Origin: Sutcliffiella horikoshii
GTDB lineage: Bacteria; Bacillota; Bacilli; Bacillales; Bacillaceae_I
NCBI RefSeq assembly: GCF_002157855.1
Contig: NZ_CP020880.1
Coordinates: 1,116,001 to 1,180,000 of the forward strand
Direction of reading: 5' to 3'
DNA length: 64,000 bases
Below are positions 1-64,000 of this stretch, in pieces. The position numbers and the translations under genes are program-made. The notes under the pieces were generated by a model. The model was not told where the DNA came from. It ran no database searches and saw nothing but the letters and a program-made list of their open reading frames with translations. Every line of letters begins with the position of its first letter. The first letter of the stretch is position 1.

Positions 1-1604
1 ATTACGAGTCATTGGACGGTCAGCCGAGTCAGCTGTTTTTCATGATCGCGGCTAGTGAAGGAGCCAACAATGAACACTTAGAAACCTTATCTCGTTTGTC
101 TTCGATGCTGATGGACATGGAATTCCGTACTGCCTTGTTAAATGCATCTACAAAAGAAGAGATTATCAGTCTCATAGATAAGAAGGAAAAGGAATTATAT
201 GAAGAGGAAAATAAGGAAGTACCTTCTTCCGATCATGCAGGCTTGATTCTCGCTGTCACTGCCTGCCCTACTGGAATCGCACACACCTATATGGCTGCAG
301 ATGCGCTCAAGCAAAAAGCAAAAGATTTAGGTTTCACTTTAAAAGTGGAAACGAATGGTTCGAGTGGTGTGAAAAATGAACTCACTCAAGAAGACATAGA
401 AAAAGCATCCGGGATCATCGTCGCTGCCGATAAGCAAGTGGAGATGGAACGTTTTCATGGCAAAAAGATCATTCAGGTTCCTGTTGCTCAAGCGATCCGT
501 AAACCAGAAGAACTTTTGACTAAAGCAAGCCGAGGAGAAGGTGAAACCTTTACAGGAACTGGCGCTTCAAACTCGGAAGGAAAAAAAGGTCGTTCCGGGT
601 TCTATAAACATCTGATGAGCGGTGTTTCCAATATGCTACCGTTTGTTGTAGGTGGTGGTATCCTGATTGCGATTTCCTTCATGTTTGGAATCAATGCATC
701 AGACCCAAATGATCCTAGCTATCATTGGTTTGCGGAAGCTCTTATGACTATTGGAGGCGGAAATGCCTTTTACTTAATGATTCCTGTGCTTGCTGGATTC
801 ATTGCCATGAGTATTGCGGACCGTCCTGGATTTGCTGCAGGAATGGTTGGTGGATTGATTGCATATACGGGTGAAGCTGGTTTCTTGGGTGGTCTCATTG
901 CCGGTTTCCTTGCAGGATATCTCGTTCTAGGTTTAAAGAAAGTTTTCAGTGGGTTGCCAGCATCTCTTGAAGGGATTAAACCTGTCCTGCTGTATCCGCT
1001 ATTTGGTATCTTTTTAACAGGAATGATCATGATCCAATTGGTAATTCCCCTAAAAGCGTTTAATCAAGGATTGACGTCTTGGCTGGGTGGCTTTGGCGCA
1101 GGGAATTTGGTTATATTAGGAGTCATATTAGGTGCTATGATGGCCATAGATATGGGTGGTCCTATCAACAAAGCAGCATTCACATTCGGTATTGCGATGA
1201 TTGATGCAGGAAACTATGCACCGCATGCAGCGATCATGGCAGCAGGTATGGTGCCTCCACTTGGATTGGCACTTGCTACAACCATCTTTAAGAGTAAATT
1301 CAACAAGCAAGAGCGGGAAGCAGGAAAAACATGTTATATCATGGGAGCTTCCTTTATCACAGAGGGTGCCATCCCGTTTGCGGCAGCGGATCCGTTACGC
1401 GTCATCCCTTCTGCAGTCGTAGGTTCAGCAGTTGCCGGTGCGCTTGCCATGTTATTTGGAATAGGGCTCCCTGCGCCTCATGGTGGAATCTTTGTTATTC
1501 CGATTGTGACCGGAGGTATCTTCATGTATGTGTTGGCAATCATGATCGGAGCTGCTGTGACAGCGGTAATGGTCGGATTGCTGAAAAAAAGAGTTGCGAT
1601 GTAA
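1..1604 (+). CDS. fruA: PTS fructose transporter EIIABC, 5'-truncated by window edge
   Basis: Fructose-specific phosphotransferase permease that imports fructose and phosphorylates it to fructose-1-phosphate at the membrane. The frame is open to the window edge, so the N-terminus lies outside. What remains is the end of an EIIA domain (first ~65 residues), an EIIB domain with the phosphorylated Cys in ACPTGIAHTY (about residue 85 of the visible part), a Ser/Gly-rich linker, and a multi-span EIIC domain from about residue 190 to the end. FruA of Bacillus is about 630 residues; about 530 are visible. It is usually the last gene of fruRKA, which fits the terminator directly downstream. The TTG at base 12 is internal, not a start. 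Confidence 0.93.
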   Translation, partial: YESLDGQPSQLFFMIAASEGANNEHLETLSRLSSMLMDMEFRTALLNASTKEEIISLIDKKEKELYEEENKEVPSSDHAGLILAVTACPTGIAHTYMAADALKQKAKDLGFTLKVETNGSSGVKNELTQEDIEKASGIIVAADKQVEMERFHGKKIIQVPVAQAIRKPEELLTKASRGEGETFTGTGASNSEGKKGRSGFYKHLMSGVSNMLPFVVGGGILIAISFMFGINASDPNDPSYHWFAEALMTIGGGNAFYLMIPVLAGFIAMSIADRPGFAAGMVGGLIAYTGEAGFLGGLIAGFLAGYLVLGLKKVFSGLPASLEGIKPVLLYPLFGIFLTGMIMIQLVIPLKAFNQGLTSWLGGFGAGNLVILGVILGAMMAIDMGGPINKAAFTFGIAMIDAGNYAPHAAIMAAGMVPPLGLALATTIFKSKFNKQEREAGKTCYIMGASFITEGAIPFAAADPLRVIPSAVVGSAVAGALAMLFGIGLPAPHGGIFVIPIVTGGIFMYVLAIMIGAAVTAVMVGLLKKRVAM

Positions 1605-1611
1605 AATGGAT

Positions 1612-1646
1612 GAAAAAGTGATGGGGTATCTCATCACTTTTTCTAA
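1612..1646 (+). terminator. intrinsic terminator of fruA
   Basis: A perfect 12-bp inverted repeat (GAAAAAGTGATG, 1612-1623; complement 1632-1643) with an 8-nt loop and a U-rich 3' arm lies just after the fruA stop codon. Confidence 0.85.
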
Positions 1647-1731
1647 TTAAAGTTTCAAACACATCCAACGTTAGAGACTTTGTACCCATTGTATATAATA
1701 GGAACTACCATGTAAGAAAGAAGGGAACAGC

Positions 1732-3234
1732 ATGCTTAAAGACGCAATCGTTATCGGAACTGGTTTTGGTGGAATTACTGCGGCAGCCCTCCTTGCAAAA
1801 GCAGGTTACGATGTTTTGACACTTGAAGCTGCAAGTGAGCTTGGTGGGTGTGCGGGCAAATTTGACCGTGAAGGATACCGGTTCAGTGCAGGCGCGACAG
1901 TTGGCATGGGTTTTGAAGAGGGTGGAATGTTAAAAAGACTCTTTGGAGAGCTAGAAATACCGATTCCGCTAATGAGAAAGCTTGATGAAATAATGAATGT
2001 GTATCTTCCTGACCGTACGGTTACTTATTTCTCGGAAAAAGAGAAATGGTTTAAAGAAGTCAGGGATAAATTTGAGTGCGATCAAGACCGTATTCATGCA
2101 TTTTTTGAAGAAGTATTTAAGGTAGCCGACATATTGCGGAAATTTGTAGAGAAACGAGCTATCTTTCCACCAGTTACTATTTCAGAATCCTTTGCGTTAT
2201 TAAGAAGTTTGGATTTAAAACTTCTAGGATTGGCTCCATATTTAACTCAATCCGTACAAGACCGGCTATCTAAACATGGTTTGACGAAAAATAAACCGTT
2301 TATGACGTTTATCAATGGTCAGCTCATGGATAGTGTTCAGACGACGGCAGCATTTAGTCCTTCTTTGTTAGGTTATATGGCATTAAGTATTTTTCATAAG
2401 GGCGCTTTTTACGTAGAGGGTGGACTCGCATCCATCATTCATGCATTGGCGGAAAACTATAGAGCCTCAGGAGGGGAACTACGCCTGCGTCATAAAGTTG
2501 TCAGTATAGCCAAACAGGGGGAAGTCTGGACAGTTATGACGAAACGTGGGCAAGTATTCAGAACTAGACAGGTTATTTTGAATGCTCCAATTCATAATAT
2601 ATTTTCTTTGCTGGAGCCTGAGTTGCATAAAAGCCTTCCTATTAAAGAACACAAAGAAAGTAGGAGGGAAGCTTGGGGTGCCTTTACTCTCTATATTGGA
2701 GCAGAGCCTTCGTTTATGATGCCAGAAACGAGTTCCATCCCATTTCACCAGTTCATCTCCTCCTATGAATCCCCTTTAGCAGAAGGTAATCAATTCTTAT
2801 TTTCCATGTCACAAGAGGGGGATACGAAGTTCGCACCAAAGGGAAAAACGTCCATTACTATTTCCACTCACATCAATGTCAACAAGTGGTGGGAGAAGGA
2901 ATCGTATGAAAGTAGAAAAGAAGAATACATGGAGAGAATCATTGATTCTATTGATAAGAGATTTTCGAATTTTTCTTCCAATATTGATGTGAAAATGGCG
3001 GGAACTCCAGTGACTTTTAAGCGTTATACCCAACGCGCTCACGGAAAGGTAGGCGGTTATATTCCTTCGGATAAATATAGTTTATTTAGTAATTACTCTC
3101 CGAACTCACGCGTGGATGGGCTATGGTTTTGTGGAGATACCGTTTTTCCAGGAGCAGGTTCATTAGGGAGCAGCTTGAGTGGATGGATGGTGGCAGATGC
3201 GATAAAAGGGAAATACTCAAGGAGGGGCATATGA
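1732..3234 (+). CDS. CrtI/phytoene desaturase-like FAD-dependent oxidoreductase
   Basis: A 500-residue flavoprotein of the carotenoid desaturase/retinol saturase superfamily. The N-terminus has the Rossmann dinucleotide motif VIGTGFGGITAAALLAKAGY, followed by the ELGGCAGKF segment typical of CrtI-like enzymes. The C-terminal FAD-contact segment FCGDTVFPGAGSLGSS is present. The ATG is preceded by AAGAAGGGAA. No carotenoid synthase or other crt gene is next to it, so the substrate cannot be assigned; it could act on a carotenoid-like polyene or another lipid. It is flanked by two terminators and so looks monocistronic. Confidence 0.8.
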   Translation: MLKDAIVIGTGFGGITAAALLAKAGYDVLTLEAASELGGCAGKFDREGYRFSAGATVGMGFEEGGMLKRLFGELEIPIPLMRKLDEIMNVYLPDRTVTYFSEKEKWFKEVRDKFECDQDRIHAFFEEVFKVADILRKFVEKRAIFPPVTISESFALLRSLDLKLLGLAPYLTQSVQDRLSKHGLTKNKPFMTFINGQLMDSVQTTAAFSPSLLGYMALSIFHKGAFYVEGGLASIIHALAENYRASGGELRLRHKVVSIAKQGEVWTVMTKRGQVFRTRQVILNAPIHNIFSLLEPELHKSLPIKEHKESRREAWGAFTLYIGAEPSFMMPETSSIPFHQFISSYESPLAEGNQFLFSMSQEGDTKFAPKGKTSITISTHINVNKWWEKESYESRKEEYMERIIDSIDKRFSNFSSNIDVKMAGTPVTFKRYTQRAHGKVGGYIPSDKYSLFSNYSPNSRVDGLWFCGDTVFPGAGSLGSSLSGWMVADAIKGKYSRRGI

Positions 3235-3275
3235 GTCTATCAATCGTTAACTGGCAAAGCCGCTACTGGTAATAA

Positions 3276-3311
3276 AACAACCGACTTCTCGTGTGAGAGG
3301 TCGGTTGTTTA
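3276..3311. terminator. intrinsic terminator after CrtI-like gene
   Basis: A 16-bp stem (3276-3291 with 3296-3311, one mismatch) closes a GTGT loop. A-rich and U-rich ends make it usable from both directions. Confidence 0.8.
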
Positions 3312-3312
3312 G

Positions 3313-3520
3313 GCTTGGCTTGTATAATGGTGGTGTATGACTCCCTGCGGCTTCAATATTGATCAAACATTGTCCTCATAGGCGAGCAATGACGCCCGGA
3401 GGAGGAGAAAATAAGGAAACATTGTCCTCATACGAGAGCAATGACTCCCACTAGAAGTGAAAACCACCAAACATTGTCCTCATAGACAAGAATTTCCCTA
3501 TTAGTTATAGAAACAATCCC
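3313..3520. repeat. 52-bp imperfect tandem repeat
   Basis: The 16-mer AAACATTGTCCTCATA occurs exactly at 3365, 3417 and 3469, a constant 52-bp period. Each copy is followed by a related AGCAATGACNCCC segment in units 1 and 2. The segment from 3313 is a decayed fourth unit (TGACTCCCTG in register). The last unit runs into the 3' end of chrA. The spacers between conserved blocks are not unique spacer-like, so this is not a CRISPR. Function unknown. Confidence 0.7.
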
Positions 3521-4692
3521 ATCAAAGTCCCACCAATGGCACCTGTTAATACAATCACCCAGGGTGGAAGCTTCCAATAGACAAGCATACTGAACAAAAT
3601 AGCTGCAAAAGCAAAATCAATTGGTGCTAAGATCGAACTTGTCCAAATTGGGAAGTAGAAAGCGGAAATCAAAATTCCAACAACAGCAGCATTAACTCCC
3701 ATTAATGCTGCTTTCACTTTGGAATTACGTCTCAAAGAATCCCAAAATGGTAGTGTACCAAGAATTAATAGAAACGCTGGAAGGAAGATAGCGAATGTTG
3801 CTAACAGTCCGCCCTTCCAGCCGTCAATGACAGCACCGATATAAGCGGCGAATGTAAATAATGGACCTGGGACTGCTTGGGCAGCACCATAACCCGCTAG
3901 AAATGCTTCTTCACTAATCCAGCCCGTTGGTACAAATTCGCGCTCTAGTAAAGGAAGTACTACATGCCCTCCACCGAAAACTAAGGATCCTGAACGGTAG
4001 AAGCTGTCAAATAGTGCCACCCAGTTCAACGAAGTCGCTTCTCTTAAAATAGGCAACAAAATAATCAGCCCGAAAAATAATGTCAAACAGATTACCGCAA
4101 GGCGCTTGGAAATTGGAAACTCCATACGAGAGTCATCTGCTGTGATGGTTTGTTTAAACAAGATAAAGCCAATGATCGCCGCTACGAGAATTACTCCAAC
4201 TTGGGAGAATGCGGTTTGCCACAATAATGTAATGACTAGTGCAAATAATGCGATTGCTTTTCTTTTTAAATCGGGGGTCAGATTGTTCGCCATCCCTAAT
4301 ATGGCATGAGCGACAACAGCTACCGCGACAATCTTCAATCCATGAATCCATCCGGCATTACCTACGTCAAACCCCTGTAAGATGATAGCAAAAATAATTA
4401 ATGCTAAAACTGATGGTAACGTGAATCCTAAAAAGGAAACAATGCCCCCAAGAACTCCTGCTCGCATCACGCCTATACCTATTCCGACCTGGCTGCTCGC
4501 AGGTCCAGGCAAAAACTGGCATAAGGCTACAAGGTCGGCGTAACTTTTTTCATCCATCCATTTTCTACGTCGTACATATTCGGTATGAAAGTACCCGAGA
4601 TGGGCTACTGGTCCACCGAAAGAAGTCAGCCCTAGTCTTGTTGATACAATTAAAATTTCAATTAATGACTTTAGTTTGTTAGTTGTCTTCAT
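3505..4692 (-). CDS. chrA: chromate transporter ChrA
   Basis: Two-domain (long) CHR-family membrane protein of 395 residues, expected to export chromate. The N-terminal half has RLGLTSFGGPVAHLGYFH and LCQFLPGPASSQVG; the C-terminal half repeats the pattern with LVFGGGHVVLPLLE and AVPGPLFTFAAYIG, as expected for the duplicated CHR fold. I chose the ATG at 4692 because AAGGTGAT lies just upstream. This start overlaps the 3' end of the upstream padR-type gene by 14 nt, which suggests translational coupling. An in-frame upstream ATG (4728) lies deeper inside padR and has no ribosome binding site. Confidence 0.9.
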   Translation of the reverse strand: MKTTNKLKSLIEILIVSTRLGLTSFGGPVAHLGYFHTEYVRRRKWMDEKSYADLVALCQFLPGPASSQVGIGIGVMRAGVLGGIVSFLGFTLPSVLALIIFAIILQGFDVGNAGWIHGLKIVAVAVVAHAILGMANNLTPDLKRKAIALFALVITLLWQTAFSQVGVILVAAIIGFILFKQTITADDSRMEFPISKRLAVICLTLFFGLIILLPILREATSLNWVALFDSFYRSGSLVFGGGHVVLPLLEREFVPTGWISEEAFLAGYGAAQAVPGPLFTFAAYIGAVIDGWKGGLLATFAIFLPAFLLILGTLPFWDSLRRNSKVKAALMGVNAAVVGILISAFYFPIWTSSILAPIDFAFAAILFSMLVYWKLPPWVIVLTGAIGGTLMGLFL

Positions 4693-5008
4693 GTTGATCA
4701 CCTTCTTTAATTTCTTTAAAGAGCTCATAAGCTTTGTTTCTTGCTTCCTTTAAAATGAGGTTTCCTTTTTCTGTGAGGGTGTAATTCTTACGTATTTTCC
4801 CTTCAACTTTAATATCTTCTCTATGCAATAGACCATCCTTTTCCATCGAATGCAAGATAGGATACAACGTTCCAGCGCTTATAGAGTATCCATGTTCCCG
4901 TAATTCTTCTAGCATCCAGGCGCCATACACCGGATGTTCTTTTGCATGATGGAGAATATGAATCTGAATAAAGCCGAGGAACAATTTTCTTAGTACTCTT
5001 TCTTCCAA
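4679..5008 (-). CDS. PadR family transcriptional regulator
   Basis: A 109-residue winged-helix repressor. The PadR signature is visible: VYGAWMLEELREHGYSISAG, then TLYPILHSMEKDGLL (recognition helix and start of the wing), then the basic wing around GKIRKNYTLTEKG. It is co-transcribed with and overlaps chrA, so it most likely controls chromate-responsive or basal expression of this two-gene operon; the inducer is inferred only from this context. The ATG at 5008 follows AAGGAGGACG. Confidence 0.88.
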   Translation of the reverse strand: MEERVLRKLFLGFIQIHILHHAKEHPVYGAWMLEELREHGYSISAGTLYPILHSMEKDGLLHREDIKVEGKIRKNYTLTEKGNLILKEARNKAYELFKEIKEGDQHEDN

Positions 5009-5154
5009 ATGACGTCCTCCTTAATTAAGATATGTAAGTTGTTTCATTTTAACGAAACTCGATATCGATTTTCGACATTACTATATCACACTTTTTATGA
5101 TGCCCCAATTAGTAATGAAAAACTTTTCATAACATTTACAAACTCTTTGTCAAG

Positions 5155-5183
5155 TTGACGTTTTAAGCCTAATGGGCTAGAAT
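5155..5183 (+). promoter_or_regulatory. sigma-A promoter for the Mn2+ riboswitch transcript
   Basis: TTGACG (5155-5160), a 17-bp spacer and TAGAAT (5178-5183) stand about 27 bp upstream of the riboswitch core. Confidence 0.75.
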
Positions 5184-5205
5184 GAAAGTAATAAAATTAC
5201 GTTTA

Positions 5206-5328
5206 TCCCAAAGGGGAGTAGCTTATTCAGCAAAGTCGTCATTACGGGACACGATGTCCTCGGCTTTGTTGGCAACAATACGTTGTTAGCGAGACCTTTG
5301 TCAGCTTCATTAGTCTGGCAAAGGTCTG
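5206..5328 (+). ncRNA. yybP-ykoY (Mn2+) riboswitch aptamer
   Basis: The leader carries the hallmarks of the yybP-ykoY class: AAAGGGGAGTAGC (from 5210), AAAGTCGTCATTACG, and GCGAGACCTTTG (5289-5300). The aptamer closing stem pairs CAAAGG (5209-5214) with CCTTTG (5295-5300). This class senses Mn2+ and usually controls Mn2+ efflux or related genes. CAAAGGTCT (5319-5327) can pair either with AGACCTTTG in the aptamer (5292-5300) or with AGACCTTT at the start of the terminator (5341-5348). Ligand binding would therefore favour the antiterminator, giving an ON switch; the direction is inferred from these pairings. Confidence 0.92.
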
Positions 5329-5340
5329 TAGAATATTCAG

Positions 5341-5378
5341 AGACCTTTCGCCATTATGGTGAAAGGTCTTTTTCTTTT
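5341..5378 (+). terminator. riboswitch-controlled terminator
   Basis: AGACCTTTC (5341-5349) pairs with GAAAGGTCT (5361-5369), followed by TTTTCTTTT. Its 5' arm is the competing partner of the antiterminator strand at 5320-5327. Confidence 0.88.
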
Positions 5379-5405
5379 GGATAAAAAAATAAGGAGGTCG
5401 TATCG

Positions 5406-5516
5406 ATGATTAAGAAATTTATTAAAGCATTAGTGTTGAAAAAGGGAGTGACCCTAGCAAAGAAAAAGGTCTTGCCGGTTGTAATGAAAGAAGTAAAAAA
5501 ACGAATGAAGAAATAG
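5406..5516 (+). CDS. small basic 36-aa peptide, first gene after Mn2+ riboswitch
   Basis: A short gene with a near-perfect AAGGAGGTC 6 nt before its ATG. The product has 36 residues starting MIKKFIKALV, rich in Lys/Arg with interspersed Val/Leu, and looks like an amphipathic cationic helix. Eleven bases separate it from the lipoprotein gene, so both are under the Mn2+ switch. I do not recognise a family. It could be a membrane-associated small protein linked to Mn2+ homeostasis, but that rests only on regulation. Confidence 0.65.
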   Translation: MIKKFIKALVLKKGVTLAKKKVLPVVMKEVKKRMKK

Positions 5517-5527
5517 GAGGAATTTAT

Positions 5528-5965
5528 ATGCGTAAAGTTATCATTACATTTACTTTGTTATCATCTATTCTATTAAGCGGTTGTTCTGTTTTGGAAGAAG
5601 TCAATAGTTCATTAGAATATGTCAATGAAGCAACGGAGCATATTAATACTTGGAAGGATTTTGGGGAGGAAGCACCTCAAATGATCCAAGAAGCAGCTGC
5701 AGATGCCAATGCTAAAGAAGAATTGGAAACAAAATTAAATGAAATGCTTGTGGAAATAGAAGAGTTTAATAACACGGACGCACCAGCTATAGCAGAAAGC
5801 GTTCATCAGCAGATTGTAGATAAAAATCAAGCAATAAAAGATGTTATTGAAAATGCTATGGTGGACGGGGAAGTGGTGCTAGAAAAGCTGCAAGATTCGC
5901 AGCTATACACATTAATAAATGAAGTGACGACTATGATGAACCTATTGGAGGAATTAGGTTCTTAA
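5528..5965 (+). CDS. yybP: YybP-like lipoprotein (DUF6376 type)
   Basis: A 145-residue lipoprotein. The signal peptide ends in the lipobox LLSGC (Cys at about residue 19), and the mature part is acidic and helical (LEEVNSSLEYVNEATEHI onward). Length, lipobox and position behind a yybP-ykoY riboswitch match Bacillus YybP, after which the riboswitch is half named. Its function is not established; regulation suggests induction by Mn2+. AGGAGG precedes the ATG. The next gene follows after 27 nt with no terminator, so the operon probably continues. Confidence 0.72.
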   Translation: MRKVIITFTLLSSILLSGCSVLEEVNSSLEYVNEATEHINTWKDFGEEAPQMIQEAAADANAKEELETKLNEMLVEIEEFNNTDAPAIAESVHQQIVDKNQAIKDVIENAMVDGEVVLEKLQDSQLYTLINEVTTMMNLLEELGS

Positions 5966-5992
5966 TGTTTTAAGGAGAGTAGGGGATGCCAG

Positions 5993-6634
5993 ATGAGGGG
6001 AACTGCAGAAACAGACACAACATATCAGCAGCTTGCAGAATCTGTTGTTTTTAAGAGAACTAATAAAAACGTTGTAGTAGAATCTTTCAATGACAAGCAA
6101 TTAACTATAGCTGGATCTGGACGAAGTGCGTATGTTTTTAAGCTTCATAATACAAAAAGAGTGCTGAAAGTGTTCTATCCTCCCTTTGAACATCTAGCCA
6201 AGAGAGAAGCGAAGATATATAAAAAGTTAGAGGGCATTAACTATTTCCCTGTGATGCATGCCTCAGGACAAAACTATATTGTTATTGATTATATTGAAGG
6301 GTTCACCCTTTTTGAATGTTTAGTGATGGGAAAACGTATTGATGAAAAAGTGTTGAATGAAGTAGATCATGCGATTTTATTAGCAAAGAGCAGAGGGCTT
6401 AATCCTTCAGATATCCATCTTCATAATATACTGATTACCTTGGATGGAAATGTGAAACTCATTGATGTTGTGCGTTTCGAACAGGTTAAACAGTGTAATC
6501 AATGGGATGATTTGAAACGGGGTTATTATAAATTTTACAAAAAGAAGATATTCCCAAGAAAAATGCCTTCAAAACTCTTATTGTTAATTGCTTACTTTTA
6601 TAAAAGAAACCTACTAAATAGATTTGTCACATAA
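5993..6634 (+). CDS. serine/threonine protein kinase-like protein (YrzF/YbdM type)
   Basis: A 213-residue minimal eukaryotic-like kinase fold. Visible motifs are a glycine-rich loop (GSGRSAYVF, 41-49), the VAIK-type Lys (RVLKVF, K59), the helix-C Glu (REAKIY, E72), a catalytic-loop-like DIHLHNILI (D140, N145) and the metal-binding Asp in KLIDVV (D158). The usual HRD and DFG are altered to IHLHN and LID, as in small Bacillus kinase-like proteins such as YrzF and YbdM, so activity is not assured. The tail is basic. It sits last in the Mn2+-riboswitch operon; a link to Mn2+ is inference. Several ATGs overlap near the start; 5993 fits the family-like N-terminus. Confidence 0.7.
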   Translation: MRGTAETDTTYQQLAESVVFKRTNKNVVVESFNDKQLTIAGSGRSAYVFKLHNTKRVLKVFYPPFEHLAKREAKIYKKLEGINYFPVMHASGQNYIVIDYIEGFTLFECLVMGKRIDEKVLNEVDHAILLAKSRGLNPSDIHLHNILITLDGNVKLIDVVRFEQVKQCNQWDDLKRGYYKFYKKKIFPRKMPSKLLLLIAYFYKRNLLNRFVT

Positions 6635-6638
6635 GTAA

Positions 6639-6675
6639 GGGCCGTTCCTATAAAAAGGAAGGGCTCTATTTTTAT
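6639..6675 (+). terminator. intrinsic terminator after kinase-like gene
   Basis: GGGCCGTTCCT (6639-6649) pairs with AGGAAGGGCTC (6656-6666) with one mismatch and one wobble, followed by TATTTTTATTT. Confidence 0.7.
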
Positions 6676-6743
6676 TTAAACTGCGATAAAATGAAAAAGG
6701 ATTCGTCTATACATATAGAGACTGCAAAAAACGGGGGAAAAGG

Positions 6744-7268
6744 ATGTCCAATAAACAAGTCATTTCGGAGTGGTTTTATTTATATAGTGATGATATTTAT
6801 CATTTTCTATTTTACCGATTAAATTCCAAGCATCATGATGTAGAGGATTTAGTACAGGAAGTGTTTATCCGTGCATTGAAAAGCCTGGATCGCTATAAAG
6901 GGGAAGCTTCACCCAAAACATGGCTTTATAGCATTGCAAGGAATATTGCTATTGATGCCCACAGAAAAAAGAAACGCGATAAATGGAAATGGCTGTTGCA
7001 GGTTGAAAGTGGAAGAGTTCCTGAGAGCACGGGAAAAGATACACCGGAGCAATTATTCTTTGTCTCAGAAGAACAAAAGAAATTATTAAACGCGATCCGG
7101 AGTTTAAAGGAATCTTATCAGGAAGTGCTCATCATGAGAAGTATTAAAGAGTTATCTGTACAAGAAACCGCAGCGGCCTTGGGCTGGAATGAAAATAAGG
7201 TTCGTTCCACGCTCCATCGCGCAAAATCAGCCCTGCAAAAAAAGTTGGGAGGGAATGTAGTTGAGTAA
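6744..7268 (+). CDS. ECF-type RNA polymerase sigma factor
   Basis: A 174-residue extracytoplasmic-function sigma factor. Region 2 spans about residues 10-80 with DVEDLVQEVFIRAL and the -10-binding KTWLYSIARNIAIDAHR. Region 4 (about 115-170) carries a helix-turn-helix with SVQETAAALGWNENKVRSTL. Its stop codon overlaps the start of the next gene, a membrane protein positioned as its anti-sigma factor. The organisation resembles sigX-rsiX of Bacillus subtilis, but I cannot assign the exact orthologue. Target promoters and signal are unknown; cell-envelope stress would be typical. Confidence 0.88.
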   Translation: MSNKQVISEWFYLYSDDIYHFLFYRLNSKHHDVEDLVQEVFIRALKSLDRYKGEASPKTWLYSIARNIAIDAHRKKKRDKWKWLLQVESGRVPESTGKDTPEQLFFVSEEQKKLLNAIRSLKESYQEVLIMRSIKELSVQETAAALGWNENKVRSTLHRAKSALQKKLGGNVVE

Positions 7269-8499
7269 AGAATTGGATAAAAAGCTTCAAACATTGCCCA
7301 AGCCAAAACTAAGAGAAGAAACGAAGGATGTTTTACATCAAGTCATCATGGAATATAACGAAGGGGCGGTGCGGGTAGGATGGTGGCCAAAAGTAAGATC
7401 GGCCACTCTGTTGACGGTCAGTGTTCTTGCTATAGCATTATTCTCCTTTATCCTATTCACAGGTAACGAAGGGGAAGCTCCAAGATCCTCTGCGCCGGAG
7501 GAGAATTATTATGAGAATTATGTTTCTTACTTAGAATCTATCGAGGTGTATGACCAAATAGATGCTGACAAGGCATTTATTGGCAACAATAGTGCACTCG
7601 GCAAATATCACGGTCAAGTTTTGCCTGGTAAACACTATGCGAATGGAATGGAACTTCAAACAGACGAAGAACAGCCAATGGGAATCCACATGCACTATAA
7701 AGTGACAGAAGAGACGTCCGCTAAAGGTTTTGAGAAAGAAGTATTTCATGTTTCCAACCTTCCATGGACCATCACGTTTAATGCTACCGCATATTTTACA
7801 TTTTTCACAAATGGAGACTATGTTACATTCGATATTGATTATTATGGAGAAAATAGAAAATATACAATAACTAGATCCCAAATGGAAGATTTATATGGAC
7901 GCGACGTAAATGAGTTTGCAAAAGATCAAACTTTATGGAAACGAGAAGTTATGGAAAAGACACTCCAAGATGAAGAAAAGGTCCAAGATTTTATGGAGAA
8001 AATAAGGGTTTCCAATGCACTATCTGCTGATCCTGACAAAGAGGTGACATCATCCAAGGAATATGTAGAAGTGGATGGTAAAAAATATCTTGTCCCATCT
8101 GATATGCACACACCCCCTGTTAAGGGAGAAGAGAAAGAAGATATTTATTCTTTTAGCGATATGTTGTATGAGTTTTACGATAAAGGGTGGATGGAACAGG
8201 TACAGGTGGCAAGAAACTTTGATATGTGGGAAACCATTAAAGTCAGTGGTGAACTTCAGAGTATAGAATATGACATTACATCCAATCAATCGACCCTTAG
8301 CTTTGCTCCACAGCAATCGCATTTTATGGTTTTTGACGGTGATCTCACAACTGAATATCATCCAGGTGATACATTGTTATTTGAATTTCAATTTGTTCCA
8401 CTAATTGATGAGAGCTATGAGTTTGTTCATTTGGATTATGATGCGGCACTTCTTTCTGGGGAAGAATTGGACATTAACGAATATTTAATAGGTGAATAA
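7261..8499 (+). CDS. putative membrane-bound anti-sigma factor
   Basis: A 412-residue single-pass protein: about 45 cytoplasmic residues, one transmembrane helix (about 47-67), and a large extracytoplasmic domain. It starts at TTG 7261, overlapping the sigma gene by 8 nt, a strong sign of coupled synthesis. No zinc-binding HxxxCxxC anti-sigma motif is visible in the N-terminus. The role is therefore inferred from position and topology, as for RsiX-like proteins, rather than from a diagnostic motif. A terminator follows directly. Confidence 0.72.
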   Translation: MSKELDKKLQTLPKPKLREETKDVLHQVIMEYNEGAVRVGWWPKVRSATLLTVSVLAIALFSFILFTGNEGEAPRSSAPEENYYENYVSYLESIEVYDQIDADKAFIGNNSALGKYHGQVLPGKHYANGMELQTDEEQPMGIHMHYKVTEETSAKGFEKEVFHVSNLPWTITFNATAYFTFFTNGDYVTFDIDYYGENRKYTITRSQMEDLYGRDVNEFAKDQTLWKREVMEKTLQDEEKVQDFMEKIRVSNALSADPDKEVTSSKEYVEVDGKKYLVPSDMHTPPVKGEEKEDIYSFSDMLYEFYDKGWMEQVQVARNFDMWETIKVSGELQSIEYDITSNQSTLSFAPQQSHFMVFDGDLTTEYHPGDTLLFEFQFVPLIDESYEFVHLDYDAALLSGEELDINEYLIGE

Positions 8500-8509
8500 T
8501 GTAAATATA

Positions 8510-8542
8510 GAAGGACAACTGTAAGGGCAGTTGTTCTTTTTA
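8510..8542 (+). terminator. intrinsic terminator of sigma/anti-sigma operon
   Basis: GGACAACTG and CAGTTGTTC form a stem with a TAAGGG-type loop, followed by TTTTT. Confidence 0.8.
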
Positions 8543-8625
8543 AAACGTTCCAGAAAAAGATTAGAAATAATGGGTCATTTTTCTTTTTATCCCAAAAACA
8601 TCTATAAAAACCTAGAATAAAATAG

Positions 8626-8659
8626 TACAATAGTTGTGTAAACTAACCATACTATTGTA
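8626..8659 (+). promoter_or_regulatory. perfect 9-bp inverted repeat, possible operator
   Basis: TACAATAGT (8626-8634) and ACTATTGTA (8651-8659) are exact inverted repeats with a 16-bp gap, immediately before the ribosome binding site of the 49-aa gene. Either a repressor site or a hairpin that hides the translation start. Confidence 0.45.
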
Positions 8660-8672
8660 GGGGGTGTTGTAA

Positions 8673-8822
8673 ATGGAAGGAAAGCCAAATCATTATGATG
8701 GCAGTGTTCAAGTTGATATAAAAGAAAAAGTAACCGGAGATTTGAATGAGTCATTTGTACTAACTGACGATATGAGAAAGAATATCGGTGGTAATCCCTA
8801 TATCCTACATAATGAAGAATAA
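8673..8822 (+). CDS. hypothetical 49-aa protein
   Basis: A short ATG gene preceded by GGGGGTG 6 nt upstream and followed 13 nt later by a clear terminator. These bracket it as an independent transcript. The product begins MEGKPNHYDG, is acidic, has no membrane segment or Cys, and contains DIKEKVTGDLNESFV. I do not recognise a family. The inverted repeat just upstream suggests regulation. Confidence 0.55.
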   Translation: MEGKPNHYDGSVQVDIKEKVTGDLNESFVLTDDMRKNIGGNPYILHNEE

Positions 8823-8835
8823 AAGCTTTTCCAAA

Positions 8836-8872
8836 AGATTTGACAGGGATTAATGTCAGGTCTTTTTTTTTC
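8836..8872 (+). terminator. intrinsic terminator of 49-aa gene
   Basis: AGATTTGACA (8836-8845) pairs with TGTCAGGTCT (8854-8863) through two G-U wobbles, followed by a run of eight T. Confidence 0.8.
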
Positions 8873-8910
8873 GTGTGAGCAATTTACTTGCAAAATAGCT
8901 TAAGATTCAA

Positions 8911-8950
8911 TATTATTATCTCGAATTGATAATAATTTAATTCAAGATAG
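8911..8950 (+). promoter_or_regulatory. MhqR-like operator upstream of azoR
   Basis: TATCTCGAATT (8917-8927) is mirrored by AATTCAAGATA (8939-8949). A second perfect repeat, ATTATTATC (8912-8920) with GATAATAAT (8928-8936), is centred on TCGAATT. The half-site ATCTCGAA matches the known operator of the MarR-type quinone/azo-compound sensor MhqR of B. subtilis, whose regulon includes an azoreductase. Assignment is by motif and context. Confidence 0.55.
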
Positions 8951-9018
8951 TTGGTAAGTTATGCCTTTTGGTAGCACACTAAAAAAAACTAATTCAAACA
9001 AGAGAGGAAAGATACAAC

Positions 9019-9654
9019 ATGGCTAAAGTTTTATACATCACTGCACATCCACATGATGACACACTATCCTACAGCATGGCAGTAGGAAAGGCTTTTATTG
9101 ACACATACAAAGAGGCGAACCCATCAGATGAAATAGTTCATGTCGATCTTTACAAAGAACATATTCCGCATATTGATGCAGATGTTTTCAGCGGTTGGGG
9201 TAAATTGCAAACAGGCAAAGGATTTGAAGAGCTTTCTGAAGAAGAGAAGGGAAAAGTTAGCCGTCTGTCCGAGTTAACAGAACAGTTTATCGGAGCTGAT
9301 AAGTATGTGTTTGTAACACCACTTTGGAACTTCTCTTTCCCACCTGTAATGAAAGCATATTTAGATTCAGTAGCTGTTGCAGGTAAAACGTTCAAGTACA
9401 CAGCTGAAGGTCCAGTTGGATTATTGACTGACAAGAAAGCAATCCATATCCAGGCTCGCGGAGGCATTTATTCAGAAGGTCCAGCGGCCGGCATGGAAAT
9501 GGGACATCGCTACTTAACTGTGCTTATGCAATTCTTCGGGGTGCCATCTTTTGAAGGGTTGTTTGTAGAAGGTCATGCAGCAATGCCTGATAAAGCAGAT
9601 GAAATTAAAGCGGACGCGATTGCGCGTGCGAAAGATAAAGCACATACATTTTAA
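9019..9654 (+). CDS. azoR: FMN-dependent NADH-azoreductase
   Basis: A 211-residue flavodoxin-2 family homodimeric enzyme that reduces azo compounds and quinones with NADH, protecting against thiol-reactive electrophiles. The FMN-binding N-terminus ([19 protein letters not shown]), the flavin-contact segment [19 protein letters not shown] and the IQARGG loop are all present, and length is normal for AzoR. GAGAGGAAAG precedes the ATG. It is monocistronic, with an MhqR-like operator upstream and a terminator downstream. Confidence 0.92.
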
Positions 9655-9678
9655 TAATATTGTTTAAGCAACTGATTA

Positions 9679-9710
9679 ACCGGGTGGCTGGTAAGCTACC
9701 CGGTGTTATT
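9679..9710 (+). terminator. intrinsic terminator of azoR
   Basis: ACCGGGTGGCT (9679-9689) pairs with AGCTACCCGGT (9694-9704), one wobble; the T tract is short (GTTATTT). Confidence 0.7.
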
Positions 9711-9823
9711 TCAAATTTTCCCATCCACAAAAGTTCTCCAAACCTAAACCAACGTTCCTTTCCTTCAATCAATGCAAATGCTATAATGTATCGAAAAGAA
9801 TCTATACATAACATGGAGGCAAT

Positions 9824-10303
9824 ATGCTAACTTTTGAACAAAAGCTTGAAATTATAGAATCATTCCCGCAACTCACAAGAAAAGACGTATCTCTTAAACG
9901 GGTAAACTTCCAATATGAAGAAAGTCAAAGCGATAAGAAAAATGTAGTCTATCACTTGCATCCAAATGGCAATGGGTTTGTTTATGCCAAAGGGGTCAAA
10001 GGCTATAAGACTGACGATAAAGGCATGGTAAATATTCGTGAGTTTGGTGAAGAAGAACTGCGTGAACTGATCAATAAGTCCATTGAGTTACTAGGACGAG
10101 ATTATGAAGTGGAGACAGACCTTGAAACAGAAGCATTTGAGGAAGAACGTTGGGCAAATGATGAAGGACACTCTTTACATGTGGTTCAAGAAGACGATAT
10201 GTGGAATGTGTATGCTGGCAAAAATTTAGATGGAACATTTCCTTCCTATAATGAAGCAAAGCAGTACTTGATGGAAGAAGGATTCCGTAAGCGATATTAT
10301 TAA
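9824..10303 (+). CDS. hypothetical protein, 159 aa
   Basis: A soluble acidic protein with no signal peptide or transmembrane segment; I do not recognise its family. It contains an HLHPNGNGFVYAKGV segment of beta character and an acidic central region, and ends in a basic FRKRYY. An extended -10 (TGCTATAAT, ending at 9787) lies about 37 bp upstream of the ATG, and GGAGG precedes the start. It converges with ktrB and shares a bidirectional terminator with it. Confidence 0.75.
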   Translation: MLTFEQKLEIIESFPQLTRKDVSLKRVNFQYEESQSDKKNVVYHLHPNGNGFVYAKGVKGYKTDDKGMVNIREFGEEELRELINKSIELLGRDYEVETDLETEAFEEERWANDEGHSLHVVQEDDMWNVYAGKNLDGTFPSYNEAKQYLMEEGFRKRYY

Positions 10304-10307
10304 ACAA

Positions 10308-10339
10308 TTAAGGCTCCCCATTACAAAGGGGAGCCTTAA
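10308..10339. terminator. bidirectional terminator between 159-aa gene and ktrB
   Basis: TTAAGGCTCCCC (10308-10319) and GGGGAGCCTTAA (10328-10339) form a perfect 12-bp stem between convergent genes. Confidence 0.85.
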
Positions 10340-10342
10340 CAT

Positions 10343-11665
10343 TTATCCTGTAAGCAGGTCCTCGTTTGGATATCGTACCTTTGACAGTTTTGGTTTTGCT
10401 AAGGAATAGGCCAATGTCAAAGGTCCCAGTTTTCCAAGCAACATGATGAAAACAATAACGCATTTTCCGATGTCTGTTAAATTTCCGGTAATCCCCATGG
10501 ATAATCCAACCGTACCAAATGCGGAAATCACTTCAAATAATAATAAAAGAAAGTCTGCTTGTTCGGTTATCGTCAAGATGAACAAAGAGAAGAAAATAAA
10601 TAAAATACTAATGGTTGAAATCGCAAGAGCTTTTACTACATAGTTTTGGTGTATAGAACGATTGAAAATGACTATTTCACGTTTGCCCTTTATGAAAGTG
10701 TTCACAGCTAATATGATGATAATAAATGTTGTTAATTTAATTCCCCCACCTGTTGAAGTACTTCCTGCTCCTATAAACATAAGCAGAAGCGTCCACATAA
10801 TGGAGGAGGTTTCCATGGCCCCGATATCAATCGTGTTAAAGCCGGCGGTTCGAGTGGTAACCGCTTGGAAATAGGCGGCCCATATTTTTTCGATGAAAGT
10901 AAAGTTTCCTAGAGTGCTAGGGTTAAAGTATTCCAAAACAAAAAATACAAACATGGCAAGTATATTGATCCCCAATGTTCCGAATAGCATAATCTTTGTA
11001 TGAAGGGTAAGTCTGCGAAATTCTTTTGTGTACCACAGATCTGTCAACACTGTAAACCCTATCCCCCCGATGATGAAAAGAAAAGAAATCACAATGTTTA
11101 CAACAGGATCACCTACATATTGCATCAAGCTATCTGACCAAATGGAAAAACCGGCATTGTTGAAGGCGGAAATGGCGTGAAAGACACTAAAGTAAAAACC
11201 GTCCCACCATCCATATTCAGGAATCCATCGATAGGACAGCAGTAATACGGCAATTCCTTCAATTAGGAAAGAGAATATAATAATTCTTCTGACCAGTAAG
11301 ATGATTCCCCCGACGGATGTTTGGTTGAGTGCCTGTTGTAATATCAACCTTTCCTGAAAGCCAATTTTTTTGCCTAACATAATAAAAATCAATACTGCGA
11401 ATGTCATGATACCAATTCCGCCTACTTGTATAAGAAACAAGATGACAATTTGGCCAAACAAAGTATATGCTGTTCCAGTATCCACTACAGCAAGCCCTGT
11501 CACTGTCATTGCAGAGGTAGCAGTAAATAGGGCATCAACCAGTGTGATGGATTCAGTAGTGGAAACCGGCAATTTCAATAATAACGTCCCTAATAATCCG
11601 AAAAAAATGAATACAACAATTAAAAGCTGCGGCGGACTTAGTTTAATAAAAGGACGGCGCCACAT
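10343..11665 (-). CDS. ktrB: Ktr K+ uptake channel subunit KtrB (TrkH family)
   Basis: A 440-residue membrane subunit of the Na+-dependent K+ uptake system Ktr. It has four M1-P-M2 repeats; the selectivity-filter glycines are visible in TVTGLA, NAGFSI, TAGFNT and TVGLSM. Its ATG lies 2 nt after the stop of ktrA, so the two are co-translated. In B. subtilis the linked pair is ktrAB, while ktrC and ktrD are unlinked, hence the name. The c-di-AMP riboswitch upstream of ktrA controls both. Confidence 0.92.
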   Translation of the reverse strand: MWRRPFIKLSPPQLLIVVFIFFGLLGTLLLKLPVSTTESITLVDALFTATSAMTVTGLAVVDTGTAYTLFGQIVILFLIQVGGIGIMTFAVLIFIMLGKKIGFQERLILQQALNQTSVGGIILLVRRIIIFSFLIEGIAVLLLSYRWIPEYGWWDGFYFSVFHAISAFNNAGFSIWSDSLMQYVGDPVVNIVISFLFIIGGIGFTVLTDLWYTKEFRRLTLHTKIMLFGTLGINILAMFVFFVLEYFNPSTLGNFTFIEKIWAAYFQAVTTRTAGFNTIDIGAMETSSIMWTLLLMFIGAGSTSTGGGIKLTTFIIIILAVNTFIKGKREIVIFNRSIHQNYVVKALAISTISILFIFFSLFILTITEQADFLLLLFEVISAFGTVGLSMGITGNLTDIGKCVIVFIMLLGKLGPLTLAYSLAKPKLSKVRYPNEDLLTG

Positions 11666-11667
11666 GG

Positions 11668-12324
11668 TTAGATACCCACATCTTCAAATCGATGAATGTC
11701 TTCGTTACGACCGAGAATTATCAGTAAATCCCCCTCACGAATAACTTCATCTGCTGCAGGGGAGATAATAATATCACCGTCTCTTTGTATCCCAATAAGT
11801 GTACAACCGAATTTTGCGCGTAGATCCAAATCGGTCAAGCTTTTATTACTTACTTTTTTTGATGCAAAAAGCTCGGCAATACTATGGTTGTTGGATAATT
11901 CGATATAGTCGAAGATTTTATCTGAAACGACATGGTGGGCAACTCTTTTGGCCATATCTCGCTCTGGCTGGATGATTCTGTCCACGCCGATTTTCTCCAA
12001 TACTTTTTGGTGGTATTTATTAGTAGCTTTTACCCACACTTGTTTTATTCCCATTTCCTTTAGAAGCAGGCTTGTAAGAATACTTGATTCAATGTCATCC
12101 CCCATAGATACAATTGCATGATCGAAATTGCGGATTCCCAAGGAGTTAAGTGTAGCTTCGTCTGTTGCGTTGGCCTGAACAGCATGTGTGGCATATTCAC
12201 TTATTTTGTTAATGTTGTCTTCGTCTTTGTCGATGGCGAGTACTTCTACACCCAGTGTGGAGAACTCTTCTACGATGCTGCCTCCGAAACGGCCCAATCC
12301 AATGACAACAAATTGCTTCTTCAT
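11668..12324 (-). CDS. ktrA: Ktr K+ uptake regulatory subunit KtrA (RCK domain)
   Basis: A 218-residue cytoplasmic gating ring subunit. The RCK_N domain starts with the nucleotide-binding FVVIGLGRFGGSIVEEF (ATP/ADP in this family), followed by the AIDKDEDN acidic strand end. The C-terminal RCK_C domain is seen at GCTLIGIQRDGDIIISPAAD. RCK_C of KtrA/KtrC is a known c-di-AMP receptor, so the same nucleotide acts on both RNA and protein. I chose ATG 12324, with AAGGAA upstream. The in-frame extension to 12393 runs into the leader terminator and is not real. Confidence 0.93.
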   Translation of the reverse strand: MKKQFVVIGLGRFGGSIVEEFSTLGVEVLAIDKDEDNINKISEYATHAVQANATDEATLNSLGIRNFDHAIVSMGDDIESSILTSLLLKEMGIKQVWVKATNKYHQKVLEKIGVDRIIQPERDMAKRVAHHVVSDKIFDYIELSNNHSIAELFASKKVSNKSLTDLDLRAKFGCTLIGIQRDGDIIISPAADEVIREGDLLIILGRNEDIHRFEDVGI

Positions 12325-12362
12325 GTTTATTCCTTCTCTCTTGAAAAATAGGTGAGGGTTTT

Positions 12363-12413
12363 GAAAAAAATCAGAAAGAGACCATCTTTGCAACTCAAAG
12401 AATGGTCTCTTTT
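12363..12413 (-). terminator. terminator of the c-di-AMP riboswitch
   Basis: On the minus strand AAAGAGACCATTCTTTG pairs with CAAAGATGGTCTCTTT around a 5-nt loop (plus coordinates 12375-12412), followed by CTGATTTTTTTC. Confidence 0.88.
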
Positions 12414-12431
12414 ATAACGATCAGACCCTTC

Positions 12432-12572
12432 TCTCAATACGCTTACGAGGTTAGCTGTCGGGTTAGAGGATGAGAGTCCTCTTCGTATAAGTACGATTCA
12501 CCCCAAGATATGCCGAAATTATCAGGATATCAATATGGTTCCCCCGCTCTGTAAAGATTAAGCAATAGGTTA
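12432..12572 (-). ncRNA. ydaO-yuaA (c-di-AMP) riboswitch
   Basis: Read on the minus strand the leader contains the class landmarks in order: GGGGGAACC (12538-12546), GGGGTGAAT (12496-12504), GACTCTCATCC, and GACAGCTAACCTCGTAAGCG (about 12443-12462). The ends pair loosely through TTGCTTA and TAAGCG. This class binds c-di-AMP and shuts off K+ uptake; the terminator just downstream supports an OFF switch. It is named partly after yuaA, the B. subtilis ktrA. Confidence 0.95.
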
Positions 12573-12595
12573 AAATGTATAGAATGATGATACTT

Positions 12596-12624
12596 AATTT
12601 ACTCCCCTTTTTTCACTTCGTCAA
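12596..12624 (-). promoter_or_regulatory. sigma-A promoter of ktrAB leader
   Basis: On the minus strand TTGACG (plus 12619-12624), a 17-bp spacer and TAAATT (plus 12596-12601), about 25 bp before the riboswitch. Confidence 0.75.
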
Positions 12625-12744
12625 TAGATAATTTGTAAAAAACATGTAAAGCGTTTTCAACTTAATCTATGGAAGAAAAATATCCTTATCAAAAAATAAT
12701 TAACACGGAGAGTGTAAGATAGTACTTTATTAAGATAAAATTGC

Positions 12745-12750
12745 TATAAT
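12745..12750 (+). promoter_or_regulatory. extended -10 promoter for TVP38-like gene
   Basis: TTGCTATAAT gives a TGn-extended consensus -10 box; no good -35 is seen at the right distance. Transcription from about 12757 would leave a ~34-nt leader before the G-rich Shine-Dalgarno at 12776-12783. Confidence 0.55.
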
Positions 12751-12910
12751 TAGTTAAGAGACTTTAGGATCTGGCAGGGGGGGAGCATTCATACACACTC
12801 AAAAAATTTGGAGGATATTAACCTTCATACTGGTAGTATGTTCATTAGTTTGGGTTGTTCAAACAGAGTGGTTTTCCATTTTTAAAAGTGGCGATATTGA
12901 ACAAATTCAA

Positions 12911-13471
12911 ATGATGTTAGAAGAGGAAATATATTTCTTGTTATTACTGACCTTCTCCTTAATGCTAATCCAAAACTTGTTCACACTCATACCGATTGTA
13001 GGGATAATAGTTATTAATATTGCCTTGTTTGGACTGGTATGCGGATATATATGGAGTCTAGCTACAAGCTTGATTGGCGCACTTGTCGCTTTCGTCGTAT
13101 TTCGGTATTGGTTCCAATCGCTCCTTATCAACAAGGTGAAAAAATCATATCTAGAAAAGTTGGAACAGAATGGTGTTTTTTTCGTTTTATTATTGCGATT
13201 GATCCCATTTGTTCCATCTAGCTTAATAAATATAACGGGTGGGGTGAGTTCCATCAGGTTAATGCCCTTTCTGACAGCTACCTTTATCGGAAATGCACTT
13301 TATTTATTATTACTAAGTTTTGTAGCTAACGGGTTATTATCAGCAGACATTGAGGGCTATATGCTCGTTGCATTATTGATTGCAATATTGCCGAGTATTT
13401 ATCTGTACCGATATCTTAAACAGAAAAGCGGTTTAGCAGAAAATGAGAAAAGAAAAGTAAGAGGCGGCTAA
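12911..13471 (+). CDS. TVP38/TMEM64 (VTT-domain) membrane protein
   Basis: A VTT/SNARE-associated family membrane protein with 4-5 helices; the motif region FVLLLRLIPFVPSSLINITG is characteristic, followed by ATFIGNAL. The first canonical start is ATG 12911, but it has no ribosome binding site. The frame stays open upstream to 12758 and encodes a convincing extra helix (ILTFILVVCSLVWVVQTEWF). Strong SD-like runs lie at 12776-12783 and 12810-12814, but the in-frame codons near them are ATA and CTG, not ATG/GTG/TTG. The true N-terminus is probably 30-40 residues longer, either through a rare start codon or because of a base error in the poly-G run. Family members act in lipid or small-molecule flux across the membrane. 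Confidence 0.8.
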   Translation: MMLEEEIYFLLLLTFSLMLIQNLFTLIPIVGIIVINIALFGLVCGYIWSLATSLIGALVAFVVFRYWFQSLLINKVKKSYLEKLEQNGVFFVLLLRLIPFVPSSLINITGGVSSIRLMPFLTATFIGNALYLLLLSFVANGLLSADIEGYMLVALLIAILPSIYLYRYLKQKSGLAENEKRKVRGG

Positions 13472-13503
13472 AAAAAGACCGGGCAATTTCGCCCGGTCTT
13501 TTT
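13472..13503. terminator. intrinsic terminator after TVP38-like gene
   Basis: AAAAAGACCGGGC and GCCCGGTCTTTTT form a perfect stem (13472-13484 with 13491-13503). Confidence 0.88.
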
Positions 13504-13531
13504 GTCTAAGGATAAGAAAGTATAAAATACT

Positions 13532-13654
13532 GTTGATTTCCGTTCCAGGCGCTTCGCTTGCCTGCGGGCGGTCCGTGAGCCTCCTCACTCCGTTGCGGGG
13601 TCTCACCTGTCCCTTCCTCCCGCGGGCGTCTGCGCGCCTTCCACTCCAATCAAC
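13532..13654 (-). repeat. SRE1, structured dispersed repeat, minus orientation
   Basis: A ~123-bp unit bounded by GTTGATT and AATCAAC. Read on the minus strand it nests GGCGC/GCGCC, GCGGG/CCCGC and GTGAG/CTCAC, with apical CCGCAACGG. It is preceded on the plus strand by ATAAGAAAGTATAAAAT, a leader shared with SRE4, SRE6 and SRE7. No coding potential: the open frames here recur in every copy only because the repeat does. Confidence 0.85.
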
Positions 13655-13815
13655 AAGGTGACTTCATTCACTAAAGGGTTTGTGTAATGGCATCTACCCG
13701 GTTTAACTGATAAAGAATTAACGTTAGTTTTCGTGATTTTCAGCTGTGGATTGGAGCAAATGACGGAGACTCCTGTGGGGGAGTAGCGGCAATGTTGAGA
13801 CCCCGCAGCGAAGGA

Positions 13816-14032
13816 GGCCACTGAAAAACCTAGTAACCTATCTTTTGGATAATTTATAGCTGTTGATTGAAGCAATAGGCGAAGACTCCTACGGGGGAGT
13901 AGCGACAATGTTGAGACCCCGCAGGGCGTAGCCCGAGGAGGCTCAAGATCGCCCCGTGGAAAGCGAAGCCGTTTGCGGAAATCAACAGCGGTGTCTTAAA
14001 AAAATCTAACATCAAAGACTTTTTCAGTGGCC
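13816..14032 (+). mobile_element. 217-bp MITE-like unit inserted in SRE2
   Basis: Terminal inverted repeats GGCCACTGAAAAA (13816-13828) and TTTTTCAGTGGCC (14020-14032) are exact over 13 bp. The interior carries a complete SRE and AT-rich shoulders; there is no open reading frame. A second copy of about 95% identity lies at 52283-52498, also inside an SRE apical loop. No transposase is present in the window, so movement would need help in trans. Confidence 0.7.
13859..13989 (+). repeat. SRE3, structured repeat carried inside the inserted unit
   Basis: Bounded by a perfect 10-bp pair, GCTGTTGATT and AATCAACAGC. Inner stems are ACGGGG/CCCCGT and TTGAG/CTCAA, with apical hairpin GGGCGTAGCCC. Stem TTGAG/CTCAA against GTGAG/CTCAC in minus-type copies is a compensated base-pair change. 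Confidence 0.85.
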
Positions 14033-14132
14033 ACCAGCGAAGCGAGGAGGCTCAAGGTCGCCCCACGCAAAGCGCAGCCATTTGCGGAAAGGAACGGCGG
14101 CGATAAACCAATAACAGAGGTTTTTACTTTTA

Positions 14133-14170
14133 AAGAACCTGGCGAAAATTCCGCCAGGTTCTTGTTTTGT
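14133..14170. terminator. bidirectional terminator at right end of repeat block
   Basis: AAGAACCTGGCG (14133-14144) and CGCCAGGTTCTT (14152-14163) form a perfect 12-bp stem with a T-rich tail; it also serves the convergent 121-aa gene. Confidence 0.85.
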
Positions 14171-14178
14171 TTTATCGG

Positions 14179-14544
14179 TTATTCGTTCCGCCTAACTTTG
14201 CGCTGGTAGAAAATAAAGATAGGTAGTGGGATGATAATCCATCCAAAACTCTTAATCAATGTATTCCAGGCCATTTCTCTGTTCCGCTCTTTCTCTTGAG
14301 AGACGACTGTGTTATATTCGTTAAGCAATTCGTCGTCATCAATTTCAGGCTGAGAAATCGGTTTGCCTGATTCATCATATTTTGTTTTGTTGGCGATTTT
14401 CATCTCCTTATATTCGCTATAAGTTTGATAATAGCTGGAAGGGGAAACAATATCTGCAATTGCCATGAATGCTGCGACACTTCCTCCAATGGTCATCATT
14501 AAGGTCATAAACAATATTACATAATAATAGACTACTCGTATCAT
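14179..14544 (-). CDS. hypothetical two-span membrane protein
   Basis: A 121-residue protein with an N-terminal helix (about 6-30), a hydrophilic acidic loop of about 60 residues, and a second helix near the end (GWIIIPLPIFIFY) with a short basic tail. I do not recognise the family. AAGGAGC precedes the ATG. It stands alone, divergent from the following operon. Confidence 0.75.
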   Translation of the reverse strand: MIRVVYYYVILFMTLMMTIGGSVAAFMAIADIVSPSSYYQTYSEYKEMKIANKTKYDESGKPISQPEIDDDELLNEYNTVVSQEKERNREMAWNTLIKSFGWIIIPLPIFIFYQRKVRRNE

Positions 14545-14700
14545 ACTAATGCTCCTTTCTAATCAATAATGGAAGACCTTCCTAAGAACCTCACGAAATC
14601 ATGATTTAGGGCTACTAATAAGATATTTCGAAAATGAAACTTATAGAATTGAAAAAACGTAAGAATAGAAAAGAATGAAGAGGGGAAGGAGGTATTATAA

Positions 14701-15432
14701 ATGTTGTTATTATTTTTTATACAACTCACGGTGGTGCTGATCTTTTTATTGATTGGATGGGCTATCGTAAAAAAGGAGGCCTATGGGCTGATATCTAGTT
14801 TTCGGTCTCGTCCTAAAGAAGAGCAAGAAGAATTGATTCAAAATGGCTATCCGCAAAAAACAGGAAAGCTCCTCATTGGGACAGCCATCGTCTTATTAAT
14901 CATGCTTCCTTTATTATTTACTTCTTTCCCCTATGCTATGGAAGTTCAAATAGGGGTAATGGTAGTCCTGTTGTTGGGGGGATTCATATATCTTTCCAAA
15001 TATGAGGTGCCAAAAAAACGTAAAAAAAGCTACATCATTAGTACTTCTATTGCTGTTGTCACATTTGGTTTTTTATTTGTCGTTTCTTACTTAGGTTTTC
15101 AAGAGGCTGAATTAACTTTGAGGGAAAATTCATTTGAGATAAGTGGAGTTTATGGTGATGAATGGAGGTTTGAAGACATCACACAAGTCGACCTAGTGGA
15201 AGAAATGCCGGAAGTGTATTTACGTACAAATGGATATGGAATGCAATCCATCTCTAAAGGGCACTTTAAGGTCAAGGATTATGGAAGCAGTCTGCTGTTT
15301 ATTTATAAGGGAAATTCGCCTTATTTATTAATAAAAACAAATGATGATACTATCTTCATTAACTCAAAAGATGCAGAAAAAACAAAAGATTGGTATTATC
15401 AATTGGTAGAGCAGTCAGGTGAAGCAGAATAG
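14701..15432 (+). CDS. DUF3784-type membrane protein with PH-like domain
   Basis: A 243-residue protein. The N-terminal helix followed by AYGLISSFRSRPKEEQEEL is the DUF3784 pattern; further helices lie at about 55-75, 82-100 and 112-132. The soluble C-terminus (EISGVYGDEWRFEDITQVD and LLIKTNDDTIFIN) reads like a bacterial PH domain. AAGGAGG precedes the ATG. It is 39 bp upstream of the CaCA antiporter gene and may be co-transcribed with it. Function unknown. Confidence 0.72.
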   Translation: MLLLFFIQLTVVLIFLLIGWAIVKKEAYGLISSFRSRPKEEQEELIQNGYPQKTGKLLIGTAIVLLIMLPLLFTSFPYAMEVQIGVMVVLLLGGFIYLSKYEVPKKRKKSYIISTSIAVVTFGFLFVVSYLGFQEAELTLRENSFEISGVYGDEWRFEDITQVDLVEEMPEVYLRTNGYGMQSISKGHFKVKDYGSSLLFIYKGNSPYLLIKTNDDTIFINSKDAEKTKDWYYQLVEQSGEAE

Positions 15433-15471
15433 CATTAAATCTTTAATTTTCCAAGAAGGGAACATTAAATT

Positions 15472-16425
15472 ATGACCTATTTATTATTGGTTGTTGGATT
15501 CGCATTGTTGATTAAAGGGGCGGATTGGTTTGTGGATGGTGCTTCTAGCATCGCCAAGATCCTTCGTATTTCCCCATTGTTAATTGGTTTGACCATAGTA
15601 GCATTTGGAACAAGTTCGCCGGAAGCGACAGTAAGTATTTTGGCTGCGTTAGATGGGAACGCAGAAGTTTCACTGGGAAATGTTATTGGTAGTAATATCT
15701 TTAATATTACCCTAGTAGTTGGACTAACGGCTCTATTGAATCCATTAAAGGTGGAGAGCGAAACAATCAGAAAGGAAATACCTTTCACCTTATTAGGAAG
15801 TGCAGTGCTACTTGTGTTAATTAGCGATATTGCGCTACAAGGTTTTTCTGAAAATTTGCTTACTAGAAGTGATGGGTTAATCTTTCTATTGATTTTCGCT
15901 GTGTTTATGTATTATATTTTTGAAGTCGCAAGAAATAATCGGGATAAGATTCCTGTAGAAGAAACTTCAGAGAAAGCAACTTGGGGAAAGAACATTTTTT
16001 GGACGGTCATCGGGCTAGCTGCCATCATATTCGGTGGAGAATTAGTAGTAAGAAATAGTACAGAGATTGCTGTATCATTGGGTATGAGTGAAACACTTGT
16101 CGGATTGACGATTGTAGCAATAGGAACCTCCCTGCCAGAACTTGTTACATCTATTATGGCAGCCGTCAAGAAACAAAGTGAAATTGCCCTGGGTAATATC
16201 GTAGGTAGTAATATTTTCAATATTTTATTTGTATTGGGAACGGCCTCACTAATAACTCCACTACCTGTAAATAGCAAAATATTTGTGGATATTGGTTTGT
16301 TAGTAGTGTTAACGGTGATTCTCTTAGTGTTTTCAAGAACAAATTTCCGAATTGGGAAAATAGAAGGAACCTTTTTGGCTATAGCTTACGTCTTATATTT
16401 AGTATTTATCATTTTAAGAAACTGA
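15472..16425 (+). CDS. calcium/sodium antiporter, CaCA family (YrbG type)
   Basis: A 317-residue cation/Ca2+ exchanger with about ten helices. The two alpha-repeats are plain: GTSSPEATVSILAAL with GNVIGSNIFNI in the first half, and GTSLPELVTSIMAAV with GNIVGSNIFNI in the second. The acidic residues within them bind Ca2+. Just 12 bp separate it from uppP, so the two are in one operon. Exchange stoichiometry and counter-ion cannot be read from sequence. Confidence 0.9.
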   Translation: MTYLLLVVGFALLIKGADWFVDGASSIAKILRISPLLIGLTIVAFGTSSPEATVSILAALDGNAEVSLGNVIGSNIFNITLVVGLTALLNPLKVESETIRKEIPFTLLGSAVLLVLISDIALQGFSENLLTRSDGLIFLLIFAVFMYYIFEVARNNRDKIPVEETSEKATWGKNIFWTVIGLAAIIFGGELVVRNSTEIAVSLGMSETLVGLTIVAIGTSLPELVTSIMAAVKKQSEIALGNIVGSNIFNILFVLGTASLITPLPVNSKIFVDIGLLVVLTVILLVFSRTNFRIGKIEGTFLAIAYVLYLVFIILRN

Positions 16426-16437
16426 GGTTTAATTGGT

Positions 16438-17250
16438 ATGGAAGAAATTTTGATTTTATTGAAGTACATATTCCTTGGAATTTTCCAGGGGATTACTGAA
16501 CCAATTCCTGTCTCTTCAAGTGGTCATGTAATGATCTTGCAAAGACTCATGGGAATGGATCTCGAAGGGTTAACATTCGAGATAGTTGTAAATGCAGCAT
16601 CCTTAATTGCCATCCTTATTATTTATCGTGAATCAATAGCGAGACTTTTCTTCGGGGCATTAAGATTTGTGGCGAAAAAAGATAAGGAAGACAAAGCAGA
16701 TTTCATGTTTGTAATTTATCTTATTATCGGAACGATCCCTGCAGGAGTTATTGGGGTTGTTTATGGTGATGTAATATCAGAGGCGCTTGATAATATTAAA
16801 GTTATCGGTGTTACTTTGATTGTTACAGGTATTGCACTCTGGTTGATTCGTAACTTAAGAGGTAGAAAGAATGATGCAGAACTTTCCTTCAAGGACGCAA
16901 TTATTGTAGGGTTGGCACAGGCTGTGGCCTTGATTCCTGGGATAAGCCGTTCTGGTGCAACAATTGTTGCTGCAATGGCGCGAGGAATGAAACAGGAGAC
17001 AGCACTGAGATTCTCTTTCCTACTTTTTATTCCTGTAAGTGTTGGGAGCATCCTGTTGGCAATTAAAGATCTTATCGGCATGGATAATGTGAATGAAATC
17101 CTTTTACCATATTCCTTGGCATTTATCGCTTCTCTTATTGCTTCTTATTTTTCTTTAAAATGGTTTATGGGAATAATGGCAAGAGGTAATTTGATTTATT
17201 TCTCCATATATTGCTTCATTGTCGGAACGCTAGTAGTACTCTTTTTATAA
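16438..17250 (+). CDS. uppP: undecaprenyl-diphosphate phosphatase (first copy)
   Basis: A 270-residue BacA/UppP membrane phosphatase that converts undecaprenyl pyrophosphate to the monophosphate for reuse in wall polymer synthesis; overproduction gives bacitracin resistance. Catalytic motifs are QGITEPIPVSSSGH (Glu-rich and Ser region) and the P-loop-like PGISRSGATI. The first motif has EPIPVSSSGH where most members have EFLPISSTGH. A second paralogue lies at 27986-28765. A terminator follows 10 bp downstream. Confidence 0.93.
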   Translation: MEEILILLKYIFLGIFQGITEPIPVSSSGHVMILQRLMGMDLEGLTFEIVVNAASLIAILIIYRESIARLFFGALRFVAKKDKEDKADFMFVIYLIIGTIPAGVIGVVYGDVISEALDNIKVIGVTLIVTGIALWLIRNLRGRKNDAELSFKDAIIVGLAQAVALIPGISRSGATIVAAMARGMKQETALRFSFLLFIPVSVGSILLAIKDLIGMDNVNEILLPYSLAFIASLIASYFSLKWFMGIMARGNLIYFSIYCFIVGTLVVLFL

Positions 17251-17260
17251 TACTTTTTAC

Positions 17261-17291
17261 AAAACACCACTTTTCCAGTGGTGTTTTTTTA
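17261..17291 (+). terminator. intrinsic terminator of CaCA-uppP operon
   Basis: AAACACCACT and AGTGGTGTTT (17262-17271 with 17277-17286) around a TTTCC loop, followed by T7. Confidence 0.88.
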
Positions 17292-17316
17292 AAGGAATAA
17301 GAAAGCATAGAATCCG

Positions 17317-17442
17317 GTTGATTTCCGTTACAGGCGCTTCGCTTGCCTGCGGGCGGTCCGTGAGCCTCCTCAGGCAAGCCTTCCGGGGTCTCACCTGTCC
17401 CTTCCTCCCGATGGCGTCTGCGCGCCTTCCACTGCAATCTAC
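17317..17442 (-). repeat. SRE4, structured repeat, minus orientation
   Basis: Same element as SRE1 with apical hairpin AGGCTTGCCT (minus strand) in place of CCGCAACGG; the outer stem has decayed slightly (GTTGATT against AATCTAC). It forms the left half of a composite with SRE5. Confidence 0.82.
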
Positions 17443-17530
17443 AAGAGGCTTCATTCAACGAAGGATTTATGAAAGCCGATTTAACCGAGTTAACTGTTAA
17501 AGCACAACCCTATCGTTCAAGTGATTTTTA

Positions 17531-17657
17531 GCTGTGGATTGGAGCAAATGGCAGAGACTCCAGCGGGGGAGTAACGGTAGGTTGAGACCCCGCAACGAAG
17601 TGAGGAGGCTCAAGCACCGTCCCGCGGAAAGCGAAGCCATTTGCGGAAAGGAACAGC
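17531..17657 (+). repeat. SRE5, structured repeat, plus orientation
   Basis: Starts GCTGTGGATT, ends GGAACAGC; inner stems GCGGG/CCCGC and TTGAG/CTCAA. It is separated from SRE4 by an 88-bp spacer that resembles those at 13655-13742 and 36932-37019. Confidence 0.82.
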
Positions 17658-17744
17658 GCTGATAAACCAATAACCAATGTATTACCCTAAAGAAGGACCG
17701 GAATATTTGCGCGGTTTTACTTATAAGCATATTATTAAAATGTT

Positions 17745-17764
17745 ACATATATATATGTTATAAT
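17745..17764 (+). promoter_or_regulatory. promoter -10 and palindrome upstream of recombinase
   Basis: The perfect palindrome ACATATATATATGT directly abuts a consensus -10 (TATAAT, 17759-17764). This arrangement would let a DNA-binding protein block transcription. Confidence 0.5.
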
Positions 17765-17792
17765 GGAGTTAAGTAACATTAGGGGGGATCTT

Positions 17793-18341
17793 ATGGAATA
17801 TGTGGAAGCCTTAAAAGATCGCAAATTCATCTATGAAATTAAAGCATATCTAAAAAATTACTCCTTAAGAGATTACTTGTTTTTTGTAATGGGAATCAAC
17901 ATGGGTCTAAGAATAAGTGAACTTCTGCATGTTAGAGTAGAAAATGTGACACAGGATGGAAAAGTTAATGACTATTATCTATTGGAAAATGGGCATTTTA
18001 TATATTTGAATAAACATGTCAAACAAGCGATAGCGGACTATCTTGACAAAAGAATCCTTGAGCCAGAGGATTACCTTTTCAAATCCCAAAAGTGCAGTTC
18101 ACCGATTACAAGGCAACAAGCATACCGCATCATTAATAAAGCAGCGAAAGAAGTAGGTGTGCCTGGTAAAGTGGGTACTCATACTTTGCGCAAAACCTTC
18201 GGCTACCATGCCTATAGAAGCGGTGTTGCTGTTGCTCTTCTCCAAAAACATTTTAACCACACTTCACCTTCGGAAACACTCCGTTATCTTGGAATAGACA
18301 AGCATGAAAAATTATCTGTAAGAATCGATGTCAATTTATAA
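17793..18341 (+). CDS. minimal tyrosine recombinase (catalytic domain only)
   Basis: A 182-residue site-specific recombinase. The catalytic set is complete: Arg in MGLRISELL (R40), HTLRKTF (H130, R133), FNHTSPSETLRYLG (H156, nucleophile Y165). The N-terminal SAM-like DNA-binding domain of phage integrases is missing, so it is similar in size to FimB/FimE-type recombinases. I chose ATG 17793, with AGGGGGGAT 5 nt upstream; the earlier ATG at 17763 lies in the -10 box. Only 11 bp separate it from the antiporter gene, so they share a transcript. Its target site is unknown. Confidence 0.85.
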   Translation: MEYVEALKDRKFIYEIKAYLKNYSLRDYLFFVMGINMGLRISELLHVRVENVTQDGKVNDYYLLENGHFIYLNKHVKQAIADYLDKRILEPEDYLFKSQKCSSPITRQQAYRIINKAAKEVGVPGKVGTHTLRKTFGYHAYRSGVAVALLQKHFNHTSPSETLRYLGIDKHEKLSVRIDVNL

Positions 18342-18352
18342 GGGGGGATAAG

Positions 18353-19906
18353 ATGATACAAGGTGCATTCAATGTTGATTATTTTATTTTACTTACCGCA
18401 TTTCTTCTGATTGTTGGAGTCATAACAACAAAATTCTCATCAAAACTAGGTGTTCCAGCCCTTGTATTGTTCATAATTGTTGGTATGATGGCAGGCAGTG
18501 ATGGACTTGGTTTCATCTACTTTGATAATGTAAAGTATGCTCAATTAATCGGTATTTTTGCTCTCGTGATTATCTTATTTGAAGGCGGTTTGCAAACAAA
18601 ATGGGGAACAGTTCGCAAGGTTGTCAAACCTTCTTTATCATTGGCTACTCTTGGGGTAATTCTGACTTCTGCACTGGTTGCAGTATCTGCCAAACTTATT
18701 CTCGATGTGTCTTGGTTAGAAGCATTCCTGTTTGGAGCCATCGTTGGATCAACAGATGCAGCAGCAGTTTTTGCCGTATTAAAAGGACAGAACATTAAAG
18801 CACGGATGGGGGCAACCCTTGAGGCAGAATCTGGTACGAATGATCCGATGGCAGTGTTCTTGACATTATCTTTTATTGAATTGCTTACTGCCTCTAATCC
18901 TAGTTACATAGGGTTTATCGGAAGTTTCTTCTGGCAGATGGGAATTGGTTTGCTGTTGGGATTAGGTCTTGGTAAGCTGGCTTCCTATTCCATAAATAAG
19001 ATAAACCTTGATTCCTCAGGTCTATATCCTGTTTTTGCCATGGCATTCGCGCTTTTAACTTATAGTATCGCAGCACTGATGGGTGCTAGTGGACTATTAG
19101 CTGTGTATGTGGCAGCTTTAATTGTTGGTAACAACGAACTTACGTATCGCCAGTCGATTTTTCGATTTAATGAAGGGTTTGCGTGGATGATGCAGATTCT
19201 TATGTTCATCATTTTGGGGTTATTGGTTTTCCCAGGACAGTTGTTCCAGTGGGATATTATGCTTAAGGGATTGTTATTATCAGTCATCTTGATAGTTGTA
19301 GCTAGACCTATAGCTGTATTTCTTTCCACATTAGGTATGGATTTCAGTATAAAAGAAAAAGTGTTTCTTTCATGGGCTGGTCTACGTGGAGCAGTACCAA
19401 TTGTTCTCGCGACATTCCCTATGATTGCCGGCATTCCTAATGCACAACTGTTCTTTAACGTTGTATTCTTCGTAGTCTTGACATCGACTCTTGTTCAAGG
19501 ATCTACCATTACGATGCTTGCAAAAAAATTAGATCTCACTGGGCCAAAGAAGATAGCACCTATACATTCTTTAGAGTTAGTTTCCATTGGGAAAGCAAAT
19601 GCAGAAATAATTGAGTTCCAAGTAGAAGAGGATCTGGATATGGTCGGAAAAACACTTGCTGAGTTGGAATTTCCTGATAAGACACTTATTAATGCCATCA
19701 TTAGAGCAGGAATTCTTGTGACACCATCTGGTGATACTGTCATTAAGGATAAGGATTTCTTGTATATACTAACATCAAGAGAAAGTAAACTTGCTTTAGA
19801 AGAGTTCCTCAAAAAGAAAAAAGAGGCTGAGCCTATTATGGATGGGGAAGAAACTGAAGTAGAAGAAGATACCAATAATAAAGAAGAGATAAAAGAAACC
19901 GTTTAA
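18353..19906 (+). CDS. potassium/proton antiporter with TrkA_C domain (NhaP2/CvrA type)
   Basis: A 517-residue CPA-family antiporter with about 12 helices up to residue 390. The ion-binding region is AIVGSTDAAAVFAVLKG, with the family ESGTNDPMAVFLT segment. A cytoplasmic TrkA_C (RCK_C) domain occupies about 405-490, followed by a charged tail. Such proteins export K+ (or Na+) in exchange for H+, and TrkA_C domains of Firmicute K+ exporters can bind c-di-AMP; that is inference here. AGGGGGGATAAG precedes the ATG. Confidence 0.88.
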   Translation: MIQGAFNVDYFILLTAFLLIVGVITTKFSSKLGVPALVLFIIVGMMAGSDGLGFIYFDNVKYAQLIGIFALVIILFEGGLQTKWGTVRKVVKPSLSLATLGVILTSALVAVSAKLILDVSWLEAFLFGAIVGSTDAAAVFAVLKGQNIKARMGATLEAESGTNDPMAVFLTLSFIELLTASNPSYIGFIGSFFWQMGIGLLLGLGLGKLASYSINKINLDSSGLYPVFAMAFALLTYSIAALMGASGLLAVYVAALIVGNNELTYRQSIFRFNEGFAWMMQILMFIILGLLVFPGQLFQWDIMLKGLLLSVILIVVARPIAVFLSTLGMDFSIKEKVFLSWAGLRGAVPIVLATFPMIAGIPNAQLFFNVVFFVVLTSTLVQGSTITMLAKKLDLTGPKKIAPIHSLELVSIGKANAEIIEFQVEEDLDMVGKTLAELEFPDKTLINAIIRAGILVTPSGDTVIKDKDFLYILTSRESKLALEEFLKKKKEAEPIMDGEETEVEEDTNNKEEIKETV

Positions 19907-19942
19907 AAAACTAGGATAACCTTATGGTTATCCTAGTTTTTT
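19907..19942. terminator. bidirectional terminator between antiporter and CBO0543 gene
   Basis: AAAACTAGGATAACC and GGTTATCCTAGTTTT with a TTAT loop form a perfect 15-bp stem. It overlaps the last codons of the convergent gene. Confidence 0.88.
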
Positions 19943-20487
19943 GGTAGGATAGAACGACAAATTTTTTCGGTAATACATCTCAGAATGTAAGCAATCATTA
20001 TATATAAAGGCACAGAGTAAAATTTACTCCAGTGAAATGGGATATAAAGACCGAGTTTTTGAGCAACCGGTTCTGCAATCAATGAGGCGCCAACAGCCAA
20101 AACAATATTTGCGTAAAGAAATCCCTTACCTTTTTGAAAATATTGATAGAGAAGCATATAAGTAATGGGGATGAGGCAATAGTCAAATACATATGATTTA
20201 GGTAAAAAGGGACTGAGGTTGTACGTGTACCCCCAAAGTCCAAGTTCATACCCCAAGCCGTCCAGGTTGGATGCGACAATAATCCAAAGCAGTCCGTATA
20301 TGGTGATTCTAGGGAGGTGTTTTGATTTTTTTAGCTTCCAAAATACTGTCCAGCATATTATGAATGTAGCTACCATGATCCACCACTGCCAGGAGAAAAC
20401 GACATGTTCCACCCAAAAATTCACATGGGATTGAACCGAAGATTGATTTTTATTAAAAACTTCTATGTATTGTTCCTTAATGGACAT
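19933..20487 (-). CDS. CBO0543 family membrane protein
   Basis: A 184-residue integral membrane protein with about five helices. The conserved NLDGLGYELGLWGYTYNLSP stretch between helices is the family-typical part. The function of this family is unknown. The start is ATG 20487, with only a weak GAGCAGG upstream. It stands alone, convergent with the antiporter gene. Confidence 0.78.
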   Translation of the reverse strand: MSIKEQYIEVFNKNQSSVQSHVNFWVEHVVFSWQWWIMVATFIICWTVFWKLKKSKHLPRITIYGLLWIIVASNLDGLGYELGLWGYTYNLSPFLPKSYVFDYCLIPITYMLLYQYFQKGKGFLYANIVLAVGASLIAEPVAQKLGLYIPFHWSKFYSVPLYIMIAYILRCITEKICRSILPKN

Positions 20488-20715
20488 AAAGAGCCTGCTC
20501 TCATTGTATTGGATATAAGTAGTTTTTCTATTTTATTAAAAATGATACCTCGTTTTGTTTCGAGTTCCCCTTTCTATTTCTTTTTTGAAATATATATAAA
20601 AGGCTGTTTTCTGATACTTGTTACTAAACCCGTATAACCAACAAGTATGAAGAAAAGAGCCTTATTTAAGCCTTCCCGACTACTAATGAAGTGGGAGGTT
20701 TTTTCTACTTACTAT

Positions 20716-21153
20716 TTATTGGCCACTAATTTGTGTGCCTTGCCATCCACCGAAACCAGGACCGCCACCGAAACCAGGACCGCCACCGAAACCAGGACCG
20801 CCACCGAAGCCAGGACCGCCACCGAAGCCAGGACCGCCACCGAAGCCAGGACCGCCACCGAAGCCAGGACCGCCACCGAAGCCAGGACCGCCACCGAAGC
20901 CAGGACCGCCGCCGAAGCCAGGACCGCCACCGAAGCCAGGACCACCACCGAAACCAAAGCCTGGATAACCGCCAAATCCTCCACCATAGCCGAAATTATT
21001 AAAAAGAGCACTGCCAAGTAAACCTCCTGCAATCCCTCCTAATAAGGGGAATCCAAAGCCAAAACCTCCAAATCCAGGTCCAGGTCTACCACCATATCCT
21101 GGTCCAATAGAGCGTTGTCCACGATGTCCATGCCATTGTTGTTGTAAAAGCAT
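20716..21153 (-). CDS. glycine-rich GGPGFG-repeat protein, coat-like
   Basis: A 145-residue low-complexity protein. A Gln/His/Arg-rich start (MLLQQQWHGHRGQR) leads into a Gly/Phe/Tyr/Pro-rich body, a short hydrophobic GGIAGGLLGSALF stretch, and about eleven perfect or near-perfect copies of an 18-bp repeat encoding GGPGFG. No signal peptide. Gly-rich proteins of this kind in Bacillus are often spore-coat or exosporium components; that is inference. GGAGG precedes the ATG. The opposite strand reads PPPKPG repeats, an artefact. Confidence 0.72.
   Translation of the reverse strand: MLLQQQWHGHRGQRSIGPGYGGRPGPGFGGFGFGFPLLGGIAGGLLGSALFNNFGYGGGFGGYPGFGFGGGPGFGGGPGFGGGPGFGGGPGFGGGPGFGGGPGFGGGPGFGGGPGFGGGPGFGGGPGFGGGPGFGGWQGTQISGQ
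20750..20956 (-). repeat. 18-bp tandem repeat (minisatellite) in Gly-rich gene
   Basis: About 11.5 head-to-tail copies of an 18-bp unit (plus-strand CCGAAGCCAGGACCGCCA). Variation is confined mostly to synonymous third positions. Being a multiple of three, copy-number change keeps the frame. Confidence 0.9.
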
Positions 21154-21271
21154 TTCTTTTCCTCCTATCTATGCCTACTTTGTATTGTATGTTCATTCGT
21201 CCAGAACTCGTGGGCGAATGTCTTAAGAGACGGAAAATTAGTAAATCATTAGCGGTTGTTAAGAGCAAATA

Positions 21272-21302
21272 GAAAAAGAACCAAGAAGTATCTCCTGGTT
21301 CC
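21272..21302 (-). terminator. intrinsic terminator of xpt-permease operon
   Basis: On the minus strand GAACCAGGAG pairs with TTCTTGGTTC through wobbles, then TTTTTC. Confidence 0.75.
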
Positions 21303-21343
21303 TCAATGTTTAAATATTAAATATATTATTTAGAGTATCAAGT

Positions 21344-22873
21344 TTAAGAAGCTACTTGCCTCTTAACAGCAACTTTGTGATCAGTCTCTGTAACCGTACT
21401 TGAAGCACGTTGGTATGCACAATAAACTAAAAATACTGCAATTAACACATACCCAATCGCAAAATCAGGAGCTGCGTTCACTGCAAGCTTAGGAGCATGC
21501 ATGAAACCAACGAAAGATAAGAAGGCACCAATTAGAGCAAAATAAGAAGCACGACGATAATCCTGGTCGATAATATAAACAGTAATTGCACCGAGTACAA
21601 TTGCAGTAAACATAGCTCCTTGGCCAAGAGGGACAATACCTTCTGATATGCCGGCTACGACTTCACCTGCACTGTTATTAAAGCGTGTCATTACATAGTT
21701 AGCGAAATAAGGTAGCATGGCAATTGCAACGGCCGGGAAGTATTTTTTATCATTAGATCCAAAGGCTGTTGCCACCATGGAGATTCCCACAAACACTAAT
21801 ATGGGTGCAACTGCAGCAAGCGGAATGATGGCTGCAAGGGCTGCAATAACTCCTGTCATGGCTGCAAGACCGAATACAATTGCATTTAAAATACTATATC
21901 CTCTACCGGCACCCATCCATTTTGAGCCTACTGTTGCAATGTATACAGTTGTAGGGAAGAGGCCACCAAAAACCGCCCCAAGCATTGTTCCAACCCCATC
22001 CACTGCCTGACATTCACGAACATCATATGAGTCGCCTTCCGCAGACATGGCATCTACATTATTCATCGTTTCAATGGCATTGTACAACGTGATAGGAAGG
22101 ATGATTGCAAGTAAACCAATTAGTGTTCCAAACAGGTACGTCATCCCTTCAAAAGCGGCAAAAGTTGGCAAAATTGGATAAAATCCAATGTTTTTCAAAC
22201 CATCTGTTATTTGAGAGGGAGATTGATAACCTAAAGTGAAAGCTAAAACTGTACCGATAATAACCGCAAACAGGGAAGCTGGAATTTTGAAAGGCATGGC
22301 CATTTTTCCTACCACCCCAGCAATAATAATCACTAAAGCGACTAACCCCACTACCGGAATGGAGAAAGTATTGAAAAGCATTTCACCTGCAATAAAGGTG
22401 AGAGCAACACCAGCTAATGCTCCAAGCATTGCAGCGCGAGGCAGATGATTTCTTACCCAGTTTCCTGTAAAGCTTACAAGAGTTTCAATCAACCCGCTCA
22501 AAAACGCAGCAGCTACAGCAATTTTCCAGGCAAGTTCCGGGTTACCTGTTAATGCATTAGCTGGAGCCAATACACCAAACAGGAAGACAAACATAACTGG
22601 GGTGCTTATTCCGTATGAGAGGGCAGTGACATCCGTTCTTCCCTCTTTTTGTGCAAGTCGGTTTGCCATAAATGCATAGTATAGATTCCCAACCATAACA
22701 GCAACGGCGGCACCAGGTATTACTTTACCGAATACGATGCTTGCAGGAAATCCCATACCTAGCATCGTTACGGCGATGATGACGAAGTTTGCCAAGTTGT
22801 TTTGAAAAAGAGCGAAGAATGCATCTGTATCTTCTTTTTTATACCATGGATAATGTACAGTAGTAGCTTTCAT
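21344..22873 (-). CDS. NCS2-type purine permease
   Basis: A 509-residue transporter with about 12-14 helices in the NCS2 (xanthine/uracil permease) superfamily; DVTALSYGISTPVMF and FPTTVYIATVGSKWMGAG are the substrate-site-like half-helix segments. It is longer than B. subtilis PbuX (438) and closer in character to the AzgA/YicO branch. It follows xpt after 18 bp with GGAGGTCATCTT as ribosome binding site, and shares the guanine-class riboswitch. Xanthine, guanine or hypoxanthine is therefore the likely substrate. Confidence 0.83.
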   Translation of the reverse strand: MKATTVHYPWYKKEDTDAFFALFQNNLANFVIIAVTMLGMGFPASIVFGKVIPGAAVAVMVGNLYYAFMANRLAQKEGRTDVTALSYGISTPVMFVFLFGVLAPANALTGNPELAWKIAVAAAFLSGLIETLVSFTGNWVRNHLPRAAMLGALAGVALTFIAGEMLFNTFSIPVVGLVALVIIIAGVVGKMAMPFKIPASLFAVIIGTVLAFTLGYQSPSQITDGLKNIGFYPILPTFAAFEGMTYLFGTLIGLLAIILPITLYNAIETMNNVDAMSAEGDSYDVRECQAVDGVGTMLGAVFGGLFPTTVYIATVGSKWMGAGRGYSILNAIVFGLAAMTGVIAALAAIIPLAAVAPILVFVGISMVATAFGSNDKKYFPAVAIAMLPYFANYVMTRFNNSAGEVVAGISEGIVPLGQGAMFTAIVLGAITVYIIDQDYRRASYFALIGAFLSFVGFMHAPKLAVNAAPDFAIGYVLIAVFLVYCAYQRASSTVTETDHKVAVKRQVAS

Positions 22874-22891
22874 AAGATGACCTCCATAAGG

Positions 22892-24010
<1,119 letters not shown>

Positions 24011-25006
24011 ATGTTGAAACGAATACTTATGCTCATTTCATTGTCAGGTCTAGTATTTCTCGTTGGTTACTCTACCTATGAATATACCAGTTTTACGATA
24101 GTGAATTCAGAAAGCGGGATTACAGGCTTTATTCAAGAACACCTAGCGGATTTGGAGACGAGGCCGTTGTTATTGGAAACGTATCCAATCGAGTATACCA
24201 ATAAGGTGCTTGCTACATTTGAGCATAATGAAAAGGAATTGGGAGCAGTTATTTTTCAAAAAGGTTTATACGGGAAATTGAAACCTGAAAAAGTACTGCT
24301 TGATCGGTCCTTTTATTCTGAAATTATTGATACGAAAAAGGGGACTTTCATCCTATTCATTGGAGAGAATAAACAAACCTCCATACAGACCATCGAAACA
24401 GATATCGTTAGCAGGGGGGAGAGAGTAAAGTTAGCCGTCCCACCTCAAAAATATTTTTCAAAGATCAGGAAAATTGATCATGTCTCAAAACTTGAGTCAG
24501 AACCTAACTATATATATAGAACATTGAAAGGAGCCATATCTGGGGCCGCTGATAATATGGATGGGATGGAGTTGATGTTCGTGGACGAAGACCATCAATC
24601 CTTTCTAATCTATTCTAAAGAGGACTCCATATTAAAAACAGTCCTGGGCGTTTATCAATATAATGATCATGGCTTTGAAGTAACCGGAATGGAGAAACCT
24701 AACTTCTATTCGATGAAGGAAGAAAAAGATTTCTGCTTCGAAGAAAAAAATGTGAAAGCAGACGATACGGAGCATACATATATTCATGGATTAGTACCGA
24801 AAAAAGAAGAAATTCAAAAAGTGGTTCTAGAAGTGCAAAGGAAAGAGGAAGTAATTTACCAAATTTCAAGTAATGTGGTCGAAAACCAATTCCTTTTACA
24901 TGTATCTTTACCGGAGCTCCCAGATGGGGATGGAAAGCTTATTAAAAAATTTCATTTGTATGATAAAGAAGGCAAATATGTACGTACAGAGTTGGAAGCT
25001 AGCTGA
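24011..25006 (+). CDS. hypothetical membrane-anchored protein, 331 aa
   Basis: A single N-terminal helix (about 4-22: ILMLISLSGLVFLVGY) anchors a large hydrophilic domain facing outward. No lipobox, and only one Cys in the extracellular part. I do not recognise the family. I prefer ATG 24011, which has AGGAGGTAAGG immediately before it, over the ATG at 23993, which would precede that site. The short convergent gene at 25039 ends 32 bp downstream. Confidence 0.72.
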   Translation: MLKRILMLISLSGLVFLVGYSTYEYTSFTIVNSESGITGFIQEHLADLETRPLLLETYPIEYTNKVLATFEHNEKELGAVIFQKGLYGKLKPEKVLLDRSFYSEIIDTKKGTFILFIGENKQTSIQTIETDIVSRGERVKLAVPPQKYFSKIRKIDHVSKLESEPNYIYRTLKGAISGAADNMDGMELMFVDEDHQSFLIYSKEDSILKTVLGVYQYNDHGFEVTGMEKPNFYSMKEEKDFCFEEKNVKADDTEHTYIHGLVPKKEEIQKVVLEVQRKEEVIYQISSNVVENQFLLHVSLPELPDGDGKLIKKFHLYDKEGKYVRTELEAS

Positions 25007-25038
25007 TTTGCTGGCTTTTGGCTTTCACAGGAATCGGC

Positions 25039-25233
25039 CTAACTTTTTATTGGTTCATCCGTTGTGGAAATATGTTTATAAACGGAGATGTTTTGAAGTA
25101 TACTCACAACCATAAGTATGAACATCATCCAAAAGTACCCGATGTCTTGAATTACAAATGCAATTACGGATGCCACAAGCATAAGAAAGCTTGCCATAAT
25201 ACTGATCACAAAAACAATTTTACTCAGACTCAA
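25039..25233 (-). CDS. small two-helix membrane protein, 64 aa
   Basis: Two hydrophobic helices (about 5-28 and 32-50) and a short polar tail. The start is TTG, with AAGGAGGAG 9 nt upstream, which decides the start. No known family. Confidence 0.65.
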   Translation of the reverse strand: MSLSKIVFVISIMASFLMLVASVIAFVIQDIGYFWMMFILMVVSILQNISVYKHISTTDEPIKS

Positions 25234-25455
25234 AGTTACATCTCCTCCTTAACTATAGAAGTATAACATAGTAAATAGTATTGGGTACCTTTATACCCAT
25301 GTTTAGGGTAAGGTATGTTTGTAATTATACAATAAAATTGGTAATTTCATCATTACAGTTATGTAAAATATTCGCAAAACGAAATATTCTACATCTTGGA
25401 CGATAATTTAATGGGAAAAGTTGCCCAATTAATTTAAAAATGAAAGATAAAATTA

Positions 25456-26124
25456 TTATCTTTCATTAATTTTTACTAACTTATGAACGTCTTTTAATAC
25501 TTCGTCTTCCACTTCATGCCTTATCCATCCTACATTTGGTGCAAAAGCTGAATTGCCTTTGCGTATAGTATTTCCTTCCTTGTCTTTCTCTTCAAAATCT
25601 ATAATAATACAATCTTTAAAAGTCTTGGCCGGAGTTTTTATCTCAGCATCAACTTCCCTTATGTGATAACTGATCTCAAGATCAAAATCCTCGATTCGTT
25701 CTGTCCATGTATTGCTGGCCTCCAATGGATAGGCTATTATTTTTGTCTTTGGGAATTTCTTAATATCTTCAGCAGTCCATTCAGAAGGGAATTCCTCAGA
25801 CAATACGATATATCCATATATACCATTTTTCGTTTCTTCATAAAAATTACTTGTTTCTGATATATCAGAAGAAGATTGGGCAGCCTCCAAGTCTACGATG
25901 GTCCTCACTTCCACAATATCACTATCGTCAACTTGACGATACAATACTCTATAGTCTGTATGCCCTTTTTCTTCTATATAGCGTCGGAAGGAGTAATCTC
26001 CTGAAGTTGGTAATAGTGGAACTGGGGCTTCTGCATTTCCTTGGCTTCCTTCGCTTTCTGTTCCACACCCAGTTGAAATTAGGGTGCAAAATGCAATAAA
26101 AAGAATAACAAGTACATTTCTCAA
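25456..26124 (-). CDS. putative lipoprotein, 222 aa
   Basis: The signal peptide ends in a lipobox (LISTGC), followed by a Glu/Ser/Gly linker and a soluble domain of mixed alpha/beta character with TKIIAYPLEAS and SYHIREVDAEIKTPAKTF. I do not recognise the domain. Start chosen at TTG 26124 because AAGGAGGGG sits 6 nt before it; the ATG at 26169 has none. It is the most downstream of four minus-strand genes of similar envelope type (26124, 26596, 26763, 27254). Confidence 0.72.
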   Translation of the reverse strand: MRNVLVILFIAFCTLISTGCGTESEGSQGNAEAPVPLLPTSGDYSFRRYIEEKGHTDYRVLYRQVDDSDIVEVRTIVDLEAAQSSSDISETSNFYEETKNGIYGYIVLSEEFPSEWTAEDIKKFPKTKIIAYPLEASNTWTERIEDFDLEISYHIREVDAEIKTPAKTFKDCIIIDFEEKDKEGNTIRKGNSAFAPNVGWIRHEVEDEVLKDVHKLVKINER

Positions 26125-26185
26125 TCCAACCCCTCCTTGAAAGGTTAAAGTTGAAGATAGTGTACCCATTATTCCATTTTTATAA

Positions 26186-26596
26186 TTAATCTATTCCGAG
26201 CATTTCCAGAAATGGTGCGAAATCTTCACTGAAGTAATAAAACATAGGTTGATCTTTCTCGTTGAAGATTAGTATATAAGGCTTTTCTGCATCTGGAAAA
26301 ATAAAAATGACTTGCTTGACAGGCTGCTTAAATACTTTTGTTTCAACATCTTCAGCTGGATCAAAAATCACCTTAATCATAAACCCTGTTTTTGGAGTAG
26401 GGTTAAGTTTTGGAAAGAGGGAGTCTGTACTTTTTACAAGTTTTAGGGCTTCTGCCTTGTTTTTCTCATCCAAAGGAATGGATTTTATTACCTTACCTTG
26501 TGTAACATCAAAGACTTCTATTGGAAGCGGCTGTGCAGAAAAGGTTATGGGAAAAGCTACACAGAAGAGCAATAGAAGCAAAATTACCTTCCTCAT
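26186..26596 (-). CDS. putative secreted protein, 136 aa
   Basis: A classical signal peptide (MRKVILLLLLFCVAFPITFS, likely cleaved after SAQ) followed by about 110 residues with FDVTQGKVIKSIPLDE and VFKQPVKQVIFIFPDAEKPY. No Cys in the mature part. Start ATG 26596 with GAGAGGTGAT upstream; the longer frame to 26641 lacks a site. Family unknown. Confidence 0.7.
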   Translation of the reverse strand: MRKVILLLLLFCVAFPITFSAQPLPIEVFDVTQGKVIKSIPLDEKNKAEALKLVKSTDSLFPKLNPTPKTGFMIKVIFDPAEDVETKVFKQPVKQVIFIFPDAEKPYILIFNEKDQPMFYYFSEDFAPFLEMLGID

Positions 26597-26649
26597 TTTT
26601 ATCACCTCTCTTCTAGTATGAAGCAAAAGAAGTGAATTCATGAGGTAGT

Positions 26650-26763
26650 TTAGTCTTCGTGACCGAGAAAACGATACCCAATGTATAGAATTAGTATACA
26701 GCCTAAGGTAATCAAGATTAAATCATAACCGACGCAAGAAGATTGTAGACATAGTTCCCCCAT
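26650..26763 (-). CDS. small membrane protein, 37 aa
   Basis: GGGAGG 6 nt before an ATG starts a 37-codon frame beginning MGELCLQSSC, with one hydrophobic helix (DLILITLGCILILYIGY) and a short charged tail. It has three Cys. The strong ribosome binding site and clean helix make it credible despite its size. Family unknown. Confidence 0.58.
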   Translation of the reverse strand: MGELCLQSSCVGYDLILITLGCILILYIGYRFLGHED

Positions 26764-26858
26764 ATAAATCCTCCCAATTACAATTTTTTTACTATATGAA
26801 AAAGAAGGTAAGTTTATGCTTTATCTATTGAAGTAAGCGGTTACATAAAAGGGTGTTG

Positions 26859-26895
26859 AAAAGTCGAACGGAGGCTGTTGCTCTTGTTCGACTTT
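26859..26895 (-). terminator. intrinsic terminator of 117-aa lipoprotein gene
   Basis: GAAAGTCGAAC and GTTCGACTTTTC form an 11-bp stem on the minus strand just after the stop codon. Confidence 0.7.
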
Positions 26896-26900
26896 CTTGT

Positions 26901-27254
26901 TCATTCCACTTTTTCTTTTTCGTCTTGAATCTTTTCTTTCAATAACGTTACAGCCTCTTCCTTGTCATAGGTGAACAGAATCATATCGTTGGTAAGGTAT
27001 CCTGTATATTCAAACACTATATAAACGGGAGTATTTTCAATATTGTAATCTGGATACTTTTCCGCTGCCTCATCTAATCCGATGACTACGTCACTGTCCT
27101 TTAAGATCATTTCGATATCTTCAATTTCTGACAGTGATTCATCTTCTTTTTGTTCGACCACTTCAATATAAGAAAAACGATCCGGAATGTGTGCAGGCAT
27201 ACCGCAGGCTGTTAGAAAAAGGAGGAATAAGGATAGAATAAAGATTTTCTTCAT
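26901..27254 (-). CDS. putative lipoprotein, 117 aa
   Basis: Signal peptide with lipobox FLTAC, then an acidic domain containing DSDVVIGLDEAAEKYPDY and a Lys/Glu-rich C-terminal helix. GGAGGTGCTGATAA precedes the ATG. No known family recognised. Confidence 0.75.
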   Translation of the reverse strand: MKKIFILSLFLLFLTACGMPAHIPDRFSYIEVVEQKEDESLSEIEDIEMILKDSDVVIGLDEAAEKYPDYNIENTPVYIVFEYTGYLTNDMILFTYDKEEAVTLLKEKIQDEKEKVE

Positions 27255-27382
27255 TTATCAGCACCTCCATTCCTTTTATTATTCGACATAATTAGTGAAA
27301 ACCCTTTTCTGAATTTAGTGCTTTTCGTGGACGTGCTCTCATACATTGTTAGGGACAACTCTCTTACAAATGAGGTGAGGAT

Positions 27383-27970
27383 ATGGAGCAATTTTTTTTA
27401 TCTGTTTTTGAATTTTTCACCACATTGGGGGTTTGGGGGATCGCTCTCGGTTTAATGGTGGAGGTCATTCCTAGCGAAATCGTCCTTGGATATGGTGGTT
27501 ATTTAATTTCTATTGGTGAGATAGGATTTATGGGAGCAATGCTTGCAGGGGTGGTTGGAGGTACACTCGCTCAGCTTTTTTTATACTGGGCAGGTAGTAT
27601 TGGCGGTAGGCCGTTTCTTGATAAATATGGAAAGTACATATTGATACAGCCCAAACATTTGGACATCTCGGAAAAGTGGTTTCAAAATTACGGGCCGATT
27701 GTCATTTTTACAGCACGTTTTATCCCGGTGGTAAGGCATGCTATTTCCATTCCGGCAGGTATAGCCAAAATGAAGTTTTTTCCTTTTTTGCTATATACAG
27801 TGGCGGCGGTCATTCCGTGGACCTTTTTATTTTTATATATAGGGCTTCAACTGGGGGAGAATTGGCGGGAAATCAAACATGCTGCGCAACCGCTAATTAT
27901 TCCATTAATGATTTTAATTATACTTGGAGCCATCACATATTTTGTATTTGATAGAAAAAGAACGGAATAG
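27383..27970 (+). CDS. DedA family membrane protein
   Basis: A 195-residue VTT-domain protein of the DedA family. Signature segments are EVIPSEIVLGYGGYL, AGSIGGRPFLDKYGKY and FTARFIPVVRHAISIPAG, with the conserved Arg and Pro of the family. Some DedA proteins (for example UptA) recycle undecaprenyl phosphate across the membrane. The second uppP starts 15 bp downstream in the same operon, which fits that role well; the assignment to C55-P flipping is inference. GAGGTGAGG precedes the ATG. Confidence 0.88.
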   Translation: MEQFFLSVFEFFTTLGVWGIALGLMVEVIPSEIVLGYGGYLISIGEIGFMGAMLAGVVGGTLAQLFLYWAGSIGGRPFLDKYGKYILIQPKHLDISEKWFQNYGPIVIFTARFIPVVRHAISIPAGIAKMKFFPFLLYTVAAVIPWTFLFLYIGLQLGENWREIKHAAQPLIIPLMILIILGAITYFVFDRKRTE

Positions 27971-27985
27971 GAAGGGGGAGAGGCT

Positions 27986-28765
27986 ATGTCCAAAATTGAA
28001 GCCTTCATACTGGGGATTATTCAAGGACTAACGGAATTCCTGCCAATTTCAAGCACAGGTCACCTATATTTAGGCAGGAACCTATTTGGTTTGCAAGAAG
28101 CTGGGTTATTGCTTGATACGATGCTTCACTTCGGAACGTTGATAGCAGTCCTTTACTTTTACCGGGAAGAATTTTATAAGATCATCCGTAATCCTTTTCA
28201 TAAATTATCATTTTTGTTGGTTATCGGTACTATTCCAGCAGTTGTTATTGGACTTGCTTTTAAAGATTATTTTGAGGAAATTTCCAAAACAGGTGTGACG
28301 ATTGGCTGGGAGTTTCTGATTACAGGTGCCTTTCTTTGGTTTGCGGACTCCATTAAAAAGGGTTCAAAAAAGATGGAGGATATTACGTGGAAGGACGCAT
28401 TGTTTATTGGTTCTTTCCAAGCTGCTGCTATATTCCCTGCCATTTCGAGATCGGGATTAACGATTGTAGCAGGCTTGTTTCGGAAGTTAGATAGGGAAAC
28501 AGCGGCATATTTTTCTTTCTTGCTCTCAACACCCGCCATTGCGGGGGCTGTGTTTTTGCAAACGGTTGAGGTTGCACAGGTAGGCAGGGAGGATATTTCT
28601 TTATTTTCATTAATTATTGGAATTTTAGCATCTTGTTTCTTTGGATATATTGCGGTGAAATGGATGATTAATTATTTGAAAAGGCATTCTCTTCGGATAT
28701 TTGCGATTTATGTATGGATTTTGGGAGTTGTGATATTGGCGCTTCAATATTTGGGGTTGTTTTAA
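27986..28765 (+). CDS. uppP: undecaprenyl-diphosphate phosphatase (second copy)
   Basis: A 259-residue BacA/UppP with canonical motifs QGLTEFLPISSTGH and PAISRSGLTI. It differs clearly from the copy at 16438, so the two are paralogues rather than a recent duplication. Co-transcribed with the DedA gene. Together they would supply both steps of lipid-carrier recovery: dephosphorylation outside and return inside. Confidence 0.93.
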   Translation: MSKIEAFILGIIQGLTEFLPISSTGHLYLGRNLFGLQEAGLLLDTMLHFGTLIAVLYFYREEFYKIIRNPFHKLSFLLVIGTIPAVVIGLAFKDYFEEISKTGVTIGWEFLITGAFLWFADSIKKGSKKMEDITWKDALFIGSFQAAAIFPAISRSGLTIVAGLFRKLDRETAAYFSFLLSTPAIAGAVFLQTVEVAQVGREDISLFSLIIGILASCFFGYIAVKWMINYLKRHSLRIFAIYVWILGVVILALQYLGLF

Positions 28766-28778
28766 CTTTACGAATAAG

Positions 28779-28818
28779 GATAGGCCGTGTATACAAAATA
28801 TACACGGCCTATCTTTAT
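28779..28818 (+). terminator. intrinsic terminator of dedA-uppP operon
   Basis: GATAGGCCGTGTATA (28779-28793) and TATACACGGCCTATC (28799-28813) form a perfect 15-bp stem, then TTTAT. Confidence 0.88.
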
Positions 28819-28841
28819 AAAATAAGAAAGTATATGATACG

Positions 28842-28968
28842 GTTGATTTCCGTTCCAGGCGCTTCGCTTGCCTGCGGGCGGTCCGTGAGCCTCCTCGGCT
28901 TTCAGCCTGTGGGGTCTCACCTGTCCCTTCCTCCCGCGGGCGTCTGCGCGCCTTCCACTCCAATCAAC
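28842..28968 (-). repeat. SRE6, structured repeat, minus orientation, solitary
   Basis: Outer stem GTTGATT/AATCAAC, with apical hairpin GGCTGAAAGCC on the minus strand. Unlike SRE1, SRE4 and SRE7 it has no plus-orientation partner, but it keeps the upstream AATAAGAAAGTATA leader. It lies between the convergent uppP and nrdB genes. Confidence 0.83.
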
Positions 28969-29004
28969 TAGGGTATTTCATACACCACTAGTTTTTCGTA
29001 TTAT

Positions 29005-30048
29005 TTATAATTCATCAAAGCCGTTATCTACTACGTTTACTTTTGTGTATTGTCTGGACTTTTGTTCGAAGAAGTCGGATTTACCCAGGTCTACGTCTTC
29101 GTATGCTTTAATCCATTTAAGTGGGTTTGTGCGGTATCCTTCAAAAGGGCGCTTGAAACCGAGTTGATGGGCACGGACGTTAGCGTAAAATTTGATATAT
29201 GCTTCCACATCCTCCAATTCGATTCCTGCAAAATGATCTCCAATAATATGTCTTGCCCATTCAATCTCCAGTTGTGCCGCTTGTTGAAAAGTCTCCTCGA
29301 CGAACTGTTCTAGACTAGCAGTGTTACATTCTGGGTATTCCAGAAGAACCTCTTTAAAGATTTTCACAAACAAATCCACGTGAATTTGTTCGTCCCTGTT
29401 AATATAATTAATCATCGTGCTGGAAGAGACCATTTTTTGATTTCTCGCCAAATGATAGAAAAATGCAAAGCCTGAATAGAAGAAGAGACCTTCCAAAATA
29501 ACATCATATACAATGGATTTTAGGAGATTATCTACAGATGGTGTTTCAGCAAATACTTTGTACCCATCTGTTATAAAGTCATTTCTTTTTCTAAGGATGG
29601 GTTCTGTTCTCCAGTATTCAAACACTTCTTCTTGTTTCTTCCTCGGCACAAGACTTGATAAGACATAGGAGTAGGAATGGTTATGGATTACCTCTTGCTG
29701 GGCTAGCATAATCATTAGCGCATTAAGGCTGGAATCGGTCAAATAATCTGCCACTTTTCCTGCATAGTCAGTCTGAATGCTGTCTAGGAGTGCAAGAAGG
29801 CCAATGATCTTCAAAAATGCATCTTGTTCCTGTTGTGACAGGTGAGGAAATTGCTTGATATCCTGTGACATATTGATTTCAAATGGAGACCAAAAATTGG
29901 AGAGCATTTTTTTATATTTTGGATAAGCCCATGAAAATGCCACGTCGTCCCAATTTAGGACATTTGAGCTTTTTCCATTTATGATTTTGGTCGATCTATT
30001 CGGTGCGTCCACATCCATTATGATACGTGATTTTAGGTGAGTATTCAT
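29005..30048 (-). CDS. nrdB: class I ribonucleotide reductase beta subunit
   Basis: A 347-residue radical-generating small subunit. The di-iron and radical residues are recognisable: ALLDSIQ (D89), QEVIHNHSY (E119, H122 and the radical Tyr Y126), EGLFFYSGFAF and RDEQIHVDLF. It partners NrdA to reduce ribonucleotides to deoxyribonucleotides. It lies 52 bp after nrdA in the same transcript. A preceding GGAG-type site supports ATG 30048. Confidence 0.92.
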   Translation of the reverse strand: MNTHLKSRIIMDVDAPNRSTKIINGKSSNVLNWDDVAFSWAYPKYKKMLSNFWSPFEINMSQDIKQFPHLSQQEQDAFLKIIGLLALLDSIQTDYAGKVADYLTDSSLNALMIMLAQQEVIHNHSYSYVLSSLVPRKKQEEVFEYWRTEPILRKRNDFITDGYKVFAETPSVDNLLKSIVYDVILEGLFFYSGFAFFYHLARNQKMVSSSTMINYINRDEQIHVDLFVKIFKEVLLEYPECNTASLEQFVEETFQQAAQLEIEWARHIIGDHFAGIELEDVEAYIKFYANVRAHQLGFKRPFEGYRTNPLKWIKAYEDVDLGKSDFFEQKSRQYTKVNVVDNGFDEL

Positions 30049-30100
30049 CTGTTTTTCTCCTTTTTATTGGTATGCTTCTGAGGGCATTAATGATAGCTTT

Positions 30101-32368
30101 CTAACTTGAACACGATTCACATTCTTCTAATTCTGAAGATGTAGACCGAACATAGTAGGTTGTTTTCAACTTTTGCTTCCATGCATCTAGATGAAGTTCA
30201 AGTAACGCTTTGGCCTTCACGGTGTTCGTAACATACAGGTTAAAGGAAATGGCCTGATCGATATGTTTTTGTCTTGCAGCATTCTGGGCGATGCTCCAAT
30301 GCTGATTGATATGGTAGGCAGATTTATAAAACCACGTTGTTTCTGCGTTAAGATCAGGTGCCGTTACGGGAATCTTGTAATCTTTTTTCTCTTCTGAATA
30401 CACCTTTAGGAAAATGGGATCGATGCTAGCAGTGCTTCCAGCAATAATGGATGTAGTAGCATTCGGAGCAACTGCCATTAGATACCCATTTCGGACGCCG
30501 TAATTCGCTACTTGTTTTTGAAGCGTAATCCAATCCAGTTTGGAGGATGCCCCATAATTCCGTTTGTAAAAATAGTCACCAGTTTGCCAATCTGACCCTT
30601 CGAAAGCTGGGTATGAGCCTTTCTCTTTAGCGAGAAGGCAGCTAGCTTGAATCGTGTGAAACGCAATTATTTCATAAAGTTCGTCTGCATAAAGTACCGC
30701 TTCACTTGACTCCCATTTAATTCCTTCTATGGCAAGCAGATGATGCCAACCAAATGTCCCCAACCCAATGGCACGATATTTCTCATTAGTCATCTTTGCC
30801 TGCAGTACCGGTATTTCATTTAATTCAATCACATTATCTAGCATCCGAACCTGAATGGGAATAAGGCGTTCCAGTTGACCGGCCATTATAGTGCGAGCAA
30901 GGTTAATGGAGGACAAGTTACACACTACAAAATCTCCGGGTGTTTTAACAGTTATGATAGTACCATCCTCTACGTATTGCTTTTTTGTTATGGTAGCACT
31001 TTGATTTTGGGTGATTTCTGTGCACAAATTTGTGCAATAAATCATTCCTTTATGAGCGTTAGGATTCATTCTGTTCACTTCATCACGATAAAACATGAAC
31101 GGACTGCCGGTTTCTAGTTGACCTTTCATGATTGCTTTCATAATCTCTATTGCTGGTACTTTTTCTTTCGGGAGCTCAGGATGATTGATGCATTCTTCAT
31201 ATTTTTGGCGGAAGCTGCCAGCACCGACACTCTCATCATAAAAATCTTCAAGGGAAAAGCCCATTAGTTTTCTAACTTCATGAGGATCAAATAAATACCA
31301 GTCTCCTCTGTTTTCCACCTGTTCCATGAACATATCCGGAATGCACACTCCATTGAAAAGGTCATGTGTACGCATGCGTTCATCACCATTGTTGAGCTTG
31401 CTGTCAAGAAAAGAAAAAATGTCTTTATGCCAAACATCTAAATAGACAGAAATGGCTCCTTTCCGTTGTCCTAGCTGGTCGACACTTACGGCCGTATTGT
31501 TTAGTTGTTTCATCCACGGTATCACTCCGCTCGATACGCTTTTGAATCCACGTATATCACTGCCGCGACTGCGTATTTTGCCGAGATAGACGCCAAGGCC
31601 GCCTCCTGATTTGGAGAGGTTTGCAATGTCGGTGTTGCTGTCATATATTCCTTGCAAGCTGTCATCAACTGTATCAATGAAGCAGCTTGAGAGCTGTCCA
31701 TATGTTTTTCCGGCATTGGCAAATGTCGGTGTGGCAACCGTCATATACAAATTACTTAGTGCCCAATAAGCTTCTTTCACGTAATGAATCCGATTATTTT
31801 CTTCCTTTTGCATGAGAGTCATGGCAATGATCATGAATCGTTCTTGAGGCAACTCTAGTAAACGCTTATGATGATCACGTGTTAAATAGCGGTCAGATAA
31901 CGTTTTGAGGCCAATATAGGTAAATAGATAATCTTTTTGAGGATCAATGATTGCCTCTAATTCATTTACTTCTTTATGTGTGTATGCTTTTAGGATTTGA
32001 GGTTGATAGATTCCTTGATCTGTTAAGCCTTTGATTAATGAATAAAAGTCCGTATAGGGTTTGGAGATGTTTCTGTTTCTGCAAACTTCCTGTTGCAGCT
32101 TTTGTGATAATAATCTTGATGCAACATAAGTCCAGTCTGGTTCTAGTTCGTCCACGTGATTAAGGGCTTCTAGTATTAGTTGGTTTGTAATTTCATGTTG
32201 ATTGGTGTGCTGGTGCAATTTATCGATAATCTTGGTAGCTTTTTGTAAAAAACTTTTTGTTTCAAAAGTTGGAAACTCGGACAAAACAGTCTCTAAATGG
32301 CTCTGGTATTCTTGAAAGGTAGTTAGACTCTTTTTCTTTTTATGTACAGTTTCGGTATGAACGGTCAT
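30101..32368 (-). CDS. nrdA: class I ribonucleotide reductase alpha subunit
   Basis: A 755-residue catalytic subunit. The barrel motifs are seen in YGQLSSCFIDT (active-site Cys), SKSGGGLGVYLGKIRS, CNLSSINLARTI and VAPNATTSIIAGSTASIDP; the C-terminal redox pair is ECESC. I see no complete ATP-cone at the N-terminus, so dATP activity control may be absent or modified. I chose ATG 32368, with GGAGAGTG upstream; the frame beyond it lies over the riboswitch terminator. Expression is under a cobalamin riboswitch and NrdR boxes. Confidence 0.92.
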   Translation of the reverse strand: MTVHTETVHKKKKSLTTFQEYQSHLETVLSEFPTFETKSFLQKATKIIDKLHQHTNQHEITNQLILEALNHVDELEPDWTYVASRLLSQKLQQEVCRNRNISKPYTDFYSLIKGLTDQGIYQPQILKAYTHKEVNELEAIIDPQKDYLFTYIGLKTLSDRYLTRDHHKRLLELPQERFMIIAMTLMQKEENNRIHYVKEAYWALSNLYMTVATPTFANAGKTYGQLSSCFIDTVDDSLQGIYDSNTDIANLSKSGGGLGVYLGKIRSRGSDIRGFKSVSSGVIPWMKQLNNTAVSVDQLGQRKGAISVYLDVWHKDIFSFLDSKLNNGDERMRTHDLFNGVCIPDMFMEQVENRGDWYLFDPHEVRKLMGFSLEDFYDESVGAGSFRQKYEECINHPELPKEKVPAIEIMKAIMKGQLETGSPFMFYRDEVNRMNPNAHKGMIYCTNLCTEITQNQSATITKKQYVEDGTIITVKTPGDFVVCNLSSINLARTIMAGQLERLIPIQVRMLDNVIELNEIPVLQAKMTNEKYRAIGLGTFGWHHLLAIEGIKWESSEAVLYADELYEIIAFHTIQASCLLAKEKGSYPAFEGSDWQTGDYFYKRNYGASSKLDWITLQKQVANYGVRNGYLMAVAPNATTSIIAGSTASIDPIFLKVYSEEKKDYKIPVTAPDLNAETTWFYKSAYHINQHWSIAQNAARQKHIDQAISFNLYVTNTVKAKALLELHLDAWKQKLKTTYYVRSTSSELEECESCSS

Positions 32369-32392
32369 TTTTTCACTCTCCACTTCATCAAA

Positions 32393-32424
32393 AATAAAAA
32401 AATCCACTCAATAGTTGAGTGGAT
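32393..32424 (-). terminator. terminator between cobalamin riboswitch and nrdA
   Basis: On the minus strand ATCCACTCAA and TTGAGTGGAT around a CTA loop, then TTTTTTATTTTT, immediately upstream of nrdA. Confidence 0.85.
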
Positions 32425-32579
32425 CAAACGATCATAGAAAAAGGGAGAAAATGCAGGGGAGGATTCTTAGATAATATACTGAGGTGCATCAGAAATAATC
32501 AAAAGAACCTTGTCCTGCTTTTACCGTGTTCTATGTATCGTTTCATCTTCTCAACTCCCGAAGAAAGAGAAACTAAATC

Positions 32580-32752
32580 GGTAAAGGCAGGTCTCCTGAC
32601 TCGTGCTTCTTCCTATTTTGACCCTTCCCATACAAGAGCCGTTAAGCCTTCATGTACAGTGGTTTCTCAAAATCGTCAGCACTTACAGTTGCGGGTACAG
32701 TTCCGGATTTTCACCGGATTCCCTATTAAGTCTAAAAAAGACACCTTTATCG
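32580..32752 (-). ncRNA. cobalamin (B12) riboswitch controlling nrdAB
   Basis: On the minus strand: AATAGGGAATCCGGTGAAAA, CCGGAACTGTACCCGCAACT, GGCTTAACGG and the B12 box AGTCAGGAGACCTGCC; the ends pair through ATAAAGGTG and CCTGCCTTTAC. This is the standard adenosylcobalamin-class architecture. With the downstream terminator it should switch nrdAB off when B12 is available. Confidence 0.95.
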
Positions 32753-32764
32753 TAAAAAGTTATA

Positions 32765-32780
32765 ATCACTATATGTAGTT
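32765..32780 (-). promoter_or_regulatory. NrdR box B
   Basis: AACTACATATAGTGAT on the minus strand fits the NrdR consensus (CwAtATaTwGtg core). Its centre is 33 bp from box A, about three helical turns, as usual for paired NrdR boxes. Confidence 0.6.
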
Positions 32781-32797
32781 ATATGTTTGTTTTATAC

Positions 32798-32813
32798 TAT
32801 CTATATATAGTGT
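32798..32813 (-). promoter_or_regulatory. NrdR box A
   Basis: ACACTATATATAGATA on the minus strand matches acaCwAtATaTwG over its first 13 positions. NrdR is the nucleotide-sensing repressor of ribonucleotide reductase genes. Confidence 0.62.
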
Positions 32814-32821
32814 TTGTGTGG

Positions 32822-32837
32822 ATGATAGTACTATCAT
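32822..32837. promoter_or_regulatory. perfect 16-bp palindrome upstream of nrdAB
   Basis: ATGATAGTACTATCAT is self-complementary over all 16 bases and lies 8 bp beyond NrdR box A. Regulator unknown. Confidence 0.45.
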
Positions 32838-32889
32838 AATGGAAACACAAGCAAATGGCAAGACATTTTATGGAGGCTTCGACGTGAAG

Positions 32890-32932
32890 GTGAAAAATCC
32901 TGCCGGGGTCTGACCCCGGCAGGGTTTTTTTA
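32890..32932. terminator. bidirectional terminator after RsbR-like gene
   Basis: CCTGCCGGGGTC (32899-32910) and GACCCCGGCAGG (32912-32923) form a near-perfect palindrome flanked by A- and T-runs. Confidence 0.85.
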
Positions 32933-33757
32933 TTGTTCTTGTAATATTTGCTCAATAGAGCTGCTGATTTGAATGTCTTTCAAGATGAGTCCGGAGTTGA
33001 TGAATTGTAAGCTTAGTTCCGGGCGGAGGCCTGTTATGATTGGTGTGATGCCGATTAGCTTGAGTGACCGGATGAGTAGGTCCATGGTGTGCAGAACTGT
33101 TTCGTCTAAACGGTAAACACCAGAAAAATCAATGATTAAGTGGGAAATGGAAAGGTTCTTACTTTTCTCCAACGTTTCTTCTATCAGTATTCCTGCGCGA
33201 ATCTCATCAATTTCTCCGACAAGAGGCAGCACTCCCATTCCTTTTTGTAAAGGAACAATTGGAATAGACAGTCGAATATAAGAAGCTTTTGTTTCTATCA
33301 TTTTCTGTTCAGTAGCGATGGAAAAGGCGTGACTGAATCCATACACAATAATATTGAAGATTTCATCTATCAGAATGAAAATATCTGTAATCTGATTCAT
33401 GTGAAGTCCATCTTCCACACCTTCACGTTGAATAAACTTCCACAAGCATTTTTTATATAACGTCATATTAGAGAGGGTCTCTTCAAGTGACCCGCCGGCC
33501 TTTACAGACATGAATCCGACAGATTCCCCCCATTCTTTTGCGCGGTCTAAGACATTGTTTTCAGGATCGCGGACATAGTCACCCAAGAATACCACTAACG
33601 TTTTAAAGATTTCCTTGATCTGAACCTCTACTTCTTCTTCTCGATATTGCGGTACATTAGGATAAGCATTCTGTATTTCCAAAAGCATGCTAGCAGCTAC
33701 TTCATTCTGTGAATCTATTAACTTTTGTCCTATTAGGGAGTGTGGCGTCTTCGTCAT
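32930..33757 (-). CDS. RsbR-type stressosome / STAS domain protein
   Basis: A 275-residue protein with a variable N-terminal helical domain (1-155) of the RsbR non-haem globin type, and a C-terminal STAS domain (about 165-275) with HLIIDFSGVYRLDETVLHTM and GITPIITGLRPEL. In RsbR proteins two STAS threonines are phosphorylated by RsbT. The LDET and ITGLRP threonines here are in comparable places, though the first motif is unusual. It likely feeds into the general stress (sigma-B) response. No rsbS or rsbT is next to it, so it is an orphan paralogue. Confidence 0.82.
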   Translation of the reverse strand: MTKTPHSLIGQKLIDSQNEVAASMLLEIQNAYPNVPQYREEEVEVQIKEIFKTLVVFLGDYVRDPENNVLDRAKEWGESVGFMSVKAGGSLEETLSNMTLYKKCLWKFIQREGVEDGLHMNQITDIFILIDEIFNIIVYGFSHAFSIATEQKMIETKASYIRLSIPIVPLQKGMGVLPLVGEIDEIRAGILIEETLEKSKNLSISHLIIDFSGVYRLDETVLHTMDLLIRSLKLIGITPIITGLRPELSLQFINSGLILKDIQISSSIEQILQEQ

Positions 33758-33936
33758 GTTAGAGTCCTTTCTTTTAGCCAGTTGTATTTTAATTGATATA
33801 TTAATTTCTATTTTAATTTAAAGTCTAAAACATGTATATCATTTACTAGATAAGAATAGGAAATAAGCAGTATTTTTGGCTAATTGTATTTAAAAGAGGT
33901 ATAATTTCTTATTATTGAAGAGATAGGAGTGTTAGT

Positions 33937-34839
33937 ATGGAAAGAATTCAGTTAGCAGAAGATGTTTCCCTCTCTAGAATTGTACATGGAATGTGGCGTT
34001 TGAGTGATTGGGGTTACAGCCAGGAAGAGGTTGTGGAATTTATAGAAAAGTGTTTGGATTTTGGCGTTACAAGCTTTGATCATGCAGACATTTATGGTAA
34101 TTACACAGTAGAAGAGCAATTTGGACAAGCATTAGAACTAAAGCCATCACTAAGGGACAAGATAGAAATAGTTACGAAATGTGGAATCAAGCTGATTTCT
34201 TCTAATAGACCAGAACATAAAATTAAATATTATGATACAAGCAAAGAACATATCATTCGATCTGTAGAAAAATCATTAAAGAACTTTCGAACGGATTATA
34301 TTGACATTCTATTGATACATAGACCAGATCCAATGATGGATCCAAGTGAAGTGGCAGAAGCATTCACACAGTTAAAAGAACAAGGAAAAGTAAAGCGGTT
34401 TGGCGTTTCCAACTTTGCTCCTTCTCAGTATAAGTTACTCAACTCTTATCTAGATGAACCGTTGGTAACAAATCAGATTGAAATTTCCGCTACCCATTTA
34501 GAACACTTCGATAAAGGAACAATCGAGCAATGTCAAATGGATAGAATCTCTCCGATGGCATGGTCACCTCTAGGCGGAGGGAGTATTTTCACTAGTACAG
34601 AGGAAAAAGTTAACCGGGTAAGAAATACATTAGAAAAGATACAAGGACAAATTGGGGCAGAATCTATGGATCAAGTTTTATATGCTTGGTTATTAACGCA
34701 TCCTTCAAAAATCCTTCCGATAGTAGGTTCAGGGAAGATTGAAAGAGTAAAGTCAGCGGTTTCTTCATTGGATATCAAACTGGATTCACAGCAGTGGTTT
34801 GAAATTTTAGAAGCATCAAAAGGAAAAGAAGTGGATTAA
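33937..34839 (+). CDS. aldo/keto reductase
   Basis: A 300-residue NADPH-dependent TIM-barrel oxidoreductase of the YdhF-like group. The tetrad is D48 and Y53 in FDHADIYG, K81 in VTKCG, and His in LLIHRPDP. The cofactor segments FGVSNFAPSQ and LPIVGSGKIERV are present. The substrate is not deducible. ATAGGAGTG precedes the ATG. Monocistronic with its own terminator. Confidence 0.9.
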   Translation: MERIQLAEDVSLSRIVHGMWRLSDWGYSQEEVVEFIEKCLDFGVTSFDHADIYGNYTVEEQFGQALELKPSLRDKIEIVTKCGIKLISSNRPEHKIKYYDTSKEHIIRSVEKSLKNFRTDYIDILLIHRPDPMMDPSEVAEAFTQLKEQGKVKRFGVSNFAPSQYKLLNSYLDEPLVTNQIEISATHLEHFDKGTIEQCQMDRISPMAWSPLGGGSIFTSTEEKVNRVRNTLEKIQGQIGAESMDQVLYAWLLTHPSKILPIVGSGKIERVKSAVSSLDIKLDSQQWFEILEASKGKEVD

Positions 34840-34859
34840 TTTTATTATATTTTCATAAT

Positions 34860-34893
34860 AAAAAACCAGGACCATTGGCCTGGTTTTTTATTT
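34860..34893. terminator. bidirectional terminator after aldo/keto reductase
   Basis: AAAAAACCAGG and CCTGGTTTTTT (34860-34870 with 34879-34889). Confidence 0.85.
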
Positions 34894-34933
34894 GTGCTTT
34901 TTGTATTCCACCTAAAAATTGGAAGAATTACCA

Positions 34934-35164
34934 CTAGAACTTTAATTGGTTGTTTCGTTTATTCATGTGCTTTTTATAAATATCCGAGAAAAACATCAAT
35001 CCAATTAAACCAAAAATGACATACGATAAGTTAAAGTACAATGCAGGATCGATCCTAATGTGATCTCCACCAGCAGCAACTTTAATTATTTGATAGGAAT
35101 CCAAAGCGACTTTTGCAGCAATAAGGACAAATATTGCAACGAATACCCTCCAAAGTAATTTCAT
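34934..35164 (-). CDS. small two-helix membrane protein, 76 aa
   Basis: Two helices (about 3-27 and 42-62) joined by a loop with GGDHIRIDPALYF; the C-terminus is basic (KKHMNKRNNQ). GGAGGGG lies 6 nt before the ATG. No known family. Confidence 0.72.
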   Translation of the reverse strand: MKLLWRVFVAIFVLIAAKVALDSYQIIKVAAGGDHIRIDPALYFNLSYVIFGLIGLMFFSDIYKKHMNKRNNQLKF

Positions 35165-35474
35165 TTAAAACCCCTCCATCGATTGCATGAAAAATTTTCT
35201 ATTTGTAAATGCTATAAAAGTTAAAATAATGGGTAAATAAAAGTAGAAATCAGTGCTTAAATATATCAAATTTTCGAAAGGAAAACAACCCGACTTTTGA
35301 TCTTTTTATTGTGTATTATAACAGGTGTTGAGAAATTGGTCTATCATAAATCACTTTACAGAAATAAAAATACCACGTAGAATGAAAAAAGTCGCCTTTT
35401 GTCGAATGAAAGAAAGAAACACCGAAATTCGAAAAGAGAAATTATACTAGTATTACAAAAGGGAGGATTTCAAT
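35165..35474. other. intergenic region upstream of symporter gene
   Basis: AT-rich, with promoters for the divergent genes expected here. A TATACT -10-like box lies about 30 bp before the GTG start of the symporter gene. No conserved RNA or repeat is visible. Confidence 0.4.
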
Positions 35475-36731
35475 GTGAAAATGACATTGACGAAAAAAAT
35501 AATTATCGGTCTTATATTAGGTATTTTAGTTGGCCTTGCCTTGAATGTTTATGCACCGTCCTTATTCGATCCATTAGATACATATTTATTTCAACCACTA
35601 GGGAAAATCTTTCTAAACCTCATTACAATGCTTGTTGTTCCAATCGTACTCATCTCCATTACACTGGGAGTAGTCGGACTAGGGGATACAAAAAAGCTTG
35701 GAAGTATTGGTCTTAAAACTATTTTGTTTTTCATGATTACTACATGTATTGCCATAACAATAGGTCTAACACTTGCCTCGGTTATTCAACCTGGACTTGC
35801 TGGTGATTTTGAGAGTATGTTGGTTGACGAACTAGCTGAAGAAGATACACCGGAAAAAGCTCCTCCGGTTATGGAAACACTATTAAACATTATTCCTACA
35901 AACCCGATCAAAGCAATGGCAGAAGGTGAAATGCTGCAAATTATTTCATTCTCCGTATTGCTTGGCTTTGCGATAAATGCATTGGGGGAAAAGGCAGGAA
36001 AGGTCAAAACCCTACTTGAACAAGCAAATGATATTGTCATGCTGCTTGTAAATATCGTAATAAAAACAGCTCCATATGGGGCATTTGGTTTAATTGCTTC
36101 AGCCGTTGGCGGACTTGGACTAGATGCTATTAAGGCTATGGGGGCATACTTTTTAGTCGTTATTTTAGCTTTATTTTTACATTTCTTTATCACATACGGT
36201 AGTGCTTTATTCTTCTTGGGGAGAATCAATCCAATTACGTTCTTCAAGCGTTTTATTCCTGCAATGAGTGTTGCTTTCAGTACATCAAGCAGTAATGCAA
36301 CCTTACCGATGTCCATGGATGTCGCACAAGAAAATCTTGGAGTTCCAAAGAGGATCAGTAGTTTCGTACAACCGCTAGGCGCCACTATAAATATGGATGG
36401 AACAGCAATCATGCAAGGTGTTGCCACGGTATTTATTGCTCAAGTATACGGAATTGACTTAAGTTTGACGCAACTTCTGACTGTCGTAGGTTTGGCTGTT
36501 GTTGCTAGTATCGGAACAGCAGGTGTTCCGGGAGTAGGATTCATCCTGCTTGCCATGGTGCTAGGGCAGGTTGGCCTTCCGGTTGAAGGAATTGCCTTAA
36601 TACTAGGAATTGACCGACTACTTGATATGACTAGAACAGCAGTTAATATCACAGGTGATGCAGCATGTGCTTATATAGTTGCAAAATCTGAAGATGGGGA
36701 AGTTAAACTACCAGAGGAACAAAGAATATAA
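35475..36731 (+). CDS. dicarboxylate/amino acid:cation symporter (DAACS family)
   Basis: A 418-residue GltP/DctA-type carrier for glutamate, aspartate or C4-dicarboxylates with Na+ or H+. The serine-rich re-entrant loop AFSTSSSNATLP, the NMDGTAIMQG cation/substrate helix and the final DRLLDMTRTAVNITGD segment with its conserved Arg are all present. The GTG at 35475 has GGGAGG 8 nt upstream and is preferred to the ATG two codons later. The exact substrate is not resolved. Confidence 0.9.
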   Translation: MKMTLTKKIIIGLILGILVGLALNVYAPSLFDPLDTYLFQPLGKIFLNLITMLVVPIVLISITLGVVGLGDTKKLGSIGLKTILFFMITTCIAITIGLTLASVIQPGLAGDFESMLVDELAEEDTPEKAPPVMETLLNIIPTNPIKAMAEGEMLQIISFSVLLGFAINALGEKAGKVKTLLEQANDIVMLLVNIVIKTAPYGAFGLIASAVGGLGLDAIKAMGAYFLVVILALFLHFFITYGSALFFLGRINPITFFKRFIPAMSVAFSTSSSNATLPMSMDVAQENLGVPKRISSFVQPLGATINMDGTAIMQGVATVFIAQVYGIDLSLTQLLTVVGLAVVASIGTAGVPGVGFILLAMVLGQVGLPVEGIALILGIDRLLDMTRTAVNITGDAACAYIVAKSEDGEVKLPEEQRI

Positions 36732-36802
36732 ATCGAAAGCCATTCCGGATTGTATATCTGGAATGGCTTTTTCTTATTGAAGATGAGTAAGTATAAAATT
36801 TT

Positions 36803-36931
36803 GTTGATTTCCGTTCCAGGCGCTTCGCTTGCCTGCGGGCGGTCCGTGAGCCTCCTTCAGGCTTCGCCTTCCGGGGGTCTCACCTGTCCCTTCCTCCCGC
36901 GGGCGTCTGCGCGCCTTCCTCTCCAATCAAC
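36803..36931 (-). repeat. SRE7, structured repeat, minus orientation
   Basis: Outer stem GTTGATT/AATCAAC, apical hairpin AGGCGAAGCCT on the minus strand. Left half of a composite with SRE8. Confidence 0.83.
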
Positions 36932-37019
36932 AAGGTAGCTTCATTTATTGAAAGGTTTTTGCAATGCAATCCAACTGTGTGACTGAATAAGCATTAACTT
37001 AACATTTACGCAATTTTCA

Positions 37020-37144
37020 GCTGTGGATTGGAGCAAATGGCGTAGACTCCAGCGGGGGAGTAACGGTAGGTTGAGACCCCTGAAGCGTTGGGAGGCTCAA
37101 GCACCGTCCCGCGGAAAGCGAAGCCATTTGCGGAAAGAAACAGC
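37020..37144 (+). repeat. SRE8, structured repeat, plus orientation
   Basis: Starts GCTGTGGATT and ends AAACAGC; inner stems GCGGG/CCCGC and TTGAG/CTCAA. The right-hand flank (GCGATTAACTACTAACTAATATATTA) resembles the flanks after SRE2 and SRE5, showing that the composite extends beyond the SRE itself. Confidence 0.82.
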
Positions 37145-37197
37145 GGCGATTAACTACTAACTAATATATTATGCTGTAAAGGACTGGGCAGCTTTTT

Positions 37198-37512
37198 TTA
37201 TTGTGAAATTTTCAGGCCGATTACACCGATTATTATCAGTGATAGCAAAAAGATTCGGATTCTGTCTTTTGATTCTTGAAAGAAAATCATCCCAAGGGCT
37301 ACACTCCCCGCAGAACCGATGCCTGTCCAGACAGCATAAGCAGTGCCCATAGGTATTTCTTTCAAGGCAAGGGACAGAAAGTAGAAACTAGACAATCCAA
37401 TTACTACAAAACATATGGAAGGGACAAGCTTTTTGAAGCCTTCTGCTAATTTAAGAGATGCCACTGCTCCGATTTCACAAATTCCAGCTATGAAAAGGAA
37501 GATCCAAGCCAT
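37198..37512 (-). CDS. SMR family multidrug/guanidinium efflux subunit
   Basis: A 104-residue four-helix small multidrug resistance protein. The essential Glu lies in IAGICEIGAVASLKLAEGF, and the dimer-interface GTAYAVWTGIGSAG is present. It begins 1 nt after the stop of the sister SMR gene, so the two probably form a heterodimer, as in YkkCD, EbrAB or YvdSR. Together with the TetR gene upstream the order matches yvdT-yvdS-yvdR of B. subtilis. Substrate unknown. Confidence 0.88.
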   Translation of the reverse strand: MAWIFLFIAGICEIGAVASLKLAEGFKKLVPSICFVVIGLSSFYFLSLALKEIPMGTAYAVWTGIGSAGSVALGMIFFQESKDRIRIFLLSLIIIGVIGLKISQ

Positions 37513-37513
37513 T

Positions 37514-37870
37514 TTATTTCCCCTCCTCTAGGACTTCTGTTTCCTTTGTATCATCAGAAGTTGTCATTTTTAATCCAATGATTCCAATCAGCATAAGACT
37601 CAGAAAAAACAGTTTGGAAGGACTTGCTGATTCTTGAAAATATAATATCCCTACAATTGCAGTTCCTGCTGCACCAAGACCTGTGAAAATGGCATATGCC
37701 GTTCCTATTGGCAAGAACTTTAAAGACTTAGAAAACAAATAAAAACTGATTGCCAATGTAATTAGAGTTATTATACTAGGCACTAGAACCGTAAAGCCTT
37801 CCGAATACCTTAATCCAATAACCCAGATAATTTCTAATAGACCTGCGATAAAAATATACATCCATTGCAT
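37514..37870 (-). CDS. SMR family efflux subunit, partner
   Basis: A 118-residue SMR protein with Glu in GLLEIIWVIGLRYSEGF and GTAYAIFTGLGAAGTA. A hydrophilic tail (TSDDTKETEVLEEGK) extends beyond helix 4 and distinguishes it from its partner. It lies 2 nt after the TetR gene and 1 nt before the other subunit, a tightly packed three-gene operon. Confidence 0.88.
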   Translation of the reverse strand: MQWMYIFIAGLLEIIWVIGLRYSEGFTVLVPSIITLITLAISFYLFSKSLKFLPIGTAYAIFTGLGAAGTAIVGILYFQESASPSKLFFLSLMLIGIIGLKMTTSDDTKETEVLEEGK

Positions 37871-37872
37871 TT

Positions 37873-38466
37873 CTATTTTCCTCCTATCTCCGTTGCTTTC
37901 CAGTAATGTTCAAATGCATGTTCTGCTTTCTTGTCAAAGTCAGAACTTGAATAAAAGAACCGTTGTACAAACAATCCATCAATCAAGCAGTAATATGCGT
38001 CAATAAGAGGTTCTAACGGTTGTGGTGGGATTTCACCTTTGTCTAGTCCTTTGCTGAAAATTTTAGACAAAATATCAGTCGTATAAGTCTCTGTTTGTAG
38101 AAAATGTTCATGTATTGATGACCGAAATTTTTCTTCAGGGAAAAGTAGGGTGCGTTTATACAATAAACCCAGTGTTTCGTCCTTCCAGAAATCTATCATG
38201 TTAATTAATAGACGCTTCAACAATGGTTTTGTAGAACTTGATTGAATCTCTAGTGAATCAATAGCGACTCTGTCCATAAACGTCTCCATCAGTTCTTGAA
38301 GGATGGTCATATATAAATCATCTTTATTTTTAAAATGAGCATACAAAGAGGGTTTCTTAATACCAACTAATGATGCCACATCATTTAAAGATGTCCCATA
38401 ATACCCTTTCTGAGCAAAAAGTTGGAGTGCATGCTGCTTGATAAGCTCCGAAGTTGAAAATGACAT
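37873..38466 (-). CDS. TetR family regulator of the SMR operon
   Basis: A 197-residue repressor. The N-terminal helix-turn-helix reads YGTSLNDVASLVGIKKPSLY followed by AHFKNKDDLY; the C-terminal ligand domain is all-helical. First gene of the operon, so likely autoregulatory through the palindrome at 38492-38509. AGGAGGTATAAC precedes the ATG. Confidence 0.88.
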   Translation of the reverse strand: MSFSTSELIKQHALQLFAQKGYYGTSLNDVASLVGIKKPSLYAHFKNKDDLYMTILQELMETFMDRVAIDSLEIQSSSTKPLLKRLLINMIDFWKDETLGLLYKRTLLFPEEKFRSSIHEHFLQTETYTTDILSKIFSKGLDKGEIPPQPLEPLIDAYYCLIDGLFVQRFFYSSSDFDKKAEHAFEHYWKATEIGGK

Positions 38467-38491
38467 GTTATACCTCCTGAAAAATAAAACT

Positions 38492-38509
38492 ACCTACCGT
38501 TCGTTAGGT
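38492..38509. promoter_or_regulatory. candidate TetR operator
   Basis: ACCTACCGTTCGTTAGGT is an imperfect 18-bp palindrome (one mismatched pair) located 26 bp upstream of the tetR start. Confidence 0.55.
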
Positions 38510-38612
38510 TGGCGATAAATCATATTATATGATAAGTATCCTACTAAATCAATTAGTTTTATTTTTGAATGGAGAGGGTATTTAAAAGCTAAGAGATGAG
38601 GGAGGAATTGAT

Positions 38613-38783
38613 GTGAATAAGAGGTTGAAAGACAAGTTGGAGAAGAGGCAGGCTCTTTTTAAATCACAAACCGAGCACAGAGCCAAAGGTAAAACCATTC
38701 GTTTAGCAGCCTCACGACAAGGAGCTCAGATCAATACACATCAACTCACAACTAGAGATTACAGTAAGGAGGTATTATCTTGA
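38613..38783 (+). CDS. small basic protein, 56 aa
   Basis: GTG start with GGGAGG 7 nt upstream. The product is very basic (MNKRLKDKLEKRQALF..., no run beyond short helices), Gln/Arg/Lys-rich and lacks hydrophobic segments. Its stop overlaps the TTG start of the next gene, so the pair is translationally coupled. Family unknown; nucleic-acid binding is possible from charge alone. Confidence 0.58.
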   Translation: MNKRLKDKLEKRQALFKSQTEHRAKGKTIRLAASRQGAQINTHQLTTRDYSKEVLS

Positions 38784-39019
38784 GTACAAAAAGAATTAAT
38801 AGCCATATGGAGCGCGAGAAAAATAGAAAAGCGCAAAAAGCTGCTCAGCCTGCTTATGAGGTGTCAGTCAACGATAATTCTTTCAAGGTTACAGGTGTGA
38901 AATCTGAAAAAGAAGCCATTGATAAGTTATCAAAGTGGAGTGCTTTTCACAACATGGTAAACAAAATGAAGGAAAATGACGAAGAAGTGAACATTGAAGC
39001 AAAGAAAATACAAGGGTAA
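38780..39019 (+). CDS. hypothetical small protein, 79 aa
   Basis: TTG start with AAGGAGG 8 nt upstream, overlapping the previous stop by 3 nt. A basic N-terminus (MSTKRINSHMEREKNRKAQK) leads into a mixed segment YEVSVNDNSFKVTGV and a charged helical end. No membrane segment or Cys. Family unknown. A terminator follows at once. Confidence 0.68.
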   Translation: MSTKRINSHMEREKNRKAQKAAQPAYEVSVNDNSFKVTGVKSEKEAIDKLSKWSAFHNMVNKMKENDEEVNIEAKKIQG

Positions 39020-39021
39020 TG

Positions 39022-39052
39022 AAACACACCACAGTTGGTCTGTGGTGTGTTT
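39022..39052 (+). terminator. intrinsic terminator after 79-aa gene
   Basis: AAACACACCACAG and CTGTGGTGTGTTT, perfect 13-bp stem with a 5-nt loop. Confidence 0.85.
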
Positions 39053-39095
39053 CCATTTGCTTACTTTTATGTCTGGACTCGCTCTTTAAAATCTT

Positions 39096-39536
39096 CTACA
39101 CGCATTGGAAAGAACGAATTCGATTAGAGTCTATTCCGAAGTACATCCAAGTAAAGAAGAACCAACGATAACCAGCGACAGATCTTCTTCCGATAAATGT
39201 AGGATAGAACCAGAATTGCTCCCCATTATTTAACCTTACCCATGTAAAACGATATAAACATCCATAAAATGCACCCGGATCCACTGCTAAAGCAGTAGGT
39301 CCACCAGGGGCACCGAAGCTGGCAGTTGGAGGTGGTGGAGTAGATGGCGGCGGTCCGGATGGTGGTCCGCTTCCGGGTCCTCCCCCAGGCCCTCCAGGTG
39401 GTCCAAAACCAGGTGGTCCTCCAGAAGGTGGTCCAAAACCAGGTGGTCCTCCAGAAGGTGGTCCAAAACCAGGCCCTTGCCCACCACCGGGAGGCGGTCC
39501 GAATGGTGGAAAACTAAGTTGACGATAAGGATACAT
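39096..39536 (-). CDS. Pro/Gly-rich coat-like protein, 146 aa
   Basis: The N-terminal 75 residues are low-complexity (repeats of GPPSGGPPGF), followed by a compact aromatic-rich C-terminal domain (CLYRFTWVRLNNGEQFWFYP, then FIGRRSVAGYRWFFFTWMYF) with two Cys. No signal peptide. In Bacillus, proteins with a Pro/Gly stalk and such a tail are often annotated as coat or transporter-like without proof. The 24-bp repeat units may vary in number. Function unproven. Confidence 0.68.
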   Translation of the reverse strand: MYPYRQLSFPPFGPPPGGGQGPGFGPPSGGPPGFGPPSGGPPGFGPPGGPGGGPGSGPPSGPPPSTPPPPTASFGAPGGPTALAVDPGAFYGCLYRFTWVRLNNGEQFWFYPTFIGRRSVAGYRWFFFTWMYFGIDSNRIRSFQCV

Positions 39537-39674
39537 AGGATTGCTCCCTTCTATTCAATTCTCTATACGGTATGCAGGCGCCCAGAGGATGGTGAAACAA
39601 AAGATGGTTTTTGGATGAATAATGGCCAAAAAAAATATCAGGCTTCCAATAAGGAAACCTGAGTAGTTTTGTTT

Positions 39675-40190
39675 TTATTTTGCTATTAACACGGGGCAGT
39701 TAGCGGTGTTTGTAACCTTATCGCTTACACTTCCCAGAATTAATTTCTTTAATCCTCCAAGACCCCTGCTACCTATAATGATGAGGTCGTTTCCTTGTGA
39801 GTCGGCAAAATTGCAGATTGTTTTGGCTGGGTCTCCTTGCATGACCTCTACTGGAGCTTCAATTCGTTCTTGAGATAAAAGTGCATGAACTTCATTTAAT
39901 GACTGAGTTATTTCATCATTTTCAGCTGTAGCAACTCGCTGTTTACTCGGCACCGTATCTTTTACATTACTTGTATAAATGTTCAAACCGTCTACATTGC
40001 CCATTCCACCAGCAGGAAGAGTGTCAGGTCTTGTAGCCGGTATCGGGACATTTACAGATGTTTCCTCAAGGACATGTATAATGGTAATGCGTGAGTGAAG
40101 CCTTTTCTTCATTTCTATCCCCATCTGTACTGCTTTCAAACTGCTCTTGGAACCGTCATAAGCAATTAAAATATTATTGAAAGTTTCCAT
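39675..40190 (-). CDS. universal stress protein (UspA family)
   Basis: A 171-residue Usp domain. The N-terminal strand FNNILIAYDGSKSSLKAV and the ATP-binding motif GSRGLGGLKKLILGSVSDKV (G-2x-G-9x-G-S) are intact, so it should bind ATP. A roughly 40-residue insert around residues 50-90 makes it longer than the usual 140-150. Start ATG 40190 with AAGGAGC upstream; the frame upstream adds seven residues without a site. Confidence 0.88.
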   Translation of the reverse strand: METFNNILIAYDGSKSSLKAVQMGIEMKKRLHSRITIIHVLEETSVNVPIPATRPDTLPAGGMGNVDGLNIYTSNVKDTVPSKQRVATAENDEITQSLNEVHALLSQERIEAPVEVMQGDPAKTICNFADSQGNDLIIIGSRGLGGLKKLILGSVSDKVTNTANCPVLIAK

Positions 40191-40291
40191 TTTTATCTGC
40201 TCCTTTTTCATCGTTTTAAGTAAGTTTATTGTTATAAATTAAATACCCTAAGCAATAACTTTTAAAACTACAGAGAAGATGTGGAAAACCT

Positions 40292-42013
40292 CTACTTTGC
40301 TTGAATGGTAATATGCTCGAACTTTGTTACATCAAAAAGTCCAGTATCCGTCAACTTCAGTTCTGGGATAACAGGAAGGCTTAAAAAGGATAACGCCACA
40401 AAAGGATTAAAGTTATCCTGGCTGCCAATAAGATGAAGAGCATCATGAAGGTCCTTCAAATACGAAAGAGTTTGTTTTGTCGTCCTATTGGCCATCAAGC
40501 CCGAAATCTCAAGTGGCAATGAGGCTACTACTTTTTCCTCACAAACAACCACCAGGCCACCCTTCATCTGTTCGATTGCTTGGACAGCAACTAATAGATC
40601 TTCATCGTTAGTTCCGACTGTAACAATATTGTGAGAATCATGTGCTACAGTGGATGCTATTGCTCCATTTTTTATTTGAAACCCTTTAACAATTCCAAGT
40701 CCAATATGCCCACGACGCTTATGTCTTTCAATCACTGCGAGTTTTAATTGATCTTCATCATGGTTGGGTACAAAGTGCCCATTATAGGTCGTCACGGTTT
40801 CTTTTATGTGCTTGGTAACAAGACTGTTAGGGATGATTTCTATAATGTTGCATGGTTTGTCTGCTTCCACACATATTTTCAAATCACTTTTATGGATAGG
40901 TTTCATGTTTAGAGAACCCTTTAAAAGTTCCGGAACGACGATGCGAGAGTGTTGATGATCCTGGTTCTTTATTCTTTTTCCATTCTTATAGACATCTTTG
41001 ATAGTGAACTTTTCAAGGTCTTCTATGAATAGTAAATCTGCGCGGTACCCTGGTGCAACCGCTCCTCTATCCATTAAAGAAAAACACTCTGCGGCATTTA
41101 ATGTCGCAATTTGTATAGCTAGCAGATGGTCAAGTCCTTCTTGAATGGAGATTCGAATATTATGGTCGATACTACCCTCATTTACCAAATCATCAAGGTG
41201 TTTATCGTCTGTACAGAATAGAAAGCGTCTTGCATTTTTTTCATTTACAAGAGGAATTAAGGCTCTAATATCTTTTGCGACAGTTCCTTCCCTCATCATG
41301 ACGTACATTCCCCGCTTTAGTCTTTCTTTTGCTTCTTGTGCGGTGACGCATTCGTGATCGGTTTTTATGTTGGCAGAGGCATAGATGTTCAAGTCTTCAG
41401 GAGCAAGGCCTGCGCCGTGTCCATCAATTTTCTTATTTTGCTGAGATGCTTGTGTCAATTTTGCAATCATTGCTTCGTTGCCATCACGGACAGCGGGGAA
41501 ATCCATCACTTCTGCCAGTCCGATAACCCTCTCATGTTCGTAAAATGGAGCAAGGTCATGTGCCTGGATAGTGGCTCCATTGTACTCGAAAGATGTAGCA
41601 GGTACACAAGATGGTAGCATGAAAAAGACATCAACCGGACATTCTTCTGTAGCATCCAACATGAACTGAATTCCGGCAGTCCCGCTTACATTTGCAATTT
41701 CATGAGGATCGGTAATGATGGTAGTGACTCCATGTGCTAGAATTGTCCGGGTAAAATAGTGGGGATGAATCATGGAGGATTCCATATGAACATGCCCATC
41801 AATTAGTCCTGGACAAATAAATGCTCCTTTAGCATCTATTACTTCATGCCCATCATAATTACCTATACCGATAACCATGCCGTCTTTTATCGCAAGATCT
41901 TCCTCTAGAATCTCTAAATTAAATACATCTATTATTCTTCCATTTTTTATAACGAGGTCGGCTTTTGTCCTTTTTGCTGCTGCTTTTATCATAGGTTTCA
42001 AGTTAAGTGTCAT
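40292..42013 (-). CDS. ade: adenine deaminase
   Basis: A 573-residue amidohydrolase converting adenine to hypoxanthine plus ammonia. Metal-site motifs are GHVHMESS, TDPHEIANV and DGHGAGL; length fits the family (B. subtilis enzyme about 577). Start ATG 42013 with GGAGGG upstream; the longer frame crosses the leader terminator. It is controlled by a purine riboswitch of the guanine class (42128-42194), which is unexpected for an adenine-consuming enzyme. Confidence 0.93.
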   Translation of the reverse strand: MTLNLKPMIKAAAKRTKADLVIKNGRIIDVFNLEILEEDLAIKDGMVIGIGNYDGHEVIDAKGAFICPGLIDGHVHMESSMIHPHYFTRTILAHGVTTIITDPHEIANVSGTAGIQFMLDATEECPVDVFFMLPSCVPATSFEYNGATIQAHDLAPFYEHERVIGLAEVMDFPAVRDGNEAMIAKLTQASQQNKKIDGHGAGLAPEDLNIYASANIKTDHECVTAQEAKERLKRGMYVMMREGTVAKDIRALIPLVNEKNARRFLFCTDDKHLDDLVNEGSIDHNIRISIQEGLDHLLAIQIATLNAAECFSLMDRGAVAPGYRADLLFIEDLEKFTIKDVYKNGKRIKNQDHQHSRIVVPELLKGSLNMKPIHKSDLKICVEADKPCNIIEIIPNSLVTKHIKETVTTYNGHFVPNHDEDQLKLAVIERHKRRGHIGLGIVKGFQIKNGAIASTVAHDSHNIVTVGTNDEDLLVAVQAIEQMKGGLVVVCEEKVVASLPLEISGLMANRTTKQTLSYLKDLHDALHLIGSQDNFNPFVALSFLSLPVIPELKLTDTGLFDVTKFEHITIQAK

Positions 42014-42026
42014 GTTTTTCCCTCCA

Positions 42027-42062
42027 AAATAGATAAAACTCCAAGCAATAACTTGGAGTTCG
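42027..42062 (-). terminator. terminator of the ade riboswitch
   Basis: AACTCCAAG and CTTGGAGTT around a TTATTG loop, then TTATCTATTTT on the minus strand. Confidence 0.8.
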
Positions 42063-42127
42063 ACCATGGAGAATACCCCTCAATCTTTTTGCACTATTGA
42101 TGCAGTTAAAATAAGAAGGTGGGGATT

Positions 42128-42194
42128 CTCGTAGTCAAACTCTTTACGGTAGTTTGGTAGAAACTTATGGACCATATCTCCAAGATTATACGAG
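42128..42194 (-). ncRNA. purine riboswitch (guanine class) upstream of ade
   Basis: On the minus strand: P1 CTCGTA/TACGAG, TATAATCTTGGAGATATGG, AAGTTTCTACCAAACTACC and GTAAAGAGTTTGACTACGAG. The J3/1 specificity base is C (GACTA), predicting guanine, hypoxanthine or xanthine as ligand, not adenine. Confidence 0.93.
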
Positions 42195-42472
42195 TAGTTC
42201 AATATGAGTATTTTTCCCATTATAGTGGGGTGGAGGAATTTACGTCAAGCTTCTATTTATAGCCGGAAAATTTCGAATTTGGGAAAAGGGTTGGCTTTTG
42301 TTGAAAAAGGGTATGTAATAGTGTTTAAGTTTGAGGAATGGTATTATCAACAAAGAAGAATGGCTTTTACATATTTTAATATGGCCAATCTTTGATTATG
42401 CATGTCACCCTAAAAAAGAGGGGACTGCATTCGAATAACTATTATTAGTTTTGTTGCATATAGGGGGTTCAT
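42195..42472. other. intergenic region between ade riboswitch and PBP gene
   Basis: Contains the expected ade promoter near the riboswitch. A 63-codon open frame (42204-42395) has no ribosome binding site, reads like non-coding AT-rich DNA and is rejected. No repeat or RNA motif seen. Confidence 0.4.
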
Positions 42473-44515
42473 ATGGCTGAAAGAGCAAGTAAGTATAAAC
42501 GAAAAGTCAGTTTTAGAGCGGTACTACTCATTGCAGGTTTGTTAGCTCTAATTATATTGCTGGGAATGCAATTATATATTAATACAAGAGACGTCAGTGC
42601 ACTGACAGATCCTTTACCGCAATCATCGGTACTTTATGATAGGGATGGGGAAGTCGCTAGCAGGATAACCTCCAATCAGATAGAAGGTGTACCATCTGAC
42701 GAAATTCCTGAAGTGATGAAGCAGGCGGTTGTAGCAGTAGAAGATCAGCGATTTTATGAGCATGATGGGTTTGACTTTGTAGGAACTCTGCGTGCCTTTA
42801 CAACAAATGTTAAAGCTGGGGGCTACGTGCAGGGTGGAAGTACAATTACCCAACAATTGGCCAAAAACGTCTTTTTATCACATGATAAAACATTAAAACG
42901 TAAAACAGACGAATTCTTTTTAGCAAAAAAGGTCGAAAAATCTTATTCGAAGGACCAAATCATCAGTTTATATCTAAATCAGATTTACTTTGGCGAAGGA
43001 GCTTGGGGAATTAAACGCGCAGCTGCGGTTTATTTTGCAAAAGATCCAAAAGACCTTACACTTGCAGAATCTGCAACTTTGGCCGGATTAATCAAAGCTC
43101 CATCTGCGCTTTCTCCATTAAATAATGAGGAGCGCTCCATTCAACGCAGAAACTTGGTGCTCTCACTAATGCACCAACAAGGATTCATTACAGCAGAAGA
43201 AGTGGAAGCGGCAAAACAAGAAGAATTAAAACTGGAAACCAGACAGGTGGATCCTCATAAAGGGAAATACCCAAGCTTTACGGATTATATTATTGATGAG
43301 GCAGAAAAAATGTATGGCATCAGTGAGAGTGAACTCCTTGCTGGTGGCTACCGCATTTATACGACGCTTGAACCTAAGGTGCAGGAAGCTCTTGAAAAAG
43401 TGTATGCAGATCCGGAAAATTTTCCTACGGGTAAGTCCGGCGAGGTGGCACAAAGCAGTGGCGTACTGCTTGATCCGAAAACAGGTGGCATTCTAGGGAT
43501 GATAGGTGGCCGGGACTATCAGTTCCGTGACTTTAACCGTGCATCTAAGCTTAAGAAGCCGCCTGGATCCACAGCAAAACCGTTGCTTGTTTATACTCCT
43601 GCCCTTGAAGAGGGCTATGATGTGTATGATATGTTAAATGATTCCCCAACGGAATTTGGTGATTACAAGCCACAAAATCACACTTTGGACTTCCGTGGGG
43701 AAGTTTCCATGTATGATGCAGTATTGAATTCTTATAACATTCCTGCGGTTTCCCTGCTATATGATATGGGGATCCAAAAAGGCATGGACGCAGCCAAAAA
43801 GCTATACTTGCCGGTTGATGAAAAAGAAGACCGTACGCTCGGAAATATAGCATTGGGCGGATTTCATGGCGTTTCCCCGAAACATATGGCCGAAGCGTAC
43901 TCCGTCTATGCAAACAACGGGGAAATTATTGAATCGCATGGAATTGTTAAGATAGAAACAGTTACAGGAAAAGAAGTGGCTACTTTTGAGGAAGAAAAAG
44001 AACGTGTTTTTTCCGAAGAAGCCGTTCAAAAAATGAACTTTATGCTCAAAGGCGTTGTCGAAGAAGGAAGTGGAAAGAACGCTATTATTGAAGGACGGGA
44101 AGTTGCCGGAAAAACAGGTTCCACTCAAACAGCTGATAATAACCATGGCGCCACTTCCAATCAATGGTTTGTTGGTTTCACTCCACAAATTGTCGGGGCA
44201 TTCTGGATTGGTTTTGATAAAGAATCTGCTGATAACGTCCTTCCCATCATCTCTGGAGCGGGAAGCCCTTCAGCCAAGGTATTTCAGCAGGTCGTAAGTG
44301 AAGCTTTAGAAGGAGAGCCAGTAGAATCCTTCAATCTTCCAGCAAATCTGCAGAAGAAGACAGTCTCTGCGAATAAGGAAGAGGAAAAGCAGGAGCAAGA
44401 ACAGCCAAGAAAGAAAGATGAAAAGAAAAGAGATGAGAAGGAGAAAAAAGAAGAGAAGAAAAGAGAAAAAAAAGAAAAAGAGCGTGGCAAAAAAGACCGA
44501 GATGACGATGACTGA
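42473..44515 (+). CDS. class A penicillin-binding protein 1A/PbpG-like
   Basis: A 680-residue bifunctional peptidoglycan synthase: short cytoplasmic tail, one TM helix (about 14-34), glycosyltransferase 51 domain (E90 in VEDQRFYEHDGF; GGSTITQQLAKN) and transpeptidase domain with STAK (PGSTAKPLLV), SYN (LNSYNIPAV) and KTGST (VAGKTGSTQT). The C-terminus is a highly charged Lys/Glu tail ending in RDDDD. Size and layout are close to PbpG/PbpF, the forespore-linked PBPs of B. subtilis; orthology is not settled. AGGGGGTTC precedes the ATG. Confidence 0.92.
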   Translation: MAERASKYKRKVSFRAVLLIAGLLALIILLGMQLYINTRDVSALTDPLPQSSVLYDRDGEVASRITSNQIEGVPSDEIPEVMKQAVVAVEDQRFYEHDGFDFVGTLRAFTTNVKAGGYVQGGSTITQQLAKNVFLSHDKTLKRKTDEFFLAKKVEKSYSKDQIISLYLNQIYFGEGAWGIKRAAAVYFAKDPKDLTLAESATLAGLIKAPSALSPLNNEERSIQRRNLVLSLMHQQGFITAEEVEAAKQEELKLETRQVDPHKGKYPSFTDYIIDEAEKMYGISESELLAGGYRIYTTLEPKVQEALEKVYADPENFPTGKSGEVAQSSGVLLDPKTGGILGMIGGRDYQFRDFNRASKLKKPPGSTAKPLLVYTPALEEGYDVYDMLNDSPTEFGDYKPQNHTLDFRGEVSMYDAVLNSYNIPAVSLLYDMGIQKGMDAAKKLYLPVDEKEDRTLGNIALGGFHGVSPKHMAEAYSVYANNGEIIESHGIVKIETVTGKEVATFEEEKERVFSEEAVQKMNFMLKGVVEEGSGKNAIIEGREVAGKTGSTQTADNNHGATSNQWFVGFTPQIVGAFWIGFDKESADNVLPIISGAGSPSAKVFQQVVSEALEGEPVESFNLPANLQKKTVSANKEEEKQEQEQPRKKDEKKRDEKEKKEEKKREKKEKERGKKDRDDDD

Positions 44516-44519
44516 CAGT

Positions 44520-44556
44520 AACCACCTTCCCTGGTAAATGGGGAAGGTGGTTTTTA
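44520..44556 (+). terminator. intrinsic terminator of PBP gene
   Basis: AACCACCTTCCC and GGGAAGGTGGTT around a short loop, then TTTATA. Confidence 0.85.
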
Positions 44557-44620
44557 TATGTTTAGACCATACAATTTCGTGATAAAGACTATTAAACCAA
44601 AAGTTTAATGGAGGGATTTT

Positions 44621-45427
44621 GTGACCTATCAAAAGACGATGGAGAAACTTTCAAACATGAAATTTATTAAGCCGGACAAAGTACTAAGCTTATATTTGCA
44701 CACAGACCGTAGTCATCGGGACCAGCAAGGTGGCGAATGGAAGATAGCGTTAAAGAACGGGTTTAATCGACTTGAAGAATATATAGGGGCTAGCAGTAAG
44801 GAAGAATTAGAAAGATTGCGTTCCATTCGTGAAGATGTTGAAAAATATGTTGAAAGTAAAGAACGCAAAATGCCGAGAGGGCTGATCATCTTTGCATCTG
44901 CAGATAGCGGTCTATGGGAGACGTTTGAATTACAAGTTTCCGTTCCGACGAATTTTTATTGGGAAGAATACCCTGTACTAGATGAGCTTCAAAAAATGTA
45001 TCAGGCATACCCTTTAACAGGTTTTGTTCTTATGCAAAAGAATGAAATTAAAATTCTTACATCCATCTTCGGCCTGATTGAAGAAAGTCAGTCGATGGCA
45101 TTTGATTTAGAAATAGATGATTGGAGAATGCATCAAGGTCCATCACATCACAGTTCTAGTATGGGAAGCGGAGCCATTAAAACGGCGAGCCAGGTGGACC
45201 ATTACGAAGATCGCATCAATGCGAATCAGAAGAGGTGGGTAAAGAGCCTTGGCAGCAAGCTTGATAGAAAAGCAGCGAATAAGCAATGGGAGAAGATAAT
45301 ATTAGTTGGAGACAAGGGAGAAGCCGAATTATTAGAACAATATATGAATAAAAAGGTAGATGCCATTATTCAAAAGAACCTCTTGAACGAAAATGAGAGC
45401 ACTGTTTTAGAGAAGTTATTAGCTTGA
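44621..45427 (+). CDS. VLRF1-type (Vms1-like) release-factor family protein
   Basis: A 268-residue protein that reads like the bacterial VLRF1/aeRF1-like family, related to Vms1/ANKZF1 peptidyl-tRNA hydrolases that free peptides from stalled ribosomal subunits. Supporting segments are VLSLYLHTDRS near the start, PRGLIIFASAD, and the loop HQGPSHHSSSMGSG, which takes the place of the catalytic loop. The GTG start is preceded by ATGGAGGG. Catalytic competence cannot be confirmed from sequence alone. Confidence 0.65.
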   Translation: MTYQKTMEKLSNMKFIKPDKVLSLYLHTDRSHRDQQGGEWKIALKNGFNRLEEYIGASSKEELERLRSIREDVEKYVESKERKMPRGLIIFASADSGLWETFELQVSVPTNFYWEEYPVLDELQKMYQAYPLTGFVLMQKNEIKILTSIFGLIEESQSMAFDLEIDDWRMHQGPSHHSSSMGSGAIKTASQVDHYEDRINANQKRWVKSLGSKLDRKAANKQWEKIILVGDKGEAELLEQYMNKKVDAIIQKNLLNENESTVLEKLLA

Positions 45428-45435
45428 TTTTTAGT

Positions 45436-45466
45436 AAAGCCCCCTACATCAAGGGGGCTTTTATTA
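45436..45466. terminator. bidirectional intrinsic terminator
   Basis: AAAGCCCCCT and AGGGGGCTTT around ACATCA, then TATT; between the VLRF1-like gene and the convergent 54-aa gene. Confidence 0.82.
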
Positions 45467-45478
45467 TGATTCTTAGCG

Positions 45479-45643
45479 CTAAATAATAGGGTATTCCGCT
45501 TCATAAATCGGGTCTGAGTAGTAAGGAGGGTGTGGTCCGATTTTTGGCATCGGCCACTTATTTTGCTGGTAAACCATTAGGATTTTTGCATCAGATTGAT
45601 TAATCAACAATAGTTTGACTTCAGGGTTAAATTCATAACGCAA
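45479..45643 (-). CDS. small hypothetical protein, 54 aa
   Basis: TTG start with AAGGAG 9 nt upstream. The product begins MRYEFNPEVKLLLINQSDAK and ends in a Pro/Tyr-rich acidic tail (HPPYYSDPIYEAEYP). It is soluble and Cys-free. The well-spaced ribosome binding site and protein-like composition support it. Family unknown. Confidence 0.58.
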   Translation of the reverse strand: MRYEFNPEVKLLLINQSDAKILMVYQQNKWPMPKIGPHPPYYSDPIYEAEYPII

Positions 45644-45693
45644 AATAATCAACTCCTTAGCTATTGTTCACTTTTTTGAAGGGATCTCTTTGG

Positions 45694-46674
45694 TCAAGAA
45701 GCCGTAAACTCTCCACCATTTACATGTAGCACTTGCCCTGTAACAAATCGGGAGTCATCAGATGCTAGATAAACATACGTTGGGGCTAACTCAAAAGGTT
45801 GAGCCGCGCGATTCATTGGGTTATATGCACCGAACACTCCTACTTGATCTGATGAAAAACTTGCAGGGATGAGAGGTGTCCAGGTTCTTCCAGGGGCGAC
45901 GGCATTAACGCGGATACCTTGGTCAACGATACTATTGGCAAGCGCGCGTGTAAACCCGACGTTCGCTGCTTTTGTAGCGGTATAATCAATCAATTGTTTT
46001 TCCCCTGCATAAGCGACTACGGAGGCGGTATTGATGATGGAACTGCCTGACTTTAGGTAGGGCAAAGCAGCCCTAGTTGTATAGAAATGGGAATAAATAT
46101 TCACCTTGAAGGTGTCGTCAAACTGTTCATCCGTTATATCAAGCAAACTTAGTTGTTGGAATTGTATTCCCACATGATTCACCAGAATATCCAACTTTCC
46201 AAAAGCTTGGATTGTTTGCTCTACAATTGCTACACATTGTTTCTTCACTCTTAAATCCCCGGGCATTAGGATACACTGTTGCCCAAGCTCTTCAATTCTT
46301 GCTTTTGTTCTGTTGGCATCTTCATGTTCATCAAGATAGGAAATGGCTAGATTTGCACCTTCTTTTGCATAAGAAATCGCTGTCGCTGCACCTATACCGC
46401 TATCACCCGCAGTAATGAGTGCAATCTTTCCTTTCAGCTTCCCGCTGCCTTTATAATGCGGATTTTCAATAATAGGCTTTGGTACCATATATTTTTCCAA
46501 TCCAGGCTGTTGTAACTGCCGCTGTTCCGGGAAGTTGATGGGTATTTCTTGGTATTTTGTTATTTTTCCATAATTAGGATATAAGGGATAAGGGTCTTTT
46601 TGTTTATTCGAATCAAACCAATTTTGAAACTCCTTTAGCTCCTCGATGTTCCGCTGCTTGTCATATGGGTCCAT
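45694..46674 (-). CDS. SDR family oxidoreductase (YhxC/YhdF-like)
   Basis: A 326-residue long-N-terminal SDR. A ~75-residue Pro/Tyr-rich leader precedes the Rossmann fold ([20 protein letters not shown]). The catalytic Ser is in [12 protein letters not shown] and the YxxxK in YTATKAA. The usual TGG of the cofactor loop is TAG and the NNAG strand is changed to NHVG, so cofactor binding or activity may differ. AAGGAGG precedes the ATG. The general-stress-type relatives in Bacillus are uncharacterised. Confidence 0.85.
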
Positions 46675-46864
46675 CTAAAACCTCCTTTGACCATCCTATA
46701 CACAACTATATGTTTATTAATAATATAACTTGGTTTATGCATTTTTTATATTTTCCTATTTCATCTCCATCTCTAGACCGAGTGAAAAAGAACCGGCAGT
46801 CTGTTATCAGCCATTATTAAAGACGATACACTGATGATAGATAATAAATAGTGGAGGGCAAATA

Positions 46865-48145
46865 ATGAAAAATATGATTACTATTTTCAAGAAACCAAAT
46901 TACAGTTTGCTGTTTTGGTCATCTTTTACTTCTACAATGGGAAGTATCGTTGGTATCGCCGCGTTGATGCTGTATTTGTTGGACAGATATACAGATCAGC
47001 CATTCTATGCAGCATTGACGGAATTAATGTATTCTTTGCCGACACTTGCTGTCTTCTTTTTGGTGGGGGTACTTGCAGATAGAATGGATCGACAGAAGAT
47101 TGCGGTATACAGCGATGTGATTTGTGCCATTTTGTCTCTGGCGCTGATGGGGGCCATCTATATTGATTGGATGCCGCTTGTGTTTGCAATACTATTCTTA
47201 AGAAGTGCGGTATCGAAATTTTTCCATCCTGCCCAGGCTGCGATCATCCAAGGAATCCTTACAAAGGATGAATACACAGTGGCAGCAGGACTAAATCAGA
47301 TGACAAGCAGTTTGTTCATGTTGTTTGGCAATGCTCTTGGAATTTTTATCTACTGGACGGTTGGCCTTCAGGGTGCTATATTTGTATGCTTTGTCACTTA
47401 TATGGTCAGTGCGATACTAATCCGTGCGTGTAAGTTAGAGGAGAATGTCGTCTTGCCGAATGGTCGACACAAATGGACGCAACTCAATGTCAGGTTTGTA
47501 GCGAATGATTTTAAAGATGGAATGCTTTATATTATAAAAAATCCTTTGTTGGTCTACCTTATCATTGGTTTCTTTGTTTTTGGAATTGTAAACGGAGGGC
47601 TTTCCGTCATGCCGGCCTATATACTTAAATATAAACTTGCTCCAAAAGACTATGAGGAGTTCATGATAGTAATGGGAGTAGTATTTGGCATCTCGGTTTT
47701 AATTGGAAGCATTGTTGCCTCGATGATGGCGAAGAAGCTGAAACTGTATCAAATGGTCATCATTGGTTTAGGTGTCTCTGGTGCTTTTGTCGTGGCTAGT
47801 GGATATAGTCCGGATATGTATTACTATTTAGCATTCACCGCTTTAATTGGTCTTGGCCTGCCTTTTGTCAACATTGGAATTGGGGGATGGCTACCAAGGA
47901 TTGTAGATCCTAAAATGATGGGCAGGGTACAGGGATGGATTACGCCATTGATGATGTTATCTCAATCTATTACTCTTGGAGTGATTGCGTTAACTTTTCA
48001 AAAAATCCTTTCGGTGGAAGGGCTTCATCTTCTTGTAGGGGGCTGCTTATTGTTTGTTGGATTATTTTATATGTTCACCTTGCCTAAACACGCTACTGAA
48101 GAGGAAGAGGGAGCCGATGGATTGGAAAACTCCGCTTCTGTGTAA
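46865..48145 (+). CDS. MFS transporter (MFS_3-type exporter)
   Basis: A 426-residue 12-helix major facilitator. Motif A between helices 2 and 3 is GVLADRMDRQKI, and the group with enterobactin/macrolide exporters is suggested by SKFFHPAQAAIIQGI and GIGGWLPRIVDPKMMGRVQG. The acidic C-terminus is cytoplasmic. GTGGAGGG precedes the ATG. Substrate unknown; likely drug or siderophore efflux. Confidence 0.87.
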   Translation: MKNMITIFKKPNYSLLFWSSFTSTMGSIVGIAALMLYLLDRYTDQPFYAALTELMYSLPTLAVFFLVGVLADRMDRQKIAVYSDVICAILSLALMGAIYIDWMPLVFAILFLRSAVSKFFHPAQAAIIQGILTKDEYTVAAGLNQMTSSLFMLFGNALGIFIYWTVGLQGAIFVCFVTYMVSAILIRACKLEENVVLPNGRHKWTQLNVRFVANDFKDGMLYIIKNPLLVYLIIGFFVFGIVNGGLSVMPAYILKYKLAPKDYEEFMIVMGVVFGISVLIGSIVASMMAKKLKLYQMVIIGLGVSGAFVVASGYSPDMYYYLAFTALIGLGLPFVNIGIGGWLPRIVDPKMMGRVQGWITPLMMLSQSITLGVIALTFQKILSVEGLHLLVGGCLLFVGLFYMFTLPKHATEEEEGADGLENSASV

Positions 48146-48154
48146 AATTAATCT

Positions 48155-48183
48155 TTGACAAAATAGAAAAAGCAAATTAACAT
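48155..48183 (+). promoter_or_regulatory. sigma-A promoter of tenA-ykoEDC operon
   Basis: TTGACA (48155-48160), 17 bp, TAACAT (48178-48183), about 40 bp before the TPP riboswitch. Confidence 0.7.
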
Positions 48184-48223
48184 AGGTATCAGAAATTGCT
48201 TTCCGAAAACTTTATACGAATCT

Positions 48224-48314
48224 ACCACTAGGGGTGCCTTTATAAGGCTGAGATTGAAGTGTGACTTCAAGACTCTTAGAACCTGATCTGGTTAACACCA
48301 GCGTAGGGAAGTGG
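48224..48314 (+). ncRNA. TPP riboswitch 1 (tenA-ykoEDC)
   Basis: Landmarks in order: CCACTAGGGGTGCC, GGCTGAGATTG, ACTCTTAGAACCTGATCTGG, TTAACACCAGCGTAGGGAAG, TGGGG. P1 closes CCACT with AGTGG. A terminator at 48359 makes it a transcriptional OFF switch. Confidence 0.96.
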
Positions 48315-48358
48315 GGTCGAAACACTATACTTATAATGTTAGCTGTACTAGTGAATTT

Positions 48359-48396
48359 ACCACCTTCTTTGCGCAAGCGAGGAAGGTGGTTTTTTG
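48359..48396 (+). terminator. terminator of TPP riboswitch 1
   Basis: ACCACCTTC (48359-48367) and GAAGGTGGT (48382-48390) with T7, 33 bp before tenA. Confidence 0.88.
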
Positions 48397-48428
48397 CATT
48401 TTACTTACAATTTTAGGAGGAATGGAGA

Positions 48429-49112
48429 ATGAAATTTTCACAGTTGGTAAGAAAGAAAGCGGATCATATTTGGGAGGCGAGCTTCCATCATCCATTTGTA
48501 AAAGGGATAGCAGATGGAACTTTATCATTGGAGTCGTTTAAATATTATGTACTGCAGGATGCCTATTATTTAAGCCATTTTGCAAAAGTTCAAGCATATG
48601 CCGGAGCGAAGGCTTTTGATTTACAAACGACAGCAAGACTAGCAGCACATGCACAAGGTACATATGAAGCGGAATTATCCTTACACGAAAACTTTTCGAA
48701 ACGTCTTGGGGTGACAGAAGCAGAAAAGGCGTCATTCCAGGCAGCTCCGACCGCACACGCTTATACTTCCCACATGTATCGTGCGGTGTTGACAGGCGGA
48801 TTGGGAGAAGTGATTGCAGCCCTGTTGCCTTGCTACTGGTTATATTATGAAATTGGTGAGAGATTAAAAGACTGCACGCCAGCAGAACCAATCTATCAGG
48901 AGTGGATTGCAGCATATGGTGGGGAATGGTTCAAGGAGCTTGTGGAAGAGCAGATCAATAGATTGGATGAATTGGCGGAAAAAGCAACAGAAGAAGAGAA
49001 AACGAGAATGCTTGAGTATTTCACCATCAGCAGTCAGTACGAATATTCCTTCTGGGAAATGGCCTACACTTTGGAGCAGTGGCCGGTATCTGAAGCAGTA
49101 GTGAAGGCTTAG
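48429..49112 (+). CDS. tenA: TenA family aminopyrimidine aminohydrolase (thiaminase II)
   Basis: A 227-residue all-helical salvage enzyme hydrolysing aminopyrimidine breakdown products of thiamine to HMP. The family signatures FKYYVLQDAYYLSHFAK (substrate pocket) and the Cys in LLPCYWLYYEIG are present. It is the first gene after TPP riboswitch 1 and 12 bp before ykoE: the enzyme makes HMP and the transporter imports related precursors. AGGAGGAATGGAGA precedes the ATG. Confidence 0.94.
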   Translation: MKFSQLVRKKADHIWEASFHHPFVKGIADGTLSLESFKYYVLQDAYYLSHFAKVQAYAGAKAFDLQTTARLAAHAQGTYEAELSLHENFSKRLGVTEAEKASFQAAPTAHAYTSHMYRAVLTGGLGEVIAALLPCYWLYYEIGERLKDCTPAEPIYQEWIAAYGGEWFKELVEEQINRLDELAEKATEEEKTRMLEYFTISSQYEYSFWEMAYTLEQWPVSEAVVKA

Positions 49113-49124
49113 GGGGGAATTATT

Positions 49125-49706
49125 ATGAGCAAAGGATTAAAGCTTACGGATATATTGGTGACGGTTATTATTGCATTGGTATTCGGGATTGTTTATAAGA
49201 TTTGGGCCCCGGTGTATAACGTCCTGGCTCCATTCGGTCTGCAGCTTCAAGAGCTGACGTATGGCATGTGGTTCATTGCCGCTACAGTTGCTTATCTCCT
49301 GATCAGAAAAGCCGGTGTCGCTTTCCTGGCAGAGGTGGCAGCCGCCTCAGGTGAGTTCCTGGTCGGGTCGGAATATGGATTGATGGTGTTGATATATGGG
49401 GTGATACAAGGTCTTTTTGCTGAAATGGTATTTATGGCTTTCCGCTATAAGAGGTTTGATGTGCTTGTAGCATCTCTTGCAGGGGCCGCAGCAGGTGTCG
49501 GCTCGCTTCTTTTGGATCTATTTAGAGGCTACCTGTTTGATTATGTATGGTGGAATGTGGCATTGCTGGTCTCTTTCCGCTTGATCGGCGCGATACTTTT
49601 AGCTGGAGTACTTGCTTATGTTTTAGTAAAAGCACTAGAAGCAACGGGAGTCACAAGCCTACTGAGACCGGTGAGCAAGGATGATTATGATTCCTTAAGG
49701 CAATAG
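49125..49706 (+). CDS. ykoE: ECF transporter substrate-binding subunit YkoE
   Basis: A 193-residue S-component with about six helices, predicted to bind hydroxymethylpyrimidine or thiamine precursors. TYGMWFIAATVAYLLIRKAG and AAASGEFLVGSEYGLMVLIY belong to this family. It lies between tenA and ykoD and is TPP-regulated. The YkoEDC assignment rests on gene order and riboswitch control. Confidence 0.92.
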   Translation: MSKGLKLTDILVTVIIALVFGIVYKIWAPVYNVLAPFGLQLQELTYGMWFIAATVAYLLIRKAGVAFLAEVAAASGEFLVGSEYGLMVLIYGVIQGLFAEMVFMAFRYKRFDVLVASLAGAAAGVGSLLLDLFRGYLFDYVWWNVALLVSFRLIGAILLAGVLAYVLVKALEATGVTSLLRPVSKDDYDSLRQ

Positions 49707-49716
49707 GGAGGCAGAA

Positions 49717-51174
49717 ATGAAACCCATCATAAAATTAAACAATTTAAGGCTCAAATACCCTGGTGGCAATAAGATTTTTAATGATTTGTCCCTTGAGGTC
49801 AAAAAAGGGGAAAAAGTATTGATTCTTGGACCCTCTGGAAGTGGGAAATCCACGCTCCTTCAAGTGTTCCCAGGAATTATTCCAAATGTGGTGGAAGTGC
49901 CGATGATTGTGGAAGACCAGCTTTTGCCCAATTCATGGGGGTATGTCTTCCAAGACCCTGATGCCCAGTTTTGTATGCCCTATGTAGATGAAGAACTTGC
50001 TTTTGTACTGGAAAACCTTTCAGTTCCAAGAGAGCAGATGAAAAGTAGAATTGCGGATGCCCTGGAAATGGTGGGATTGGAGTTGGCGAATCCCCGCTCA
50101 AAAATCCAGCAACTCTCAGGGGGGATGAAGCAGCGGCTTGCCATTGCCTCTGTCCTCCTGATGGAGCCAGACGTGCTCTTTTTGGATGAGCCGACAGCTT
50201 TACTAGATCCTGAAGGTACTAAGGATGTATGGGACACCATTAAGAAAGTGGCAGATGATAAAACTGTGATCATCGTGGAACATAAAGTGGAGCAGTTGCT
50301 CGACTTCGTGGAGAGGGTCATCGTGTTGGATGACGCTGGAAATATAATTGCTGATGGTAAGACGCAAGATGTCTTTAAAACCTCGCTTTCTCATTTAAAC
50401 CAATATGGAATATGGTACCCGGGTGCTTGGGAGAATTATTTGAAAAACAGAAAACCCTTCTCCATGCTTAACATGGAGGCTGAAACGGTGTTAAAAGTGA
50501 ACGGTCTTTCAGGCTATCGTGGTAAAGAGAAAAAGATTTATGTGGAGGAAGCGGAAATTCGTAAGGGGGAATGGATTTCCGTGATAGGGGAAAATGGGGC
50601 AGGGAAAAGCACATTGCTTGAATCGGTAATGAAGCTGATAAAGACAGAAGGTACCCTAGAAATCAATGGGGAAAAGGTCAAAAGAATCCCCACTGACCTA
50701 ATCACCTTCGTTTTCCAGAACCCTGAATTCCAATTTGTGACCAAGTCCGTGGAAGCTGAATTAGCTTATTCACTGCGCTTGAGGAAAGTGGAACAAGAAA
50801 CGGTAATGGAAAAAGTAGAAGAAATGCTGAAGCTTTTTCAGCTGGACTATGTGCGTCATCACCACCCTTACCAACTATCTGTTGGCCAAAAACGAAGGCT
50901 TAGCGTAGCGGCTGCAGTCATTCATCAGCCAAGTATTCTTCTATTAGACGAACCGACATTCGGCCAGGACAGCAGAAACACATTTGCCATGCTGGAATGG
51001 TTAGAAGCATTAAAGAATGCAGGTGTCTCAATCTTGATGGTCACACATGATGAGCACATCGTATCTGAGTTTTCGGATACCATTTGGACGATAAAAGATG
51101 GACAGCTTATCGATATGAGGAGTAAGGAGAGATTAAGAGGCAGGGGAGAAAAGGATGCAGTTGGAGCTTTATAA
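49717..51174 (+). CDS. ykoD: ECF transporter double ATPase YkoD
   Basis: A 485-residue tandem ABC ATPase. NBD1: Walker A GPSGSGKST, signature LSGGMKQR, Walker B VLFLDEPTALLDP. NBD2: Walker A GENGAGKST, signature LSVGQKRR, Walker B ILLLDEPTFGQD. Both sites look active. It drives the YkoE/YkoC membrane pair. The 3' end overlaps ykoC by 20 nt. Confidence 0.94.
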   Translation: MKPIIKLNNLRLKYPGGNKIFNDLSLEVKKGEKVLILGPSGSGKSTLLQVFPGIIPNVVEVPMIVEDQLLPNSWGYVFQDPDAQFCMPYVDEELAFVLENLSVPREQMKSRIADALEMVGLELANPRSKIQQLSGGMKQRLAIASVLLMEPDVLFLDEPTALLDPEGTKDVWDTIKKVADDKTVIIVEHKVEQLLDFVERVIVLDDAGNIIADGKTQDVFKTSLSHLNQYGIWYPGAWENYLKNRKPFSMLNMEAETVLKVNGLSGYRGKEKKIYVEEAEIRKGEWISVIGENGAGKSTLLESVMKLIKTEGTLEINGEKVKRIPTDLITFVFQNPEFQFVTKSVEAELAYSLRLRKVEQETVMEKVEEMLKLFQLDYVRHHHPYQLSVGQKRRLSVAAAVIHQPSILLLDEPTFGQDSRNTFAMLEWLEALKNAGVSILMVTHDEHIVSEFSDTIWTIKDGQLIDMRSKERLRGRGEKDAVGAL

Positions 51175-51949
51175 AAATAAATCATGGATGCATGATATTA
51201 ATCCGAGCTTTAAACTATCAGGGATGGTCCTCCTCTTTATAGGTGTTCTGTTCATTCATAATATCAATGTGATGCTGAATTTAACAGGAGTTCTATTGTT
51301 GGTCTATCTTCTAATGACAGGCCAATCCTATAAACTGAAACTTTTATTACTGGTTCCATTTTTCTTTTTATTTTTCACTTCGGCGATCTCTATGGTCTTG
51401 TTTGGTAGAGGAGATACCATCTGGTTTGAATTTGGATTGATAAATGTCTCTGAGGAAAGTTTTTATCGTGGAGTTCACCTGGGTTTACGGTCACTGGCAT
51501 TTGCTTTTTGCGGGTTGATTTTTGCCCTTACGACCCAGCCGGTATATTTATTTTATTCCTTGATGCAGCAATGGAAGCTGCCGCCGAAATTTGCTTATAG
51601 CTTTATGGCTGGTATCCGTCTATTGCCGTTAATTCTAGAAGAATTTCTCACCTTAAGAAAGGCGCTGATTGTTAGGGGAGTGGAACAGAAAGGCAGTTTG
51701 TTGAAAAAGGTGTACTTTTACAGCATTCCATTACTATCCCAGAGTATCAGGAGAGCGCACAGAATAGCAGTGGCCATGGAAGCGAAGCGTTTCAGTAATC
51801 ATGATAATCGGACCTATTATTACCAGATGGGCTACTCCCGGAAGGATCCGTGGTTCGTGCTTTTAATCCTGTTGATGATTGCTTTGTCCCTTTATCTTGG
51901 CATAAGGCTACCCTATGTACCGGTAACAGATGTCAGATACAGCGGATAG
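51155..51949 (+). CDS. ykoC: ECF transporter transmembrane subunit YkoC
   Basis: A 264-residue T-component with about six helices and the cytoplasmic coupling segments RGVEQKG and RRAHRIAVAMEAKRF that dock with the ATPases. Starts inside ykoD at ATG 51155, with GGGGAGAAGG upstream. Last gene of the first thiamine operon. Confidence 0.92.
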   Translation: MQLELYKNKSWMHDINPSFKLSGMVLLFIGVLFIHNINVMLNLTGVLLLVYLLMTGQSYKLKLLLLVPFFFLFFTSAISMVLFGRGDTIWFEFGLINVSEESFYRGVHLGLRSLAFAFCGLIFALTTQPVYLFYSLMQQWKLPPKFAYSFMAGIRLLPLILEEFLTLRKALIVRGVEQKGSLLKKVYFYSIPLLSQSIRRAHRIAVAMEAKRFSNHDNRTYYYQMGYSRKDPWFVLLILLMIALSLYLGIRLPYVPVTDVRYSG

Positions 51950-51961
51950 TATGCATTTCTT

Positions 51962-51989
51962 TTGAAAATTAGGAATTGTGTGCTATACT
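51962..51989 (+). promoter_or_regulatory. promoter of tenI-thi operon
   Basis: TTGAAA (51962-51967), 16 bp, extended -10 TGCTATACT (-10 at 51984-51989), upstream of TPP riboswitch 2. Confidence 0.65.
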
Positions 51990-52012
51990 GAAGCCATCAA
52001 TTGAATAACTTG

Positions 52013-52105
52013 TAACACTAGGGGAGTCAATAGTGACTGAGATGGAAAGAGTAATTTCCAGACCCTTTGAACCTGATCTAGTTTGTACTAGCGTAGGGAA
52101 GTGGA
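52013..52105 (+). ncRNA. TPP riboswitch 2 (tenI-thiOSGFDE)
   Basis: AACACTAGGGGAGTC, GACTGAGATGG, ACCCTTTGAACCTGATCTAG, TACTAGCGTAGGGAAGTGG: the complete thi-box. A strong terminator follows. Confidence 0.96.
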
Positions 52106-52146
52106 AATGTTCTATCACTGTTGGCTTTACATACCACATATAGATG

Positions 52147-52181
52147 AAAACCCACTCTTTACGTTAAAGAGTGGGTTTTTT
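52147..52181 (+). terminator. terminator of TPP riboswitch 2
   Basis: AAAACCCACTCTTTA and TAAAGAGTGGGTTTT around CGT, then TT: perfect 15-bp stem. Confidence 0.9.
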
Positions 52182-52282
52182 GTATTTTATAATGTTGCAT
52201 TAGAATCCCCTGGTGATTTTAGTGCAAGGTGTGAGACTCCTGAGGGAGATAGCGGTAGGTTGAGACCCAACAGGCAAAGCGA

Positions 52283-52498
52283 GGCCACTGAAAAACCTAG
52301 TAACCTATCTTTTGGATAATTTATAGCTGTTGATTGGAGCAATAGGTTAAGACTCCTACGGGGGAGTAGCGACAATGTTGAGACCCCACAGGGCGTAGCC
52401 CGAGGAGGCTCAAGGTCGCCCCGTGGAAAGCGAAGCCGTTTGCGGAAATTAACAGCGGTGTCTTATAAAATCTAACTTCAAAGACTTTTTCAATGGCC
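52283..52498 (+). mobile_element. 216-bp MITE-like unit inserted in SRE9
   Basis: Second copy of the unit at 13816-14032. Terminal repeats GGCCACTGAAAAA and TTTTTCAATGGCC (one mismatch). Internal SRE and shoulders are nearly identical to the first copy, differing at roughly ten positions. The target loop sequence differs from that of the first copy. Confidence 0.7.
52326..52456 (+). repeat. SRE10, structured repeat inside the second inserted unit
   Basis: Bounded by GCTGTTGATT and AATTAACAGC; stems ACGGGG/CCCCGT and TTGAG/CTCAA, apical GGGCGTAGCCC as in SRE3. Confidence 0.84.
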
Positions 52499-52610
52499 AC
52501 GGCAAAGCCGAGGAGGCTCAAGCACCGCCCCTAGGAAAGCGAACACCTGGAACGGAAATCAACAGGAGTTTGACGGATTTTTAAGATTTTTTAAAAAAGG
52601 GTGAGGATCT

Positions 52611-53225
52611 TTGCAATTACATCTTATTACAGATGGTAAAAAAACAAAGGAAGAGCTTGTTGCCATCTTGAGTGAAGTTCATGAGTCAGTGGATTTCATC
52701 CATGTAAGAGAAAAACATCGAAGTGCACAGGAAGTCTTTGAACTGGTAGATGAACTGATAAGATCTGGGGTCCAGCCAGGGAAAGTCATTATAAACGACC
52801 GTGTCGATGTTGCCCATGTGCTTCATGTCGGAGGCGTACAAGTGGCCTATCACAGTCTTGGAGTTTCAGAGATTCGCAGAAATTTTCCCGAATTAAGGAT
52901 CGGTAAGTCGGTACATAGTTACGAAGAGGCCATACAGGCAGAAATAGATGGGGCTGATTTTATTCTATTTGGCCATATTTATTCGACCTCTTCCAAGGAG
53001 GGGTTGGTACCTAAAGGTCTGATGGAATTAAAAAAGTTAACTAAATCCTTGAAGGTACCCGTCATTGCCATAGGCGGAATAAGTCCTGACAAACTTCAGG
53101 AGTTAAGAGCTTCTGGAGCGGCAGGGATCGCGGTCATGTCCGGAATCATGGATGCAAAAGATAATGTTCGTGCAGCGAAAGCCTTTCAAGCAGCATTGCT
53201 TGCCGAAAAGGAGGAGATTGGATGA
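52611..53225 (+). CDS. tenI: thiazole tautomerase TenI
   Basis: A 204-residue TIM barrel related to ThiE that aromatises the thiazole tautomer made by ThiG. Contains DFIHVREKHRSAQEVFELVD and FGHIYSTSSKEG, with GIAVMSGIMDA near the end. Start TTG 52611 with GTGAGG upstream. It opens the thiazole operon and its 3' end overlaps thiO by 4 nt. ThiE itself is encoded at the operon's end, so this copy is the tautomerase. Confidence 0.9.
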   Translation: MQLHLITDGKKTKEELVAILSEVHESVDFIHVREKHRSAQEVFELVDELIRSGVQPGKVIINDRVDVAHVLHVGGVQVAYHSLGVSEIRRNFPELRIGKSVHSYEEAIQAEIDGADFILFGHIYSTSSKEGLVPKGLMELKKLTKSLKVPVIAIGGISPDKLQELRASGAAGIAVMSGIMDAKDNVRAAKAFQAALLAEKEEIG

Positions 53226-54352
53226 ATAAAATCTATGACGTAATTATTATCGGTGGTGGTGTCAACGGCTGTTCCATTGCGTACTATCTTGCCGGTGAAG
53301 GAAGAAGTGTATTGCTTTTGGAAAGGGAAAAGTTGGCGGGTAAGGCATCGAGTGCAGCTGCCGGCATGCTTGGAGCACAAGTGGAAGTGACGGAAGAAGG
53401 AGCACTTTTTGATATCGCCAAGGAAAGTAGGGCGATGTTTCCCTCTCTTCAATACGAATTGAAAGAGCACTCGGGAATCGACATAGAACTTGTGCAGAAA
53501 GGAATGCTGAAGCTTGCCATGAATGAGGAAGAGGCACGGCATCTAAAAAGCACGATAGACTTTCAACAGAAGTTAGGGGAACGGGCAGAGTGGCTTGCCC
53601 CAGAACAAGTAAAGAAAAGGGAGGGGCAATTATCGGATGCACTGGTAGGGGCTATGGATATTCCAATGGATGGGCATGTGAACCCAGAACGCCTTACTCA
53701 TGCATTTGCAAAATCGGCAGTCAATCTTGGAGCGGAAGTGAAAGAGTATGTAGAGGTGTACTCGCTACTGATGGATGGGAGTAACGTTAAAGGTGTCGAA
53801 ACTAGCAACGGAACGTTTCATGGAGAAAATGTAGTCGTTGCTGCAGGAGCCTGGAGTAAAAGGGTGCTTGGGGAGTGCGGCGTGACAGTTCCCGCATATC
53901 CGGTAAAAGGGGAGTGCTTCTCTGTCATCACAGACCGCCCATTGCTCGCAAGTACTATTTTTACAGAAAGCTGTTATCTTGTTCCGAAAAGTGGAAACAG
54001 GCTGGTTATCGGAGCCACGATGATCCCTGATACTTTTTCCGAGAATGTTACGGTAGGTGGGCTTTTTCAGTTAATGGGGGAAGCTGCCAGAGTGCTTCCG
54101 GCTTTGAAGAGTGCTACATTTGAGAGGTCTTGGTCAGGTATACGCCCGCAAACGGGGGATAGTCTTCCTTATCTGGGGCAGCATCCGAAATATAAGAATC
54201 TTGTCATCGCTACTGGACATTATCGAAATGGAATCCTACTATCCCCTATCACAGGAAAACATGTAACAAAAATGATTCATGGTGAGCCCATGCCTGTTTA
54301 TATAGAAGCATTCAAGTTAGATAGATTAAAAGAATATGCAAGGGGTGAGTAG
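53222..54352 (+). CDS. thiO: glycine oxidase ThiO
   Basis: A 376-residue FAD-dependent DAAO-type enzyme that oxidises glycine to iminoglyoxylate (dehydroglycine) for thiazole synthesis. Rossmann motif IIIGGGVNGCSIAYYLAGEG at the N-terminus; SWSGIRPQTGDSLPYLG and GHYRNGILLSP at the C-terminus. ATGA overlap with tenI. Confidence 0.93.
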   Translation: MNKIYDVIIIGGGVNGCSIAYYLAGEGRSVLLLEREKLAGKASSAAAGMLGAQVEVTEEGALFDIAKESRAMFPSLQYELKEHSGIDIELVQKGMLKLAMNEEEARHLKSTIDFQQKLGERAEWLAPEQVKKREGQLSDALVGAMDIPMDGHVNPERLTHAFAKSAVNLGAEVKEYVEVYSLLMDGSNVKGVETSNGTFHGENVVVAAGAWSKRVLGECGVTVPAYPVKGECFSVITDRPLLASTIFTESCYLVPKSGNRLVIGATMIPDTFSENVTVGGLFQLMGEAARVLPALKSATFERSWSGIRPQTGDSLPYLGQHPKYKNLVIATGHYRNGILLSPITGKHVTKMIHGEPMPVYIEAFKLDRLKEYARGE

Positions 54353-54353
54353 T

Positions 54354-54557
54354 TTGAAACTAATCATTAATGGTGACCCTATTGAAATTCCAGATTCAGT
54401 GAAGACCGTATCTGAACTGTTAGAGCATTTTCAACTGGATCAGAAGGTAGTCATAGTGGAAAAGAACAAAGAGATTCTGCAAAAGGAACATCATGTGGCA
54501 GAGAACGTGCAAGATGGAGATCAATTCGAATTAGTACATTTCGTAGGAGGCGGTTAA
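54354..54557 (+). CDS. thiS: sulfur carrier protein ThiS
   Basis: A 67-residue ubiquitin-like carrier; ends in VGGG, the last Gly pair being adenylated by ThiF and thiocarboxylated. I chose TTG 54354, 1 nt after the thiO stop, with AGGGGTGAG upstream; an ATG at 54336 lies inside thiO and would add six residues. Confidence 0.88.
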
Positions 54558-54558
54558 T

Positions 54559-55326
54559 ATGTTAAAAGTTGGTTCATATTCATTTAATTCCAGGTTGTTG
54601 TTAGGAACAGGGAAGTACCCAGACTTTGATATTCAAAAGCAGGCGGTGGATGTTTCAGAATCGGAAATCCTGACATTCGCTGTTAGAAGAATGAACATCT
54701 TTGAAGCAAGTCAGCCAAACTTTCTGGAAAAATTAGATTTGGAGAAATACACATTGTTACCGAACACAGCAGGTGCTAAAACGGCCGAAGAAGCTGTAAG
54801 AATTGCTAAGCTTGCGAAGGCTTCAGGGCTTTGCGATATGATTAAGGTGGAAGTAATTGGTTGTTGGAAAACACTATTGCCAGATCCGGTCGAAACGTTG
54901 AAGGCAACGGAAGAACTTTTAAAAGAAGGATTTACGGTGCTCCCTTATACTTCAGATGATGTAGTGCTTGCTAGAAAACTAGAAGAGCTTGGAGCCCACG
55001 CCATCATGCCAGGTGCCTCCCCAATCGGTTCCGGACAAGGAATCATTAACGAATTAAATTTAGGCTTTATTATTGAACAGTCCAATGTACCGGTTATCGT
55101 GGATGCAGGAATCGGTTCACCAGCAGATGCTGCGAAGGCGATGGAATTGGGAGCAGATGGAGTGCTATTGAATACGGCTGTTTCAGCAGCAAAAGATCCC
55201 GTGAAAATGGCAGAGGCTATGAAACTTGCAATTGAAGCTGGGCGTCTCGGTTATGAGGCTGGAAGAATGGAAAAGAAACGTTATGCGACAGCCAGCAGCC
55301 CAAGTGAAGGAATGAGTGTGGGATAA
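54559..55326 (+). CDS. thiG: thiazole synthase ThiG
   Basis: A 255-residue TIM barrel that condenses DXP, dehydroglycine and ThiS-COSH into the thiazole phosphate. Schiff-base Lys region MIKVEVIG, phosphate loops [12 protein letters not shown] and [20 protein letters not shown] are intact. It starts 1 nt after thiS. Confidence 0.95.
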
Positions 55327-56354
55327 TGGATCGATATTCACGTCAAACTCTTTTCGCACCGATTGGAGTGGACGGTCAAAAAACCATCGGTGAGAAACAC
55401 GTGTTGCTCATCGGTGCTGGGGCATTGGGCACGGGAAATGCAGAGGCGCTGGTAAGAGCTGGAGTAGGAAAGATCACGATCATAGACAGGGATTATGTGG
55501 AGTGGAGCAACCTTCAACGTCAACAGCTTTATTGCGAAAAGGATGCACGTGAAAAGCTGCCAAAAGCGGTGGCAGCTAAGGATCGGCTACACCTGATCAA
55601 TTCGGAAGTGGAAATAAATGCACATATTGCCGATGTAACGGCAGATATGTTGGATGCGCTAGTGAAAAAAGAGAAGTTCGACCTATTGCTTGATGCAACC
55701 GATAACTTTGATATCCGCATGATTATGAATGATATAAGTCAAAAGCATAGTGTTCCTTGGATATATGGAGCATGTGTGGGGAGCTATGGTATTTCCTTTA
55801 CGGTTTTTCCAGGCGAAAGCCCCTGCTTGCAGTGTTTGTTAAAAACCGTACCACTGGGAGGAGCAACCTGCGATACGGTCGGAATCATTGCCCCAGCTGT
55901 GGGGATGGTGGTCGCCCATCAAGTTACAGATGCGTTGAAAATCCTTTCTGGGAACGGAAGGGAGTGCAATCGCAAGCTCGTTTCCTTTGACATGTGGAAG
56001 GGGCAGTATGTCTCCTTAAATGTAGCGGGATTGAAGAACCCCGAGTGTTTAAGTTGTGGAGAAAATAAGACGTATCCATATCTGTCTTTTGAAAACCAGA
56101 CGAAAACGGCAGTCTTATGCGGAAGGGATTCTGTGCAGATAAGGCCGGTGGAAACAATGTCAGGAGGAAGAGATTTGGGGGTTCTTAAGGAGCTTTTAAT
56201 AACTCAGGGAATAAACGTGGAATCTAACCCTTACTTGATGTCCTTTCAAGTTGAAGGAAATCGTTTGGTAGCTTTCCAAGACGGTAGAGTGCTAGTTCAT
56301 GGAACAAAAGATATTGCTAGAGCGAAAACTTTGTATCACCAATATTTAGGATAA
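55326..56354 (+). CDS. thiF: ThiS adenylyltransferase ThiF
   Basis: A 342-residue E1-like enzyme. ATP-binding VLLIGAGALGTGNAEALVRA, zinc ligands in CLQC and CLSC, and the Cys loop GATCDTVG are visible. An extra C-terminal ~80 residues after the zinc site reads like a ThiS/MoaD-like or rhodanese-like appendage, as in MoeB-type relatives; identity unclear. Overlaps thiG by 1 nt (TAATG). Confidence 0.93.
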   Translation: MDRYSRQTLFAPIGVDGQKTIGEKHVLLIGAGALGTGNAEALVRAGVGKITIIDRDYVEWSNLQRQQLYCEKDAREKLPKAVAAKDRLHLINSEVEINAHIADVTADMLDALVKKEKFDLLLDATDNFDIRMIMNDISQKHSVPWIYGACVGSYGISFTVFPGESPCLQCLLKTVPLGGATCDTVGIIAPAVGMVVAHQVTDALKILSGNGRECNRKLVSFDMWKGQYVSLNVAGLKNPECLSCGENKTYPYLSFENQTKTAVLCGRDSVQIRPVETMSGGRDLGVLKELLITQGINVESNPYLMSFQVEGNRLVAFQDGRVLVHGTKDIARAKTLYHQYLG

Positions 56355-56369
56355 GGGACTGAGAAACCT

Positions 56370-57173
56370 ATGGTAGCAAAAGTATTAACAATTGCAGGTT
56401 CCGATAGTGGCGGAGGGGCCGGCATCCAGGCAGATATTAAAACGTTCCAGGAGCTGGATGTGTATGGGATGTCTGCCATCACAGCCTTAACCGCCCAAAA
56501 CACATTAGGGGTTCAAAGCGTCTATCCGATCCCCGTTGACATGGTATTGGAACAATTGCATTCCATTGCAATAGATTTAAGCCCTGATGCGTTAAAGACT
56601 GGAATGCTTTTCAGCGGGGTCATCATAGAATCGGTAGCTGACAAGATCAAAGAATATGGCTGGGGAAATGTAGTGGTGGATCCTGTAATGATAGCAAAAG
56701 GCGGGGCAAGACTTTTGCAGAAGGATGCCATCAAAGCTATCCGCGAAAAACTCTTACCACTTGCGACTGTAACTACGCCGAATATTCCTGAAGCAGAGGT
56801 GCTGACGGAAATGAACTTGGATACAATGAACAGGAGGAAGGAAGCGGCCCGAATGCTTCATAAACTTGGAGCCTCTCATGTAGTCATCAAAGGCGGACAT
56901 GGGGAAGGGGACGAGTTAGTTGACCTTGTTTATGATGGCAGTAGCTTTTTGGAGTTGAAAAGCAAGCGCGTTGACACAACACATACCCATGGAACAGGCT
57001 GTACGTTCGCTGCGGCTATTGCGGCTGGACTTGCTAAGGGGTGTACAGCAGAGGATGCCATCGTGACGGCTAAACGATTTATTCATCTTGCCATTGAGGT
57101 AGAGCTTGGTATTGGAAGTGGTCATGGCCCTACCAATCATTGGGCATACCGAAAAGCAGGTGTTGGGGTATGA
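56370..57173 (+). CDS. thiD: hydroxymethylpyrimidine/phosphomethylpyrimidine kinase ThiD
   Basis: A 267-residue ribokinase-fold enzyme phosphorylating HMP to HMP-P and HMP-PP. N-terminal TIAGSDSGGGAGIQADIKTF and C-terminal anion-hole/base motif THGTGCTFAAAIAAGLA. The stop overlaps the thiE start (ATGA). Confidence 0.95.
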   Translation: MVAKVLTIAGSDSGGGAGIQADIKTFQELDVYGMSAITALTAQNTLGVQSVYPIPVDMVLEQLHSIAIDLSPDALKTGMLFSGVIIESVADKIKEYGWGNVVVDPVMIAKGGARLLQKDAIKAIREKLLPLATVTTPNIPEAEVLTEMNLDTMNRRKEAARMLHKLGASHVVIKGGHGEGDELVDLVYDGSSFLELKSKRVDTTHTHGTGCTFAAAIAAGLAKGCTAEDAIVTAKRFIHLAIEVELGIGSGHGPTNHWAYRKAGVGV

Positions 57174-57817
57174 AGAGGGAGTGGCTGAACCTATATTTTG
57201 TGATGGGGAGTACTGATTGTGATGGTCGCGATCCTAGGGTTGTGCTGCAGGAAGCAATCAATGGAGGTGTAAGTTTTTTTCAGTTTCGTGAAAAAGGGCG
57301 TGGTGCCAAGGTAGGGATGGAAAAAAAGAAGCTTGCACGGGAGCTTAAGGAAATCTGTAAGAGGCATGATATCCCATTTATTGTGAATGATGACATTGAA
57401 TTAGCTTTGGAGGTTGAAGCAGATGGTGTGCATATTGGGCAGGAAGATACACCTTTTTCAATGGTAGCGGAACGTCTAACACCTGAGATGATTATCGGTG
57501 TATCATGTCACACGGTGGAAGAGGCTGCAGCGGCTGTGGATGATGGGGCAGATTACATTGGAGTAGGTCCCATGTACTTTACTACGACCAAAAAAGACAT
57601 CAGGGAAGTAAAGGGGCCGGAGGTAATCAGGGAGATTAGGCATGCTGGATTGACGGTTCCGATTGTAGGAATTGGCGGCATCGATGCGGGAAACGCTTTG
57701 GATGTGTTAGAGGCTGGAGCAGATGGAGTTGCGGTGATTTCTGCCATCTCAAAAGCGGTATCGGCTTTTGAAGCAGCGGAAGAGTTTTGTCGTATTCACA
57801 ACATTGTCACAAAATAA
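57170..57817 (+). CDS. thiE: thiamine phosphate synthase ThiE
   Basis: A 215-residue TIM barrel joining HMP-PP and thiazole phosphate. Signature QFREKGRG, HIGQEDTPF, GPMYFTTTKKD and VAVISAISKA. Start ATG 57170 in the ATGA overlap; the frame upstream lies in thiD. Last gene of the operon. thiC is not in the window, so HMP may come from TenA/YkoEDC or from elsewhere. Confidence 0.93.
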   Translation: MKREWLNLYFVMGSTDCDGRDPRVVLQEAINGGVSFFQFREKGRGAKVGMEKKKLARELKEICKRHDIPFIVNDDIELALEVEADGVHIGQEDTPFSMVAERLTPEMIIGVSCHTVEEAAAAVDDGADYIGVGPMYFTTTKKDIREVKGPEVIREIRHAGLTVPIVGIGGIDAGNALDVLEAGADGVAVISAISKAVSAFEAAEEFCRIHNIVTK

Positions 57818-57883
57818 TCACTAATTCTTCCAATTAATGATATAATAAAATCACCATTTACTTTATAACATGTTTGCATTTAT

Positions 57884-57919
57884 TCCCCTGCTCTTAAATT
57901 AGAGTGGGGGTTTTTTTTT
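57884..57919 (+). terminator. intrinsic terminator of thi operon
   Basis: CCCCTGCTCT and AGAGTGGGG around TAAATT, followed by T9. Confidence 0.88.
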
Positions 57920-57982
57920 GATCAAAATGCAACGCCATCAAAAAAGAGCCTGCCGCACAAAAGCAGCAAGCTCCAAAATTTA

Positions 57983-59215
57983 TTATTTTACAACCGCTGC
58001 TTCTTCCTTCTTCATATCAATAGAGGGTCCGAAAAACTCGTATCTGATATTTTCCTCACCGACTCCAAGTTTTCCAAGCATCGAGATAACGTACTTCATG
58101 AATGGAACAGGTCCACACACATAATACAGAGCGTCTTTATCGATGTTTAATGCCTTTAACATGTTTTCTGTGATGAAACCTTGTTCATGAAAAGCTCCTA
58201 ATCTTACATCCTCATCTGATGGATTTTCATAAACAAATAATTTTTTCCCATTCTCCATTATTTCAATGGTTTCTCTGACTTCATCTTTAAATGCATGTAC
58301 AGAGCCATTTCTCGCAGCATGAATAAAAGTGGTTGGTCTTGCCGGTTGTTCTTTGGCAATGGTCTTTAACATACTTAGCATTGGTGTGATTCCAACTCCA
58401 CCGCTTATTAGGTAAACAGATGTGCCTAGATTTGTTTCAAGAATGAAGTCCCCAGCTGGTGCCGTCACCTCCACTGTATTTCCTGTTTCCACATTGTCAT
58501 GAAGATAATTCGAAACAGCCCCGTTAGGATTCCCAATTTCTTTTTTGACAGAAATTCTAAAATATTCCCCATTTGATGCATCTGACAAACTATACTGACG
58601 GTTAAATAAATTCGTTTCTCCTGGAATAGAAAGTCTAATAGTAATGTATTGTCCCGGAGTGAAAGAAGGTACAGCAGCACCGTCGGAAGGCTTCAAATAG
58701 AAGGAAGTAATAAGATCGCTTTCCTCGACTTTTTCCACCACTTCAAAGTTTTTGAAATCTTCCCAGCCGCCCGTTTGTTGAGCTGATGCCTCGTACATTT
58801 CTTTCTCAACAGTAATGAAGACATCTGCAATTACACCGTATGCTTCTCCCCATGCTTCAATAATTTCATCTGTTGCTGCATCTCCGAGAACAGCCTTAAT
58901 TGCTTCAAGTAAATGTTCCCCGACTATCGGATAATGCTCCGGTTTAACGGCTAAACTTCTATGTTTGTGGGCGATCTGTTTTACAGCAGGCAAAAGGACT
59001 TCCAACTGATCGATGTAAGTAGCTGCTGCATATATCGTGTTTGCTAAGGCAGTTTGCTGACGACCTTTCTTTTGATTGGCATGATTAAAAATATTTAATA
59101 ACTCTGGATGATTGGTAAATAAAGTTTTATAGAAATGAGTAGTAAATTCCTCACCTTTTACGGCTAAGACTGGAGCAGTTGATTTAACAATTTGTATAGT
59201 ATTTGAGCTAAGCAT
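57983..59215 (-). CDS. hmp: flavohaemoprotein, NO dioxygenase Hmp
   Basis: A 410-residue nitric oxide dioxygenase. Globin domain 1-140 with proximal His in AHKHRSLAVKPEHY; FAD-binding domain about 150-260 with NRQYSLSDASNGEYF; NAD-binding domain with LISGGVGITPMLSML and YVCGPVPFMKYV. It detoxifies NO to nitrate with O2 and NAD(P)H. Two NsrR-type palindromes lie upstream. The Shine-Dalgarno (GGGAAGC) is only moderate. Confidence 0.95.
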   Translation of the reverse strand: MLSSNTIQIVKSTAPVLAVKGEEFTTHFYKTLFTNHPELLNIFNHANQKKGRQQTALANTIYAAATYIDQLEVLLPAVKQIAHKHRSLAVKPEHYPIVGEHLLEAIKAVLGDAATDEIIEAWGEAYGVIADVFITVEKEMYEASAQQTGGWEDFKNFEVVEKVEESDLITSFYLKPSDGAAVPSFTPGQYITIRLSIPGETNLFNRQYSLSDASNGEYFRISVKKEIGNPNGAVSNYLHDNVETGNTVEVTAPAGDFILETNLGTSVYLISGGVGITPMLSMLKTIAKEQPARPTTFIHAARNGSVHAFKDEVRETIEIMENGKKLFVYENPSDEDVRLGAFHEQGFITENMLKALNIDKDALYYVCGPVPFMKYVISMLGKLGVGEENIRYEFFGPSIDMKKEEAAVVK

Positions 59216-59237
59216 CGAAATGCTTCCCTATTAAAAA

Positions 59238-59260
59238 AAGATATATTTTAAATACATCTT
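59238..59260 (-). promoter_or_regulatory. NsrR box 1 upstream of hmp
   Basis: On the minus strand AAGATGTATTTAAAATATATCTT; its core differs from the B. subtilis NsrR consensus ATRTATYTTAAATATAT at one position. Confidence 0.75.
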
Positions 59261-59285
59261 TATTATAAAGGAAGGATTAGATTAA

Positions 59286-59307
59286 AGTAATATATAAAAT
59301 ACATCTT
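59286..59307 (-). promoter_or_regulatory. NsrR box 2 upstream of hmp
   Basis: On the minus strand AAGATGTATTTTATATATTACT, a second, less symmetrical copy about 47 bp upstream of box 1, likely covering the promoter. Confidence 0.6.
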
Positions 59308-59385
59308 TAACAAATTAGTCACAAGTTAGGCTTAGCTCAGGATTTGACTTCATATCATTTCCTCAATAATAGAATAAAAACCAAA

Positions 59386-59413
59386 ACAAAAAGGCTCCCA
59401 TTGCTGGGAGCCC
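59386..59413 (-). terminator. intrinsic terminator of cold-shock gene
   Basis: GGCTCCCA and TGGGAGCC around GCAA on the minus strand, then TTTTTGTTTTGG. Confidence 0.85.
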
Positions 59414-59432
59414 TTATATGCTGTGCTATAAA

Positions 59433-59633
59433 TTATGCTTTGTTAACGTTAGCAGCTTGGTCGCCACGGTTACCTTGAACGATTTCAAATGTAACAGATT
59501 GACCTTCTTCTAAAGATTTGAAACCTTCGCCTTGGATCGCTGAGAAGTGAACGAATACGTCGTCTCCGTCTTGGCGCTCGATGAATCCGAAACCTTTTTC
59601 TGCGTTAAACCATTTTACTGTACCTTGTAACAT
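59433..59633 (-). CDS. cold-shock protein (CspB/C/D type)
   Basis: A 66-residue single CSD protein, an RNA chaperone. RNP1 (KGFGFI) and RNP2 (VFVHF) are intact. Start ATG 59633 with AGGAGGT upstream; the open frame continues to 59696 but this is untranslated leader. Which of the Bacillus csp paralogues it is cannot be told. Confidence 0.95.
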
Positions 59634-59919
59634 GTTGTTACCTCCTAGTGTGCTTGCCACACAATGTATTACTATTCTTGCTCTTAAAAATATCAAGGCG
59701 AAAGTTAAATCTTAACTTTGAATCCTTACATACCGAACAAAAATAATTCTACTTAAGAATAACAGTTTCACCCAAAAATAGCAAGGGGAGAACACAAATA
59801 CACTAAACTGTGTGGAGCTTCGTTGTAGAAGGGGAAATTCCTTTGCGGGTCTGTCCCCTCTCTTTTAATTTAATAAATGTAACATGAATGAAATATTTCA
59901 ATTATTGTAATTTTGGTGA

Positions 59920-59949
59920 TTGACAAGTGCTTGTCCGCGGTGGTAAGTT
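59920..59949 (+). promoter_or_regulatory. promoter and palindrome of the bmr leader
   Basis: TTGACA (59920-59925) overlaps the perfect palindrome GACAAGTGCTTGTC (59922-59935), which could bind a repressor over the -35. The -10 is weak (TAAGTT, 18-bp spacing). Confidence 0.45.
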
Positions 59950-60005
59950 TAAAAAGTGGAAATTATATGAAACTAATTCAAATTATGAAGGAAAGGGAGG
60001 GTTCG

Positions 60006-60107
60006 ATGATGATTAAATTAATGACAACTGAAACTGTAGTTCGTAAATCCATCAATTTAATAAATATCGTGACCTGTCCTGAAAGAAATTCGGTTATTGT
60101 TTACTAA
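60006..60107 (+). CDS. leader peptide, 33 aa, upstream of bmrCD
   Basis: ATG preceded by GGGAGGG. The product (MMIKLMTTET..., 33 residues) is followed 55 nt later by a terminator. GTGACCTGT within it (60069-60077, codons 22-24) is perfectly complementary to the 5' arm of that terminator. In B. subtilis the leader peptide BmrB controls bmrCD by ribosome-mediated attenuation; this frame stands in the same place. Homology to BmrB cannot be judged by eye. Confidence 0.6.
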   Translation: MMIKLMTTETVVRKSINLINIVTCPERNSVIVY

Positions 60108-60162
60108 TCGAATTATCTATTCCTTTCAACGTATAGACGTATAAGGATTTCTTTGTGGGAAA

Positions 60163-60199
60163 CACAGGTCACCATCAGGGCGTGACGTGTGCTTTTTTT
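60163..60199 (+). terminator. attenuator terminator 1 in bmr leader
   Basis: CACAGGTCAC (60163-60172) and GTGACGTGTG (60182-60191), one mismatch, followed by CTTTTTTT. The 5' arm competes with the leader-ORF strand 60069-60077. Confidence 0.78.
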
Positions 60200-60206
60200 A
60201 TGGAGA

Positions 60207-60255
60207 AAAAAGGTGGCATACCGAGGATCGTTCGGTATGCCACCTTTTTGTTTTG
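60207..60255 (+). terminator. strong terminator 2 in bmr leader
   Basis: AAAAAGGTGGCATACCG (60207-60223) and CGGTATGCCACCTTTTT (60233-60249) form a perfect 17-bp stem with a 9-nt loop, then GTTTTG. Any transcript from the 59920 promoter must pass both terminators to reach bmrC. Confidence 0.85.
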
Positions 60256-60330
60256 AAAAGTTTCTATAATTTTCCAAAAACCGAAACAATGGAAGTCTCA
60301 ACGCTTCCATATAAACAGGAGGAATACAAT

Positions 60331-60387
60331 ATGGGAAATGTTTATGTTCGTTTAATGATGTACAAAGTGGCTTCAGATGGAGGGTAG
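60331..60387 (+). CDS. second short leader ORF, 18 aa
   Basis: ATG with AGGAGG at ideal spacing starts an 18-codon frame (MGNVYVRLMMYKVASDGG) ending 41 bp before bmrC. It is either a second leader peptide or a translation-coupling device. Short and unverified. Confidence 0.45.
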   Translation: MGNVYVRLMMYKVASDGG

Positions 60388-60428
60388 CAAGAAACTTGAA
60401 TTCAGCATAGAAGGGAGAGTTTTTCATT

Positions 60429-62186
60429 ATGTTTTCAGTACTAGGAAAATTGGGTTGGTTTTTTAAAGAACATTGGAAGAGATATACAGTAGCAATTGCA
60501 CTACTTATTTTTGCAGGAATCTTAGAGGTTATTCCGCCGAAGATGATCGGAATGGCCATTGATGATATACAAATAGGTGCCTTCACGCCTGAAAAGTTAA
60601 TGCAATACGTAATTTTTCTAACCATATTGGCGATAGTCATTTATGGGATTACCTACACATGGATGTATCAGCTTTTTGGAAGCTCCTTCTTAGTGGAAAG
60701 ATCACTAAGGTCAAAATTGATGGGCCATTTGTTAAAGATGACACCTACATTTTATGAGAAAAACCGCACGGGGGATTTAATGGCAAGGGCAACGAATGAC
60801 TTGAAAGCCATTTCCACCACAGCAGGTTTCGGGGTTTTAACACTCATTGATTCTAGTGTGTTCATGTTGATCATCTTGGGGACGATGGGCTTTATGATCA
60901 GTTGGAAGCTGACATTAGCAGCTATCATTCCACTACCATTGATGGCAATTGCTATGAATATATATGGGAAGAAAATTCATCAGCGTTTTACAGAAGCGCA
61001 GGATGCTTTTGGAGATATGAACGACAAAGTCCTCGAATCCATTGCAGGGGTCAGAGTTATTCGCGCCTATGTACAGGAAAGAGCGGATCAGGGCAGATTT
61101 CATGAGATGACGGATGATGTGTATAAGAAAAATGTAAAAGTTGCCATCATTGATTCTCTCTTTGAGCCGACCATTAAACTGCTTGTCGGGGCAAGTTACC
61201 TAATTGGTCTCGGATATGGGGCTTACTTGGTTTTCCATAAATCAATTACTTTAGGCGAGCTCGTGGCGTTCAATGTATATTTGGGAATGTTAATTTGGCC
61301 GATGTTTGCAATTGGTGAGCTAATCAACGTCATGCAGAGGGGAAATGCATCGCTCGATCGTGTTAACGAGACCCTAGCTTACAAAGAGGATGTCCGCGAT
61401 CACCATGAAACGATAGATGTGTCTACTCCTTCCATGATTGAGTTCAATCAAGTTACATTCAAATACCCTTCCTCTAATGCGGAAAATTTAAAGAATGTTT
61501 CTTTCCATCTAAAAGCAGGGCAAACACTTGGGATTGTCGGGAAAACAGGAAGCGGGAAAACAACATTGATTAAGCAACTTTTAAGAGAGTACCCACTTGG
61601 TACAGGTACCATTAATATAAATGGGGTGGATTTGGAAAAAATCCCGTTGGATACGGTTCAAGGCTGGATTGGCTATGTGCCACAGGATCATATCCTATTC
61701 TCGCGGTCTGTTAAAGAAAACATCTTATTTGGAAAAGAAGATGCAACGGATGAAGAAATTGCGCAAGCGATCAGATCATCTGCTTTTGAAAAAGATCTAG
61801 AATTGCTTCCGGAAGGGCTGCAGACGTTGGTTGGAGAAAAAGGAGTATCGTTATCAGGAGGACAGAAACAGCGTATTTCCATTGCACGTGCCCTTATTGC
61901 AGATCCTCAAATATTGATACTTGATGATTCATTATCAGCAGTCGATGCGAAAACAGAAGCAACAATCATTGAAAATATTAGAAATGAACGCGCTGGAAAA
62001 ACAACAATAATTACCACACACCGCCTATCTGGGGTACAGCATGCTGATTGGATTATTGTGTTGGAAGACGGAAAAATTGTAGAATCCGGCATGCATGACC
62101 AGTTGATGGCCATCGGAGGCTGGTACAAAGAACAGTTTGTTAGGCAGCAAGTTCAATCGCCAAAAGGAGGCGAGGTTTTAACATGA
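60429..62186 (+). CDS. bmrC: heterodimeric ABC multidrug exporter subunit BmrC
   Basis: A 585-residue half-transporter: six TM helices, then an NBD with Walker A GIVGKTGSGKTTL, signature VSLSGGQKQR and Walker B ILILDDSLSAVD. The catalytic Glu after Walker B is Asp, marking the degenerate site typical of BmrC/YheI in the BmrCD heterodimer. Size equals B. subtilis YheI. AAGGGAG precedes the ATG; the stop overlaps bmrD (ATGA). Preceded by an attenuator-like leader. Confidence 0.9.
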   Translation: MFSVLGKLGWFFKEHWKRYTVAIALLIFAGILEVIPPKMIGMAIDDIQIGAFTPEKLMQYVIFLTILAIVIYGITYTWMYQLFGSSFLVERSLRSKLMGHLLKMTPTFYEKNRTGDLMARATNDLKAISTTAGFGVLTLIDSSVFMLIILGTMGFMISWKLTLAAIIPLPLMAIAMNIYGKKIHQRFTEAQDAFGDMNDKVLESIAGVRVIRAYVQERADQGRFHEMTDDVYKKNVKVAIIDSLFEPTIKLLVGASYLIGLGYGAYLVFHKSITLGELVAFNVYLGMLIWPMFAIGELINVMQRGNASLDRVNETLAYKEDVRDHHETIDVSTPSMIEFNQVTFKYPSSNAENLKNVSFHLKAGQTLGIVGKTGSGKTTLIKQLLREYPLGTGTININGVDLEKIPLDTVQGWIGYVPQDHILFSRSVKENILFGKEDATDEEIAQAIRSSAFEKDLELLPEGLQTLVGEKGVSLSGGQKQRISIARALIADPQILILDDSLSAVDAKTEATIIENIRNERAGKTTIITTHRLSGVQHADWIIVLEDGKIVESGMHDQLMAIGGWYKEQFVRQQVQSPKGGEVLT

Positions 62187-64000
62187 AAGACATCAAAGAA
62201 ATAAAATCAGGCAAACGCCTATTTCAATATGCACTAACTCAAAAGAGAATCATCATTATTGCATTGTTCATGCTGTCCATTGCGGTTGCAGCAGAATTGA
62301 CTGGTCCTTTTATCGCTAAAAGAATGATTGACGAGCATATTCTTGGCATTGAAAAAGCTTGGATCGAAACAGAGCAAGATGGTGAAAATCGAGTATATTT
62401 TGAAGGAAACTATTATGGCAGGGAAGACAGGGAAGAAGAAAGTGCAACCTCTGAAAACACAGCAAGGATACTTCAGGTCGGCAGAGAGTATTATTTCTTG
62501 CCTTCAGATATCCGCTTTGATGGGGAAAGGTCTGCTTCTAATAGTGAGGTCACCATTAGAAGAGGAGAAGAGGAGCAAAGCTATCCTGCGCAAAAATTGA
62601 CTAACAGTGAATTGATCAACTTTTATCAGCCAGAAGTAAAATATATTATCTATCTTGTAGGGTTATATTTTGCCTTGCTTGTAGTGGCTTCATTTTTTCA
62701 ATACGGCCAAAGTTATTATCTTCAGACATCTGCCAACCGCATCATTCAGAAAATGAGGGAGGATGTGTTTGGGCAGATACAGAAATTACCGATACAATAC
62801 TTTGATCATCTCCCTGCAGGGAAAGTAGTATCAAGGATTACCAATGACACGGAAACGATCAAGGAGTTATATGTAACAGTCCTTGCAACATTCTTTTCGG
62901 GACTGATTTATATAACTGGAATTTATATCGCATTATTTTTACTTGATGTAAGGTTGGCCTTAATTTGCTTGACCTTAATACCGATTCTAATTGTATGGTT
63001 TATTTTTTACCGTAAATATGCCTCTGTTTATAATCATAAAATCAGAGCGCTTCTAAGTGATATAAACGGGAATATTAATGAGTCTATTCAAGGGATGACC
63101 ATCATCCAAGCCTTTAGACGTCAAAAGAAGGCAACAGAAGAGTTTGAAGGGTGGAATGAGCAGCATTTCACTTACCAAAATAAACTGTTAAGTCTAAATG
63201 CGTTAACATCCCATAACCTTGTGGGGGTACTTAGGAATATTTCATTTGTCGTCGTGATTTGGTATTTTGGAGGTGCTTCTTTAGGGATTGGAACCATTGT
63301 TTCACTAGGGGTTTTATATGCATTTGTTGACTACTTAGGTAGAATGTTCGGTCCGATTACCGGGATGGTCAATCAATTGGCAAACCTAGAACAGGCACGT
63401 GTGTCTGCGGTCCGCGTGTTTGAGTTGATGGATGAAGCGGGAGTTCAGGTTTCTGATATAAAACATCCCCGCTATGAAGGAAATGTTTCCTTTCAGTCTG
63501 TTTGGTTTGGTTACAAGGAAAATGAATATGTGTTAAAGGATATTTCCTTTACTGCTTCAAAAGGGGAGACAGTAGCACTGGTCGGGCATACTGGATCAGG
63601 AAAGAGCTCGATCATGAATCTTTTATTCCGTTTTTATGATATTGAAAAAGGGAAAATCGTCATTGATGGGCAAAACATTCAGGAATTGCCCAAACAGGCA
63701 ATCAGACAGCATATGGGAATCGTACTTCAGGATCCGTTCTTGTTTACTGGGACGATTGCATCTAATGTAAGTCTAGATGATTCCTCCATTTCCATGGATC
63801 GCGTGAAAAAGGCACTAGAGGATGTAGGGGCAATGGATTTTATCAACGCCTTGCCAAAAGGACTGGAGGAGCCAGTGATTGAAAAAGGAAGTACGTTATC
63901 TTCCGGACAACGTCAACTGATCTCCTTCGCACGTGCTCTTGCGTTCGACCCGGCTATCTTGATTCTTGACGAGGCGACAGCAAGTATTGATACAGAAACG
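62183..64000 (+). CDS. bmrD: ABC multidrug exporter subunit BmrD, truncated by window edge
   Basis: The frame is open from ATG 62183 to the last base (606 codons; family members have about 670). TM1 is followed by an inserted ~90-residue acidic external domain (about residues 55-150), characteristic of BmrD/YheH. NBD: Walker A LVGHTGSGKSS, signature TLSSGQRQL (degenerate, SG for GG), Walker B ILILDEATASID with catalytic Glu. The two subunits thus complement each other: BmrD supplies the catalytic Glu, BmrC the canonical signature. Confidence 0.9.
   Translation, partial: MKDIKEIKSGKRLFQYALTQKRIIIIALFMLSIAVAAELTGPFIAKRMIDEHILGIEKAWIETEQDGENRVYFEGNYYGREDREEESATSENTARILQVGREYYFLPSDIRFDGERSASNSEVTIRRGEEEQSYPAQKLTNSELINFYQPEVKYIIYLVGLYFALLVVASFFQYGQSYYLQTSANRIIQKMREDVFGQIQKLPIQYFDHLPAGKVVSRITNDTETIKELYVTVLATFFSGLIYITGIYIALFLLDVRLALICLTLIPILIVWFIFYRKYASVYNHKIRALLSDINGNINESIQGMTIIQAFRRQKKATEEFEGWNEQHFTYQNKLLSLNALTSHNLVGVLRNISFVVVIWYFGGASLGIGTIVSLGVLYAFVDYLGRMFGPITGMVNQLANLEQARVSAVRVFELMDEAGVQVSDIKHPRYEGNVSFQSVWFGYKENEYVLKDISFTASKGETVALVGHTGSGKSSIMNLLFRFYDIEKGKIVIDGQNIQELPKQAIRQHMGIVLQDPFLFTGTIASNVSLDDSSISMDRVKKALEDVGAMDFINALPKGLEEPVIEKGSTLSSGQRQLISFARALAFDPAILILDEATASIDTET

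What the first reader, a model, noticed from the sequence alone, without database searches (positions are those of the whole stretch)
13816..14032. 217-bp MITE-like unit that carries an SRE and is inserted in the apical loop of another SRE
The unit has exact 13-bp terminal inverted repeats (GGCCACTGAAAAA / TTTTTCAGTGGCC), a full SRE inside, and splits SRE2 at its apical loop. CAGCGAAG-GAGG flanks both sides, like a target-site duplication. A second, about 95% identical copy splits SRE9 at the equivalent place with a different duplicated loop sequence (GGCAAAGC-GAGG). Two different duplications argue for two independent insertions at the same structural target. This would be a small element that homes into hairpins of its own repeat family, somewhat like REP/IS200-type systems that recognise hairpins.
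Basis: partly seen in the sequence, partly recalled or inferred. Interest (0 to 1): 0.82.

Follow-up and report, generated by a model that had tools for sequence, protein, structure and literature searches.

The report
Hairpin-axis transposon carrying its own target
A short DNA parasite, apparently a stripped-down relative of a known family of jumping genes, inserts at the tip of hairpin-forming repeats and carries a copy of such a repeat itself, so a new copy brings along a new landing site.

Summary
The unit is a 221-bp MITE (13814-14034) flanked by an exact 8-bp duplication (CAGCGAAG); the second copy is 52281-52500 (GGCAAAGC). Relatives have uninterrupted SREs at both loci. The likely parent is in the same genome: five identical 1,864-bp IS1182-family elements with the same ends and an SRE upstream of the transposase gene, all five inside SREs. 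The MITE looks like an internal deletion of such an IS. In 89 insertions of related ISs, the 8-10 bp duplication mostly straddles the symmetry axis of a hairpin: often a terminator, in some genomes the SRE apex (outside SREs, 54 of 76 within 1 nt; controls 154 of 1,520). So hairpin axes in general are targeted, by a DDE element, not an IS200-like one. Hairpin targeting by IS1182 members is in print (ISCbo5, IS1272). New, as far as my searches show: the axis-centred duplication, a REP-like repeat as target, and an element carrying its own preferred target, once caught in a three-level nest. MITEs share the orientation of the host SRE in 44 of 49 cases; this is unexplained.

The parts
13742..13813 (+). 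left arm of host SRE (copy 1), ending with the 8-bp duplication
   Evidence: SRE profile hit for the joined flanks, 84.6 bits, insertion at about model position 67 of 127; edges by eye
13806..13813 (.). target-site duplication CAGCGAAG, left copy
13814..14034 (+). MITE, 221 bp (GAGGCCACTGAAAAA...TTTTTCAGTGGCCAC)
13814..13828 (+). left terminal inverted repeat (13 bp exact from 13816, plus GA)
13858..13991 (+). SRE carried inside the MITE, counterpart of the SRE in the parent IS leader
   Evidence: edges by eye
14020..14034 (-). right terminal inverted repeat (13 bp exact to 14032, plus AC)
14035..14042 (.). target-site duplication CAGCGAAG, right copy
14035..14099 (+). right arm of host SRE (copy 1)
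   Evidence: edges by eye
52273..52280 (.). target-site duplication GGCAAAGC, left (copy 2)
52281..52500 (+). second MITE copy, 220 bp, 95% identical, carrying an SRE (about 52325-52457, by eye)
52501..52508 (.). target-site duplication GGCAAAGC, right (copy 2)

Best explanation
The unit is a non-autonomous, internally deleted derivative of an IS1182-family DDE insertion sequence. Shown: an IS with the same ends, 1,864 bp, is present in five identical copies; the MITE corresponds to its left end plus the leader SRE plus a right end. Shown: insertions carry an 8-10 bp duplication that in most cases is centred on the symmetry axis of a hairpin, at SRE apexes or at terminators, without a shared stem sequence and without following loop length. 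Inferred: the IS transposase moves the MITE in trans; it recognises the dyad or hairpin shape (perhaps extruded as a cruciform, or single-stranded during replication) and makes a staggered cut about 8-9 bp wide across the axis. Inferred: SREs dominate as targets in this genus because they are hundreds of strong hairpins, and because the IS leader has captured an SRE, each insertion keeps a hairpin in place and adds a new landing site.
For: Five IS copies with 0 mismatches over 1,860 bp, all five inside SREs with perfect 8-9 bp duplications. Transposase above the cut-off of NCBIfam IS1182. Intact SRE apexes are about 0.07% of the genome (242 matches, 0 in the reversed control; taking 12 bp each). 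MITEs: 49 of 68 scored sites in SREs, 45 of 68 at the apex, with 16 different perfect duplications as read in element orientation, about 10 loop sequences after merging reverse complements and length variants by eye. IS outside SREs: in 54 of 76 the best dyad axis lies within 1 nt of the duplication centre, against 154 of 1,520 control positions; A-tract and T-tract both flank 47 of 76 against 29 of 1,520. Hairpin score against other positions in the same locus (up to 751), top 1% / top 5%: ISs 23 / 34 of 44 and MITEs 22 / 41 of 68, second IS set 32 / 38 of 50. Mean score peaks at shift 0 (19.5 against about 4-5.5 at shifts of 4 or more). Re-dealing arms among 32 sites lowers the pairing (7.25 observed, maximum 6.00 in 200 shuffles). 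For strong centred dyads, loops of 3-5 nt and of 8 or more have the same 8-9 bp duplications, plus two of 10 bp. Uninterrupted orthologous SREs. Three-level nest L211.
Against: 22 of 76 non-SRE IS sites have no dyad within 1 nt, and 27 of 68 MITE sites are not in the top 5% by hairpin score. MITEs L203 and L219 have perfect 8-bp duplications but no good hairpin. 9 of 45 apex MITEs have 2 or more mismatches between the two duplications, as expected for old or recombined copies. 4 of 49 MITEs in SREs are not at the apex (L194, L222, L224 near model position 36-41, L183 near 83). A deeper branch (L119, L120, L136) has 10-bp duplications and no centred hairpin; two of these are in an SRE side arm. 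Ends were picked by maximising inverted repeat plus duplication, so the high share of perfect duplications is partly selection (loci without were dropped); the hairpin tests do not share this bias. Sites within one genome are not all independent (G192 copies share a composite flank). Nothing here tells double-stranded palindrome recognition from extruded or single-stranded hairpin recognition, and trans-mobilisation is not shown.
Confidence: 0.85

Rival explanations
1. Nested structures spread as blocks: one MITE entered one SRE, then homologous recombination or gene conversion between SREs copied it into others, which would also explain the shared orientation.
For: 44 of 49 MITEs are co-oriented with the host SRE; 21 of 45 apex MITEs have at least one mismatch between duplications, as can follow recombination; two sets share long flanks (L183/L226, L193/L208).
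Against: 24 of 45 apex MITEs have perfect duplications of 16 kinds, about 10 loop sequences after merging variants; 42 flank clusters among 49 sites, the largest joined largely by short links of 125-200 bp that may be neighbouring SREs; uninterrupted SREs at both window loci in relatives; non-SRE hairpins are hit too.
Confidence: 0.08
2. The transposase reads the conserved SRE apex sequence (GAGACCCC...GAGGAGGCT) and hairpin shape is incidental.
For: In the window genome all five IS copies and most MITEs are in SREs with nearly constant apex flanks.
Against: The same clade, and some MITEs, insert at axes of hairpins with unrelated stems. At 32 sites (28 outside SREs and 4 that the profile later put in SREs) the eight positions next to the duplication carry at most 0.34 bit each, with more only in the outer A and T tracts, while arms pair site by site (axis test of 76 sites).
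Confidence: 0.05
3. Insertion is loose and selection leaves only copies in harmless intergenic hairpins such as terminators.
For: Terminators and SREs are mostly intergenic; 61 of 65 IS leaders and 56 of 65 tails hold terminator-like hairpins of their own (21.7 and 11.3 in base-shuffled sequences), so such insertions may be mild.
Against: Selection would not place the duplication within 1 nt of the dyad axis in most sites or make the score collapse within 3-4 nt.
Confidence: 0.03

Closest known systems
ISCbo5 (IS1182 family), Clostridium botulinum group III, PMC3098183 (passages read)
   Same: IS1182 family; all insertion sites except one are inverted repeats forming a hairpin at gene ends, taken to be transcription stop signals.
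   Different: The passages seen give no duplication length or position, no repeat family as target and no carried target.
IS1272 / TnSha1 (IS1182 family), PMC5678879 and PMC4923244 (passages read)
   Same: IS1182 family; hairpins or inverted repeats are targeted without sequence consensus.
   Different: IS1272 replaces or deletes the stem-loop and makes no duplication; here the arms are kept and the axis region is duplicated, resembling the hypothetical pathway c drawn in PMC5678879.
ISs that target REP sequences (ISPsy8, ISRm22, ISPpu9/10 and others), PMC1525189 (abstract and Results section read)
   Same: All copies in a palindromic repeat at a fixed point; ISPsy8 and ISRm22 at the symmetry axis, ISRm22 with 6-bp direct repeats.
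   Different: No carried copy of the repeat is described in the parts read; here the clade is not limited to one repeat.
MITEs in general (recalled)
   Same: Short, no transposase gene, inverted repeats and duplication, a related IS present.
   Different: Contains a complete copy of its main target repeat.

Membership tests
IS1182 family (parent IS) | IS1182-type DDE transposase | tested here: met
   NF033551 IS1182, 358.9 bits against cut-off 270; Pfam DUF772, DDE_Tnp_1, DDE_Tnp_1_6
IS1182 family (parent IS) | terminal inverted repeats and a target duplication within the family range of 2-60 bp (ISfinder range quoted in PMC7335449, passage) | tested here: met
   inverted-repeat ends, 8-10 bp duplications
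IS1182 family (parent IS) | catalytic activity and transposition | not testable with these tools
   recent movement inferred only from five identical copies
MITE | short, inverted repeats, target duplication, related autonomous IS (definition recalled) | tested here: met
IS1272-type inverted-repeat-replacing transposition | stem-loop removed, no target duplication | tested here: not met
   arms retained; perfect 8-10 bp duplications in 43 of 44 IS sites with ends and 50 of 50 new sites; 5 of 44 relatives' loci and 26 of 80 loci without such ends were dropped, so these shares are upper bounds
IS200/IS605 or REP-associated tyrosine (HUH) systems | HUH transposase, no inverted repeats or duplication (definition recalled) | tested here: not met
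   DDE IS1182 transposase, inverted repeats and duplication
IS110 (bridge RNA) | DEDD transposase (abstract in the listing) | tested here: not met

The most novel reading that the evidence does not exclude
The carried SRE is not a passenger but part of target choice: a transposon lineage repeatedly captures a copy of its main chromosomal target and uses it, by pairing or by recruiting a shared factor, to home to other copies in a fixed orientation. For it: all 13 SRE-bearing elements found among 74 distinct ISs hold the SRE in the leader in one orientation (three are copies of one IS), although its position relative to the leader terminator differs; SRE-bearing MITEs are co-oriented with their targets in 44 of 49; SRE-less ISs show that orientation in only 4 of 9; one MITE landed in the SRE of another MITE.
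Probability: 0.13. Interest if true: 0.82.

Novelty: new variant of a known kind. Interest (0 to 1): 0.56.

Why it matters
It gives a near base-precise rule for how an IS clade (found in Bacillales, and in records labelled Lachnospiraceae and Bacteroidota) picks targets: the axis of a hairpin, with an 8-10 bp duplication, independent of stem sequence. This makes structure-guided DDE transposition testable with simple target plasmids. It also shows a possible self-reinforcing cycle, an element that carries its own landing site, and a route by which long nested palindromes can build up in genomes.

Tried and rejected
Rfam at gathering threshold: no family covers the unit or its SREs in the window. 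PDB by sequence: nothing for the transposase at E up to 1. Literature: ten searches; in their listings and the passages I opened I saw no paper describing an IS1182 element in a REP-like repeat or one carrying its target, but most subscription papers are not in the library. Passages of PMC2267715 name repeat families in other Bacillus species; I could not compare them with the SRE. Passages of PMC3196728 list one IS1182 element (direct repeat of 4 bp in two copies) and say nothing of its targets. IS200-like and IS110-like readings were rejected on transposase family, ends and duplication. 'The duplication equals the loop' was rejected: loops vary from 3 to 21 nt while the duplication stays 8-10 bp. 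A first regex classification of SRE targets was too strict and was replaced by a profile; the arm-pairing and information figures used the first classification. Structure prediction and viral-contig scans were not used.

Dropped rows and choices: one search listed 45 non-own matches, one at a contig edge was not fetched; 44 relatives' loci were examined and 5 were dropped for lack of ends (L127, L128, L135, L138, L145); for L129 and L150 I moved the boundary by one base by hand. One search kept the best 80 of 140 relatives; 26 of 80 loci gave no ends above the threshold; 4 of the other 54 were duplicates of earlier sites. One search left out L280 (SRE target) and L281 (composite or tandem copy), which still contains. 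MITEs: 71 loci requested, 1 at a contig edge, 2 more dropped for poor ends, leaving 68; relatives' MITEs were taken from the top of the list, so they are not a random sample. One search examined 65 of 74 distinct elements. Orthologous loci were read in 6 of 15 relatives for copy 1 and 10 of 15 for copy 2.

Full report
What is there. The window is C1:1116001-1180000 of a 4.30-Mb genome in two contigs. The unit at 13814-14034 is a 221-bp element with 13-bp exact inverted repeats plus two outer bases (GA...AC), flanked by CAGCGAAG on both sides. The second copy (52281-52500) is flanked by GGCAAAGC. Both interrupt an SRE, a palindromic repeat of about 127 bp. The SRE family folds as an imperfect hairpin with compensatory changes at 6 of 22 predicted pairs in 24 copies. 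An exact apex pattern occurs 242 times in the genome and its reversed control 0 times.

The parent. Searching the own genome for the ends gave five pairs 1,860 bp apart. These five copies are identical. The copy L061 encodes a 484-aa transposase, found at 100% in all five, that passes the NCBIfam IS1182 cut-off. With GA...TC ends the element is 1,864 bp. In transposase orientation it reads: left end, SRE at 49-171, terminator-like hairpin, transposase gene, terminator-like hairpin, right end. The MITE has the same kind of left end, leader stretch, SRE and right end, without the gene, so it looks like an internal deletion derivative; its own exact parent sequence was not found. All five IS copies lie in SREs. 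Four are at an intact apex; in the fifth (L061) the left apical arm is shortened, but the duplication is intact (by eye).

Independent insertions and empty sites. At the copy-1 locus (6 of 15 relatives read), G007 and G006 have an intact SRE without the MITE, G010 has only the end of an SRE, and G012, G005 and G013 show none. At the copy-2 locus (10 of 15 read), G008 and G003 have an uninterrupted SRE and G012 a shortened one with an intact apex; G014 and G004 have an SRE in the opposite orientation; G007, G006, G005, G010 and G013 have none.

A genus-wide family. 15 of 16 genus genomes match the MITE query at E up to 1e-30, although many hits are SRE only. Of 68 scored MITEs (the top of that list plus nine in the own genome), 49 are inside an SRE by profile search, and 45 of these lie at the apex, model positions 58-70 of 127. 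Among apex MITEs 24 have perfect duplications, 12 one mismatch and 9 two or more. The perfect ones are of 16 kinds as read in element orientation, about 10 loop sequences after merging reverse complements and length variants by eye. Other MITEs sit in terminator-like or other hairpins (L179, L209, L212, L206, L074). Some have no good hairpin or no matching duplication (L164, L177, L184, L199, L203, L219, L228, L075).

The general rule. Transposase relatives at 52-84% identity came from 21 other genomes among 397 of the order and from the best 80 of 140 public loci, 56-84%, which include Paenibacillus, Lachnospiraceae and Flavobacterium. Ends were found for 39 of 44 loci of the first set and 54 of 80 of the second, 50 of them new. 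Duplications are 8-10 bp: 43 of 44 perfect in the first set with the five own copies, 50 of 50 in the second; since ends were chosen by inverted repeat plus duplication, these shares are partly selected. The hairpin tests are not affected by that choice. Sites outside SREs are often bidirectional terminators: A-tract on the left and T-tract on the right in 47 of 76 against 29 of 1,520 control positions. The best dyad axis is within 1 nt of the duplication centre in 54 of 76 against 154 of 1,520. Hairpin scores are in the top 1% of positions of the same locus for 23 of 44 and 32 of 50 IS sites and for 22 of 68 MITE sites. Shifting the site by 3-4 nt removes most of the signal. In 32 sites the eight positions next to the duplication carry at most 0.34 bit each, yet arms pair with their own partner better than with arms of other sites (four of these 32 were later placed in SREs by the profile). 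Among 53 strong centred dyads, loop lengths run from 3 to 21 nt while the duplication stays 8-10 bp. This suggests that the cut spacing is set by the enzyme and its centre by the dyad. 22 of 76 sites do not fit well, and a deeper branch (L119, L120, L136) behaves differently.

The carried target. All 13 are in the same orientation, antisense to the transposase gene. The SRE is on the left of the leader terminator in some and on the right in others (by eye), and carriers are scattered on the transposase tree, so it was probably captured more than once. In L211 (genome G003) a MITE sits in the SRE of another MITE, which itself sits in a degenerate SRE: three levels, with duplications CAACGAAG (outer) and GGCGTAGC (inner). 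This is 1 of 112 sites checked. The two-level nest in the window is predicted to fold as one extended hairpin in which the MITE ends continue the stem (-70.5 kcal/mol, z -4.1).

Unexplained. MITEs inside SREs are co-oriented with the host SRE in 44 of 49 cases (38 of 42 flank clusters, p 6e-8). The SRE-bearing ISs of G000 and G008 give 5 of 6. SRE-less ISs in SREs show the corresponding orientation in 4 of 9 (L119 and L120 left out), but some of those share flanks, and two more G192 copies with shared flanks are in the other orientation, so the contrast (p 0.03) is weak. Recombination between SREs, replication strand or a role for the carried SRE could each explain it.

Comparison. IS1182 members in terminator hairpins were described for ISCbo5 (PMC3098183, passages). 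IS1272 targets hairpins but deletes the stem-loop without duplication (PMC5678879 and PMC4923244, passages); PMC5678879 draws a hypothetical route in which the loop would be duplicated, which resembles what is seen here. ISs in REP sequences, some at the symmetry axis, are known from PMC1525189 (abstract and Results). So the kind of system is known; the axis-centred duplication, the SRE as target and the carried target are the parts I did not find in print (ten searches, listed under tried and rejected).

Verdict. A new variant of a known kind: a hairpin-axis-targeting IS1182 element and its MITE, which carry a copy of the repeat they mostly land in.

Noticed in passing
window 52010-52610: The second MITE-in-SRE lies between a TPP riboswitch (52010-52116) with a terminator-like hairpin after it and a gene from about 52610 whose start looks like a TenI/ThiE-type protein (by eye; no gene call was run there), so it may lengthen the leader of a thiamin gene.
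   Followed up: no
L247, L249 against L245, L250, L251: At the copy-2 locus the SRE is present, absent or inverted among species of the genus, so SREs themselves seem to move or invert.
   Followed up: partly
L230 and L231 against window 13742-14099: Orthologous SREs have different apex loops (CAGGCTTGCC in G007 and G006, CAGCGAAG in the window) although the arms are alike.
   Followed up: no
L139, L344, L346 (G192): Several IS copies sit in an SRE within a larger repeat of roughly 520-540 bp; in L344 and L346 it has other ends (TTCAACAG...) and 11-12 bp duplications at a hairpin: possibly another SRE-carrying element of the same habit.
   Followed up: partly
IS leaders and tails, e.g. L061, L118, L294: Terminator-like hairpins lie on both sides of the transposase gene (61 of 65 leaders, 56 of 65 tails), so an IS that splits a terminator brings terminators with it.
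   Followed up: partly
L276 element: A Filibacter IS of the clade has a different palindrome-like sequence in its leader where others have an SRE (by eye).
   Followed up: no
window 12426-12574, 23609-23710, 32569-32763, 42112-42213, 48220-48326: Ordinary riboswitches (c-di-AMP, purine twice, cobalamin, a further TPP) found by Rfam.
   Followed up: no
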